Assembly (NCBI GenBank): GCA_944324375.1
Contig: CALUWB010000009.1
Span: 1-44,207 of the forward strand
DNA: 44,207 nt
From: Candidatus Gastranaerophilales bacterium
Lineage (GTDB): Bacteria > Cyanobacteriota > Vampirovibrionia > Gastranaerophilales > Gastranaerophilaceae
Direction of reading: 5' to 3'
Below, piece after piece: positions 1-44,207 of the stretch. The position numbers were made by a program, and so were the translations under genes. How positions within the stretch are numbered: the stretch's first letter is position 1; each line of letters starts with the position of its first letter. Below the pieces are notes generated by a model that saw nothing but the letters and a program-made list of their open reading frames with translations, did no database searches and had not been told where the DNA came from.

Positions 1-224
1 ATATATGCCCTGAGGCTGCTAACGGCGGAAATATTGCTCTAATAGAAAACGGAGATAAGATTATTATTGATATTCCTAATAGAACTTTAAATCTTATTGT
101 ATCAGATGATGATTTAGAACAAAGACGTAAAAATTTAAAACCATTTGAAATTAAGGTTAAAAAAGGTTATCTTGCAAAATATGCAAAATGTGTTCAAGAT
201 GCAAGTCATGGAGCGATAATATAA
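1..224 (+). CDS. ilvD: Dihydroxy-acid dehydratase, C-terminal fragment
   Basis: The window opens inside this gene; the frame starts at base 3 and stops with TAA at 222-224, leaving about 73 C-terminal residues. They contain the PEAANGG segment, then an IDIPNR..L.L.VSDD.L..RR stretch and a GYLAKYAK...DASHGA ending. These are the conserved tail of the IlvD/Edd family, specifically the IlvD type. The enzyme dehydrates 2,3-dihydroxy-3-methylvalerate and 2,3-dihydroxyisovalerate in the cytoplasm during isoleucine and valine synthesis, using an Fe-S cluster whose ligands lie outside the window. Edd (phosphogluconate dehydratase) is the alternative, but the tail fits IlvD better. Nothing can be said about the promoter or full length. 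Confidence 0.88.
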
Positions 225-272
225 TAGCAAAAAAAAAAATTACTAGTTTTATCTCTATTAAGAGGTGAAATT

Positions 273-1568
273 ATGGTATCAATTAACAAATTAAATTTTA
301 GTGTAAATAATATTAATTTTAAGTCAAATAAGGTTAATCAAGACAAAGGTAATATAATAAAAGACAATGCAAGCGTCTCAATATATAAGACAAAAGGTTT
401 GCAATTACCTTATTCTCAAAGATCAATTTCTTCTCATATAGATATGGAAGAACTTGAAAATAAACAAAATGAAATTTTATATTCTACATTTAGAGATGAT
501 GAATTGTTTGATGATGATAAAGATACTCTTTCTGCTGGTTATTATCATTATGATGACGATGATGTTCTACCTCAAAGGCAATACAAAGATCCAGTGAATA
601 TAAATTATCGTATAGATAATTATGATAAATTAACTTCAGAACGTCCAAGAGAATTTGTAATAAATGAAAAATCTATTTCATACGAAAATGAAATTCCTAA
701 TATTAATAAAAATAGAGAACTTGTGCCGTTTCAACAATATTTAAATAGTAGGTATAAATCAGATAACCTTAAGGATATCGTTTTTAATGCTTGTATGGTA
801 AATAAAAATGAAAAACGTGAATTATCTCCATTATTAATGAATTCTTTTGTGGCAAATAACGAACTTTATAGTGTAAGGGAATTATCTGATATTTTTAATG
901 GAAGTAAACTTGTGCAGGCAAATGGAGATGAAATTATTGATAATAAATTATTAGAAATAGGTTATGATGCATTAAATCGTTATCCTTCAAATAATAATCT
1001 AAAGGCTAAAATGATATTGAATTATTCAAAAGCTACAGATAAAAGAGGAAATGAAGTTTTTTCTCCTCAGAAAAATGCTATTGTTATGAAATTATTAAAT
1101 TCAAGAGAATCTTTTGAAAATTTACCTATATTAATGTCTACAGTTACTTTCAATTCAACAAAAGGAAGTAGTCGATTTGATGCGAATTCTTTATTTTTTG
1201 TGCATAATTTAATGAAACGAGGAATGTCATTATCTGTCGCTGCTGATATAACTAATGCTTGTAAACTTAAAAACTCTAAAGGTGATTATAATTTGAGCCC
1301 TGAATTACAAAATTTTGCAGTAAATAATTTACTTGCAAAATCATATAATCCTGAGACTGTAGCTCCTGTTATTAATAGTTTAAAAGTAGATAATAGTAAT
1401 GGCTCTGAAAGAATTAGTGATAAAGCATTACAATTTACAAATCATTTAGTAGCTGATTGTAAAACGGATGAACAGTTAATTAAATATACTAAATTTTGTA
1501 ATGTAATAGATAATGTAGGAAATCGAAATTTTGATAATAATAAGGCCCAAGCAATTTTAAATGCTTAG
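273..1568 (+). CDS. Orphan protein with ~39-residue C-terminal repeats
   Basis: I do not recognise a characterised family. The 431-residue product starts at an ATG behind a good AGAGGTG ribosome-binding site. Residues 1-30 carry an NINFKS-type motif like the N-terminal tags I associate with Gastranaerophilales proteins (recall, not verified). Residues 55-145 are acidic, low-complexity and rich in Asp and Tyr. From residue 172 to the end there are six full repeats and a partial one with a period of 37-41 residues. Units begin near 172, 209, 250, 289, 328, 368 and 407, and a conserved Gly recurs at 218, 259, 298, 337, 377 and 416. The pattern is roughly K-x5-G-x5-S-x5-F-x3-L, which suggests stacked helical hairpins. 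There is no signal peptide or membrane segment, so a cytoplasmic scaffold or an unconventionally exported protein are both possible. Confidence 0.75.
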   Translation: MVSINKLNFSVNNINFKSNKVNQDKGNIIKDNASVSIYKTKGLQLPYSQRSISSHIDMEELENKQNEILYSTFRDDELFDDDKDTLSAGYYHYDDDDVLPQRQYKDPVNINYRIDNYDKLTSERPREFVINEKSISYENEIPNINKNRELVPFQQYLNSRYKSDNLKDIVFNACMVNKNEKRELSPLLMNSFVANNELYSVRELSDIFNGSKLVQANGDEIIDNKLLEIGYDALNRYPSNNNLKAKMILNYSKATDKRGNEVFSPQKNAIVMKLLNSRESFENLPILMSTVTFNSTKGSSRFDANSLFFVHNLMKRGMSLSVAADITNACKLKNSKGDYNLSPELQNFAVNNLLAKSYNPETVAPVINSLKVDNSNGSERISDKALQFTNHLVADCKTDEQLIKYTKFCNVIDNVGNRNFDNNKAQAILNA

Positions 1569-1582
1569 ACCTTAAAATAAAT

Positions 1583-2815
1583 TTATTTATTAAATTCAAT
1601 GAATACATTTTTTATAATGTCGTATCCTTTAAGGAATGTTTTATAATCAACTTTTTCTTTTGCAGAGTGCATATTATAAATATCTGCAAGTCCTAATAAG
1701 AATGGTCTAAATTTTTCTCCATTTTTATTTGTTTGATGGGCATATATATGTGTTTCTGCTCCTGCATGGAATGATGATATTTCATTTTTTATTCCAAGTT
1801 TTTCGCAAGCTGATGTATGAACTTTTTCGATTCTATCATCTTCAACTTTTTCAAATGGAGGAAGATGAATTTCAAATTTAATTTCTGCTTGAGCTAAATC
1901 TTTATATTTATCGTTGAATTTACTAACAATAGATTTCATTAATTCTTTAAGTTCATTTTCTTTTTCAACACTTGCACTTCTAATTGAATAAGTCGCTTTA
2001 GCATCAGTGTTTATTATATTTGTTGATGAACGTTCATTAATTTCAGTAATATAATCAGAAGATTTAATTCCGTCAGATACTAATGTACTTACTGCGTTTT
2101 GGATTCCACCTGCAATTATTGCTCCAACATTACAAGATGTAATAACACCTGTTTCATCTTTATAATAAACACCTTGAGGTAGGTCGTTAACAAGTTCTGC
2201 AATTAATTTTGCTGCATTAACTCTATTGGTATCACCAATATCGTTTCCTGAATGACCTCCCATAAATGCTTTTACAGATAATTTTGCATTAGTGTAACTT
2301 GCCCCTGATATCTGTAATTGAGCAAGTTTATCTGCATCACAAACTAAAACATATTTAGACTCGATTTTGTCAAATTGAACATGTTCAATTCCTGACATAT
2401 TAGTTTCTTCATCTCTTGTAAATGTTATTTCTAAACCACCATGTTTAATATCAGAATTAACAAGTTCTTTAGCTAGAAGAAGAGCTGAAGCAACGCCAAC
2501 TTTATCATCAGAACCTAAAGTTCTTCCTTTTGCTTTTATAAAATCACCATCTAATTCAAGTTCAACAGGTGAATTATCGCCGACCACATCCATATGTGAA
2601 GAAAGCATAATAAATTCTTTGCTATTATCCGTTGGTTCAATTTTTATATATACATTATTATATTCATCAAGTTGACAGTTTATATTATTTTCTTTACAGA
2701 AATTTTGTATCCATTCAATTACTTTTTCTTCGTGCAATGAAGGTGATGGGATTTCTGCTAAATTACAAAATATGTTAATTAATTCGTTTTCTTTTCTTAA
2801 ATTATTAATCTGCAC
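1583..2815 (-). CDS. M20-family metallopeptidase (PepD/PepT-like)
   Basis: A cytoplasmic zinc di- or tripeptidase of the M20 family. Numbering from the GTG I prefer, the metal-site motifs are H74-x-D76 (SSHMDVVGD), bridging D103 in LGSDDKVG, and the E136-E137 pair in TRDEET. A GGHSG segment and a later AGAETH follow; the latter probably supplies a late metal-site residue. GGHSG..I....R.NAA recalls aminoacyl-histidine dipeptidase PepD, while the length (~410 residues) and the HAGAETH end are closer to PepT-like enzymes, so I leave the substrate open. Start choice: an upstream ATG at 2839 has no ribosome-binding site, whereas GTG at 2815 sits behind a perfect AGGAGG with about 6 nt spacing. The gene overlaps the upstream small Cys-protein gene by 11 bp, suggesting translational coupling. 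Confidence 0.85.
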   Translation of the reverse strand: MQINNLRKENELINIFCNLAEIPSPSLHEEKVIEWIQNFCKENNINCQLDEYNNVYIKIEPTDNSKEFIMLSSHMDVVGDNSPVELELDGDFIKAKGRTLGSDDKVGVASALLLAKELVNSDIKHGGLEITFTRDEETNMSGIEHVQFDKIESKYVLVCDADKLAQLQISGASYTNAKLSVKAFMGGHSGNDIGDTNRVNAAKLIAELVNDLPQGVYYKDETGVITSCNVGAIIAGGIQNAVSTLVSDGIKSSDYITEINERSSTNIINTDAKATYSIRSASVEKENELKELMKSIVSKFNDKYKDLAQAEIKFEIHLPPFEKVEDDRIEKVHTSACEKLGIKNEISSFHAGAETHIYAHQTNKNGEKFRPFLLGLADIYNMHSAKEKVDYKTFLKGYDIIKNVFIEFNK

Positions 2816-3014
2816 GGAAAAACCTCCTACTTGTTCCATTACTACTATCTGGATTTATTGGTACTCTTATTGGTCGCATACATCTAGGACATCTTCCAAC
2901 ATAAGCTGTTCCTGCTTTATTTTTATATAAACGGCCATAGACATTACAGCAAGTAAAAATAATCCCTAAAAATTTTCGTTTTGATGATGTATTATCTGAA
3001 TTTTCTTCGCTCAT
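2805..3014 (-). CDS. Small conserved Cys-rich (zinc-ribbon-like) protein
   Basis: A 69-residue protein with a CC pair (TCCNVYGR) and a CPRC pair about 20 residues later, followed by a glycine/serine loop and a terminal RRFFRAD. I recall similar short proteins with the CCNVYGR...GTAYVGRCP.C signature in many bacteria, usually annotated as hypothetical. The paired cysteines suggest a structural zinc or another metal. It overlaps the 3' end of the glycosidase gene (23 bp) and the 5' end of the peptidase gene (11 bp), so all three are probably co-transcribed and coupled. The Shine-Dalgarno sequence is weak (AAAGGC). Function unknown. Confidence 0.7.
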   Translation of the reverse strand: MSEENSDNTSSKRKFLGIIFTCCNVYGRLYKNKAGTAYVGRCPRCMRPIRVPINPDSSNGTSRRFFRAD

Positions 3015-4857
3015 ATTTTTTTGCCTTTTTAGCTTTTTTCTCTTGTTCTTTTATTTGTTTATTAGTTAATCTATTATTCCTGGGTTTAGATTTAGTTTCA
3101 GGTTGTTTTGGGGTACTACAAATACTCATCATTAATGGTTGTATGTATTTTTCTCCAAAGTGAGCATAATCAAATATACTAAATCCATCAAGAGATAAAC
3201 TTCTAAGTTCATTTATTTGTTTAATTAAATCTGATTCTGCGCCATTCATAAAAGTAACAAACAATCCAGCATAAAGTTTAGTTTGTGGAGCTTTGTTATT
3301 TAATATCTCTTTCATTAAACCTGATGCTGTAACAGGGTCACAAGTAAGGAATATTGGTGTAAATCCATCAACATAATTGTTTATAGACCAACGTTTCCAA
3401 TCTTGTTGTTTCATATCTAATGCAGCTTGCCTATTAGGGAATATTACAGCTGTTAGGTCAATATTGTTTGAACGACATATTTTTGATGTTCTTCTTACAA
3501 AATCAGTAACTTTTCCTCTTCTATATTCACACCAAGATTCCCAAAGTGGTTCGAATTGTGTTAATTCTACAGGGTCAATTCCATATATTGATTTGTATTC
3601 TTTTCTTGCAAAATTTGTATAACCCCAACTTGACATATCACTACCTGAATACTTAGGATCAATTGCTTGTGGATATCTTATATAGTCAAGGTTAATTCCA
3701 TCTGGCTTGTATTTTTGTATAATCTCACATAATAATTCTAATAAGAATGTCTGTACTTCAGGGTTTGCTGGATCTAAGAAATATCCATTATGTTCTGCTA
3801 TTGATGGTGTAGGTTTATTGAGATTGTAATCTCTTTTTGTAACATTAGCCCAGGATGGATTAATTGATACTATATTCTTAGGATTGTTAGCAGGGTTGCC
3901 TGCTCCAATGTAGAATGTTTGGAACCAAATATAAACTTTAATATTTCTTTTATGTGCTTCGTGTATCCAAAAATCTAAAGCATCAAAGTTCTCATAACCT
4001 GGGTATACTTTATAGAAACCTCTTGATTCCATAGTTGTACTAGGGAATATTGTCATTCCATGATAATAAGTTTCTATAAATATTGTATTAATCCCTGTTT
4101 GAGCTAGGGAATCTAATACTTTACAGATGTCTTCTTGTGTTTTAAATGATGGTCTTATCCATACACCTCTAAGTTCACCTTTTTTGTATGGAATCGCTGA
4201 AGCTAATGCTTTATTTGCTGAATCTATTGCAAGTTCTGAGTATCTTTTTACATATAATCTACTTTTCATTGCCTTATCTATATATTTTTCAGCTTCTTGA
4301 ATATATTGTTGTGTCCTATCTGCATTATATCCAGAATGTGATTGAATATATTTATTTACGATATATTTAACTTCTTTAATTTGACTTTGAGCACTGTAGA
4401 TATAACTATCTGAGGTTGTATATGCTGTAATTATTTTAGTCTTTTTATCAATGTAAACTTTTGTTCCTACTGTTATATTTTTATTCATCCATGCTTTAGC
4501 TTTGCCATGTCCACTTATAACAAGTCCATTTTCAGGGATTAAAGAATCTGCACCACTAATTTCTGTTACAATGTTCCCTACAACAATTGCTTCTGTTCCG
4601 AACTCATTTGTATTTGTTCTTATTCCAAATTTTTGAGTATATACAGCCATCTGGTTTGCACCTCTAAACCCTGGGAAATGACTGTTTCTTTTGTTTGTTG
4701 CTGTTGTTGGATCTAATAAATCTATTTGATAGCTATCTTTGTTCATCAATACTTCATTTGATTTAAGGGTATAAGGTGTAAATGCACTTTGAGCATTTGC
4801 TGCTAAACTGAATAAAAATAAGTTTAAAATTGTTAATAATAAAACTAATTTTTTCAT
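2992..4857 (-). CDS. Secreted family-10-like glycosyl hydrolase (GHL10/DUF187)
   Basis: About 621 residues. A signal peptide (Lys-Lys, hydrophobic run, cleavage likely after ANA near residue 23) sends it across the inner membrane. A middle region of about 200 residues includes a beta-rich part (AIVVGNIVTEISG) and helical spacers. The GHL10 catalytic-type barrel starts near residue 230 at GELRGVWIRPSF and includes NTIFIETYYHG, KVYIWFQTFY, GYFLDPANPE and PDGINLDYIRYPQ. The last has the family's conserved DYIRYP motif. Cyanobacterial and E. coli YddW-like proteins share this fold, and the domain is thought to act on envelope or extracellular polysaccharide. The C-terminus is an unusual ~35-residue lysine/arginine-rich tail. 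A GTG lies at 4860, but ATG at 4857 is better spaced from AGGGG. Confidence 0.85.
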   Translation of the reverse strand: MKKLVLLLTILNLFLFSLAANAQSAFTPYTLKSNEVLMNKDSYQIDLLDPTTATNKRNSHFPGFRGANQMAVYTQKFGIRTNTNEFGTEAIVVGNIVTEISGADSLIPENGLVISGHGKAKAWMNKNITVGTKVYIDKKTKIITAYTTSDSYIYSAQSQIKEVKYIVNKYIQSHSGYNADRTQQYIQEAEKYIDKAMKSRLYVKRYSELAIDSANKALASAIPYKKGELRGVWIRPSFKTQEDICKVLDSLAQTGINTIFIETYYHGMTIFPSTTMESRGFYKVYPGYENFDALDFWIHEAHKRNIKVYIWFQTFYIGAGNPANNPKNIVSINPSWANVTKRDYNLNKPTPSIAEHNGYFLDPANPEVQTFLLELLCEIIQKYKPDGINLDYIRYPQAIDPKYSGSDMSSWGYTNFARKEYKSIYGIDPVELTQFEPLWESWCEYRRGKVTDFVRRTSKICRSNNIDLTAVIFPNRQAALDMKQQDWKRWSINNYVDGFTPIFLTCDPVTASGLMKEILNNKAPQTKLYAGLFVTFMNGAESDLIKQINELRSLSLDGFSIFDYAHFGEKYIQPLMMSICSTPKQPETKSKPRNNRLTNKQIKEQEKKAKKAKKYERRKFR

Positions 4858-4885
4858 CACATCCCCTAAGCTATCTTATAACTTT

Positions 4886-5512
4886 TTAATGATACAATAT
4901 ATTTTTTGAGTTTAAGTCCTCTAATAGTAGGATTTTATTATAAAGTTCAAGTCCATTTTGTTCTTGATAAGCTGCTTTGTATTCTACAAGAGCTTGTTTA
5001 TAATTACCTAGTTTTTCGTATATTGAACCCATTTTCATGAATCTATCATAGCTATATGGATATGGAATTCCTGAGGCTAGTTTGTATTGTGCAAGAGCTT
5101 TTCTTATAAAACCTCGTTTATAATAATAATTGCCAAATGAATAACTTGCATATGGGTAATTAGGAACTAAGTTGGTTGCTTTATTAAAATTTGATTTTGC
5201 TAATGAATCTTGCTCCATTTCATCGTATAAAATTCCTAATCTTGTATAATTGAATGGATCGCTAGGGTCCATTTTAGAGAGTACGGCATACCTGTTTAAA
5301 AGAGCTTGGATATATTTTTTTCTATACTCTGTATCTGTTATTTGTTCGAAGTGATTAAAAAATAGATTAGCCTGATCAGCCAATGCTTTTTTATCAATTT
5401 TAGAGTAATCAATAGGTACTTCGTATTCTATGCTTGCAAAATTTGTTGCAAAACACATGTTAGAAGTTGCGATAAATAGAATAAAGAATATGTATTTTTT
5501 TATTTTGTTCAT
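4886..5512 (-). CDS. Exported TPR-repeat protein
   Basis: A 208-residue protein with an N-terminal signal sequence (MNKIKKY then a hydrophobic run to about residue 21, CFA cleavage site). Residues ~85-190 hold three tetratricopeptide repeats (DPFNYTRLGILYDEMEQ..LAKSNFNKA; YASYSFGNYYYKRGFIRKALAQYKLA; YDRFMKMGSIYEKLGNYKQALVEYKAA). TPRs mediate protein-protein contacts, and export places it in the periplasm. It is first in the minus-strand unit, 28 bp before the glycosidase, so the two may work together in the envelope. A TTG lies one codon upstream at 5515. No Shine-Dalgarno sequence is visible, and an extended -10 box ends 7 nt before the ATG, predicting a nearly leaderless transcript. Confidence 0.8.
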   Translation of the reverse strand: MNKIKKYIFFILFIATSNMCFATNFASIEYEVPIDYSKIDKKALADQANLFFNHFEQITDTEYRKKYIQALLNRYAVLSKMDPSDPFNYTRLGILYDEMEQDSLAKSNFNKATNLVPNYPYASYSFGNYYYKRGFIRKALAQYKLASGIPYPYSYDRFMKMGSIYEKLGNYKQALVEYKAAYQEQNGLELYNKILLLEDLNSKNILYH

Positions 5513-5519
5513 CAAATTA

Positions 5520-5528
5520 ATTATAACA
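5520..5528 (-). promoter_or_regulatory. Extended -10 promoter, near-leaderless TPR gene
   Basis: On the minus strand the bases read TGTTATAAT, a perfect TGn extended -10 with consensus hexamer. The hexamer ends 7 nt before the ATG at 5512, so transcription would start at or one base before the start codon. Confidence 0.6.
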
Positions 5529-5534
5529 AATTTT

Positions 5535-5542
5535 GATAATTT
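5535..5542 (+). promoter_or_regulatory. Possible -10 box for the nuo operon
   Basis: A GATAAT hexamer (or TGA-TAATTT as an extended -10) lies about 20 nt before the nuoA start, leaving a short leader that still holds the AGGGG ribosome-binding site. No good -35 is seen. The gap between the divergent genes is only about 45 bp, so the two promoters nearly overlap. Confidence 0.3.
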
Positions 5543-5558
5543 TATGTAGGGGATTAAT

Positions 5559-5912
5559 ATGATAAATCTTATTTTTATATTTTGTTTTATAATTTTCGCA
5601 TTACTTACAGCTATTGCAATGATTGTAATGGGATATATTTTTTCTTATAAATCAAGTGATAAAGTTAAATCTTCTACTTATGAGTGTGGGCTTGCTCCTG
5701 AAACATCTGCTAAAATTTGTTTCAATATTAGATATTTTAATTACTTAATATTATTTTTGGTCTTTGAATCTTCATTAATCTTTATTTATCCTCTTTGTGT
5801 TTATTCTGGGGGATATAATTATTTTGAGCTTATTACATTATTCTTATTTCTATCCATGTTGTTAATTGTCGTTTTTTATTCTGTAAAGAGAAAATTGATT
5901 GGAGGAAAATGA
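5559..5912 (+). CDS. nuoA: Complex I subunit NuoA
   Basis: 117 residues with three membrane helices (about 1-24, 58-80, 85-108), the size and topology of NuoA/NdhC. The YECGLAP loop is the family signature (usually YECG), and [12 protein letters not shown]...FIYP matches the second helix. In most homologues this helix carries FDxE, with an essential Glu at the third position after Asp. Aligned without gaps on F...F..YP, this protein reads F-E-S-S, so the Asp is Glu and the Glu is Ser. It is first in the nuo operon, behind an AGGGG ribosome-binding site, and overlaps nuoB by a few bases. Confidence 0.93.
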
Positions 5913-6457
5913 TGAATTTTATCTTAACAACAATTGATTCAGTATTAAATTGGGGACGTGCTAATTCAATTTGGCCATTAACTTTTGCAACATCTTGCTG
6001 TGGAATAGAGATGATGTGTGCATCAGCTTCTAATTTTGATATTGCAAGATTTGGTTCTGAAGTTTTTCGTCCATCTCCACGTCAAGCTGATTTATTAATT
6101 TGTGCAGGTACAGTTACTCATAAAATGGCTCCTTTATTGTTGAGATTGTATCAACAAATGCCAGAACCTAAGTATGTTATTGCTATGGGTGCTTGCACTT
6201 GTGGAGGTGGAATGTTTGCGTCTAAGGATTGTTATTCTGTGGTAAAAGGTATAGATAAATTTTTGCCTGTAGATATATATCTTCCAATGTGTCCTCCAAG
6301 ACCTGATGCTCTTTTTGATGCTGTTTTAAAGCTGCAAAAGAAAATTAAGAAAGAATCAATTCTTAAAAGAAAGAATTTTATGGATGGACATAAAATTTAC
6401 TTTGAAGAGCGAGATGAAATTTTAGTATTAAAAGAGGAAAGTAATGAACATATTTGA
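5912..6457 (+). CDS. nuoB: Complex I subunit NuoB (N2 cluster)
   Basis: The 20-kDa-type subunit that holds the terminal [4Fe-4S] cluster N2 and passes electrons to quinone at the interface with NuoD. All four ligands are present (numbered from the upstream ATG at 5909): the tandem Cys30-Cys31 in TSCCGIE, Cys96 in GACTCGG and Cys128 in MCPPRP. Length (about 181 residues) is normal. Two adjacent ATGs exist; the second at 5912 has a better 6-nt spacing from GGAGG at 5901. The last ~40 residues are charged and not conserved. The gene overlaps nuoC by 14 bp. Confidence 0.95.
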
Positions 6458-6875
6458 AATGATTAAAGATAAGTTCCCAAATGTTAAATTAGCTTCTGAA
6501 AAAATTGAAGTAGAAGTTGATGATTTATGTCCAATTTTGGAATATTTAAAAACAACTCCAGAACTATCCTTTGATATGCTTTTGAGTATAATTGCCGTTG
6601 ATTATATGGATAAAGTAGAATTAATTTATCCTGTTATATCAACTTATATGAACGAGCGAATTAATTTGTCAACAAAGGTTCAAACAGATGCACAATCGGT
6701 TATTAATTTATATCCTAGTGCGTATTTTGATGAATGTGAAATATATGATTTATTTGGGGTTAATTTTATTGGAAATAATAATTTAAAAAGATTATTAATG
6801 CCTAAAAGCTGGATTGGACATCCATTAAGAAAAAATTATGAACTAAAAGATAAGAGGTTGAGTTGGAATGGATAA
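6444..6875 (+). CDS. nuoC: Complex I subunit NuoC
   Basis: 143 residues of the 30-kDa/NdhJ family, a peripheral-arm subunit that packs against NuoD and NuoB and has no cofactor. The C-terminal signature is clear: [11 protein letters not shown], then [21 protein letters not shown], matching the usual ER.V.DLFG..F....L.R...P..W.GHPLRKDY. It is a separate gene, not the NuoCD fusion of enterobacteria. The start lies inside nuoB (14 bp overlap) behind AGAGGAAAG, and the stop overlaps nuoD by 8 bp, so translation is probably coupled. Confidence 0.93.
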
Positions 6876-7956
6876 AATGGTTTTAAATCTTGGACCTCAG
6901 CATCCTTCGACACATGGTGTTTTACGATTGATATTAGAGCTAGATGGTGAAATTATAACATCTGTTGAACCAGAGGTTGGATATTTGCATCGTAGTTTAG
7001 AAAAAATGGCAGAATCTAAAAGCTATATTCAATATTTACCTATGGTTGATAGAGTTGATTATCTAAGTGGGTTCTTTTATTCGTATGCGTTTTGTAATGC
7101 ATATGAAACGTTAAATCATATTCAAGTTCCTGAGTATGCAAATTATATAAGAGTAATGTTTATGGAGCTAAATAGATTGGCTTCTCACTTATTGTGGTTG
7201 GGAACTTATTTATTGGATTTAGGAGCAATATCCCCTATGTTTTATACGTTTAGAGAACGCGAAGATGTCGTAACTTATTTTGAAAAAGTTACGGGACAAA
7301 GGTTAATGTATAATTACTTTGTTTTTGGTGGGGTAAGGCATTGTGATATTTATTTGGATGAAGCTTTAAGAATTGTTGATAATATTTATAACAAGATTGA
7401 TGAGTATGAGGATATTATTACAGAAAATCCTATTTTTCTTTCAAGAACAAAAGATATAGGAATAATATCAAAACAGAAAGCTCTCGATTGGGGATTAACC
7501 GGACCTAATTTAAGAGCTAGTGGTATTTTGCAAGATTATCGTTCTATTATGCCAATATATGATGATTTAGAGTTTGATATTATTTTATCTTCTGAGGGAG
7601 ATTGTTATAGTCGATATATTGTTAGAATTTATGAGATGCGAGAATCTGTTTATATTATTAAACAATGTATTGAATATCTCCAAAATATTAATCTTAGTAA
7701 TGTTCCGTTGAATAATTTTTACCATAAGCAAAAACAGCATGAGGGGGAAATATATTCTTTTGTGGAAGCTCCTAGAGGTTTGACAATGTGTTATTTAAAA
7801 TCTGTAGGTGAAGATACTCCTTATCGTGTTAAGTGGAGAACTGGTTCTTATTATTCTACTCAGATTTTAAAAGATATTTTAAAAGGAGTGTATTTATCTG
7901 ATGTGATGTCAATATATGGATCTTTAGATGTTGTGTTACCGGAGGTTGATAGATAA
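6868..7956 (+). CDS. nuoD: Complex I subunit NuoD (49 kDa)
   Basis: The 362-residue catalytic-interface subunit that forms the quinone pocket with NuoB. The N-terminal GPQHPSTHGVLR signature (His12, His16) is intact. Tyr53 in SYIQYLP corresponds to the quinone-contacting Tyr of the T. thermophilus subunit. GYLHRS.EK, a GPNLRASG-type segment and EAPRG...Y follow in the expected order. It is 20-40 residues shorter than typical, mostly at the ends. The stop shares a base with the nuoH start (TAATG). In standard operons nuoE, nuoF and nuoG come between nuoD and nuoH; here they are absent without any scar. Confidence 0.95.
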   Translation: MDKMVLNLGPQHPSTHGVLRLILELDGEIITSVEPEVGYLHRSLEKMAESKSYIQYLPMVDRVDYLSGFFYSYAFCNAYETLNHIQVPEYANYIRVMFMELNRLASHLLWLGTYLLDLGAISPMFYTFREREDVVTYFEKVTGQRLMYNYFVFGGVRHCDIYLDEALRIVDNIYNKIDEYEDIITENPIFLSRTKDIGIISKQKALDWGLTGPNLRASGILQDYRSIMPIYDDLEFDIILSSEGDCYSRYIVRIYEMRESVYIIKQCIEYLQNINLSNVPLNNFYHKQKQHEGEIYSFVEAPRGLTMCYLKSVGEDTPYRVKWRTGSYYSTQILKDILKGVYLSDVMSIYGSLDVVLPEVDR

Positions 7957-9017
7957 TGAATTATTTATTATGTACTCTGTTTGAAATTAAGTGGCTACCT
8001 GATATATGGGCTGTTATTTTAGTATCAGTAATTGGTTTTGGTGTTGTTATTTCACTGCTAATATTAACTGTATTATTTTTAGTCTTGGCAGAGAGAAAAC
8101 TTCTAGGTTTTTTTACACAAAGAAAAGGACCTAATAGAGTTGGGCTTTGGGGAGTTTTACAAACAACTGCTGATGCAATAAAACTTTTATGCAAGGAAAA
8201 TATTGAGTTGTTATCAAGTGATAAATTTATATTTACTATTGCTCCAATTATGGCTTTTGCATCTGTAATATTACTATGGTGTCTGATTCCATATAATTCT
8301 GAATTTCATTTAATAAATTCATCTGTTGGAGTTTTATTGTATTTTGCAATAGCATCTCTTCCTATGATTTTTCATTTTCTGGCAGGTTATTCAAGTAATA
8401 ATAAATATTCTTTGATAGGTTCATATAGAAGTTTAGGTTTGACTTGTAGTTATTCAATTGTACTTATGCTTTCTGTAATGTCTGTAATTTTTCTTTCAGG
8501 TACTATGGATTTAGATAAAATAGTTCTTTTTCAATCTAAAACTTGGATGATTTTTTCTAATATTTTAGGTTTTCTGATATTTTTTATTGCAACTCTAGCA
8601 AAATTAAATCGTTGTCCTTTTGATTTATCAGAGGCAGAGAGCGAAATCGTTTGTGGGTATCATACTGAATATTCTGGCATGAGGTTTGCAATGTTCTTTT
8701 TAGGAGAATATGCAGAATTATTCGTTATGTCTATGTTAGTTGCGATTTTATTTTTTGGTGGATATTTACCTCCATTTGGTATGTACTTGGCTAATGCCTT
8801 TATGGGGAATTGTGAGTTCTGTTCTTATTTTATATATTTTGAACAAACAATTTGGTTGTTTATTAAAACATTGATAATTGTATTTGTGATTATTTGGATA
8901 AGGGCAACTTTACCAAGATTAACTCAGGTTAGTACATTAAATATGTTTTGGAAATATATTATTCCGATATCAATATTTAACTTGATTATGATAATTATGA
9001 TGAGGGCTTTATGGTAA
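7956..9017 (+). CDS. nuoH: Complex I subunit NuoH
   Basis: 353 residues with about eight membrane helices, the membrane subunit that contacts the quinone channel. The family hallmarks are present: AERKLLGFFTQRKGPNRVG near residues 46-64, and CPFDLSEAESEIVCGYHTEYSG...FFLGEYAE near 208-245. The acidic loop and the GEYAE segment, which link quinone chemistry to proton movement, look normal, unlike the altered NuoA and NuoK. It starts on the last base of nuoD and overlaps nuoI by 7 bp. Intact and of normal length. Confidence 0.95.
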   Translation: MNYLLCTLFEIKWLPDIWAVILVSVIGFGVVISLLILTVLFLVLAERKLLGFFTQRKGPNRVGLWGVLQTTADAIKLLCKENIELLSSDKFIFTIAPIMAFASVILLWCLIPYNSEFHLINSSVGVLLYFAIASLPMIFHFLAGYSSNNKYSLIGSYRSLGLTCSYSIVLMLSVMSVIFLSGTMDLDKIVLFQSKTWMIFSNILGFLIFFIATLAKLNRCPFDLSEAESEIVCGYHTEYSGMRFAMFFLGEYAELFVMSMLVAILFFGGYLPPFGMYLANAFMGNCEFCSYFIYFEQTIWLFIKTLIIVFVIIWIRATLPRLTQVSTLNMFWKYIIPISIFNLIMIIMMRALW

Positions 9018-9394
9018 AAAAAATATATCTTTCAATAAAAGCAATTCTAAAAGGGCATTTTACGGTTTTAAAACATTTGTTTCGTAATTCTGTAACACTC
9101 GAGTATCCTGAAGTGCATCCATTTTTAAACCATTATTTTAGAGGCCGGCATGTTTTGGAAGGTTGTAGAGGTTGTGGTTTGTGTAAAAGGGTTTGTCCGT
9201 CAGATGCAATTATGATAGAAAAAAATGACAACAATTATCTAAATAAATATGTTATTGATTATTCAAAATGTATTTTTTGTGGGAACTGTATGTTTTATTG
9301 TCCAACTCATTCAATGAAAATGTCTAATGATTATGAACTTGCCAAAACAAATAAATCGCAGCTATTAACAGATATTTATTATAAAGGGGTATAA
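9011..9394 (+). CDS. nuoI: Complex I subunit NuoI (2x[4Fe-4S])
   Basis: 127 residues, short compared with about 160-180 in many bacteria. It holds two ferredoxin motifs, CRGCGLCKRVCP and CIFCGNCMFYCP, each C-x2-C-x2-C-x3-CP, which bind clusters N6a and N6b. The N-terminal GHFTVLKHLFRNSVTLEYPE matches the family's membrane-facing helix. With NuoE, F and G missing, NuoI would be the outermost Fe-S protein of the complex and thus the likely docking site for a soluble electron donor, as in photosynthetic NDH-1 and archaeal Fpo (inference). It overlaps nuoH by 7 bp. Confidence 0.94.
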   Translation: MVKKIYLSIKAILKGHFTVLKHLFRNSVTLEYPEVHPFLNHYFRGRHVLEGCRGCGLCKRVCPSDAIMIEKNDNNYLNKYVIDYSKCIFCGNCMFYCPTHSMKMSNDYELAKTNKSQLLTDIYYKGV

Positions 9395-9402
9395 AGTTTG
9401 AT

Positions 9403-9900
9403 ATGTCAATTAATTCATTCTTTTTTATATTGTTTTCAGTATTAATGTGTATATCTTCTATATTTAGTCTTTTATCAAAGAAAATGATTTATACCTTATT
9501 GTGGGCAATGGTTGTATTTTTAATGATTGCAGGATTGTTCTTGTTATTGGGTGCAAAATATAATTCAATCGTTCAATTTTTAATTTATGTTGTCACCATT
9601 CCTGTATTAGTTGCAGTTTCTATAATGTTGATAAAGCAAAATTCTGAGAAACGAATTATAATGCTGAATTCGTTTTGGAAGATAATTGGGATTGCGATAT
9701 TAGTAATATTAATTGGGGAATTTTTCTCGCTAAATAAAGATGTGTTCGAAATTGTTAAGGCTTGTTTTGTATTTGTGAATCCGTATTCTGATTTAGATTC
9801 TTTTGTACAAAATATTTTAGAACGATATCCAATTTTATTATTAGAGTTTGGACTTGGATTGATTATTACAGTTATAGGGCTATCTAATCATGAATCATAA
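9403..9900 (+). CDS. nuoJ: Complex I subunit NuoJ
   Basis: 165 residues with five predicted membrane helices, in the expected position between nuoI and nuoK. The third helix normally contains a YVGA..VLF.F segment that forms a pi-bulge important for proton coupling. Here it reads YVVTIPVLVAVSIML, so the Gly-Ala pair is Val-Thr and the Phe residues are gone. Length and topology are otherwise normal. It overlaps nuoK by 11 bp. The assignment rests on topology and operon position more than on sequence. Confidence 0.88.
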   Translation: MSINSFFFILFSVLMCISSIFSLLSKKMIYTLLWAMVVFLMIAGLFLLLGAKYNSIVQFLIYVVTIPVLVAVSIMLIKQNSEKRIIMLNSFWKIIGIAILVILIGEFFSLNKDVFEIVKACFVFVNPYSDLDSFVQNILERYPILLLEFGLGLIITVIGLSNHES

Positions 9901-10234
9901 TTTATTAAATTGTATAACTACATATTATTATCAAATTGATGCAATATTACTATTCTTTGTAGGATTATTAGGTGTTGTTTTTTCTCGAAATCTTATAAAA
10001 ATACTTTTATCTATTGAATTTATGTTTAATGCTGTAAATTTAATCTTTGTATCTTTTTCAAGTTATATTCCAAATAATAGTTATTTAGGTTATACCGTTG
10101 TTATTTTTTCAACTGCGATATCTGCTTTAGTTTTAGCAGTTGGGTTATATTTTACCAATATTCTTAATCAAAAATTTGGGACGATAGATGTTAATAAAAT
10201 TTATTCTAAATATAAGGAAACAAATAAATGTTAG
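9890..10234 (+). CDS. nuoK: Complex I subunit NuoK
   Basis: 114 residues with three membrane helices; family members are usually about 100. The second helix keeps the key Glu in LLSIEFMFNAVNL (E36 in E. coli). The third helix, which normally has AAEA.IGL with a second conserved Glu (E72 in E. coli), reads ISALVLAVGL here, with Val at the Glu position. NuoK is antiporter-like and forms part of the E-channel linking quinone reduction to the proton pumps, so this loss may matter. It overlaps nuoJ by 11 bp and nuoL by 7 bp. Confidence 0.93.
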   Translation: MNHNLLNCITTYYYQIDAILLFFVGLLGVVFSRNLIKILLSIEFMFNAVNLIFVSFSSYIPNNSYLGYTVVIFSTAISALVLAVGLYFTNILNQKFGTIDVNKIYSKYKETNKC

Positions 10235-12066
10235 AGGATTTTTCTTGGTTTATTCTTGTCCCTATATGGGTATCAATTTTAATAATGGGCGCTAGATTCT
10301 TAGGAATAGGATTTTCTAAGAGAAATACTGTATTAATGTCAATTTTATCCACATTAATTTCTGCAATATATTGTGGGTATGCGCTATTTTATACTTATAA
10401 TAATTCTCCTGTTGAAGTTAGTTATAATTTCTTATCAATAAGAGAGTTAAATTTTACAGTCGGTGTTTATGTTGATATGCTAAATTCATTAATTGGGTTA
10501 GCTGTTTCAATTATTACTTTTATAATTTATATTTATTCAGCTTTTTATATGGATAAAGAAAAAAGTTTTTCGCGATTTTATTCATTAATGAATATATTTA
10601 ATAGTACTATTTTAGGTTATATATTTAGCCCAAATTTATTCCAAATGCTAATATTTTGGGAGTTAATAGGTGCTGTTAGTTATTTATTAATCGGTTTTTG
10701 GTATAACAAAGCAAAAGTGTCTATTGATGCAAAGCGCGTATTTTTAATTAATGCAATAGGAGATGTGTTGTTATTTTTAGGATTTGTAATTGTTTCTATG
10801 AACGTTACAGATTTATTAAATGATATGTCTTTAGTCTCATTACCATTTGCCAATCTTAACCTTATAGTATCTTCTTTTTATGCATCGACTACACCAGAAA
10901 TTTATTCTTTTGTGTCATTGTTGTTTGTGTTTGCTGCAATCGTAAAATCTGCTCAATTCCCAATAAATTCTTGGTTGATAAATGCAATGAGTGCTCCAAC
11001 TCCTGTTAGTGCATTAATTCATTCTTCAACATTGGTAATGACGGGAATTTTCTTATTAATGCGAATATTTCCACTTGTTGCATCTGATATATTATCTTTA
11101 AAAATAATGATAGTTTTAGGTAGTGTAACAGCTTTATTAACATCTTTTTCTGCATTATTACAGACAAATATTAAAAAGGTTCTTGCTTATTCAACATCTT
11201 CTCAGCTTGGTCTTGTAATGGTTGCTCTTGCTCTTTATAATCCAATAGCTTCAATTGTATATCTTGTGTCACATGCATTTATAAAAGCCTTATTATTTAT
11301 GTGCGCAGGTGTTGTTATAAAGATTGTTAACAGTAAGAATATTTTGTTTATGGGAAAATTTAGAGAATGCTCACCAATTGTTGCTTTGAGCTTTCTTGTT
11401 GGTGCTTTAGCTCTTTCTGGCTTAGGATTTTCAGGTTTTAATGCAAAATCTTTATTAGCAAATGTTTTTGCAAATACTTTTTACCTTAATTTCCTATTTG
11501 CAATCATTGGTGCTTTAACCTCTTTATATATATTTAGACTTTATTTTCTTGTTTTTGAAAACAAAGCAGGGTATGAATGTTCTGATTTAGAAAATTATAA
11601 TAATCCAAAATATAACATTGCATATGGTACATTAATTTTTATGGCTTTGGCTATTATATTATCAAGCTTTATAATTCCAAACGGACATTTTTCAGTTTTA
11701 TACTTACTAAATCTCTTTATGGGAATTCTTGCTTATTATTTATATAATTTTAGAAATAATTTTAAGTTAAATTCAACCTTGTATCATATCATTGTTAATG
11801 GATTTTACATAAATAAAATTTATTATTGGGGAGAAATTTATTTATACAAATTTTTTACCAAATTAATATCACTTTTTGATACTTATATTTTAGGTGGAAT
11901 AGAGTATTTAGTTAGAGGGGTAATGCTAACCTTATCTAAGGTCGTTCATCAATTACAAGTAAATAATTTCCAATCTTATATTTGTTATGGGGTATGGTGT
12001 TTATTATTTGTAATTTGTATTTTTATTGGTCTATATTCAGTGATTTTAAATATATTTGGAGTATAA
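10228..12066 (+). CDS. nuoL: Complex I antiporter-like subunit NuoL
   Basis: 612 residues, a full-length distal proton-pumping subunit with about 16 membrane helices, including the C-terminal lateral helix region. The channel residues are mostly present: Glu in LIFWELIGAVSYLLIG, Lys in VKSAQFPINSWL, and the APTPVSALIHSSTLV loop. IKKVLAYSTSSQLG and a Lys in SGFNAKSLLAN also match. Two departures are visible: the WLxDAM motif reads WLINAM (Asp to Asn), and the usual SKDE after the late helix is AKSL. It overlaps nuoK by 7 bp and is 3 bp from nuoM. Confidence 0.95.
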   Translation: MLEDFSWFILVPIWVSILIMGARFLGIGFSKRNTVLMSILSTLISAIYCGYALFYTYNNSPVEVSYNFLSIRELNFTVGVYVDMLNSLIGLAVSIITFIIYIYSAFYMDKEKSFSRFYSLMNIFNSTILGYIFSPNLFQMLIFWELIGAVSYLLIGFWYNKAKVSIDAKRVFLINAIGDVLLFLGFVIVSMNVTDLLNDMSLVSLPFANLNLIVSSFYASTTPEIYSFVSLLFVFAAIVKSAQFPINSWLINAMSAPTPVSALIHSSTLVMTGIFLLMRIFPLVASDILSLKIMIVLGSVTALLTSFSALLQTNIKKVLAYSTSSQLGLVMVALALYNPIASIVYLVSHAFIKALLFMCAGVVIKIVNSKNILFMGKFRECSPIVALSFLVGALALSGLGFSGFNAKSLLANVFANTFYLNFLFAIIGALTSLYIFRLYFLVFENKAGYECSDLENYNNPKYNIAYGTLIFMALAIILSSFIIPNGHFSVLYLLNLFMGILAYYLYNFRNNFKLNSTLYHIIVNGFYINKIYYWGEIYLYKFFTKLISLFDTYILGGIEYLVRGVMLTLSKVVHQLQVNNFQSYICYGVWCLLFVICIFIGLYSVILNIFGV

Positions 12067-12069
12067 ATT

Positions 12070-13560
12070 ATGGAGTCTTTTATTTCAATTCCTGTATTAA
12101 TGTTTTTGCCGTTAATTGTTGCAATTCTTATTAATCTCCCTATGATTAATAGAAATTATATATTAATCAGAAGATTTGTTTCGGGTTTTTCTGTTGTTTA
12201 TACTTTGTATTCCTTATTATTATATGTCTTTTACATTAACGAACTTGATACTTTGCAATTTAATCCTGAATATATTTCATCAATTCCTTTTTTGAATAAT
12301 AGTATTTTAAATCAACTAGGTATAAATGTTAGTTTTGGAGTTGATAGCTTATCAATTTTAATGATAATTTTAACAAGTACAATATTTATGTTTTCAATAT
12401 TGGGATCTAAATTATTTATAAATAAACATCATAGAACTTTTTATACATTAATACTTTGTCTTGAAAGTATCTTGGTTGGAATATTCTCATCTATTGATAT
12501 GTTTGTGTTTTTTGTATTGTGGGAATTAGAATTAATCCCTATGTATTTATTGATAAGTCTTTGGGGAGATAAAAAATCTAAAAAAGCAGCATTGAAATTT
12601 GTTTTGTATACATTTGGTGGAAGCTTATTTATTCTGCTAGGAATTCTATTGTTATATTATACTAATTTTTCATTAAGTGGTGATTTGACTTCTGATATAA
12701 GTAGGATTGGTGTGAATAATGTTCCATATATTCTACAATTAGTTATGAGTATATCTTTCCTTATAGGATTCGGTGTAAAAATTCCTTTAGTTCCTTTACA
12801 TAGGTGGCTAGCTGATGCCCATACAAATTCGACACCTCCTGTGAGTATGGTTTTGGCAGCTATTTTATTAAAACTTGGTGTATATGGTTTGATTAGATTT
12901 AATTATGCACTTTTGACTTTGGGCTTTATGACATTAACTCCAATATTGGGTGGAATTGCATTAATAAATATAATATATGGTGCAGCTTTAGCATATTATC
13001 AACAAGACATTAAGAGAATTGTTGCTTATTCTAGTATTTCTCAAATGGGGCTTGTAATTTTAGGCCTTGTTTCAATGAATTCAGTTGGATATAAAGGTGC
13101 TGTTTTTCATATGATATCGCATGCATTAGTTGCAGCAGGTTTATTTTTTGTAGTTGGTATTATTAAGTTAAAATTCAGAACAAGAAATATCAAAAGACTA
13201 TCAGGGGTTGCAAATGTCTGTCCTCGTTTGTTTGGATTTACTTCTATGATTGCTCTTGCAGGGATTGGAATTCCTTTCTTGTCAGGTTTTATTGGTGAAT
13301 TTTTATCAATTTATGGTGCTGTAATATCACAAATTTGGATTCTAAAGTTTTTTGCTTTTGTTGCAATTGGAATAATTATTTTATCAGCATTGTATATTTT
13401 AAGGCTAATTCATGAAGTATTTTATGCAAATTTACCTGATAAATATAACCAAGTTCAAGATATTGCAGTTCATGAATTTATAGTTCTAGGTGGAATATCG
13501 TTTTTGATTTTACTTTTAGGTGTGTGTCCTTATATAATAATCAATTTTCTAAATGCGTAA
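12070..13560 (+). CDS. nuoM: Complex I antiporter-like subunit NuoM
   Basis: 496 residues with about 14 membrane helices. All the proton-channel landmarks are present: Glu in FVLWELELIPMYLLISLWG, Lys in GFGVKIPLVPLHRWL, the DAHTNSTPPVSM loop, Lys in LLKLGVYGLIRF, and IKRIVAYSSISQMGLV. The late FIGEFLSIYG segment holds the last conserved Glu. It is the best-conserved of the three antiporter-like subunits here, so this channel should work normally. It follows nuoL by 3 bp. Confidence 0.96.
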   Translation: MESFISIPVLMFLPLIVAILINLPMINRNYILIRRFVSGFSVVYTLYSLLLYVFYINELDTLQFNPEYISSIPFLNNSILNQLGINVSFGVDSLSILMIILTSTIFMFSILGSKLFINKHHRTFYTLILCLESILVGIFSSIDMFVFFVLWELELIPMYLLISLWGDKKSKKAALKFVLYTFGGSLFILLGILLLYYTNFSLSGDLTSDISRIGVNNVPYILQLVMSISFLIGFGVKIPLVPLHRWLADAHTNSTPPVSMVLAAILLKLGVYGLIRFNYALLTLGFMTLTPILGGIALINIIYGAALAYYQQDIKRIVAYSSISQMGLVILGLVSMNSVGYKGAVFHMISHALVAAGLFFVVGIIKLKFRTRNIKRLSGVANVCPRLFGFTSMIALAGIGIPFLSGFIGEFLSIYGAVISQIWILKFFAFVAIGIIILSALYILRLIHEVFYANLPDKYNQVQDIAVHEFIVLGGISFLILLLGVCPYIIINFLNA

Positions 13561-13569
13561 GAGGTTTAT

Positions 13570-14958
13570 ATGTTTAATTATGATAATGTTATAAAATTTG
13601 TTCCAGAAATAGTTTTAATGATTACAATGTTTATACAATTTATTCTTTCTTTTATTTCGAAACGAAGAATTGCAAATTTCGTTTCTTTATTAGGAATGTT
13701 TATATCTGCAATTTCTTTAATAAATTCCTTTATTTATCCAACTGAATTGTATATTACATTTTTTAAGGTTTTGATATTAATTTCATCTATAATTGTATTA
13801 AACTTAACTTCTTGTAAATCAGTTATAAAAAGATTATTCACATTTAATATTTTATATCTATCATCTGTGTTTTTCTTAATGATGATAGTAAATTCTAATG
13901 ATTACTTAAGTCTATTTTTTAATATCGAGTTATTTAGTTTATGTTTGTATTTTTTAATATCTATTGATAGAAAGAAAATAACTGTTGCTGAAACAATCAA
14001 ATATATGATTATGTCTGTATTATCATCAGCTTTTTTACTTTTGGGGGTTAGTTTTATTTATGGCTTAACAGGTAGTTTAGAGTTTTATAACATAAGAGAA
14101 TATTTTGCATATAACCAAAATTATACTTTTTCATCCTCAATAGTTCCTTATATATTTATATCAATAGGTCTATTCTTTAAATTAGGTGTATTCCCATTTG
14201 GAAATTGGGTAATAGATATTTATAAAAATATTAATACTAAGCTTGTCACTTATATTTCTGTTATTCCAAAACTTGCGATATTTACTGTATTAATCAAGAT
14301 ATTACCTTCTATTATATCTTTTGAGTTTTCATTGTTTATAATATTTCTTGCTTGTATTACAGGAGGATTTGGTGTGTTGTATGGTTTAAAATCTAAGAAT
14401 TTAAAAGAGATTATGGCATCAAGTTCTTATATAAATGTTTCTTATATGTTAATGGTTTTAGCACTTTACACGAAAATTTCTTTATCTGCATTGATGTTTT
14501 ATTGGATTTGCTATGTTTTTATGAATATAGGTGCTTTTGCAGGAATTCTAGTTCTTGAACATTCAGGATTTACAAATAATTGTGTTGATATAAGAGGATA
14601 TTTTTATAAAAATCCAATATTTTCACTTTGTTTTATTGTTTGTATTGTTGGTTTAATGGGGTTTCCTATAACGTCCGGTTTTGTCGGGAAATTATATCTT
14701 GTATCAGGTATATTAAACTCTGGAATAATATCTATTCCATTATTGTTGTTTATGTTTTTCTTAATGGTATCTTCTGTTGTTATTTATATGAATATAATTA
14801 AAAGGGGTTTTGAAGATAAATATTTCAAAGATACTTATTTTATCAAAAAAAGTGCAAACACTTATATTTTATATGTCTGCACTTTAGTTACTATTTTTAT
14901 TGGTTTATTCCCGGTTTGGGGAATGAAGTTTTGTGAATTAGTTTCTTATTATATTTAA
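13570..14958 (+). CDS. nuoN: Complex I antiporter-like subunit NuoN
   Basis: 462 residues with about 13-14 membrane helices, last gene of the operon. Conserved charges remain: Glu in FFNIELFSLCLYFL, Lys in LFFKLGVFPFGNW, Lys in SVIPKLAIF, and Lys in FPITSGFVGKLYLV. The loop that usually reads PF..W.PD.YEGAPTPVT is altered to PFGNWVIDIYKNINTKLVT, so the proline pair and His-type residues are missing. This subunit is generally the most variable. It ends tail-to-tail with the flavodiiron gene, the two stop codons sharing 2-3 bases, so no separate terminator fits there. Confidence 0.92.
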   Translation: MFNYDNVIKFVPEIVLMITMFIQFILSFISKRRIANFVSLLGMFISAISLINSFIYPTELYITFFKVLILISSIIVLNLTSCKSVIKRLFTFNILYLSSVFFLMMIVNSNDYLSLFFNIELFSLCLYFLISIDRKKITVAETIKYMIMSVLSSAFLLLGVSFIYGLTGSLEFYNIREYFAYNQNYTFSSSIVPYIFISIGLFFKLGVFPFGNWVIDIYKNINTKLVTYISVIPKLAIFTVLIKILPSIISFEFSLFIIFLACITGGFGVLYGLKSKNLKEIMASSSYINVSYMLMVLALYTKISLSALMFYWICYVFMNIGAFAGILVLEHSGFTNNCVDIRGYFYKNPIFSLCFIVCIVGLMGFPITSGFVGKLYLVSGILNSGIISIPLLLFMFFLMVSSVVIYMNIIKRGFEDKYFKDTYFIKKSANTYILYVCTLVTIFIGLFPVWGMKFCELVSYYI

Positions 14959-16139
14959 ACTAATCCAAGATTTTTATGCTTTTCATAAATAGAATTAACT
15001 AAATTATCTAATTTCTTATAGTCATCTTCAGTTATTCTGCCTTTAACTTGAATAGGTTCAATAACATTAAGTTTAAGTTTAGATACGCATTCAGCTAAAG
15101 GTTCAAATAATTTTCCAGCCCAACCGTATGAACCAACGAAAGATGCTATTTTTAATTTAGGTCTAAGTAACCCTGCAAGATAAGCAATGTTAACAGAAGC
15201 TGGGTGAGGACCTGCAAGAACCATAGATGTTCCAAGCACCATAGATGTCGCATCAACAAGTCCCATTGCTAAATCTCCTAAATCCCCTCTTATGATATCA
15301 TATTTAAGAGTTTGAATACATTTTTTATTAAGTTCTGTTTCAATGTAGTCAATCATTTCTTTTGTTGAACCATACATTGAAACGTAAGGAAGAAGAACTA
15401 GGTTTTTACCTTCATCTTTTGTCCAATCTTCATATAAATCCAAAATGTCAGAAGGATTGTTATATATAGGTCCGTGACTTGGACAAACAATGCTAGGATT
15501 TAATTCTTTTACTAAGTTAGTATATTTTTTGCAAAGCATTCTAAATGGCATCATGATTTCTGCATAATATCTTTTAGCACTATGTGTTAACTCTTCACAA
15601 GGTTTAGCAAATACATCTTCAAATATGTAGTGAGCACCTAAGAAGTCACAAGTGAATAAAATATTATCATCAATATCATGTGTAAACATTGTATCAGGCC
15701 AGTGAACGTTTGGTGCAAAGATAAATTGAAGTGTTTTATTTCCAAGAGATAATTTGTCTCCGTCGTTAATAATTTTCATTTTACTTCTTGGTACAAATAA
15801 CATTTCATTAAGGTTTTCTGCGCATTTAGAGTTTGTTACAACAATAGCTTCAGGGAACTTTTCTAATAATGCAGGTATTGAACCTGAGTGATCTTGTTCC
15901 CCGTGATTTTCAATAATGTAATCAATTTTTGTAATCCCATTTTCATCAAGATTTTTTAAGTATTCTTCAGTTTTAGGTGGATACATAGTATCAATAAGTG
16001 CGACTTTTTCAGAACCTTTAATAATGTAAGAATTATAACTTGTACCATGTTCTAATGGGATAAGTTCATCAAAGATTGCTCTGTTTTCATCATTAAGACC
16101 ACAGTATAAAACATCTTCTTTTATTTCTTGAAATTTCAT
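14955..16139 (-). CDS. Flavodiiron protein (A-type, FprA-like)
   Basis: A 394-residue cytoplasmic oxygen (or nitric oxide) reductase with an N-terminal metallo-beta-lactamase diiron domain and a C-terminal flavodoxin domain. Numbered from the ATG at 16139, the iron ligands are H79-x-E81-x-D83-H84, H146 and D165, with a last His in PSHGPIY near 222. These are the canonical positions, which confirms the start. The FMN phosphate loop is SMYGSTKEM near 265. An upstream ATG at 16169 is less likely because AAGGAGAG lies just before 16139. There is no fused rubredoxin or reductase domain, so electrons must come from separate carriers. Next to complex I it probably protects an anaerobe from oxygen. 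Confidence 0.93.
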   Translation of the reverse strand: MKFQEIKEDVLYCGLNDENRAIFDELIPLEHGTSYNSYIIKGSEKVALIDTMYPPKTEEYLKNLDENGITKIDYIIENHGEQDHSGSIPALLEKFPEAIVVTNSKCAENLNEMLFVPRSKMKIINDGDKLSLGNKTLQFIFAPNVHWPDTMFTHDIDDNILFTCDFLGAHYIFEDVFAKPCEELTHSAKRYYAEIMMPFRMLCKKYTNLVKELNPSIVCPSHGPIYNNPSDILDLYEDWTKDEGKNLVLLPYVSMYGSTKEMIDYIETELNKKCIQTLKYDIIRGDLGDLAMGLVDATSMVLGTSMVLAGPHPASVNIAYLAGLLRPKLKIASFVGSYGWAGKLFEPLAECVSKLKLNVIEPIQVKGRITEDDYKKLDNLVNSIYEKHKNLGLV

Positions 16140-16159
16140 TTTTCTCTCCTTTTTTATTA

Positions 16160-16168
16160 ATTTTATCA
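16160..16168 (-). promoter_or_regulatory. Extended -10 of the flavodiiron gene
   Basis: The minus strand reads TGATAAAAT, a TGn extended -10 with one mismatch to TATAAT. It predicts a leader of roughly 15 nt that includes the AAGGAGAG ribosome-binding site. No clear -35. Confidence 0.4.
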
Positions 16169-16219
16169 TGCAAATAGCAAAAAAAAATATTTATATGTTT
16201 TAGTTAATTAGGTATTATC

Positions 16220-16945
16220 ATGGTAATTAGTTTAAGTAATAACAATAGTAAATATTTTATAAATCAATCACGATCACAGAATATAGAGCCAAAGACCAAA
16301 TTGTCAAAAAATCAAAAATTAGGGATTCAATTGTCTACAGCTGCTGGGGTTATAACAAGTTTAGCAATACTTGCAAAAACATCTAAAACACCTTATTCAT
16401 TAAAAATATCAAAAATGGTTTCAACTCCTTTTAAAGATAGTTTTTTAGGAAAAATTGAATATGACCTAAAAAATGTTTTGGTAGTGGGAGCAGGGTCTTG
16501 TGTAGGTGGATTATTAGGTGGTGTTTTCTTTGATAAAAATAAAAATAATCGTCAGGCAAAATTAAGAGAGGCATTAGTTCAATATACGAATATTGCAATG
16601 CCAATAGCAACAGTCCATTATATGTCAGAATTGGGAGAGTTCTGTGCAAATAAAATGTCTAAAGGTGGCAAATTCTTAAATGCTATGGCTCCAATTGTTG
16701 GTTTAGGTATTGGAATTTTTGTAGGTAATAGATTATCAAATAAATTAAACCAATTGATATTCCATAAAAAAGATAATAGGCCTGTAGAATTGACCGATAT
16801 GTCTGCTCATTTAGATGATATTTGTATGACATCTCAATATATAGTAAAAGATAATATTTTAACCAAATCTGCATCAAGATTTATTCCATTAGCTTTGATG
16901 GTTGCAGGATGTGAGATTGGTAAAAAACAAGAAAAAACTAATTAA
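16220..16945 (+). CDS. Lineage-type membrane protein, function unknown
   Basis: 241 residues. The first ~40 are polar and lysine/glutamine-rich. They are followed by hydrophobic, glycine-rich segments at about 35-50 (GIQLSTAAGVITSLAILA), 85-105 (VVGAGSCVGGLLGGVFF) and 155-172 (APIVGLGIGIFVG), and a short one near 225-235. KDNRPVELTDMSAHLDD and a final SRFIPLALMVAG segment look conserved in type. I recall similar proteins in Gastranaerophilales genomes but cannot name a function. Glycine-zipper helices suggest a membrane-packed protein. It is flanked by the divergent flavodiiron gene and the DapL-like gene, with no obvious functional link to either. Confidence 0.7.
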   Translation: MVISLSNNNSKYFINQSRSQNIEPKTKLSKNQKLGIQLSTAAGVITSLAILAKTSKTPYSLKISKMVSTPFKDSFLGKIEYDLKNVLVVGAGSCVGGLLGGVFFDKNKNNRQAKLREALVQYTNIAMPIATVHYMSELGEFCANKMSKGGKFLNAMAPIVGLGIGIFVGNRLSNKLNQLIFHKKDNRPVELTDMSAHLDDICMTSQYIVKDNILTKSASRFIPLALMVAGCEIGKKQEKTN

Positions 16946-16981
16946 TGTGATAGTGATATATTAGGGAGAGCTTTTGTTTTT

Positions 16982-17010
16982 TTGTTGCTACAAATTTTTG
17001 TTTGTATTAA
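16982..17010 (+). promoter_or_regulatory. Possible promoter of the DapL-like gene
   Basis: TTGTTG at 16982-16987 and TATTAA at 17005-17010 are 17 bp apart. This would start a transcript with a ~35-nt leader containing AGAGGGG before the ATG at 17050. Confidence 0.35.
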
Positions 17011-17049
17011 TATGTGTAATTGTCACACTTAAAGAGGGGAAGTCGTTAT

Positions 17050-18291
17050 ATGCGCGAATTGTTTAATGATTATGTAAAATCAATTACAACTTATATTATG
17101 TTCCAAATCAAGGCAAAAGCTAATCAATTAAAACCTGAATTGGATAAAAAGGGTAGAAGCCCGATTTTCTTATCAATGGGCGCACCGACGGAAAATCCTC
17201 CTAAGTATATGTTTGATGTATTAAAGCAAGAATTAGATAAAGATGGAGTTCATACATATTCAACCCCAAAAGGTGAAAAATATTTCTTAGATGCAGTTGC
17301 AAAAAGAATGAAAGATAGATTTAATGTTGAATTGGATCCATCATCAGAAATTTGTTCATTAATTGGTTCAAAAGAAGGTTTAGCAAACTTAATTAGAATT
17401 CTTTGTAACCCAACAACAAATGTTGAAGAAAAAGATGTTATATTTGTTCCAGATCCAGGTTATGCATCTTATGATCAGATGATAACAATTGCAGGAGGAA
17501 AATCTTATCCAATTCCATTGACTCCAGAAAACAATTTTATGCCAAATTTAGATGAGGTTTGGGATAGTTATATAAAAGAAGGTGGTAAGGCAGAAAAAGT
17601 TAAGGCATTTATTATTAATTATCCAAACAATCCTTTAGGCGCGACAGCAACAAGAGATTACTATAAACACTGTATAGAATTTGCTAAAAAACATAATATC
17701 TTATTAATGTCAGATGCAGCTTATGCTGATTTATATTTTGATGAGTCTGATAGACCATTTAGTATATTGGAGTTTGAAGGTGCAAAAGATGTAGCAGTAG
17801 AATTCTTTAGTTTCTCAAAACCTTATGCAATGACTGGTATGAGAGCAGGTTGGATATGTGGTAATAAAGAAGCTGTTGGATTATTTGCAGTATTGAAATC
17901 AACTATTGATAATGGTTTATATAAGCCATTACAAACAGCTTGTGCTGCAATATTAAATTCAAAAGAAGGTGATGAGTATACAAGATTAGCTAATATAAAT
18001 CTTAAGAAGAAACAAGATTTGTTTGTACAAGGAATGAAGGAATTAGGCTGGCCAGAATTTAATGTACCAAATGCAACATTCTATTTATGGATGCCAATTC
18101 CTCCAAGATACAAATCATCACAAGAATTTACTGATGAGTTATTAGAAAAATCAGGGATTGTAGCTGTTCCTGGTCATGCTTACGGTAAATATGGCGAAGG
18201 TTTCTTTAGAGTATCTATCGTATGTACAGAAGCTCAAATAACTGAATGTATAGATAGAATGAAAAAAGACGGATTTACATATCAGGGGTAA
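17050..18291 (+). CDS. PLP aminotransferase, LL-diaminopimelate aminotransferase-like
   Basis: About 413 residues of fold-type I class I/II aminotransferase. The LIGSKEGL segment is typical of the DapL group; VPDPGYASYDQM, INYPNNPLGATAT, SDAAYADLYFD and the PLP-binding lysine in FSFSKPYAMTGMRAGW follow in order. The closing GYGK...FFRVS stretch holds the carboxylate-binding Arg. DapL makes LL-diaminopimelate directly from tetrahydrodipicolinate in lysine and peptidoglycan synthesis and is common in Cyanobacteria and relatives. A related aspartate/alanine aminotransferase is possible. The frame is open to a TTG at 17020, but ATG at 17050 follows AGAGGGG and is my start. The LD-carboxypeptidase gene is convergent 18 bp downstream. 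Confidence 0.78.
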   Translation: MRELFNDYVKSITTYIMFQIKAKANQLKPELDKKGRSPIFLSMGAPTENPPKYMFDVLKQELDKDGVHTYSTPKGEKYFLDAVAKRMKDRFNVELDPSSEICSLIGSKEGLANLIRILCNPTTNVEEKDVIFVPDPGYASYDQMITIAGGKSYPIPLTPENNFMPNLDEVWDSYIKEGGKAEKVKAFIINYPNNPLGATATRDYYKHCIEFAKKHNILLMSDAAYADLYFDESDRPFSILEFEGAKDVAVEFFSFSKPYAMTGMRAGWICGNKEAVGLFAVLKSTIDNGLYKPLQTACAAILNSKEGDEYTRLANINLKKKQDLFVQGMKELGWPEFNVPNATFYLWMPIPPRYKSSQEFTDELLEKSGIVAVPGHAYGKYGEGFFRVSIVCTEAQITECIDRMKKDGFTYQG

Positions 18292-18307
18292 ATTAGCAAT
18301 TAATTTA
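18289..18307. repeat. Inverted repeat between convergent genes
   Basis: TAAATTA, five bases, then TAATTTA form a perfect 7-bp-arm hairpin spanning the aminotransferase stop and the gap before ldcA ends. It lies where a bidirectional terminator would be expected, but it has no G-C pairs and no clear T-tract, so function is doubtful. Confidence 0.3.
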
Positions 18308-18309
18308 TA

Positions 18310-19191
18310 TTAAACAAATAATTTATTATTATCTAAAACACAATTCTTTCCATAAGGGATTGTGTTTTTAGTATCCTCGTGTGAAATATTCAATTCAGAA
18401 ATTGTTGGAATTTTTAATTCTTCTGATATTTGATTAAATAGATATTGTAATTGTTCAGGATATTCAATATCTAAAAATTTACCCAAAGCTAGACCTTTTA
18501 TGTTTTTCCTAAACTTTTCTATGTTTAATAATTGAGTAAACATTTTATCTATCTTGTACACAGGTTCATTTAGGTCTTCTGCAAAGAATATAAAATTTTC
18601 ATCTGGGATAAAATCAATTCCTGCTAATGAAACAATAGATGCTAAATTCCCTCCCCACATAATACCTTCTGCTAGACCTTTTTTGTTTACAATTGGCGCT
18701 TCTAAGATTTGTTCTTTATGTTCTAGTGCATCAAAAAAACTATCGATTGTATATTTATCAATTCTTTCAGCTCCAAAATCTCCCTTCATCATTGGGGAAG
18801 AATATGTTATTAGATTAGCTCTTTTTAAAAACATCGCAGATAAAACAGTTATATCAGAATAGCCACAAAAATTCTTAGGATTATGTTTAATCAATTCATA
18901 ATCAATCTTATTGATTAATCTTAAAGCACCATAGCCTCCTCTTGCACAAATAATAGTATCTATTTCTTTATTAGAAAATGCCCAATGTAAATCTTCTAAT
19001 CTTTCTTCATCTGTTGCAGATAAATATCTATCTTGCGAGAACATATGTTCTGAAAAAACTACGTTGTATCCTAAACCTTCTAAAAAGCTTTTAGCTCTAA
19101 ATATTGGCTCTTTATCTAAAATAGGTCCTGATGGTGCAATAACACCTATTGTGTCACCTTTTGTTAACGGTTTTGGTAATATGTAGCTCAT
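18310..19191 (-). CDS. LD-carboxypeptidase (MccF/LdcA family S66)
   Basis: 293 residues from the ATG at 19191, which follows AAAGGAGATGTT; a longer frame to 19263 has no ribosome-binding site. The N-terminus reads KGDTIGVIAPSGPI, then CARGGYGALRL and GYSDIT with the nucleophile Ser. MWGGNLASIVSLAG and FAEDLNEPVYKID (catalytic Glu) follow, and SHEDTKNTIPYG near the end holds the probable catalytic His. The enzyme trims the terminal D-alanine from tetrapeptides in murein recycling; some S66 members instead act on microcin C-like peptides. It is divergent from dnaX with only 29 bp between starts. Confidence 0.85.
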   Translation of the reverse strand: MSYILPKPLTKGDTIGVIAPSGPILDKEPIFRAKSFLEGLGYNVVFSEHMFSQDRYLSATDEERLEDLHWAFSNKEIDTIICARGGYGALRLINKIDYELIKHNPKNFCGYSDITVLSAMFLKRANLITYSSPMMKGDFGAERIDKYTIDSFFDALEHKEQILEAPIVNKKGLAEGIMWGGNLASIVSLAGIDFIPDENFIFFAEDLNEPVYKIDKMFTQLLNIEKFRKNIKGLALGKFLDIEYPEQLQYLFNQISEELKIPTISELNISHEDTKNTIPYGKNCVLDNNKLFV

Positions 19192-19205
19192 AACATCTCC
19201 TTTTG

Positions 19206-19214
19206 TGATACAAT
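19206..19214 (+). promoter_or_regulatory. Extended -10 promoter, leaderless dnaX
   Basis: TGATACAAT matches TGn plus TACAAT (one mismatch to consensus). The hexamer ends 6 nt before the dnaX ATG, so the predicted start site is the A of the ATG. No Shine-Dalgarno sequence is present. Confidence 0.55.
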
Positions 19215-19220
19215 TATAGC

Positions 19221-21098
19221 ATGGGCGAGAATTATATACCTTTATATAGAAAATACAGACCACAAAAACTTGAGGAGGTAGTAGGGCAAGAGCATATAAA
19301 ACAAGCTCTTTCTAATGCTATTAATTTAGGTAAAATTTCTCATGCTTATTTGTTTACAGGACCTCGAGGAACTGGTAAGACATCAACTGCAAGAATTTTG
19401 GCAAAATCTTTAAACTGTGTAAATGGACCAACTGTAGAGCCATGTGGGAAATGTACAAGTTGTGTTGATATCACTAATTCTGTTCCTATTGATGTTATTG
19501 AAATCGATGCTGCAAGTAACAGAAAAGTTGAAGATGCTCAAAATATTCTTGAAAAAATACAATATGTTCCTGTTAATGGGAAATACAAAATTTATATAAT
19601 TGACGAAGTTCATATGCTTACAAATACAGCATTTAATGCTTTGTTAAAAACATTAGAAGAGCCACCCAAAAATGTTGTATTTATACTAGCAACAACGGAA
19701 TCGCATAAGGTTTTAGATACTATCAAAAGTCGTTGCCAAAGATTTGATTTTAGAAGAATCACAACTGATGATATTGCAAAACACTTAAGATATATTTCTG
19801 ATAAAGAAAAAATAAATATTTCAGATGGGGCATTATATTCCATTGCTAAAAACTCTGCAGGTGGTATGCGTGATAGTATTGCATTGCTTGATCAAGTAAG
19901 TATTTTAGGAGAATCAAAAGAAATTACAGAAGATGACATTAATAACCTTTTAGGCCGTTTATCTTTTGATGTTTTATATGAAATGTCAGAAAAAATTATT
20001 CAATCTGATTCAATAAATGCAATAAAATTATTAGAAAAGGTTTATAATTCAGGGAATGAACCTGTACAAATTTTAAATAATTTGATGTATTATTTCAAAA
20101 ATTTATTAATCGTAAAAAATTGTGATAATGAAACCTCAATTGAATTAACAAACTTAAATGAAGCTCAATTAAAGCAACTTAATCAACAAAAAGAAAAAGT
20201 TGAAACTCATCAAATTGTATTTTTAATCGAGAAAACAGCAAATTATATAAAAGAAATAAAAACTACAACAAATCAACAAATGTGGCTAGAAGTTGCATTA
20301 ATTGATTTATCAAATCTTACTAATAATACAAAATTAATTGAGCTTCAGAATAGAATTCAAGCCCTAGAAGGTGGAGAGGTTTCTGTTACTCCAATAAGAC
20401 ATATTGTAACACCTCCGATTGAAAAAGTTTCTGTTCCTGTTTCAAAGCCTGTTGTACCAGAAGTAAAAGAAGAAACTGTTCAAGTTAATCCAGAACCTGT
20501 AAAAGAAATAAAACAAGAAGAAGTAAAAATTGAACCTGTTCAAGAAAAAACAGAGGATAAAACTGAAGAACAAGCTGAATTTACTCCAATGCCAAAAGCT
20601 AAAATGCTTGATCCTACAACAGATATAAGAAGTTTATGGGCTACGTTATTATCTCATGTTAAAAGTCCATCAACTCAAGCACTATTAAAATTGGCTAACC
20701 CTGTAAAAATTGCCCCAGATGAGGTTGTTATTACCTTTAAACAAGCAATATTTGTAAAACAAGCGAATGACGGGACTAAAAAAACAGCCATTATGGAAGC
20801 TGCTGATGCGATGTTTGGTCAAAAAAATACGCATGTTTTGATTAGAACCCCATTAGAATCGGATGTTGAAATAGGAAAGGTTGCACCCGCACCTAAGCCA
20901 AAACCCATAACTCCTCCAAGTGAAGTTAAAACTTTAGCTCCAAAACAAGAAACAGTATCTGAGGAAGAAATTGAAACTGTTCAAGAAATTCAAAAAGCTC
21001 CTGAAAAAAAAACTGAACAACCAGACGATGAACCAAAGTTTGAATCTGACCAAAGCAAGATGATTAAAGAACTTTTTGATGGAAAGTACATTAATTAG
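19221..21098 (+). CDS. dnaX: DNA polymerase III subunit gamma/tau
   Basis: 625 residues. The clamp-loader AAA+ core has Walker A GPRGTGKT at 47-54, four Cys at 66, 75, 78 and 81 that bind the structural zinc, Walker B IIDEVH at 126-131, and SRC at 170-172. The collar follows to about residue 380. Then comes a Pro/Glu/Val-rich linker (about 390-465) and a tau-type C-terminal domain at about 470-560 (SLWATLLSHVKSP...FKQAIFVKQA). It loads the sliding clamp at the replication fork in the cytoplasm. A run of nine A at 21004-21012 could cause -1 slippage straight into TGA, but the product would lose only about 28 residues. The start has no Shine-Dalgarno sequence. Confidence 0.95.
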   Translation: MGENYIPLYRKYRPQKLEEVVGQEHIKQALSNAINLGKISHAYLFTGPRGTGKTSTARILAKSLNCVNGPTVEPCGKCTSCVDITNSVPIDVIEIDAASNRKVEDAQNILEKIQYVPVNGKYKIYIIDEVHMLTNTAFNALLKTLEEPPKNVVFILATTESHKVLDTIKSRCQRFDFRRITTDDIAKHLRYISDKEKINISDGALYSIAKNSAGGMRDSIALLDQVSILGESKEITEDDINNLLGRLSFDVLYEMSEKIIQSDSINAIKLLEKVYNSGNEPVQILNNLMYYFKNLLIVKNCDNETSIELTNLNEAQLKQLNQQKEKVETHQIVFLIEKTANYIKEIKTTTNQQMWLEVALIDLSNLTNNTKLIELQNRIQALEGGEVSVTPIRHIVTPPIEKVSVPVSKPVVPEVKEETVQVNPEPVKEIKQEEVKIEPVQEKTEDKTEEQAEFTPMPKAKMLDPTTDIRSLWATLLSHVKSPSTQALLKLANPVKIAPDEVVITFKQAIFVKQANDGTKKTAIMEAADAMFGQKNTHVLIRTPLESDVEIGKVAPAPKPKPITPPSEVKTLAPKQETVSEEEIETVQEIQKAPEKKTEQPDDEPKFESDQSKMIKELFDGKYIN

Positions 21099-21168
21099 TT
21101 AATAACTTTAACATTGATTTATTTTTGTATCTGTTTGTTTTAAAATAAAATCAAATGGAGAATATGTG

Positions 21169-21516
21169 ATGTTATTAGAATTTTTACAATCAAAAATACA
21201 TAGAGCAACAATAACAGATTCAGATTTGAATTATGTAGGCTCAATAACAATTGATGCTGATATATTAGATGCAGCAAAGATTAGAGAGTATCAAAAAGTC
21301 GAAATATTAAATATAAATAATGGTGAAAGATTCCAAACTTATGCAATAAAAGGTGCGAGAAAATCAAAAATATTTTGTGTAAATGGAGCTGCTGCCAGAA
21401 AAGTTCAAAAAGGTGATAAGGTTATTATTGTATCTTATGGTTATTATCAAGAAGATGAAGTAAAAGATTACAGACCAACAATTATTCAAATTGATGATGA
21501 TAACAATATAATTTAA
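21169..21516 (+). CDS. panD: Aspartate 1-decarboxylase
   Basis: 115 residues, a pyruvoyl enzyme making beta-alanine for pantothenate and CoA. Numbered from the ATG at 21169, every key residue falls on E. coli PanD positions: Lys9, His11, Tyr22, the Gly24-Ser25 self-cleavage site, Arg54, Tyr58 and Asn72. This settles the start over the GTG one codon earlier. GGAG lies 8 nt upstream. It stands 70 bp after dnaX and just before a 47-codon gene. The other pantothenate genes are not in the window. Confidence 0.96.
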   Translation: MLLEFLQSKIHRATITDSDLNYVGSITIDADILDAAKIREYQKVEILNINNGERFQTYAIKGARKSKIFCVNGAAARKVQKGDKVIIVSYGYYQEDEVKDYRPTIIQIDDDNNII

Positions 21517-21525
21517 GGATTAATA

Positions 21526-21669
21526 ATGGATTTTCGACCTAAAAAAAAGAAGAAAAAAGCCTTTGAAATAAATATAAAAAACATGGGAGTCGATATAGAT
21601 AAGAATGAGTATCGAACAATAAGCGAATCCTTTACAAATAACCCTGAAAAATATTATAATAAGGGTTAA
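21526..21669 (+). CDS. 47-residue basic small protein
   Basis: A small gene between panD and the response regulator. ATG at 21526 follows AAGGA with about 6 nt spacing, and TAA is at 21667-21669. The product begins MDFRP, then six lysines, then AFEINIKNMGVDIDKNEY and a polar tail ending in NKG. There is no membrane segment, Cys pair or recognisable domain. The Lys run suggests nucleic-acid or ribosome contact (inference only). Spacing of 9 bp from panD and 22 bp to the regulator fits co-transcription. Confidence 0.55.
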   Translation: MDFRPKKKKKKAFEINIKNMGVDIDKNEYRTISESFTNNPEKYYNKG

Positions 21670-21691
21670 AAATATCAGATAGGGGTATATT

Positions 21692-22399
21692 ATGACAGAA
21701 ATGAAAAGAATACTAATCGTAGATGACGATGATGAAATAAGAGATTTATTAGAATTTGACGTTTCTCAAAGTGGTTATTTTGTCGATACTGCCTCTGATG
21801 GTAAAGAAGGCTTACAAAAAGCATTAAATAATTCTTATGACTTGATATTGTTAGATGTTATGATGCCTAAAATGAATGGGTTTGATGTTTGTAAAAATAT
21901 AAGGCAAGCAAAATTATCTATTCCAATTTTAATGCTTACAGCAAAAGGTACAATTAATGACAAAACAATTGGTTTTGATTGTGGAGCTGATGATTATTTA
22001 GTAAAACCTTTTGATATTCAAGAAGTATTATTAAGAATCAGAGTATTACTAAGAAGAAATCAAGTCCAAGATACAAATCCAATAACAAATGAGATTTTAC
22101 ATTCTGGGAATATCGAGATTTTACCTGAAACATTAGAAGCGATTATTTTAAATAAAAAAGTAAAATTAACACCAACAGAGTTTGAAATCTTGTATTGTCT
22201 AATGCAGCATTTTAATAATCCTGTAACTTTAGCTACATTATTAGATGAAGTATGGGGATATGATAGCGATGAAGATGTAAGAATGGTAAGAGTGCATGTA
22301 GGTGGATTAAGGAATAAAATAGAGCCTGATCCAAAGAAACCTCAATATCTTCATACGGTTACAAATGTTGGTTATAAATTAACTCCATTTGGAGAATAA
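21692..22399 (+). CDS. OmpR/PhoB-family response regulator
   Basis: 235 residues. The receiver domain (about 5-120) has the acidic cluster DDDDE at 11-15, phosphoacceptor Asp55 in LILLDVMMP, Thr83 and Lys105 (DYLVKPF). The C-terminal winged helix (about 135-232) has LTPTEFEIL, a DEVWGYD turn, the recognition helix MVRVHVGGLRNKIE, and the hairpin HTVTNVGYKL. It binds DNA as a phosphorylated dimer. The histidine kinase starts 2 bp downstream and is surely its partner. The ribosome-binding site is AGGGG. Cyanobacterial RpaA/RpaB regulators are in the same family, but I cannot place it among them. Confidence 0.93.
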   Translation: MTEMKRILIVDDDDEIRDLLEFDVSQSGYFVDTASDGKEGLQKALNNSYDLILLDVMMPKMNGFDVCKNIRQAKLSIPILMLTAKGTINDKTIGFDCGADDYLVKPFDIQEVLLRIRVLLRRNQVQDTNPITNEILHSGNIEILPETLEAIILNKKVKLTPTEFEILYCLMQHFNNPVTLATLLDEVWGYDSDEDVRMVRVHVGGLRNKIEPDPKKPQYLHTVTNVGYKLTPFGE

Positions 22400-22401
22400 T
22401 A

Positions 22402-24081
22402 ATGGGTTTAAATATTAGATTTACGCGTTTAAAAATAGTAGAACAAATTGCAATAGTATTATTCTTTGCAGTTGTTATTCCAATGACTATTAGTGGAATA
22501 ATTATAAATAATATCAACCAACAATCCGTACGTTTGCAATTAAAAGAAGCTGCAACATTAATTGCCAATATGGTTTCTGATGAAGTAGATGTATTCCAGG
22601 CAAGCGCATCAAATGAACTTAATCAGATAGTAATGACTCTAGATTATTTTAGTAGTGAATCAGCTAAGTTAAACTATCTAGCAAAAATTCAAAAAAATTC
22701 TGATATTTATAAAAAAATATTTATTATAAATTCTGAAGATGAGTTTTCTAAAATTTATAATGAATGTATAAATAATCAAGAAACTGCGCTAAAAGCACCA
22801 TTAAAAGATGGTAGATATTTAGTTGCTATTTTTGATATAAATGTTTTAAGAGAACAAATATTTTCTCCATTAAAAGATGATAAACGTCAGATAAATATTC
22901 TTACTTATGATGGTAAAATTATAACATCGCACAATTATAATGAAAAATTATATAATCAAAGTGTTTCTCAGTTACCTAAGAATATTGTTTCAGATGAGGC
23001 AACTGTATTTGGAAAAATAAAAAACCAACCTTTTGTTTATTTAAAAAAAGAAAAACCAAAAGTTTTAGTCGTAGTAAATACACCTCATGATTTAACTAAG
23101 AAAACTATTGATTACGGTAGAACTAAAATTATTCTATCTGTTTTAATAGCTTCGCTGACTGTTTTATTTATAGTAGGACTTTATACATATTATCTTTATA
23201 TAAATATCCGTCAGTTATTTAAAGCGATTATTGCAATATCAAAAGGTAACTACAGAAGACGTATAAGACTATTATCAAGTGTATTTACACCTTATGAAAT
23301 TATTTTCTTATCTTTTGAATTTAATCGAATGGTAAAACAAATTAATAAATCATATTCAAAGCTTAAAAAGACAAATAAAGAGTTGAAAGAATTAAACGAA
23401 TTCCGTTCAAATATGATTGACACAGTAAGCCATGAATTAAGAACACCATTAACAAGTATTCAAGGATATACTTCAAGGTTATTACGTCAAGATATAGAAA
23501 TAGATAAAGAAACCCAACAAAAATCATTGAAAGTAATAAAAAAACAAGCAGAGCGTTTAAAACGCATGATAGAGGATTTATTGGTTATTCCTGATATAGA
23601 AGATTCAAGGCTTAATGTAATCATGGATACAATTTCTATACCTGAAGTTATTGAAGATGCAATATTACTTGTGAAAAATTCTTCATCTAAGGTAATTGTT
23701 AATAATATTCCAAAAGAAATTTCACAAATATATGCAGATAGAGATCGATTTGAGCAAGTTATAATTAACTTAATTGAGAACGCTGTTAAATATGGGATAG
23801 AAGATACAGATATTACAATAAATGCTTATGAAGAAGAAAATAGAGTGATAATAGAAGTTAATAATAAGTACCCACTAATTTCAAGAGAAAAATTAAAAAC
23901 ATTATTTGATAAATTCACCAGAATAGATGATAAAACAACTAGAACAACAAGAGGAACAGGTTTAGGCTTATTTATTGTAAAAGGCCTTGTTGAGGCAATG
24001 GGAGGCGAAGTTCGTTTATATTCAACAGAAGAAGATGGTTTTACAGTAAAAGTATTCCTAGATAAGGCAAACCAAGAATGA
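22402..24081 (+). CDS. Membrane sensor histidine kinase
   Basis: 559 residues. A membrane helix at about 14-36 and another at about 243-266 enclose a ~200-residue extracytoplasmic sensor region with no family I recognise. A HAMP linker (about 266-320) and a coiled coil lead to the HisKA domain with phosphorylated His344 in SHELRTPLTSI. The ATPase domain has the N box INLIENAVKYG and a G box TTRGTGLGLFIVKGL. It signals to the regulator 2 bp upstream. The stop overlaps tadA as ATGA. No PAS domain is seen, which argues against it being the cyanobacterial NblS/Hik33 type. Confidence 0.93.
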   Translation: MGLNIRFTRLKIVEQIAIVLFFAVVIPMTISGIIINNINQQSVRLQLKEAATLIANMVSDEVDVFQASASNELNQIVMTLDYFSSESAKLNYLAKIQKNSDIYKKIFIINSEDEFSKIYNECINNQETALKAPLKDGRYLVAIFDINVLREQIFSPLKDDKRQINILTYDGKIITSHNYNEKLYNQSVSQLPKNIVSDEATVFGKIKNQPFVYLKKEKPKVLVVVNTPHDLTKKTIDYGRTKIILSVLIASLTVLFIVGLYTYYLYINIRQLFKAIIAISKGNYRRRIRLLSSVFTPYEIIFLSFEFNRMVKQINKSYSKLKKTNKELKELNEFRSNMIDTVSHELRTPLTSIQGYTSRLLRQDIEIDKETQQKSLKVIKKQAERLKRMIEDLLVIPDIEDSRLNVIMDTISIPEVIEDAILLVKNSSSKVIVNNIPKEISQIYADRDRFEQVIINLIENAVKYGIEDTDITINAYEEENRVIIEVNNKYPLISREKLKTLFDKFTRIDDKTTRTTRGTGLGLFIVKGLVEAMGGEVRLYSTEEDGFTVKVFLDKANQE

Positions 24082-24491
24082 AACGAGCAATTGGAGAGGC
24101 TTTAAAAGTTAAGGATGATGTTCCTGTAGGCGCAATTATTTTAAAAGAAGGTAAAATAATTGCAAGAGCACATAATTTAAAAGAAGAAAATCAAGATGTA
24201 ACTGCTCATGCTGAGATATTAGCAATAAAAGAGGCTGAAGAAAAAATGAATTCTTGGCGTTTAGATGATTGCGAAATGTATGTAACATTAGAACCTTGTC
24301 CTATGTGTGGTTGGGCTATTATGCAAGCAAGAATTAAGACTCTTTATTTTGGAAGTTATGATTTACAATATGGCGCTTTTTCAAAGCTGGAACTTAATAA
24401 AATTGCTAATTCTCCTATTAAAATATATGGTGGAATCAATGAATTAGAATGTGATAAATTATTAGAAGATTTTTTTAAGAGGATAAGATGA
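24078..24491 (+). CDS. tadA: tRNA adenosine(34) deaminase
   Basis: 137 residues. It converts A34 to inosine in tRNA-Arg(ACG). The zinc site is complete: His44 and Glu46 in TAHAEI, and Cys74 and Cys77 in PCPMC. DDVPVGAII and the MYVTLEPC strand match the family. The N-terminus is about ten residues shorter than in E. coli, starting at the equivalent of the first helix. The start overlaps the kinase stop (ATGA) and the stop overlaps the TIGR02757 gene by 4 bp, so translation is coupled along the unit. A guanine or cytosine deaminase is less likely given the tRNA-enzyme-type N-terminus. Confidence 0.9.
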   Translation: MKRAIGEALKVKDDVPVGAIILKEGKIIARAHNLKEENQDVTAHAEILAIKEAEEKMNSWRLDDCEMYVTLEPCPMCGWAIMQARIKTLYFGSYDLQYGAFSKLELNKIANSPIKIYGGINELECDKLLEDFFKRIR

Positions 24492-25228
24492 TTACAAAGA
24501 ATGAGTTGGATGAATTAGCTGAAAAATATGAGAATAAAATTTTTATAGAAACTGATCCAATACAAACAGTACATAAATATATAAAGAAAGAGGATATTGA
24601 AATATCTGCTTTTCTTGCTTCATTATTTGCTTATGGAAGTAGAAAAGTATTTATTCCAAAACTGAATTACTTATTTACCAAGATGGGGAAATCTCCTCTT
24701 GAATATGTTAAAAAAGGAGATTTTTCAAGCTTAAAAGGTTTTAATTATAGATTTGGTAAAGAGAACGATATTTTAGGCATTTTAAAGGTTTTGAATAAAC
24801 TATATAATTCTGGAGAAACATTAGAAACGTTGTTTAAGTACGGTTATGAAACAATAGGAACAGTTGCTGGCATGTTTGAAATTGTGACTGATTATTTTTA
24901 TTCAAATGTAAAAGATGTTGGAGAAGGATTTTATTTTATGGTTGCCAATCCAAGAAATGGTGGTGCAATGAAAAGAATGTGTATGTTTTTAAGGTGGATG
25001 GTAAGAAAATCTGATGTAGATTTAGGAATTTGGGACTTTATACCAACAAGTGAATTATTTATTCCTTTAGATACACATGTAGCAAAAATATCAAGAGAAA
25101 TGGGATTGTTAACAAGAAAAAGTAATGATTTTAAAGCAGTAATAGAATTGACGAACAATTTAAAGAAATATGACTCAAACGATCCTGTAAAGTATGATTT
25201 CGCGATTTATGGAAAAGGTATTAATTAA
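24488..25228 (+). CDS. TIGR02757 family protein (DUF2400)
   Basis: 246 residues of a conserved family without a settled role. The signature is DP.Q..HKYIKKED.EISAFLASLFAYGSR near the N-terminus. NPRNGGAMKRMCMFLRWMVRKSDVDLG.W then precedes the PLDTHVAKI segment. The C-terminal NDPVKYDFAIYG is also typical. The helical, DNA-glycosylase-like pattern with PLDTH hints at nucleic-acid binding (inference from family resemblance). It overlaps tadA by 4 bp and ends its transcription unit. Length is normal. Confidence 0.85.
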   Translation: MITKNELDELAEKYENKIFIETDPIQTVHKYIKKEDIEISAFLASLFAYGSRKVFIPKLNYLFTKMGKSPLEYVKKGDFSSLKGFNYRFGKENDILGILKVLNKLYNSGETLETLFKYGYETIGTVAGMFEIVTDYFYSNVKDVGEGFYFMVANPRNGGAMKRMCMFLRWMVRKSDVDLGIWDFIPTSELFIPLDTHVAKISREMGLLTRKSNDFKAVIELTNNLKKYDSNDPVKYDFAIYGKGIN

Positions 25229-25267
25229 ATATTTCTATATATTTGCTCATCTAAATAGTTGATTTTT

Positions 25268-25296
25268 TTGCAGCATGTAAATTTTTGTGTTATTAT
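25268..25296 (+). promoter_or_regulatory. Promoter of the LysM gene
   Basis: TTGCAG at 25268-25273 is 17 bp from TATTAT at 25291-25296, which is preceded by TGT (extended -10). The leader would be about 58 nt and includes GGGTGAGG before the ATG. Confidence 0.45.
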
Positions 25297-25360
25297 ATTC
25301 ATGATTTAAATATAGTGGTATGTACTGTATGTTTATATAGTAAAGAACTGGGTGAGGATT

Positions 25361-25909
25361 ATGAAAGGTTCAACTTTAAGAAGATCAAATTTAACTAGAG
25401 AAAAAATTGCAATGTTAGATGCACTTGCTAAGTATAATAGAGAATATAGAACAGGCGATTCAACTGTTCCAACTGATAAACAAGAAGAACTTGATGTGTT
25501 ATGGCAAAATTTTAAAGTTGCATCTCGTGTGGAAAAATCTCCAATTGCATTTTTTACAACTGGCTTTTTTGTTGGAGTAGTTTCAACTTTAATCCTTGCT
25601 ATTCTAGTAAGTTTTGTTGTTGGATATTCACCATTAGATGATTTACATTTAAATTTAACAAAACCTTCTGCAACTGAAAATTTAAAATTTACTTTTATCC
25701 CTGCAGATAAACAAGAGCCTGTTGTACAACAACCTGTATCTCAAAATAAAGAATATACAGTTCAACCGGGAGATTCTTTGGAAGGTATCGCAATAAAATT
25801 TTATGGTGGTTTTGATCAAGCTAAAATAAAAATGATTGAAGAAGCTAATAATCTTGCTAATCCAAATGCTATTGGTATTGGTCAAAAGTTAGTTATACCT
25901 ATGAATTAA
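25361..25909 (+). CDS. Membrane-anchored LysM-domain protein
   Basis: 182 residues: a basic cytoplasmic N-terminus (1-60), one membrane helix at about 62-88, a ~40-residue linker, and a C-terminal LysM domain at about 131-181. The LysM domain has YTVQPGDSLEGIA...YGG and IGIGQKLVIP. LysM binds peptidoglycan, so the protein probably tethers the inner membrane to the wall. GTG at 25352 is in frame, but ATG at 25361 is the more usual start; spacing to GAGG is tight for it. The neighbour is glyA, 56 bp downstream with its own promoter. Confidence 0.85.
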   Translation: MKGSTLRRSNLTREKIAMLDALAKYNREYRTGDSTVPTDKQEELDVLWQNFKVASRVEKSPIAFFTTGFFVGVVSTLILAILVSFVVGYSPLDDLHLNLTKPSATENLKFTFIPADKQEPVVQQPVSQNKEYTVQPGDSLEGIAIKFYGGFDQAKIKMIEEANNLANPNAIGIGQKLVIPMN

Positions 25910-25912
25910 TGA

Positions 25913-25941
25913 TTGCTTAAAATTCTAGTTTGTCATATAAT
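25913..25941 (+). promoter_or_regulatory. Promoter of glyA
   Basis: TTGCTT at 25913-25918 and a consensus TATAAT at 25936-25941 are separated by 17 bp. The transcript would have a ~18-nt leader with an AGAGGG ribosome-binding site. No glycine riboswitch fits in this gap. Confidence 0.55.
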
Positions 25942-25965
25942 TTTATCTAAAAGAGGGATACTGAT

Positions 25966-27204
25966 ATGGAATTAGATATTATTAGACAAACTGATGCTGA
26001 AATAGCAGATTTAATTGATGTTGAATTAAAAAGACAACAAACAACTATAGAGCTTATTGCAAGCGAAAACTTTACTTCAAAAGCTGTTATGGCTGCTTGT
26101 GGTACGGTATTAACTAACAAGTATGCAGAAGGTAAGCCTCATAAACGCTTTTACAATGGTTGTGAAAATATAGATAAAATTGAAGAAATTGCACAAAAAA
26201 GAGCATGCGATTTATTCCATATGGATCATGCTAATGTTCAACCTCATAGTGGTGCACAAGCTAACATGGCAGTATTTTTAGCACTTCTAAAACCAGGTGA
26301 TATAATTTTAGGCATGGATTTATCTAATGGAGGTCATTTGAGTCATGGTTCTCCTGTTAATTTTTCTGGTTTATTTTTTGATGTGAAAAGTTATGGTGTA
26401 GATGAAAATGGCATAATTGATTATGTAGACGTTGAAAATAAAGCAAAAGAATATAAACCAAAGTTAATAATTTGTGGAGCAAGTAACTATTCAAAAGTTA
26501 TTGATTTTAAACGTTTTAGAGAAATAGCTGATTCAGTGGGAGCATATCTTTTAGCTGATATAGCTCATATTGCAGGATTAGTTGCAGCAGGGTTACATCC
26601 ATCACCTGCTGGTTATGCTCATATTGTAACAACTACAACTCATAAAACCTTAAGAGGTCCAAGAGGTGGTATTGTGATGTGTGATGAAAATCTTGCTCAA
26701 ATTATTGACAAGGCTGTTTTCCCAGGAACTCAAGGTGGACCTTTAGAACATATTATTGCTGGTAAAGCAATTGCATTAAAAGAAGCTGCTTCTGATGAGT
26801 TTAAAAAATATGCAGCGCAAATTATTAAAAATTCAAAAGCTTTAGCTAAAGGTCTAATTGAGAATGGTATAGACATTGTTGGTGGTATGACTGAGAACCA
26901 CTTAATGACATTAGATTTAAGAAAAACTGGTAAAACAGGCAAAGATATGGCTAATGTTCTTGAGTTGGTTGGTATAACTGCAAACAAAAATACTGTACCA
27001 AATGATCCTCAAAGTCCATTTGTAACAAGTGGAATTCGTTTAGGTTCTGCAGCTGTTACAACAAGAGGCTTTGATGAAGAAGCAATGAGTGAAGTTGCTA
27101 ATATAATATCTGAAGCTATTAAAAATTCGGATGATGAAGTTAAGTTAAAAGAATTAAGAGAACGTTCTTTGAATTTATGTAAGAAGTTCCCTTTATATGA
27201 ATAA
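25966..27204 (+). CDS. glyA: Serine hydroxymethyltransferase
   Basis: 412 residues, normal length. It interconverts serine and glycine with tetrahydrofolate and PLP in the cytoplasm, supplying one-carbon units. [28 protein letters not shown] and [11 protein letters not shown] are at the N-terminus. [12 protein letters not shown] (Asp198, His201) and the PLP lysine Lys227 in [14 protein letters not shown] follow, and [15 protein letters not shown] holds the carboxylate-binding Arg. The next gene's frame opens directly at the stop codon. Confidence 0.97.
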
Positions 27205-27221
27205 GTGAGGATAGGAAAATT

Positions 27222-28274
27222 ATTATTAATTCGTTACCACAATCAAATATAATTGGAGCTATAATATCCTATATTTTGGGTGTATTTTTAGTTCCATTTG
27301 TAATAGCTTTTTCTAAAAAAGAAGGGCTAGTTGATGTACCTAATGAAAGGAAAATTCACAAAGTTCCAATATCAAGACTCGGAGGTGTTGCTATTTGGGC
27401 AAGTACAATGCTAACTTTTGTTTTCCTTGTTCTTTTAAGTTATTATCCATATGGTAGTCTTGTTTCTGGGATTTTGTTAGGTAGTTCATTAATATTTTTA
27501 TTAGGATTGGTAGATGATGTTTACAATTTAGATGCTAAATTTAAACTTGTTGTTCAAATATTAATAACAACAGTTGTTTATTTATTGGGTGTTAAAGTTG
27601 ATATGACATCTTTTTCAACGCATATGGGATTAGCTTTTGATTTAGGCTTTTTGTCATATCCTATAACTTTATTATGGATTGTTGGTATTAGTAATGCAGT
27701 AAATTTTATTGATGGTGTAGATGGTTTAGCAGGTTCTGTTATAACTGTTAATGCTATAACACTTGCAATAGTCGCGCTTGCAATGCGCCCACCTAACTCA
27801 ATTAGTGCTCTTATTGCGTTTATTCTAGCAGGATCAATGTTAGCATTTCTTACATATAATTTTAATCCTGCCAAAATATTTATGGGTGATTCTGGGGCTC
27901 TGTTTTCTGGATTCTTGCTCGCATCATTATCTATTACAGGAGTTATGAAGGGGGCAACTTTAGCAATATTACTTCCTTTTGTTATTTTAGCTGTTCCAAT
28001 TTTAGATATAACATACTCAAGTCTACGTAGAATTATGAAAGGAAAGTCTCCTTTTGTTGCAGATGCAGAACATATACATCATAAACTTTTGAAAGCAGGT
28101 TTTTCTCAAAAGATTACTGTAGCAATAATGACATCTGTTGCGATTATCGCAGGTGCTATTGCATCTTTATGTGTAGGGAAATTTACTATTATACATTACT
28201 TAATTTATATTGTAATTTTGATTGCTTTAATGTTAATATTGAGTTTGTTTGATATTTTCACAAGGGGTAAATAG
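27222..28274 (+). CDS. WecA/MraY-type glycosyl-1-phosphate transferase
   Basis: An integral-membrane enzyme of about 350 residues that transfers a sugar-1-phosphate (probably GlcNAc-1-P) from UDP-sugar to undecaprenyl phosphate. This is the first step of O-antigen, teichoic acid-like or other envelope glycan synthesis. Motifs: VPNERKIHK.PISRLGGVAI, GLVDDVYNLDAKFK, NFIDGVDGLAG, IFMGDSGALFSGF and a final HIHHKLL. These fit WecA/TagO more than MraY. Start problem: the only usual start codon, TTG at 27276, would cut the first helix. Upstream the frame is open to the glyA stop but has no ATG, GTG or TTG. ATT at 27222, 5 nt after GGA in ATAGGAAAA, is my choice (inference). Confidence 0.85.
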   Translation: MINSLPQSNIIGAIISYILGVFLVPFVIAFSKKEGLVDVPNERKIHKVPISRLGGVAIWASTMLTFVFLVLLSYYPYGSLVSGILLGSSLIFLLGLVDDVYNLDAKFKLVVQILITTVVYLLGVKVDMTSFSTHMGLAFDLGFLSYPITLLWIVGISNAVNFIDGVDGLAGSVITVNAITLAIVALAMRPPNSISALIAFILAGSMLAFLTYNFNPAKIFMGDSGALFSGFLLASLSITGVMKGATLAILLPFVILAVPILDITYSSLRRIMKGKSPFVADAEHIHHKLLKAGFSQKITVAIMTSVAIIAGAIASLCVGKFTIIHYLIYIVILIALMLILSLFDIFTRGK

Positions 28275-28295
28275 AGGTAAATAGAGGTAAATAGA
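28266..28295 (+). repeat. Three tandem 10-bp repeats at the WecA-like stop
   Basis: GGTAAATAGA occurs three times in perfect tandem, followed by a degenerate AATAGGGATTAATAGAGGT up to the next ribosome-binding site. The first unit contains the TAG stop of the transferase, and each unit resembles stop plus AGAGG. Copy number may vary by slippage. Confidence 0.8.
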
Positions 28296-28319
28296 AATAG
28301 GGATTAATAGAGGTCATAT

Positions 28320-28787
28320 ATGGAAAAACAGCAGAATACAATAGATATATCAAAAATAGTTGCAGCTCAAGAAGATTTAGGTTCTGAATTACCTATTTCT
28401 GCAATGTTAGCAAAATCTGCTGTCCCACATTCTCATCGAAGGATAGCTGATAATTATAATATTATGAAAAATATATATGGCTTTCAGGTTGTTCAGCCAA
28501 GAATAACAAATATGGAACGTAATTTATTATTTAAATATCATTTTAATACTCTTGAAAATACAACAATTGGTCAAATAAATACAGAACTTGTTCTTTTAAA
28601 ACAGTGGTCAACTTCAATGGATGATAAGTTAAGATTAGATGCTGATGAACTTCTTCAAATTAGAGTTAAGGAACTTAAGTTTATTTTATCTAGCAAGTAT
28701 GCATTGTCGACAAATGAGGTTTTAAATGGGTATAAGGCAGTAGAATTATATCTTTCAGAAATTACAAAGTTTTATAGTAGTAACTAG
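28320..28787 (+). CDS. Hypothetical helical protein
   Basis: 155 residues with no domain I recognise. It is polar, largely helical, without signal peptide or membrane segment. The only notable stretches are the middle SHRRIADNYNIMKNIYGFQVVQPRI and a C-terminal ELLQIRVKELKFILSSKYALSTNEVLNGYKAVE region. ATG at 28320 follows AGAGGT. It is 45 bp after the WecA-like gene and shares its strand, so they may be co-transcribed. The downstream acetyltransferase has its own promoter. Confidence 0.6.
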   Translation: MEKQQNTIDISKIVAAQEDLGSELPISAMLAKSAVPHSHRRIADNYNIMKNIYGFQVVQPRITNMERNLLFKYHFNTLENTTIGQINTELVLLKQWSTSMDDKLRLDADELLQIRVKELKFILSSKYALSTNEVLNGYKAVELYLSEITKFYSSN

Positions 28788-28803
28788 CAAATTTTTTTTT
28801 TAC

Positions 28804-28812
28804 TGGTATTAA
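28804..28812 (+). promoter_or_regulatory. Extended -10 promoter, leaderless GNAT gene
   Basis: TGGTATTAA is a TGn extended -10 with hexamer TATTAA, ending 6 nt before the ATG at 28819. No ribosome-binding site lies between, only A/T bases. Confidence 0.5.
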
Positions 28813-28818
28813 AATAAT

Positions 28819-29304
28819 ATGATTAAATTCCCTCCAGTAAAACAATTACCCCTTACAAATCACTTGATATATTCAAGTGGTGAACGTCATACTATGATTT
28901 CAACAAAAACTGGTAAAAAACTTGGTACAATGATTGCTGGGGAACGTAAATATGGCAAGATTGCTGAAGAAGATTTTGAATACTATCCTAAGAAAGAAAA
29001 TTATGTATATTTATATATTGTAGGGTTGTTATCAAATATTAAAAACCAAGGAGTTGGACGAGATTTTATAAAATTTGCAAAACATTTAGCAAATAATAAG
29101 AGATGCGAAAATAGGGTTGCAGTTTTTGCAATGAATAATCAAGACGGTAATATTTTAAAAGCTTCATCTCCATTTTTTAGAAAATGTGGCTTTACATCAT
29201 CTGAAAAACCAGGCTTAGAAGATGTTGATAGAGTAATTAAAGGACAAAAACCTAAAAATGGTGATTGGTATTGTTCTTTGCCTATGTATCTTCCTGTAAA
29301 ATAG
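28819..29304 (+). CDS. GNAT-family N-acetyltransferase-like protein
   Basis: 161 residues. The acetyl-CoA pyrophosphate loop is KNQGVGRDFI at about 75-84 (Q-x-x-G-x-G/A type), preceded by the YVYLYIVGLLS beta-4 strand and followed by helix FIKFAKHLA. RVAVFAMN.QDGNILKASSPFFRKCGF matches GNAT motif B. The substrate is unknown. The N-terminus FPPVKQLPLT is not part of the usual fold. The 3' end overlaps the convergent orphan gene by 23 bp, and no Shine-Dalgarno sequence is present. Confidence 0.72.
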   Translation: MIKFPPVKQLPLTNHLIYSSGERHTMISTKTGKKLGTMIAGERKYGKIAEEDFEYYPKKENYVYLYIVGLLSNIKNQGVGRDFIKFAKHLANNKRCENRVAVFAMNNQDGNILKASSPFFRKCGFTSSEKPGLEDVDRVIKGQKPKNGDWYCSLPMYLPVK

Positions 29305-30274
29305 ATTGAGTTTTTTTGTAACTTGCAATTATATTTCTAATTAGTTTTTGATCATGTTTATCATCTGGAACGATATTTCTATATGAAAAACCATATTTAT
29401 CCCATTTGGTATTAAATGTTTTTTCTTGATTTTCTTTATTCCCTATATTTCTTATTTGTTTTGCAACTTCCTTTTTGAAATCATTATCAAAATTTTTATA
29501 AGGCGAGTCTGGTTTCAATAGAGTATTTATCAATGTTTTTTTATATGTGTCTAAATTTTTCCTCAACTCAATGTTTTGAGGAATATTCTGATCTAAGTGG
29601 TATATAATACAATTAATTGGAGAATATCCAAGTGTTATTCCTATTAAATCGTGTTCTTTATTTTCCTTGAGAGGACTATTATGTCCAATTAATTCATTAT
29701 ATATCTCATCTATTGTTGCATCTTTATTTAAGTTCATTTTATTTATATAAAAATCTCTGTTATCTTTAATTGTTTCTTTGGTTAATTTTTTATTCAATAT
29801 TATAGTATTATCAAATTTAACTTCTTTATCTTTAATAGGAACTATAAGTGTTCTTCTTAATATATCATAGTTTTTATCTGGTTTAATAAATTGGTTCTTT
29901 CCATTAATTAATAAGCTAGGTTTTCCATTAAGAGCAAAAGTTACAAAAGAACTTTCATCTCCTTTTATATTGTTAATAAATTCTTTTTTTTGTTCATCCG
30001 TTAGATTTTTTGTAAGTTCAATTTTGTCAAGATGATTATTAATAATCTGATTGACATTTTTTTCATAATTTACTCCAAAAACAGGGGCAATTGTTGTTGT
30101 TTGTCTAGAAAATTGTACAAGTTCACGTCCAATTTGAGCATTAGAAATAATATCATTTGTTGCTCCAATTCCATCATTAATTCTATCAGAATTTTTGCAT
30201 ACAAAAGCTTCTACATTTCTAGCTTTAGGTAATGATGTTTTTCCAAATTTTAATATTTGATTGATAAGATTCAT
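29282..30274 (-). CDS. Orphan protein, function unknown
   Basis: 330 residues, Lys/Asn-rich, no signal peptide, no clear membrane segment and no domain I recognise. Points seen: a KNLTDEQKKEFINNIKGDESSFVTFALNGKPSLLING segment at about 87-125; an IGITLGYSPINCIIYHLD stretch with a Cys and a His at about 214-231; and a C-terminal WDKYGFSYRNIVPDD. The compact GY...NC..YHL patch could be catalytic, but this is speculation. ATG at 30274 has AGGGA about 12 nt upstream. It faces folK across a 93-bp divergent gap and overlaps the acetyltransferase tail-to-tail. Confidence 0.65.
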   Translation of the reverse strand: MNLINQILKFGKTSLPKARNVEAFVCKNSDRINDGIGATNDIISNAQIGRELVQFSRQTTTIAPVFGVNYEKNVNQIINNHLDKIELTKNLTDEQKKEFINNIKGDESSFVTFALNGKPSLLINGKNQFIKPDKNYDILRRTLIVPIKDKEVKFDNTIILNKKLTKETIKDNRDFYINKMNLNKDATIDEIYNELIGHNSPLKENKEHDLIGITLGYSPINCIIYHLDQNIPQNIELRKNLDTYKKTLINTLLKPDSPYKNFDNDFKKEVAKQIRNIGNKENQEKTFNTKWDKYGFSYRNIVPDDKHDQKLIRNIIASYKKTQSILQEDT

Positions 30275-30331
30275 TTTGTTAATAATTCCCTATATTTAAT
30301 AAAACATTTTTTATGTAAAAATTGCTTGGTA

Positions 30332-30361
30332 TTGACAAGTTAAACTATAGAGTTATAAAAT
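30332..30361 (+). promoter_or_regulatory. Promoter of folK, leaderless
   Basis: A perfect TTGACA at 30332-30337 is 18 bp from TAAAAT at 30356-30361, which ends 6 nt before the ATG at 30368. An overlapping TATAAA (16-bp spacing) is an alternative -10. No ribosome-binding site is visible. Confidence 0.65.
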
Positions 30362-30367
30362 ATACCC

Positions 30368-30880
30368 ATGGCATTAGTATATTTAAGTTTAGGTTCAAAT
30401 AAAGGTGACAGAGTAGGTTATATTCAACAAGCTACAAGTTTGCTCAATGGGTTTGATGGTATTAATGTTGTTCAATCATCTTCCTTGTATGAAACAGAGC
30501 CTTGGGGAGTAGATTCTGATAATTGGTTTGTAAATGCAGTAATTCAAGTTAGTACGAATTTACTTCCTGTCCAATTGCTTAAACAATGTCAAAGAATCGA
30601 AGCAATGCTAGGTCGTGACAGAGATTCTGAAGGGCGCTATGGAGATAGGAATATTGACATAGATATATTATTTTATGATGATAAAATAATATCAGAAGAT
30701 TTTGAAAATCAAAAACTTATTATTCCTCATGTTCACTTTCATGAACGAGCATTTACCTTGGTTCCAATGTTGGAGTTAGCTCCTGAATTTATTCATCCAG
30801 CATTTAAAAAGACAGTTTCTACATTGCATGATGAATTAGCTAGTCCAGAAATGGTATATTTGTATGGTACAAGAATCTAA
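30368..30880 (+). CDS. folK: Hydroxymethyldihydropterin pyrophosphokinase
   Basis: 170 residues. It transfers pyrophosphate from ATP to 6-hydroxymethyl-7,8-dihydropterin in folate synthesis. YLSLGSNKGDR, SSLYETEPWGV, WFVNAVIQV and RYGDRNIDIDILFYDD (Asp pair binding Mg2+) are all present, as is IPH.HFHERAFTLVPMLELAP. Length is normal. It overlaps the flavoprotein gene by 17 bp. Folate synthesis and glyA (25966) both feed one-carbon metabolism but are in separate units. Confidence 0.96.
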   Translation: MALVYLSLGSNKGDRVGYIQQATSLLNGFDGINVVQSSSLYETEPWGVDSDNWFVNAVIQVSTNLLPVQLLKQCQRIEAMLGRDRDSEGRYGDRNIDIDILFYDDKIISEDFENQKLIIPHVHFHERAFTLVPMLELAPEFIHPAFKKTVSTLHDELASPEMVYLYGTRI

Positions 30881-32018
30881 ATTAAATGTTGGGATTCTAG
30901 GTGGTGGACCAGCAGGATGCTTAGCAGCTTATTTTTTACAAGATTATTGTAATATTACAATAATTGATTATTCATCTATTTTAAGAACAATACTTCCTAC
31001 AGGAGGAGGAAGATGTAATTTGGCTCATTATGAATTTGATTTTAAAGAATTAGCTAAAAATTATCCCAGAGGTGAAAAATTTTTGTATTCAGTTTTTTCA
31101 AAGTATTCAACAGCAGAAACAATTTCTACATTTGAAGATTTGGGGATAAAAACATATGTTCAAAATGACAATAGAATTTTTCCTGAAAGTAATTCTTCAA
31201 AGGATGTTAGAACTAAAATGATTAATTCATTAAAAGATGTTCAAATTAAAAAGGAAAAAGGATTAAGGATAGAAGTTGTAAATGATAAAATTAAAATAGT
31301 GACAGATATGAATTCGTATTATTTTGATAAACTAATTATTGCAATTGGAGGTCACTCTGCTTTTGAAATTGTATCAAGATTGGGAGTGAACATAATAGCA
31401 CCAGCACCGTCTTTAGTAGGTTTGGTCACATCCCAAAATTTTAAAGAATTAGCAGGTATTGCTATTAAAGATGTAGAATGTTGTGGAATATTTGGAGATA
31501 TCCTTTTTACCCATAAAGGTATTTCTGGGCCTTTAATCTATAAGATATCCTCATTAAAGGCAAGAGATAAAAAACCATATTCAATTAGTATAAATTTATA
31601 CTCTAAAGAGATTGCTTTACAGGAATTATTAAATAAAAATCCTCATAAACAGATAAACAATTTATTATCAGAATATTTGCCTTTGAATTTTGTTAATTAT
31701 TTGTTAGAACAAATAAGTATCATAAAAACAGAGAAATGTCATAATATTAATGGAAAACAACGTGATTTAATATTAGATATTATTCATAATTTTAAGTTAG
31801 ATATAATAGGCGTAAATAAAGATGGGGAAGTTGTAACATCTGGAGGAGTTGATTTAAGTGAAGTTAATTCTAAAACTATGGAATCTAAGAGAATAAAAGG
31901 TTTATATTTTATAGGTGAGGTTTTAGATATTGATGGTTTTTGTGGAGGTTTTAATTTACAAAATTGTTGGTCAACTGCATTCGTGTGTGCAAATGCAATA
32001 AAAAATTCTAATATTTAA
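30864..32018 (+). CDS. NAD(P)/FAD-dependent oxidoreductase (YhiN/HI0933 family)
   Basis: 384 residues, a flavoprotein of the HI0933 family with unproven reaction. The FAD dinucleotide fold is VGILGGGPAGCLAA at about 9-22. The family motif TGGGRCNL, then PRGEKFLYSVFSKY, NRIFPESNSSKDVR, FTHKGISGP and the terminal GEVLDIDGFCGGFNLQNCWSTA follow in order. Start at 30864 lies inside folK, so it is probably translated by coupling. The gene has no ribosome-binding site of its own. Confidence 0.9.
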   Translation: MVQESKLNVGILGGGPAGCLAAYFLQDYCNITIIDYSSILRTILPTGGGRCNLAHYEFDFKELAKNYPRGEKFLYSVFSKYSTAETISTFEDLGIKTYVQNDNRIFPESNSSKDVRTKMINSLKDVQIKKEKGLRIEVVNDKIKIVTDMNSYYFDKLIIAIGGHSAFEIVSRLGVNIIAPAPSLVGLVTSQNFKELAGIAIKDVECCGIFGDILFTHKGISGPLIYKISSLKARDKKPYSISINLYSKEIALQELLNKNPHKQINNLLSEYLPLNFVNYLLEQISIIKTEKCHNINGKQRDLILDIIHNFKLDIIGVNKDGEVVTSGGVDLSEVNSKTMESKRIKGLYFIGEVLDIDGFCGGFNLQNCWSTAFVCANAIKNSNI

Positions 32019-32051
32019 TAAAAAATACTATGTAATATAATAAAAATATGC

Positions 32052-32057
32052 TATTAT
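32052..32057 (+). promoter_or_regulatory. Extended -10 before the 32076 cassette
   Basis: TGC-TATTAT (TG at 32049-32050) would start RNA near 32064, leaving a ~12-nt leader with no ribosome-binding site. A second short leader-type start therefore opens the cassette. Confidence 0.35.
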
Positions 32058-32075
32058 TATTATGGTAGAAACTGC

Positions 32076-32570
32076 ATGATAAAAGATAAAATATCAGAAC
32101 GAGTAAAATTAAATAAAAGATATTTAAATAACGAGGATTTATTAGATTCTTTTGTAGATTTAACTTATGAAAAAATAAGTAGTGTTGTAGATTCGATTAA
32201 TGATGAAGAAATACTTATTAATTACATTGATAAAATTGCATCTAAATCAATAATAGAGGTATTGCAAGCTAATAACCGTTATAGATGTAATAATTTATCT
32301 AATAGGAATAAGATTGATTATAGTATTTTTAATTATAAATTAGAAAATTTTAACCCTACCAAATATTCAATATCAAAGTTGGCTAAATTATTTTCTACTT
32401 TAAAAAAAATAGATGAAAATAATAATAGCTCTTTTCTTGATGTTATAATGTTAAGGTATAAAGATAATAATAAAATCTGTAACATTGCAAAAGCAATGGA
32501 GTTATCAGAAGAAGAAGTTGCAAATATTTTGTTTGATATGGCAGATTATGCAAGTAAGGTTAGCAAATGA
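32076..32570 (+). CDS. Probable HTH protein, sigma-70-like
   Basis: 164 residues. The C-terminal FLDVIMLRYKDNNKICNIAKAMELSEEEVANILFDMADYA resembles sigma-70 region 4 helix-turn-helix (…LRY…IA…lgiSe..V…). The N-terminal DLLDSFVDLTYEKISSVVDSI..EEILINYIDKIA could be a divergent region 2-like helix pair, but I cannot prove it. It may be an alternative sigma factor or an anti-/adapter protein. The stop overlaps the next gene as ATGA. Regulation of the cassette by this protein is an inference from order alone. Confidence 0.55.
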   Translation: MIKDKISERVKLNKRYLNNEDLLDSFVDLTYEKISSVVDSINDEEILINYIDKIASKSIIEVLQANNRYRCNNLSNRNKIDYSIFNYKLENFNPTKYSISKLAKLFSTLKKIDENNNSSFLDVIMLRYKDNNKICNIAKAMELSEEEVANILFDMADYASKVSK

Positions 32571-35542
32571 TGAAATGTCCAAAGTGTAATTCTGAATTAG
32601 AAGAAAATACAATAAGATGCCCAATATGTGGTACTCGTATAGGTAGACTTTGTCCTAGTTGTAACTCATATAACCTTGTTACAAGCAAAATTTGTTCAAA
32701 TTGTGGCGAACAGCTTTTGCAAATATGTCCAAATTGTAAGGCAATAAATTTACCATCATCAAAATTATGTAGAAAATGTGGATTTGAGTTGTCTAAAAAA
32801 GAAGTAATAGATGATGTTGAAAATAATGAAGAAAATCCAATTTCACAAGAAGAAACATTGCAATATAAAGCTAATTATCATACCTTATCATCAGCTCAAG
32901 AGGCTATTATGTCATCAATTCAAGCTGAAAATATTAAAATTATATCAATTAATGGTGATAATGAATTAGGTAAGGGGTATGTTTTTAAAAGTTTGATGAA
33001 ACAAACTGCAGATGCAGGTATTGCTTGGGTTTATGGAACTTGTACTCCTCATACTCAATTAACTCCGTTAGGTTTTTTCCAAAGTCTATTATTAAATTTA
33101 TTTAATGTAACAAATTTTTGTTCTAGTAAAAAACAATTAAAACGTGAATCAATAAAGTTTTTTAAGCAAGACTTTCAAAATTTAACAGTTAATGAAATAT
33201 ATGATTTATTAAATATTTTATATCCTGAAAATATAGATCAGTTTCAAAATATCTTTAATAATAAACAAAATACAATAAAAGTTATTGTAAAAATATTCGA
33301 GACAATATTGTCTAAAATGAATACTGTTTTAGTTGTTGAAAATATTGAATATATTGATAGTTTTTCATATGAACTATTAAATATATTAATTTCAAATGAA
33401 TTTATAAGAGAGAAGTTAACACTCTTATTGAGTTTTTCAAAAGAGCAATCTGGAATAAATTGTATTTCGTCTCCGTATTTAACTGATAATAATTATGTTG
33501 ATGTTACAATCTTGCCATTTTCAAATGAACAAATAGAGCCTATTTTCGAAAATTATAAGAATTTAAATTTATCAGATGATACGAAATCAAAAATTATGCA
33601 TTTTGGTGATGGTAATTCAATATTAGTAGAGCAGTTAATTAATTTAGTTTCTGATGCTACAAAAGCTAATGTAGAATTTAATCTATCCAGTGATATAAAA
33701 GCTGTGTTAAAGGCAAGGCTAGAAATACTTAAAAAAACTGATAGTTATACATATTTGATATTATGTGCATCTGCAATTATTGGATTTAAATTTAATCCTG
33801 CTTTATTTAATTCAATATTTAACATGAGTTATGAACAAATTGAAGCAAGAATAAATAAATTAGTAAAATTAAATTATGTAATTCCTTCAATTAATTTGGG
33901 TTATCAATTCAAGACATTGAATTATTGGAATGTGCTAATAGAATTATTAAAAGAAGATAAAGAAGTATTTAGTGATGTGAATAAGGCATTGTATCCATTA
34001 TTGTGTGTTTATACATTATCAACAACAGCGATATTAGGATTTATCTGCCAGAATATGGATTTATCAGATCAAACATTTGCGATATGGACAAAGTGTACGC
34101 AATATGCTGCTTATATAGGTGATACAGGTTTATATATAATATTACAAAAACAAATATTAAATATAATTGATAATGTCAATTTAGCTCAAAAAGACTTAGT
34201 GAAAAGAACCATTTATGCTGAGCTTGGGAAATTATTAGAACCTGATAACCCTAATTTAGCAATGGAATACTTGCCTAAGGCAATAATGATGTTGAATGAT
34301 TCTGACTTTATAGAAAAAATAGAATTGTTAGGATATTTAGCATCTTGTTCAATGAAGTTGCAAAATTATCACGGAGTATTGGAATGTATTAATAATGTAA
34401 TACCACTTATTCCAGATAATTTTCCTGTTGAAGTTGCAATGTTAAAATCTCGAGAAATAGTTCCTCTTGAAAAAATAGGCAATACTGGTGCAATAATTAA
34501 CATTGTAGATAATGATGTATTGCCAGTTTTAGAAAAAGTTTTAGATAATAAATTAGTTTGTAAAACGATTTCTTTAGATGATATCTTTGAGACTTGGTTG
34601 AAAACAAATTTGAACTTAGCTAAAAGTCTTGTATTACAAGGTGATAGTAGAGCATTTAAGGTTATTGATTTGATATTAAATGCTTACAAAGCTAATCAAA
34701 TAGAAAATGAAAGTTTTTTAGTGCGAGTAAATACAATATTAGCTTTTGCACATACAATGGTCGGTAATATACGCACTTCGATAACAATTCTTGATGAAAT
34801 ATTGTCTGGTGATAATAAAAATATTGAACCAGATGTTTTGTCAAATATTAATTTAATAGGAATATTAAATAGATTTTTTATGAATAAAGATGATTTATCT
34901 TATGAAGAATTATTCCAAGCAGCTCAGTATGCTGATAATATTGGAGATGATTTCATTAAGAATATTCTAAAATTAATATTAGGTCGTTTGATGCAAGATA
35001 GAACTTCAGCCAAAGAGGCTGCAGGAATATATGCTACACAAATTGAATATTTTGCAGATAAGCAAAATGCTATTGGTGTTTTATTAGGTTGGTATTTCAT
35101 ATCAAAAGCAAAATTAATTATAGATGGACCTGAAAGTGCATTAGATATTGCATTGAAGGCATTAGATATTGCTGATAGCGCCAATATATCAAATTATTAT
35201 TTCTCATTATTATTAGATAAGTTGATAAGTGAAATATATTTAGCTTTACAAGATTACGAATCCGTTAAAATCTATTTAGAAAAAGCAATGATAATAGCTA
35301 AGAATTTTAATATAAAATATCAATTAGTAGAGTTATACATATTCTATTCAAAATATTTGCAAGAATTGGCTTTAGCTTCTTCTGATAAAAAAGCTGAATA
35401 TGTTTTAACAGCTAAGCAAATGAATAACAAAGCTAGAGATATTTCTGATGAATTAAAATTAATATATTTAACATCGGCAGTAGAAAAAGCCGATACAATA
35501 TTAAATTCGTTCTGTCAAATGAACGGTATCGCATTAAAGTAA
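32567..35542 (+). CDS. Triple zinc-ribbon, degenerate STAND-like ATPase, helical-repeat protein
   Basis: 991 residues. Residues 4-71 hold three C-x2-C-x10-C-x2-C ribbons in exact 25-residue period (Cys4/7/18/21, 29/32/43/46, 54/57/68/71). A predicted AAA_16/STAND ATPase starts near 105. Its Walker A reads GDNELGKG at 130-137 (Lys kept, Ser/Thr replaced by Gly) and its Walker B VLVVENIEYID at 254-264, with Asn where an acidic residue is usual. TCTPHTQLTPLGFFQSLL matches the loop seen in cyclase-linked STAND ATPases. The second half (about 550-985) looks like a TPR/helical-repeat array. In many relatives a cyclase domain precedes the ATPase; none is present. The gene overlaps its upstream neighbour by 4 bp. 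Cytoplasmic. Confidence 0.75.
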   Translation: MMKCPKCNSELEENTIRCPICGTRIGRLCPSCNSYNLVTSKICSNCGEQLLQICPNCKAINLPSSKLCRKCGFELSKKEVIDDVENNEENPISQEETLQYKANYHTLSSAQEAIMSSIQAENIKIISINGDNELGKGYVFKSLMKQTADAGIAWVYGTCTPHTQLTPLGFFQSLLLNLFNVTNFCSSKKQLKRESIKFFKQDFQNLTVNEIYDLLNILYPENIDQFQNIFNNKQNTIKVIVKIFETILSKMNTVLVVENIEYIDSFSYELLNILISNEFIREKLTLLLSFSKEQSGINCISSPYLTDNNYVDVTILPFSNEQIEPIFENYKNLNLSDDTKSKIMHFGDGNSILVEQLINLVSDATKANVEFNLSSDIKAVLKARLEILKKTDSYTYLILCASAIIGFKFNPALFNSIFNMSYEQIEARINKLVKLNYVIPSINLGYQFKTLNYWNVLIELLKEDKEVFSDVNKALYPLLCVYTLSTTAILGFICQNMDLSDQTFAIWTKCTQYAAYIGDTGLYIILQKQILNIIDNVNLAQKDLVKRTIYAELGKLLEPDNPNLAMEYLPKAIMMLNDSDFIEKIELLGYLASCSMKLQNYHGVLECINNVIPLIPDNFPVEVAMLKSREIVPLEKIGNTGAIINIVDNDVLPVLEKVLDNKLVCKTISLDDIFETWLKTNLNLAKSLVLQGDSRAFKVIDLILNAYKANQIENESFLVRVNTILAFAHTMVGNIRTSITILDEILSGDNKNIEPDVLSNINLIGILNRFFMNKDDLSYEELFQAAQYADNIGDDFIKNILKLILGRLMQDRTSAKEAAGIYATQIEYFADKQNAIGVLLGWYFISKAKLIIDGPESALDIALKALDIADSANISNYYFSLLLDKLISEIYLALQDYESVKIYLEKAMIIAKNFNIKYQLVELYIFYSKYLQELALASSDKKAEYVLTAKQMNNKARDISDELKLIYLTSAVEKADTILNSFCQMNGIALK

Positions 35543-35558
35543 ATTAAAGGAATTTAAA

Positions 35559-37541
35559 ATGAATCATAATAAGATTATTTTATTACTAGCATTAATATTA
35601 TTGCTTCCAGCGACGGCCGATGCTAAAATGACAAAAGAAGCTCATAATTTATATAAGACAGCTTCAATGTATGAGAATAAACAAGATTATCAAAATGCTA
35701 TAAAATATTTAGAAAAAGCTGTCTTAGTAAATGGTGATGATTCAGTTTTATATACCAAGTTAGCAGGATTGTATTCTAATATAGGGGATAATTCAAAGGC
35801 TTTATCTTATTATAAAAAAGCATTGAAATTAAATCCAGCAGACGGTTTTTTATATGTTAGTATTGGTAATATTTTACAGTCATTGGGAGATTATGAAAAT
35901 GCTTACAATTCATATAAAGAAGCCCAAAAATTATGCCCTGAGTATAAATATAATTATTTAAATATTGCAAGTGTTGAAGCATATCAGAAGAAATATAATG
36001 AATCAATCAATGATTATCAAAAGTTTTTACAATCATATCCTGATAATCAATTAGCCAGAGAAAGTATTGCAAGGACTTATTTAGAATCCGGAGATATTGA
36101 CAATTCAATAAAAGAGTTTAAACAGGCATATGATAGTTCTCCTGAATCGTTTAAAGATTATCTAAATTATGGAACTGCGTTGTTTAAGTCTAATGATTAT
36201 GATAATGCGATAAAAATTTTAAATAAATCATTAGTGAGTTCACCTGATAGTGTAAAAGCATATTCACAACTAGCTTTATCATATCAAGCATTAGACAAAA
36301 ATCAGGATGCAGAAAAGGCTTTCAATAAAACATTTGAATTAGAACCAAATCTTTATGATTTAAGATTTGATTATGGAAATTTACTTGCTTCAATGGATAA
36401 AAATGAAGAAGCAATAGTTCAATATAAGAAATTTTTAGAAGCATATCCGGATAATGTTGATGCAAATAAAAATTTAGCATTGATGTATAAAAAGCAGAAT
36501 AATATAGATTTAGCAATATTAAATTATGAGAAGGCATATAGTAAAGCTCCAAATGATTCAGATATTCAAAAAGAATTGGCATTTTGTTATCATAAGAAAG
36601 AAGATTACAAAAAAGCTCTAAAATTTTATGATTTAGCTCTAAAAGATGCTCCAAATGATTATGATTTAAGGTATAATAAAGCACTCGCACTTCAAGCTGA
36701 TAAATCATATCTTTCTGCGATAGAAATATATAAAACATTATTATATGAGAAAGAAAATGATGAAGTTCAAAATCATTTAAATTCAGCATTGTTATCATTA
36801 GGTTATGATTTAATTGATAAAGGTCAGTATTTACAAGCTGGCTTAGCATTTGAGGAAGTTTTATCAAATGATGATAGGCTAGCATCTGCATATTTTGGTT
36901 TAGCATTATCAAATAGAAACTTAAATAATGATAAAAAAGCAAGTTATTATTTTGAAAAAGCAATAGAAATAGACAAAGATAATGCTGAGTATAAAAATGA
37001 ATTTGAATCATATAAAGCCTCTTTAGATAAACAATTAAAGGTTAATAATCAAGAAGAGAATTTGTCTGAGGTTGAAAAGTTAATTTTACAAGGAGATTCA
37101 GCATACAAGTCAAAAGATTATAAACAAGCTGCGTCTTGTTATTCAAAAGTTATGGTAATTACTCCAAATGACAAAGAGACTTTATTGAAATTAGGTAATA
37201 TAAATAGAATTACCAAAAATTTATCAAAAGCTACTTATTACTATAATGAAGCAATAAAAATAGATAATGATTTTGCTGATGCTTGGTTTAATTTAGGATT
37301 AACATATGCAAATCAGCGTAATTTTAATAGTTCTATAAATTGTTTTGAGAAGGTTATTTCTCTTGATTCTAATTATGCTTTAGCTTATTATGCATTGGGG
37401 CTTGCTTATGAGTTGAAAAATGATAATGAAAAGGCTATTGAAAATTATATAAAATATACAACATATGAAAAAGATAAAAAATTAGTAGAAACAGTTAATA
37501 ATAAAATACAGCAACTACAACAAGCTCAACAATTACCATGA
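35559..37541 (+). CDS. Secreted TPR-repeat protein
   Basis: 660 residues: signal peptide at 1-23 (NHNKIILLL... ending ATADA), then about 15-17 tetratricopeptide repeats filling the rest (A.xYxxxGDNSKAL.YYKKALKLNPADG and similar). A gap near residue 490-510 (NNQEENLSEVEK) separates two arrays. Repeats keep the W/L-G-Y-A-F-A-P pattern, so they should form a superhelical scaffold in the periplasm. The stop overlaps the lipoprotein gene by 4 bp (ATGA), and the start lies 16 bp after the ATPase gene behind AAAGGAA. The four genes from 32076 to 37945 form one unit. Confidence 0.85.
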   Translation: MNHNKIILLLALILLLPATADAKMTKEAHNLYKTASMYENKQDYQNAIKYLEKAVLVNGDDSVLYTKLAGLYSNIGDNSKALSYYKKALKLNPADGFLYVSIGNILQSLGDYENAYNSYKEAQKLCPEYKYNYLNIASVEAYQKKYNESINDYQKFLQSYPDNQLARESIARTYLESGDIDNSIKEFKQAYDSSPESFKDYLNYGTALFKSNDYDNAIKILNKSLVSSPDSVKAYSQLALSYQALDKNQDAEKAFNKTFELEPNLYDLRFDYGNLLASMDKNEEAIVQYKKFLEAYPDNVDANKNLALMYKKQNNIDLAILNYEKAYSKAPNDSDIQKELAFCYHKKEDYKKALKFYDLALKDAPNDYDLRYNKALALQADKSYLSAIEIYKTLLYEKENDEVQNHLNSALLSLGYDLIDKGQYLQAGLAFEEVLSNDDRLASAYFGLALSNRNLNNDKKASYYFEKAIEIDKDNAEYKNEFESYKASLDKQLKVNNQEENLSEVEKLILQGDSAYKSKDYKQAASCYSKVMVITPNDKETLLKLGNINRITKNLSKATYYYNEAIKIDNDFADAWFNLGLTYANQRNFNSSINCFEKVISLDSNYALAYYALGLAYELKNDNEKAIENYIKYTTYEKDKKLVETVNNKIQQLQQAQQLP

Positions 37542-37945
37542 AAAAAAGTTTTTTAATTATATTTGTTTTATTAATATTTTTATTGTCCGGATGTTCTGAA
37601 AAAGAGCATGCAAATATTTTATTCAATTCTGAGCCAATAACTTATGAAACTATAATGTATCCGAAAAAAGATTTTGCAGAAGGGCAGCGTATTTATTATC
37701 TATTTTTTACTCCTAAAAAATTGAATAGTGAATTTATACGTGTTCAAGTTTTTAAAGTATCTGATACTATTAATAGAGGAGGATATACTATATATTGGAC
37801 TAATGATTATAGGGTAATGAAACAAAATATTTATTATTACTATAATAATTTCACTATTCACCAAAAAGGACGATATGTTATGCAGATATTTTCTATTGAT
37901 AATTTAGGAAAACCTCTTGCTTATAATGAGTTTTTTATAAGATAA
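37538..37945 (+). CDS. Small lipoprotein
   Basis: 135 residues with a lipobox: hydrophobic signal, then LLSGC with Cys19 as lipid-anchored residue, so it is probably membrane-anchored in the envelope. The mature part is beta-rich and aromatic (IYYLFF.P...., YYYYNNF, MQIFSIDNLGKPLAYNEFFI), with no family I know. It overlaps the TPR gene by 4 bp, so the two are likely partners. The 3' end overlaps the convergent orphan by 25 bp. A role in tethering the TPR protein is inferred. Confidence 0.7.
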   Translation: MKKSFLIIFVLLIFLLSGCSEKEHANILFNSEPITYETIMYPKKDFAEGQRIYYLFFTPKKLNSEFIRVQVFKVSDTINRGGYTIYWTNDYRVMKQNIYYYYNNFTIHQKGRYVMQIFSIDNLGKPLAYNEFFIR

Positions 37946-38682
37946 TTACCATAGTCAAAATCTTGTGTTAGATTAGATTTTGTAAGATTTTCTATATTAT
38001 ATATAATGTTTTCAGTTGATGTTTTACTGTAAATTATTTTAATTACATCTATTGGATAATCTTTTGATGTAAGAGTTTCAATTTTGTATTTTATTTTAGG
38101 TAATAATTTAATTTTATCTGCATTTGCATTTTCATTAACTAAAATTTTTACAGCATTAATAAAATTTTTTGATTTTGTTAAATCATTCGAATTGTTTAAT
38201 GTAGATAACACATATTTAATTAATGGTATTGTTGCTTTAAATTGTTTTTTTAAGTTTGTATTAGAGATTGGGCCAGCAGCAAATGTTGAAAGATAATATT
38301 TAGATGTTAAAGTATCTGCTTGATTTAGTACTTCCCAAGTAAAATCTAATGCTTCTTGGTTATAGAAAGATGCATCTTTGAATTGGCTAAGCAATATATT
38401 TAAAGGGACTTCTAAATCAACCCCACTTAATTGTGTTAGTGAGACTTTAATTATTTTAATTAAGAGTTCTAGATATTTAGGATTAGTTTTTTTTAGTTCA
38501 GTTATATTTAATTTAACTGCAGGTAATAAAATTGCAAATCGGAGTAATTCACCCCTTAAGATAGAATTTCTAATTTCTGAATTAAGCTTAGTGTTATTAT
38601 TTTTAATAGGAGAAGTAACGTTTGATTTACTTCCCTTTATTGGATTTTGAATAGAATTCAATTGTTTTTTTAATTCTTCCAT
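37921..38682 (-). CDS. Orphan helical protein
   Basis: 253 residues without signal peptide or membrane segment. The N-terminal ~35 residues are polar and disordered-looking. From residue 38 on there are amphipathic helices rich in Leu, Ile and Lys that look like a HEAT/TPR-type solenoid by eye (e.g. YLELLIKIIKVSLTQLSG; LTKSKNFINAVKILVNE). I recognise no domain. ATG at 38682 has AGGA upstream. Two palindromes lie upstream (38701-38720 and 38733-38752) and may be its operators. It follows the glutamate synthase unit on the same strand but with a 122-bp gap. Confidence 0.65.
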   Translation of the reverse strand: MEELKKQLNSIQNPIKGSKSNVTSPIKNNNTKLNSEIRNSILRGELLRFAILLPAVKLNITELKKTNPKYLELLIKIIKVSLTQLSGVDLEVPLNILLSQFKDASFYNQEALDFTWEVLNQADTLTSKYYLSTFAAGPISNTNLKKQFKATIPLIKYVLSTLNNSNDLTKSKNFINAVKILVNENANADKIKLLPKIKYKIETLTSKDYPIDVIKIIYSKTSTENIIYNIENLTKSNLTQDFDYGNYLIKNSL

Positions 38683-38700
38683 AACTTAATTCCTATTTTA

Positions 38701-38720
38701 TTAAACAAATAATTGTTTAA
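38701..38720. promoter_or_regulatory. Palindrome upstream of the 38682 gene
   Basis: TTAAACAA, four bases (ATAA), TTGTTTAA: perfect 8-bp arms. It lies 18 bp beyond the ATG, near where an operator would be. No protein assigned. Confidence 0.35.
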
Positions 38721-38732
38721 ATTATTGCTAAG

Positions 38733-38752
38733 TTGTAAAAAAGTTTTTACAA
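38733..38752. promoter_or_regulatory. Second palindrome upstream of the 38682 gene
   Basis: TTGTAAAAA-AG-TTTTTACAA: perfect 9-bp arms, loop 2 (or arms of 8 and loop 4). It contains GTA-N10-TAC, which resembles but does not match the NtcA consensus spacing of eight. It could also weakly terminate the glutamate synthase unit. Confidence 0.35.
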
Positions 38753-38804
38753 TACAATAATACAATATTTATAAAGTTATGAATTCATTAGTATAAATGA
38801 TATT

Positions 38805-39866
38805 TTAATTAATTTCTTTTTTATTATCTTTCATTTCCCAAGCTAATTTAGGACAAACAGTTGCACAGAAAGAACATCCTATACATTTATCTTTATTAAT
38901 TGAGAAATCTTCATTTATAGCATTTTGTGGGCAGTTAGTTATACAAATTTTACAATTAATACATTTTTCTTTGTTCCATATAGGTTGTTGTAGCCTTCCA
39001 TCTCCAGTTGCAGCAAGAGGATAAACTTTATAGTCATCTTCAATAAAATCACCAAAAATTCCACCCTTAATCCAATTTTTTTCGCGAAATTCTTTTACTG
39101 ATGTTTTTGAAATTCTTTTATCTATAGGTAATGGGACAATTTTTTTCCATTCATTAAAGTTTAATAAGGTATCTTTCAGTCCTCTTTTATCTATTGCTGT
39201 AAGGAATCTGTCCATTCCACTATTAAGAAAATCAATATCATCTTTTTCTAAGTTTTTAATTTCAACGCAAGATGCTACTCCCTTAATTGGACCTCTAACA
39301 TAAATAATTCCTCCAACCATTCCAACACAAGAACGATTACCTAAAACAGATTCAATGTCATTACAGTCGAAACCACATATAACAGCAATTCCCCCACTCA
39401 TAAATTCAAAACTAAAAGAACCTGTATTTTTTAAAACCCAAAGTTCAGGTTTAGAATATTTAGGGTCGAATTTCATTAATGCTCCAGATCGAGTTCCAAC
39501 TCTCCCAGAGACATAAATATTGCCACTGGCAGCACAATGCCCAGCAGTATCACCACAATCTCCTTTTACAATAATATCGGCTCCAGAATTAAGCCAACCA
39601 ACATCAGCAGGGGTTGAACCTTGAACATATATTGTTGTTCCTTTTCTCGCCATAGCCCCAACTCTTTGACCTGGGTTAGTGATAGTAAAAGTAAGATTTT
39701 TATCTCTATCTTTAGCCCATGATGAACCTCCAATATCGTGCTGTCCACAAGCATTTATTTCAAAATCAGTATAACCTTCTTTAATTTTTTCTTGGATTTC
39801 AAGTAGTAAATCTTGTGTTGAAATTCTATTATTTTTTATTAATCCATCAATTTTAATCGTTTTCAT
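38805..39866 (-). CDS. Glutamate synthase GXGXG-domain protein with ferredoxin tail
   Basis: 353 residues. Residues ~35-210 are the GXGXG beta-helix found as domain 3 of GltB and in FwdC (GQRVGAMARKG, INSGADIIVKGDCGD..G...SGNIYVSGRVG, FMSGGIAVICG, GGIIYVRG). The C-terminal ~60 residues add two [4Fe-4S] motifs, CINCKICITNCP and CIGCSFCATVCP. Together with the two genes upstream it makes up a complete glutamate synthase large subunit cut into three proteins, like archaeal-type enzymes. The gene is 6 bp from the FMN-domain gene, behind TAGGATAAT. Confidence 0.88.
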   Translation of the reverse strand: MKTIKIDGLIKNNRISTQDLLLEIQEKIKEGYTDFEINACGQHDIGGSSWAKDRDKNLTFTITNPGQRVGAMARKGTTIYVQGSTPADVGWLNSGADIIVKGDCGDTAGHCAASGNIYVSGRVGTRSGALMKFDPKYSKPELWVLKNTGSFSFEFMSGGIAVICGFDCNDIESVLGNRSCVGMVGGIIYVRGPIKGVASCVEIKNLEKDDIDFLNSGMDRFLTAIDKRGLKDTLLNFNEWKKIVPLPIDKRISKTSVKEFREKNWIKGGIFGDFIEDDYKVYPLAATGDGRLQQPIWNKEKCINCKICITNCPQNAINEDFSINKDKCIGCSFCATVCPKLAWEMKDNKKEIN

Positions 39867-39872
39867 ATTATC

Positions 39873-41501
39873 CTAACAAACATATTGAATATTTAATCTA
39901 TCTGCAACATTTTTATCTACAGTAATTAATGTATCAGAACGTCCTATAGGTAGTGAAGAACAACCTGTAGCAGCCATTAATTTTCTAAGTTCTAAATCTG
40001 TTGCAACAAAGTAATTAACCAAGTTTTGAGCAACTTTATCTATATCAAGCCTTTTGGTTAAACAAACATCTTGAGATGCAATACCTGCAGGACATAAACC
40101 TGTATTACAAGCATTACATTTTTCTTTATCATTTCCAACACAGCCTGCAATTTCTAATAAAAGACGTCCTGAAAATACACCATTAGCTCCTAAACATATC
40201 AATTTGAAAGCATCAGCAGCAAAACTTCCAGTTTGCCCAAGTCCACCTCCTGCAAAAATTGGAATTTCACCTTGTCTACCTTGGTGAACAGCTGCAAGGT
40301 AGCAGTCTCTTAGTTTTGATGTAATAGGGTGCCCTGTGTGGTTCAGCGAAATTTCATGTGCTGCACCTGTTCCTGCTGCTAGACCATCTAAGAAGAATCC
40401 TCCTACAATATTATATGGATCTCTTAAAAGATTATTATACACAGAAACACTTGTTGATGATGCCGCTACTTTTATTGCAACAGGAACTTTGAAATTGAAC
40501 GCAGCATTCATTGATAAAAACATTTTTTGAACACTTTCTTCAATAGAATATAGCCCTTGATGGTTAGGAGGACTTAGTAAATCAGCTTTAGGAACACCTC
40601 TAATTTCTTGGATATATTTAGCAACTTTATTTGCCATTAACATACCCCCGTCACCAGGTTTTGCTCCTTGTCCTATTTTTATAAGAATTCCTGCAGGATC
40701 CTCTACCATATCAGGCATTGCATCAATTATTCTGTTCCAACCAAAATGCCCTGAGGCAATTTGAAGAATCATGTATTTTACGTATTTAGATTTTAATAAT
40801 TTTGATGGAACGCCACCTTCTCCAGTACACATTCTAATAGGAATACCCATTACTTCATTAAGGTAAGCTGTTGCAATTGCCATTGCTTCCCACATTCTCC
40901 AAGATACGGCTCCAATTGACATATCGCCCATAATTAATGGGTATATCCATCGGTTTGGAGGTAGTGATTTTGTTTCTTTAATTTCACCATTTTCGATTTT
41001 AAAATCTAATTTATCAGCAGAAAGAACTCTGCCAAATGGTGTTTTTATTTCAAAAGTATGTCTAACTGCATCTAGTGATGGATCAGTCATTTGAGAGATT
41101 CGACCAACTTTTATTTTATCTAATGTTCTACCTTCGGTATTAAGATTAGAACGTCCACCTTTTTTTATAGTGTCTCCTTTTTCTGCTCTATATCTTATAG
41201 AAAATTTATCTTCTAAATTCCTTTTAATTTTAATTGCTCCATTAGGGCAGACTTTTGTACAAATCCCACAACCTTTGCAGTATTCGTTAAATGATATATT
41301 TTGTTTGATTACAATAACTTTTTCAAATTTATTTTTTTCTGTGATTGAACCTGATTTTTTTCTTTTTTCAATTATTGGTTTAATAGCTTTAAAAGAGCAA
41401 GATGCAACACACTTTCCACATTGTATACATTTATTCTCATCAATTTCTACAATCCATGGTAAATCATTTATATCTAGTTCATTAATTTCTACTGTTGCCA
41501 T
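39873..41501 (-). CDS. Glutamate synthase FMN/Fe-S catalytic domain protein
   Basis: 542 residues. The N-terminus carries two ferredoxin motifs, CIQCGKCVASCS (Cys-Ser variant at the end) and CKGCGICTKVCP. The rest is the FMN-binding glutamate-synthase barrel: PPNRWIYPLIMGDMSIGAVSW, GQGAKPGDGGMLM, SPPNHQGLYSIEE, IKVAASS, FFLDGLAAGTGAAHE, IPIFAGGGLGQTG, and a Cys cluster CNACNTGLCPAG. It makes glutamate from 2-oxoglutarate and ammonia carried from the amidotransferase. No NAD(P)H-binding domain or separate GltD is seen here. It overlaps the amidotransferase gene by 13 bp. Confidence 0.92.
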   Translation of the reverse strand: MATVEINELDINDLPWIVEIDENKCIQCGKCVASCSFKAIKPIIEKRKKSGSITEKNKFEKVIVIKQNISFNEYCKGCGICTKVCPNGAIKIKRNLEDKFSIRYRAEKGDTIKKGGRSNLNTEGRTLDKIKVGRISQMTDPSLDAVRHTFEIKTPFGRVLSADKLDFKIENGEIKETKSLPPNRWIYPLIMGDMSIGAVSWRMWEAMAIATAYLNEVMGIPIRMCTGEGGVPSKLLKSKYVKYMILQIASGHFGWNRIIDAMPDMVEDPAGILIKIGQGAKPGDGGMLMANKVAKYIQEIRGVPKADLLSPPNHQGLYSIEESVQKMFLSMNAAFNFKVPVAIKVAASSTSVSVYNNLLRDPYNIVGGFFLDGLAAGTGAAHEISLNHTGHPITSKLRDCYLAAVHQGRQGEIPIFAGGGLGQTGSFAADAFKLICLGANGVFSGRLLLEIAGCVGNDKEKCNACNTGLCPAGIASQDVCLTKRLDIDKVAQNLVNYFVATDLELRKLMAATGCSSLPIGRSDTLITVDKNVADRLNIQYVC

Positions 41502-42595
41502 CTTTCCACCGATAAATCATTCTTTATAACTATCATTTCTCTTTCTCTAGGATAAATATCAAGAGATATTTTCCTATTAGGCATAATATCATTAACTCCA
41601 GCTACTTCTGAAGTTATAATAACTGTACCATTATCTTGTCCTATAACTACTGGTCGTAATTTCTTAGGATCGCATACACACATTAATTCCCCTTCTGGGT
41701 TTACTGCCAATACTGCATTAGGGCCATTTGTTTCTAAATGTTCTAATGATGCTTTAATCCGAAGTAGAATTTCATTATCTTTTCTTTGTTCTATTTCGTT
41801 GTATGGTAATGGATTTATAACATGCATAAAATAGTTTAAAGGCCATTTTAAAATCTTATTTACATAATGTAAAGTATATAAGAAGCACTGAGAATCTGAT
41901 TCAAATCCTACATATCCTTTATAAAGTTCTTGTTGGTATAATTTATTTTTTTCGTAAAAAGTATTTTCTCCATTAACAAGAACAGTATATCCTTCAAGAG
42001 TAAATGGATGTGCTGCATATCTTACAATATCATAATTTGTATTTTGTCTACATTGTGCAGTAATAATTTTTGCTTTAGGACTTTCTTTGTCATTCCATAA
42101 ATTGAAATATGTTCCAATATCTTTAGGGCTTCCGATTTCTTTAAGTGTTAAAATATCAGGCCAAAATGAATAAATATATCCAGAATTATTTTCTTCAAGA
42201 GCTTTTCTTATTTTAAGATTAGTATCAACAAGTAGTTCTTCTTTTTCTTCTTTTGTCGCATATTTGTGGCTCTTAGGATATTGAAGAATTTCAAAAACAT
42301 AATTTTGCATAGGAGATATTTTTAATCCTTTTTGATTTTGTATATCAGGAGTCCATTGTAGAACTCTAGAAAAACCAATATCATGTAAAATATCTTCAGC
42401 AAGTCTTGTTCCTTGTACTGTTGCAGCCATAGAAAGACAAGGTAAATCCTTGTATGTTTCAAATATTCCACCCAAATCTTGCATAACAAATGCAAACCCC
42501 GAATCATCATGCCCCTCTTGTTGAGAGCGCATTAATTTTAAGGCCATTGATGGGTAGATATAATCCTTTGATTTAATAGCACCTATTCTACACAT
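41489..42595 (-). CDS. Class II glutamine amidotransferase of glutamate synthase
   Basis: 368 residues. Met1 is removed to leave nucleophile Cys2 (MCRIGAI), which releases ammonia from glutamine and passes it to the FMN-domain partner. RSQQEGHDDSGFAF near residue 29, the GYTVLVNGENTF loop near 180 and FESDSQCFLY near 215 match N-terminal nucleophile amidotransferases such as GltB domain 1 and PurF. The gene is first in the unit, with a strong promoter and an ATG 6 nt after the -10 and no ribosome-binding site. It is divergent from the decarboxylase gene. Confidence 0.9.
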   Translation of the reverse strand: MCRIGAIKSKDYIYPSMALKLMRSQQEGHDDSGFAFVMQDLGGIFETYKDLPCLSMAATVQGTRLAEDILHDIGFSRVLQWTPDIQNQKGLKISPMQNYVFEILQYPKSHKYATKEEKEELLVDTNLKIRKALEENNSGYIYSFWPDILTLKEIGSPKDIGTYFNLWNDKESPKAKIITAQCRQNTNYDIVRYAAHPFTLEGYTVLVNGENTFYEKNKLYQQELYKGYVGFESDSQCFLYTLHYVNKILKWPLNYFMHVINPLPYNEIEQRKDNEILLRIKASLEHLETNGPNAVLAVNPEGELMCVCDPKKLRPVVIGQDNGTVIITSEVAGVNDIMPNRKISLDIYPREREMIVIKNDLSVERWQQ

Positions 42596-42601
42596 AAGAA
42601 T

Positions 42602-42631
42602 ATTGTATTATTTTTATATTTTTTTTGTCAA
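42602..42631 (-). promoter_or_regulatory. Promoter of the glutamate synthase unit, leaderless
   Basis: Perfect TTGACA (42631-42626) and TACAAT (42607-42602) are separated by 18 bp. The hexamer ends 6 nt before the ATG at 42595, so transcription is predicted to begin at the start codon itself. Confidence 0.7.
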
Positions 42632-42640
42632 GAATTTAAA

Positions 42641-42656
42641 CTTTTTTACAAAAAAG
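42641..42656. repeat. Palindrome between divergent promoters
   Basis: CTTTTTT-AC-AAAAAAG has perfect 7-bp arms. It lies between the glutamate synthase -35 and the decarboxylase promoter and could be an operator, or chance in an A/T-rich gap. Confidence 0.25.
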
Positions 42657-42685
42657 AATATTTATTATAATTAAATTTTATTTTT

Positions 42686-42694
42686 TGTTATAAT
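42686..42694 (+). promoter_or_regulatory. Extended -10 promoter, leaderless decarboxylase
   Basis: TGTTATAAT: perfect TGn and consensus TATAAT, ending 6 nt before the ATG at 42701. No ribosome-binding site is present. Confidence 0.65.
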
Positions 42695-42700
42695 CATAAT

Positions 42701-44119
42701 ATGAGTGAAGATTTAGAAGGGATTGAGAATAATAGCGTTAGAGCCCCACTTGTAGATGCAATGGGTACTGCGTTAAAAAATCCAACATATCAATTTCATA
42801 TACCAGGTCATACCAAAGGAAATGGGGTTTATAAACCTTTTAAAGTTTTGGTAGGTGAGCGTCTGCTTGCATTAGATACAACAGACGAATTTGATAATTT
42901 AGGAACTCTTAATCCTCCAACAGGGCCTATTAAGGAAGCAGAATTGCTTGCAGCAAAGGCGTTTGGAGCTCAGAGAACATTTTTCTTGTTGAATGGCTCG
43001 ACTATTGGAAATTTAGCTTTAGCAATGGGAACAACTCAGCGAGGTCAAAAAGTTATTGTAAATAGAAACTGTCATCGTTCAATTCTAACAGGTTTAATTA
43101 TGTCAGGTGCTGAACCTGTTTGGGTTTTGCCTGATAAAATAGATGATTGGTCTATTTGGGGAAGAATATCGCCTGAAACCATTGAAAAAGCTTTATCAGA
43201 AAATGAGGATGTAGCTTGTGTTTGGGTTACAAATCCAACTTATGAGGGGGTTGTTTCTGATATAGCTGGAATAAGTTCAGTATGTAAAAGATATAATGTT
43301 CCTCTCTTTGTTGATGAAGCACACGGGTGTTTGTGGAATTTTTCTGATAAACTTCCAATTCCTGCATTAAAACAAGGAGCAGATGCTGTTGTTCACTCAT
43401 TACACAAAACCGGTGGAAGTATGAGTCAAACTTCAATGTTGCATGTTGCAAGAAAAGACTCAAGAATTGATATTGAAGTACTTGAAAGAACTTTAAAATT
43501 ATTGCATACGACAAGTCCGTCATTACTACTTTTAACAAGTTTAGATGCTGCAAGAGCTCATTTAGAATCTGAAGAAGGACAAGAGCAAATAGAAAGAGCA
43601 ATTTCTAATGCAAATTATTTAAAACGTGAAATTGATAAAATGGCAGGGGTTCATTATTTGAATTATGAATATACTGATCCTACAAAAGTATTTATAAGAG
43701 TTGATGGCTTGTCAGGCACAAGTTTAGAAATGATATTAGAACATGATTATAATATAGAAGTAGAATCTGCATCTGATATTGGAATATTGATTTTATCTAA
43801 TTTGGGAAATGATTTATCTGATTTTAAATATTTGGTAAATTGTTTAAAAGAAATTGATAAAACTGATTATACAGAACACCCAATTATTGATAAAAAGAAA
43901 CATATGCCTATGTTAACACCTCAAATAAAAATGAGATTAAGAGATGCTTATTTTGCACCGAAGGAATTAATAAATAAATATGATGCAATTGGCCGAATAT
44001 CTGCAGAAGTAGTGGCAGAATGCCCTCCTGGTATTGCAATATTATTGCCTGGAGAACTTATAACAGAGGAACATTTACCTTATTTAAAGACTTATAAAGA
44101 ATTAGAAGTAATTAAATAA
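42701..44119 (+). CDS. Orn/Lys/Arg decarboxylase family protein
   Basis: 472 residues, a PLP fold-type I decarboxylase of the short (Bacillus SpeA/YaaO-like) type. The N-terminal FHIPGHTKG...D.TDEFDNLGTL, LLNGSTIGNLA, the VDEAHGC motif (205-210) and the PLP lysine Lys236 in HSLHKTGGSMSQTS are all present. The small C-terminal domain (APKELINKYDAIGRISAE..ECPPGIAILLPGE) is also family-typical. It makes a polyamine precursor, agmatine, cadaverine or putrescine, depending on substrate; arginine is the most common in this group but is not proven here. Full length, normal. Confidence 0.9.
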   Translation: MSEDLEGIENNSVRAPLVDAMGTALKNPTYQFHIPGHTKGNGVYKPFKVLVGERLLALDTTDEFDNLGTLNPPTGPIKEAELLAAKAFGAQRTFFLLNGSTIGNLALAMGTTQRGQKVIVNRNCHRSILTGLIMSGAEPVWVLPDKIDDWSIWGRISPETIEKALSENEDVACVWVTNPTYEGVVSDIAGISSVCKRYNVPLFVDEAHGCLWNFSDKLPIPALKQGADAVVHSLHKTGGSMSQTSMLHVARKDSRIDIEVLERTLKLLHTTSPSLLLLTSLDAARAHLESEEGQEQIERAISNANYLKREIDKMAGVHYLNYEYTDPTKVFIRVDGLSGTSLEMILEHDYNIEVESASDIGILILSNLGNDLSDFKYLVNCLKEIDKTDYTEHPIIDKKKHMPMLTPQIKMRLRDAYFAPKELINKYDAIGRISAEVVAECPPGIAILLPGELITEEHLPYLKTYKELEVIK

Positions 44120-44127
44120 ATAACTTT

Positions 44128-44205
44128 TTAAAATTTCTTAACAAACCCTAAAGATTTTCTTATACCAAGTCGTAAACACTCATAGTGAAGTGTATCAAGG
44201 AAAAG
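44128..44205 (-). CDS. Possible 3' end of a minus-strand gene
   Basis: The minus-strand frame has no stop from the window edge to TAA at 44128-44130, about 25 residues ending in LGIRKSLGFVKKF. The basic, helical ending looks like a real protein tail, and it is convergent with the decarboxylase with 8 bp between stops. Too short to identify, and an open stretch this length could be chance. Confidence 0.35.
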   Translation of the reverse strand, partial: LFLDTLHYECLRLGIRKSLGFVKKF

Positions 44206-44207
44206 GA

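Follow-up and report, generated by a model that had tools for sequence, protein, structure and literature searches.

A four-gene cassette in a Candidatus Gastranaerophilales bacterium, a member of a group of gut bacteria related to cyanobacteria, appears to carry part of a largely undescribed anti-sigma/sigma/STAND operon in a decaying and rewired form. The cassette lies on a contig of 44 kb, the whole of which was analyzed and is called the window here. The source genome has 2.03 Mb and is 97 % complete. It was compared with about 115 relatives (116 genomes searched). The genomes are MAGs and the relatives that are named are Candidatus Gastranaerophilales. Gene 2 was compared at 60 loci and the sigma gene at 52 loci. 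A sequence-only reading had reported four open reading frames with ATGA overlaps between genes 1 and 2 and between genes 3 and 4, and 16 bp between genes 2 and 3. All of these were found (Table 1). In relatives, gene 2 starts at the second ATG, and the overlap of genes 1 and 2 may be 1 bp. Genes 1 and 2 are probably what is left of an ECF system that regulates itself and occurs across the order. It is also probable that gene 2 was joined to an envelope pair and that the sigma factor is drifting to loss.

Table 1. Features of the cassette and their positions in the window.
Feature	Position	Strand	Extent or basis
Gene 1, putative diverged ECF-type sigma-70 protein, 164 aa	32076..32570	+	sigma-2 ~12-72, sigma-4 ~105-160
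Gene 2, predicted zinc-ribbon/degenerate STAND ATPase/winged helix/TPR protein, 991 aa; without the pseudo-cyclase domain of relatives	32567..35542	+	
Gene 3, putative secreted protein with about 15 TPRs, 660 aa	35559..37541	+	
Gene 4, putative lipoprotein with Ig-like beta sandwich, 135 aa	37538..37945	+	
Three zinc ribbons of gene 2, six CxxC	32576..32779	+	Pfam DZR; order-wide conservation
Degenerate Walker A of gene 2, GDNELGKG	32954..32977	+	alignment with relatives
Degenerate Walker B of gene 2, VLVVEN	33326..33343	+	alignment with relatives
C-terminal TPR superhelix of gene 2, residues about 490-985	34034..35521	+	predicted helices, MalT domain III match
Putative extended -10 (TG-C-TATTAT), housekeeping-type promoter	32049..32057	+	HI0933/sigma intergenic region; inferred

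Gene 1 appears to encode a diverged ECF-type sigma factor with sigma-2 and sigma-4 only. Pfam alone was unsuccessful in identifying it (Sigma70_r4, E=0.11), and orthologues in relatives were needed. The window copy matches TIGR02937 with E=0.0018 and 17.9 bits, which is below the cut-off of 42.9, so it was assigned to the ECF sigma factors by orthology. Orthologues in the equivalent position match the same model across sigma-2 to sigma-4, with E down to 1.4e-19 and up to 70 bits. The family profile also matches the structure of B. subtilis SigW (5wuq, E=8.3e-4). Thus, the earlier proposal of a sigma-like HTH protein holds for the family by profile comparison, and the window copy is weak when taken alone. 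A core-binding-like motif, NEDL, is invariant in the family at the sigma-2.2 position. The linker is hypervariable and its length varies between ~20 and >300 residues, with one protein (L048) reaching 476 residues in total. The recognition helix is SQSEVSKRL with a net charge of 0 to +2 in most relatives. It has become LSEEEVANILFDM, with a net charge of -4, in the window, and an acidic helix is found in the window's genus.

The neighborhood of the sigma gene can indicate how it is controlled. At 41 of the 52 sigma loci it is immediately preceded by a large gene. This gene has approximately 400-1800 codons, as read from open reading frames of which some are cut at contig ends. A TM segment is predicted in 39 of the 41 proteins, in most cases some 200 residues before the end of the chain, and the proteins sampled match DUF1822, zf-HC2, and TonB_C/TonB_2. 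The HxxxCxxC zinc motif occurs in 14 of the 41 and the zf-HC2 matches are around the cut-off. For this reason it is position, DUF1822, and topology that indicate a putative anti-sigma factor. In the window's genus, the homologue sits beside grpE-dnaJ (G000, G001, G004, and G007) and has no C-terminal domain; in the window's genome it has 382 codons. PF08852 had suggested complete loss of the anti-sigma gene from the genus, and a family-specific profile found the homologue. Downstream, the sigma gene directly precedes gene 2 on the same strand at 39 of the 60 loci, in f1 and f7. Gene 2 lies away from sigma in f2-f4 and f6, and the partnership is therefore not obligatory.

A promoter-like site is found upstream of this operon. 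An unbiased dyad count was run on 37 sequences upstream of the anti-sigma gene, and pairs of the TTGGAAT...GTGT/ATCT type occur in 10-13 of them, compared with 0.03-0.15 expected. The aligned sites read GGAATA-N13-TGNNNTCT, and the site of one operon (G029) reads GGAATA-N13-TGTNATCT. A search of the order's genomes for the exact pattern GGAATATTTN10TGNNNTCT gave 39 matches, about one per genome. Of these, 31 either precede sigma in the same orientation or lie at its anti-sigma gene, and one more (G060) is upstream of an anti-sigma gene truncated by the contig end. The reversed control pattern has eight matches in 116 genomes. That 32 of 39 exact matches fall at the operon points to autoregulation, and to a sigma factor that would recognize this site across the order and would have a very small regulon.

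The site is not found everywhere. Some relatives lack the exact form although their sigma helix is intact. It is also absent from the eight genus genomes and from G031, G035, G036, G041, G065, and G069, although a degraded copy is kept in G035, the outermost of six sister genomes. Promoter and helix are associated with p=0.007 in an automated table, or p=0.001 when three loci with sites beyond the range covered by that table are recounted; the genomes are related and neither value is independent evidence. The window has no ECF-like site. Instead, a block TATGgTATTATTg is conserved upstream of gene 1 in six genus members, and a conserved block in the genus, TATGgTATTATT, resembles the extended -10 of the housekeeping sigma factor. 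Scans of the window for consensus promoters and terminators were no better than shuffles in this AT-rich region, and no Rfam family was found in the window.

Gene 2 is predicted to encode a MalT-like STAND protein with an ASCE ATPase, a winged helix, and a TPR sensor, and without a DNA-binding tail. Its orthologues are present in 92 of 116 genomes and in nearly every member of the order. The three zinc ribbons that had been noted in a 25-residue register were confirmed. The CxxC pairs are at 4/18, 29/43, and 54/68, exactly 25 residues apart, the ribbons match Pfam DZR (E=4.7e-12), and nearly all of the 60 relatives across the order retain the six CxxC. Pfam alone did not identify the ATPase, and relatives were needed. 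In the AlphaFold model (pLDDT 80, and around 90 in the TPR superhelix), the ribbons are followed by the ATPase (residues ~107-315), a winged helix (~422-448), and the superhelix, which runs to 985. The top Foldseek match is the STAND-TPR protein 6mfv. MalT (8bob) matches residues 106-550 with Z=16.5 and MalT domain III (1hz4) matches residues 574-970 with Z=22.8. There is no C-terminal LuxR-type DNA-binding domain; the chain ends in the TPR region and has no match to an HTH family.

The altered Walker motifs described earlier, a P-loop with Gly for Ser/Thr (GDNELGKG) and a Walker B of VLVVEN, are both present. Distant relatives have both motifs intact. Walker A is GxxGxGK[ST] in most relatives, while the window's clade has GKG, GKN, GKA, or GKD and a single GKS (G006). 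Walker B is hhhhDD in distant relatives, hhhhDN across much of the family, and VEN or CEN in the genus. The two motifs follow roughly the same path, from GKS/GKT through GKN to GKG/A/D and from DD through DN to EN. Many relatives are longer, at 1180-1300 residues, and contain an insert of ~200 residues between the ribbons and the ATPase. In distant clades, this insert could be aligned by hhalign with genuine class III cyclase domains (probability 96.3, P=1.9e-9). It gives no sequence match in Pfam or the PDB and was resolved by profile-profile comparison alone. The insert of the relatives lacks the catalytic acids and the metal Asp pair, and a catalytic cyclase domain is thus rejected for gene 2; the window has no such domain. 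Nearer clades have an acidic insert that is apparently disordered, and the window's clade has none. The cyclase-like domain therefore appears to have been lost stepwise toward the window's clade. The layout of a signaling ATPase without a cyclase, as first described, was borne out as a degenerate STAND protein that seems to have lost a cyclase-like domain.

Genes 3 and 4 appear to be a separate, order-wide pair that encodes a secreted TPR protein and an Ig-like lipoprotein. Their assignment to the envelope agrees with the signal-peptide-like N-terminus of gene 3, its 14 TPR stretches (TPR_2, E=2.6e-68), and the LSGC lipobox of gene 4, in which Gly-Cys is invariant among relatives. Gene 4 is single copy in nearly all genomes of the order (89 of 116 searched) and was not found outside the order among the 116 genomes searched. 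Its model has a pLDDT of 79 and its top PDB match is an uncharacterized Leptospira protein (6oe6, E=2.1e-5). Of the 25 fetched loci in which the pair is away from gene 2, 22 have gene 3 immediately before gene 4. Membership of genes 3 and 4 in the sigma regulon of other genera was considered and rejected, as no high-scoring site is upstream of them.

The four genes do not appear to be an ancestral cassette. Instead, two independently conserved units seem to have been joined once, in the window's lineage. All four genes are together in the window's genus only, and genes 2, 3, and 4 are together in G041. The tree of gene 2 places G041 as sister to the genus (SH-aLRT 99), and neither sigma nor anti-sigma was found in the G041 genome. 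Conservation of the neighborhood thus stands for the genus and in part for G041, and elsewhere the pairs are apart. It could be supposed that this is mere operon rearrangement, with no shared function and an unrelated role for each pair. The pairs are conserved independently and usually far apart, and a single joining event is enough. However, G041 and the window's genus share the order of genes 2, 3, and 4 although identity between their gene 2 sequences is ~40 % and their flanking genes differ, and genes 2-4 are strongly constrained, so this explanation is considered unlikely. A link between gene 2 and the envelope pair beyond co-transcription is inferred. Physical work between them is favored over co-transcription alone, which is possible, because of this kept order and the strong constraint.

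Selection differs among the genes. The dN/dS ratios, which are rough as dS is near saturation, are 0.23-0.59 for gene 1, 0.09-0.16 for gene 2, 0.07-0.11 for gene 3, 0.02-0.07 for gene 4, and 0.14-0.30 for the anti-sigma homologue. The sigma factor of the window's clade thus appears to be under weak constraint and genes 2-4 appear strongly conserved. Gene 1 may retain some function, as its ratio is still below 1. The sigma linker of G006 carries an in-frame TAA, possibly an assembly error.

These observations bear on the first proposal for the cassette, a working four-protein pathway in which a signal from the envelope is sensed by the lipoprotein and the TPR protein, passed on by gene 2, and acted upon by a sigma factor with a changed promoter preference. 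The sigma ratio below 1 is compatible with it, as is the anti-sigma-like membrane protein of relatives. In addition, all eight genus genomes keep the order of sigma, gene 2, and gene 3, with gene 4 wherever the contig continues. The acidic helix, the missing self-promoter, and the TAA in G006 speak against it, as do the retention of genes 2-3-4 in G041 without sigma or anti-sigma and the occurrence of genes 3 and 4 elsewhere without such a site. This pathway is given little probability. Envelope-to-transcription signaling is plausible across the order, where the one-TM DUF1822 gene is upstream of sigma. In the window's lineage the sigma arm appears to be decaying, and the window is therefore a poor specimen of a working signaling system.

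A history of decay and joining is preferred, and it draws on the domain identities, neighborhoods, promoter-like site, losses, and contrast in selection read from the sequences. In the ancestral system, a one-TM protein with putative anti-sigma activity would hold the small ECF sigma factor. The DUF1822 domain of this protein would lie in the cytoplasm and its TonB_C-like domain across the membrane, and some members would carry the zinc motif of anti-sigma factors. A signal from the envelope would presumably release sigma, and RNA polymerase would transcribe from the site upstream of the anti-sigma gene to give more anti-sigma, sigma, and gene 2 protein. Gene 2 could be a cytoplasmic sensor or scaffold that works with sigma, possibly by contact. 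The operon would have broken up in the common ancestor of the window's genus and G041, where gene 2, with sigma in the window's genus, joined the old envelope pair. This lineage would have lost the self-promoter, the basic character of the recognition helix, and the motifs of the ATPase. A housekeeping promoter probably drives the cassette of the window. Gene 2 is now most likely a non-hydrolyzing zinc-ribbon/TPR scaffold that is co-produced with the envelope pair, and sigma would be drifting towards loss in the genus.

A more specific reading is offered tentatively, and it may well not hold. It would be a three-part, self-amplifying ECF system with a DUF1822-TM-TonB_C-like anti-sigma factor, a sigma factor, and a zinc-ribbon/pseudo-cyclase/STAND protein as the direct partner of sigma, so that the job of MalT is done in separate genes. 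In one lineage, the STAND protein would have been freed from sigma control and turned into a scaffold with a pseudo-ATPase, within a conserved complex of TPR protein and lipoprotein in the envelope.

The order-wide operon resembles ECF/zinc anti-sigma pairs of the SigW-RsiW type. Both have a two-domain sigma factor, an adjoining one-TM anti-sigma-like gene (with HxxxCxxC/zf-HC2 in some), and a GGAA-type -35 with a conserved -10 upstream of their own operon. Unlike in those pairs, the upstream protein here begins with DUF1822 and ends with a TonB_C-like domain, the sigma linker is variable (~20 to >300 residues), and a STAND protein follows. The window differs further in its lost promoter, relocated anti-sigma gene, and acidic recognition helix. 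Cyanobacterial neighborhoods in which an ECF sigma gene adjoins a DUF1822 gene are on record with EACC2-caspase genes (Kaur et al., 2021; PMC8195603). The third gene there encodes a caspase domain, whereas here it encodes a zinc-ribbon STAND/TPR protein. DUF1822 was called a TPR protein in that study, and the proteins found here combine it with zf-HC2, TM, and TonB_C-like parts. Gene 2 shares the arrangement of NTPase, winged helix, and TPR sensor with MalT-type STAND regulators, but it has N-terminal zinc ribbons, no C-terminal DNA-binding domain, eroded ATPase motifs, and a sigma factor in a separate gene. Cyanobacterial Sigma70-NB-ARC-TPR_MalT architectures also exist (PMC11119718). They combine sigma with a STAND/TPR module in one chain, whereas separate genes encode the two here and zinc ribbons and a pseudo-cyclase are present as well; the likeness is one of architecture.

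No papers linking Gastranaerophilales with sigma factors were found in the literature searched. The order-wide operon with its near-unique self-promoter would offer an envelope-stress-like circuit that can be tested in a gut order with few cultured members, and it would place DUF1822 in a putative anti-sigma role. It also appears to provide a natural series of graded erosion within a single clade, which affects the domain resembling a cyclase, the motifs of the ATPase, the promoter, and the recognition helix of sigma, while constraint on the TPR/zinc scaffold persists.

The anti-sigma-like DUF1822 gene of the window's genome (G000) is placed identically, immediately before grpE-dnaJ, in G001, G004 and G007. 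The second sigma-like protein of G035, the outermost genome of the clade, has a basic recognition helix. Sigma linkers at two other loci (L048:6842-8272 and L049:12251-13033) are swollen by acidic residues by the hundred, and that of L049 carries a near-perfect repeat, LNNQTIDTVDNELVE.

Additional features in the window and related loci
Feature	Location	Strand	Context
253-aa protein, family unassigned	window 37921-38682	-	convergent with gene 4 (lipoprotein), overlapping its end
Anti-sigma-like DUF1822 gene	L208:3006-4154 (G000:C2)	-	directly 5' of grpE-dnaJ
Second sigma-like gene, 225 aa	L051:16918-17595 (G035)	-	~6 kb upstream of first sigma gene
Gene 2 paralogue	L002:3-1670 (G000:C86)	-	zinc ribbons, cyclase-like insert, ATPase

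The promoter-like motif has exact copies outside the operon at L261:2881 (-) and L262:783 (+), in G076 and G089. These are probably chance occurrences, since both lie inside or antisense to reading frames.

Many relatives possess gene 2 paralogues at full length, approximately 1180 aa. A phage-repressor/LexA-like gene is close to the paralogue in G000. Among the loci fetched, the 253-aa protein is confined to members of the genus.
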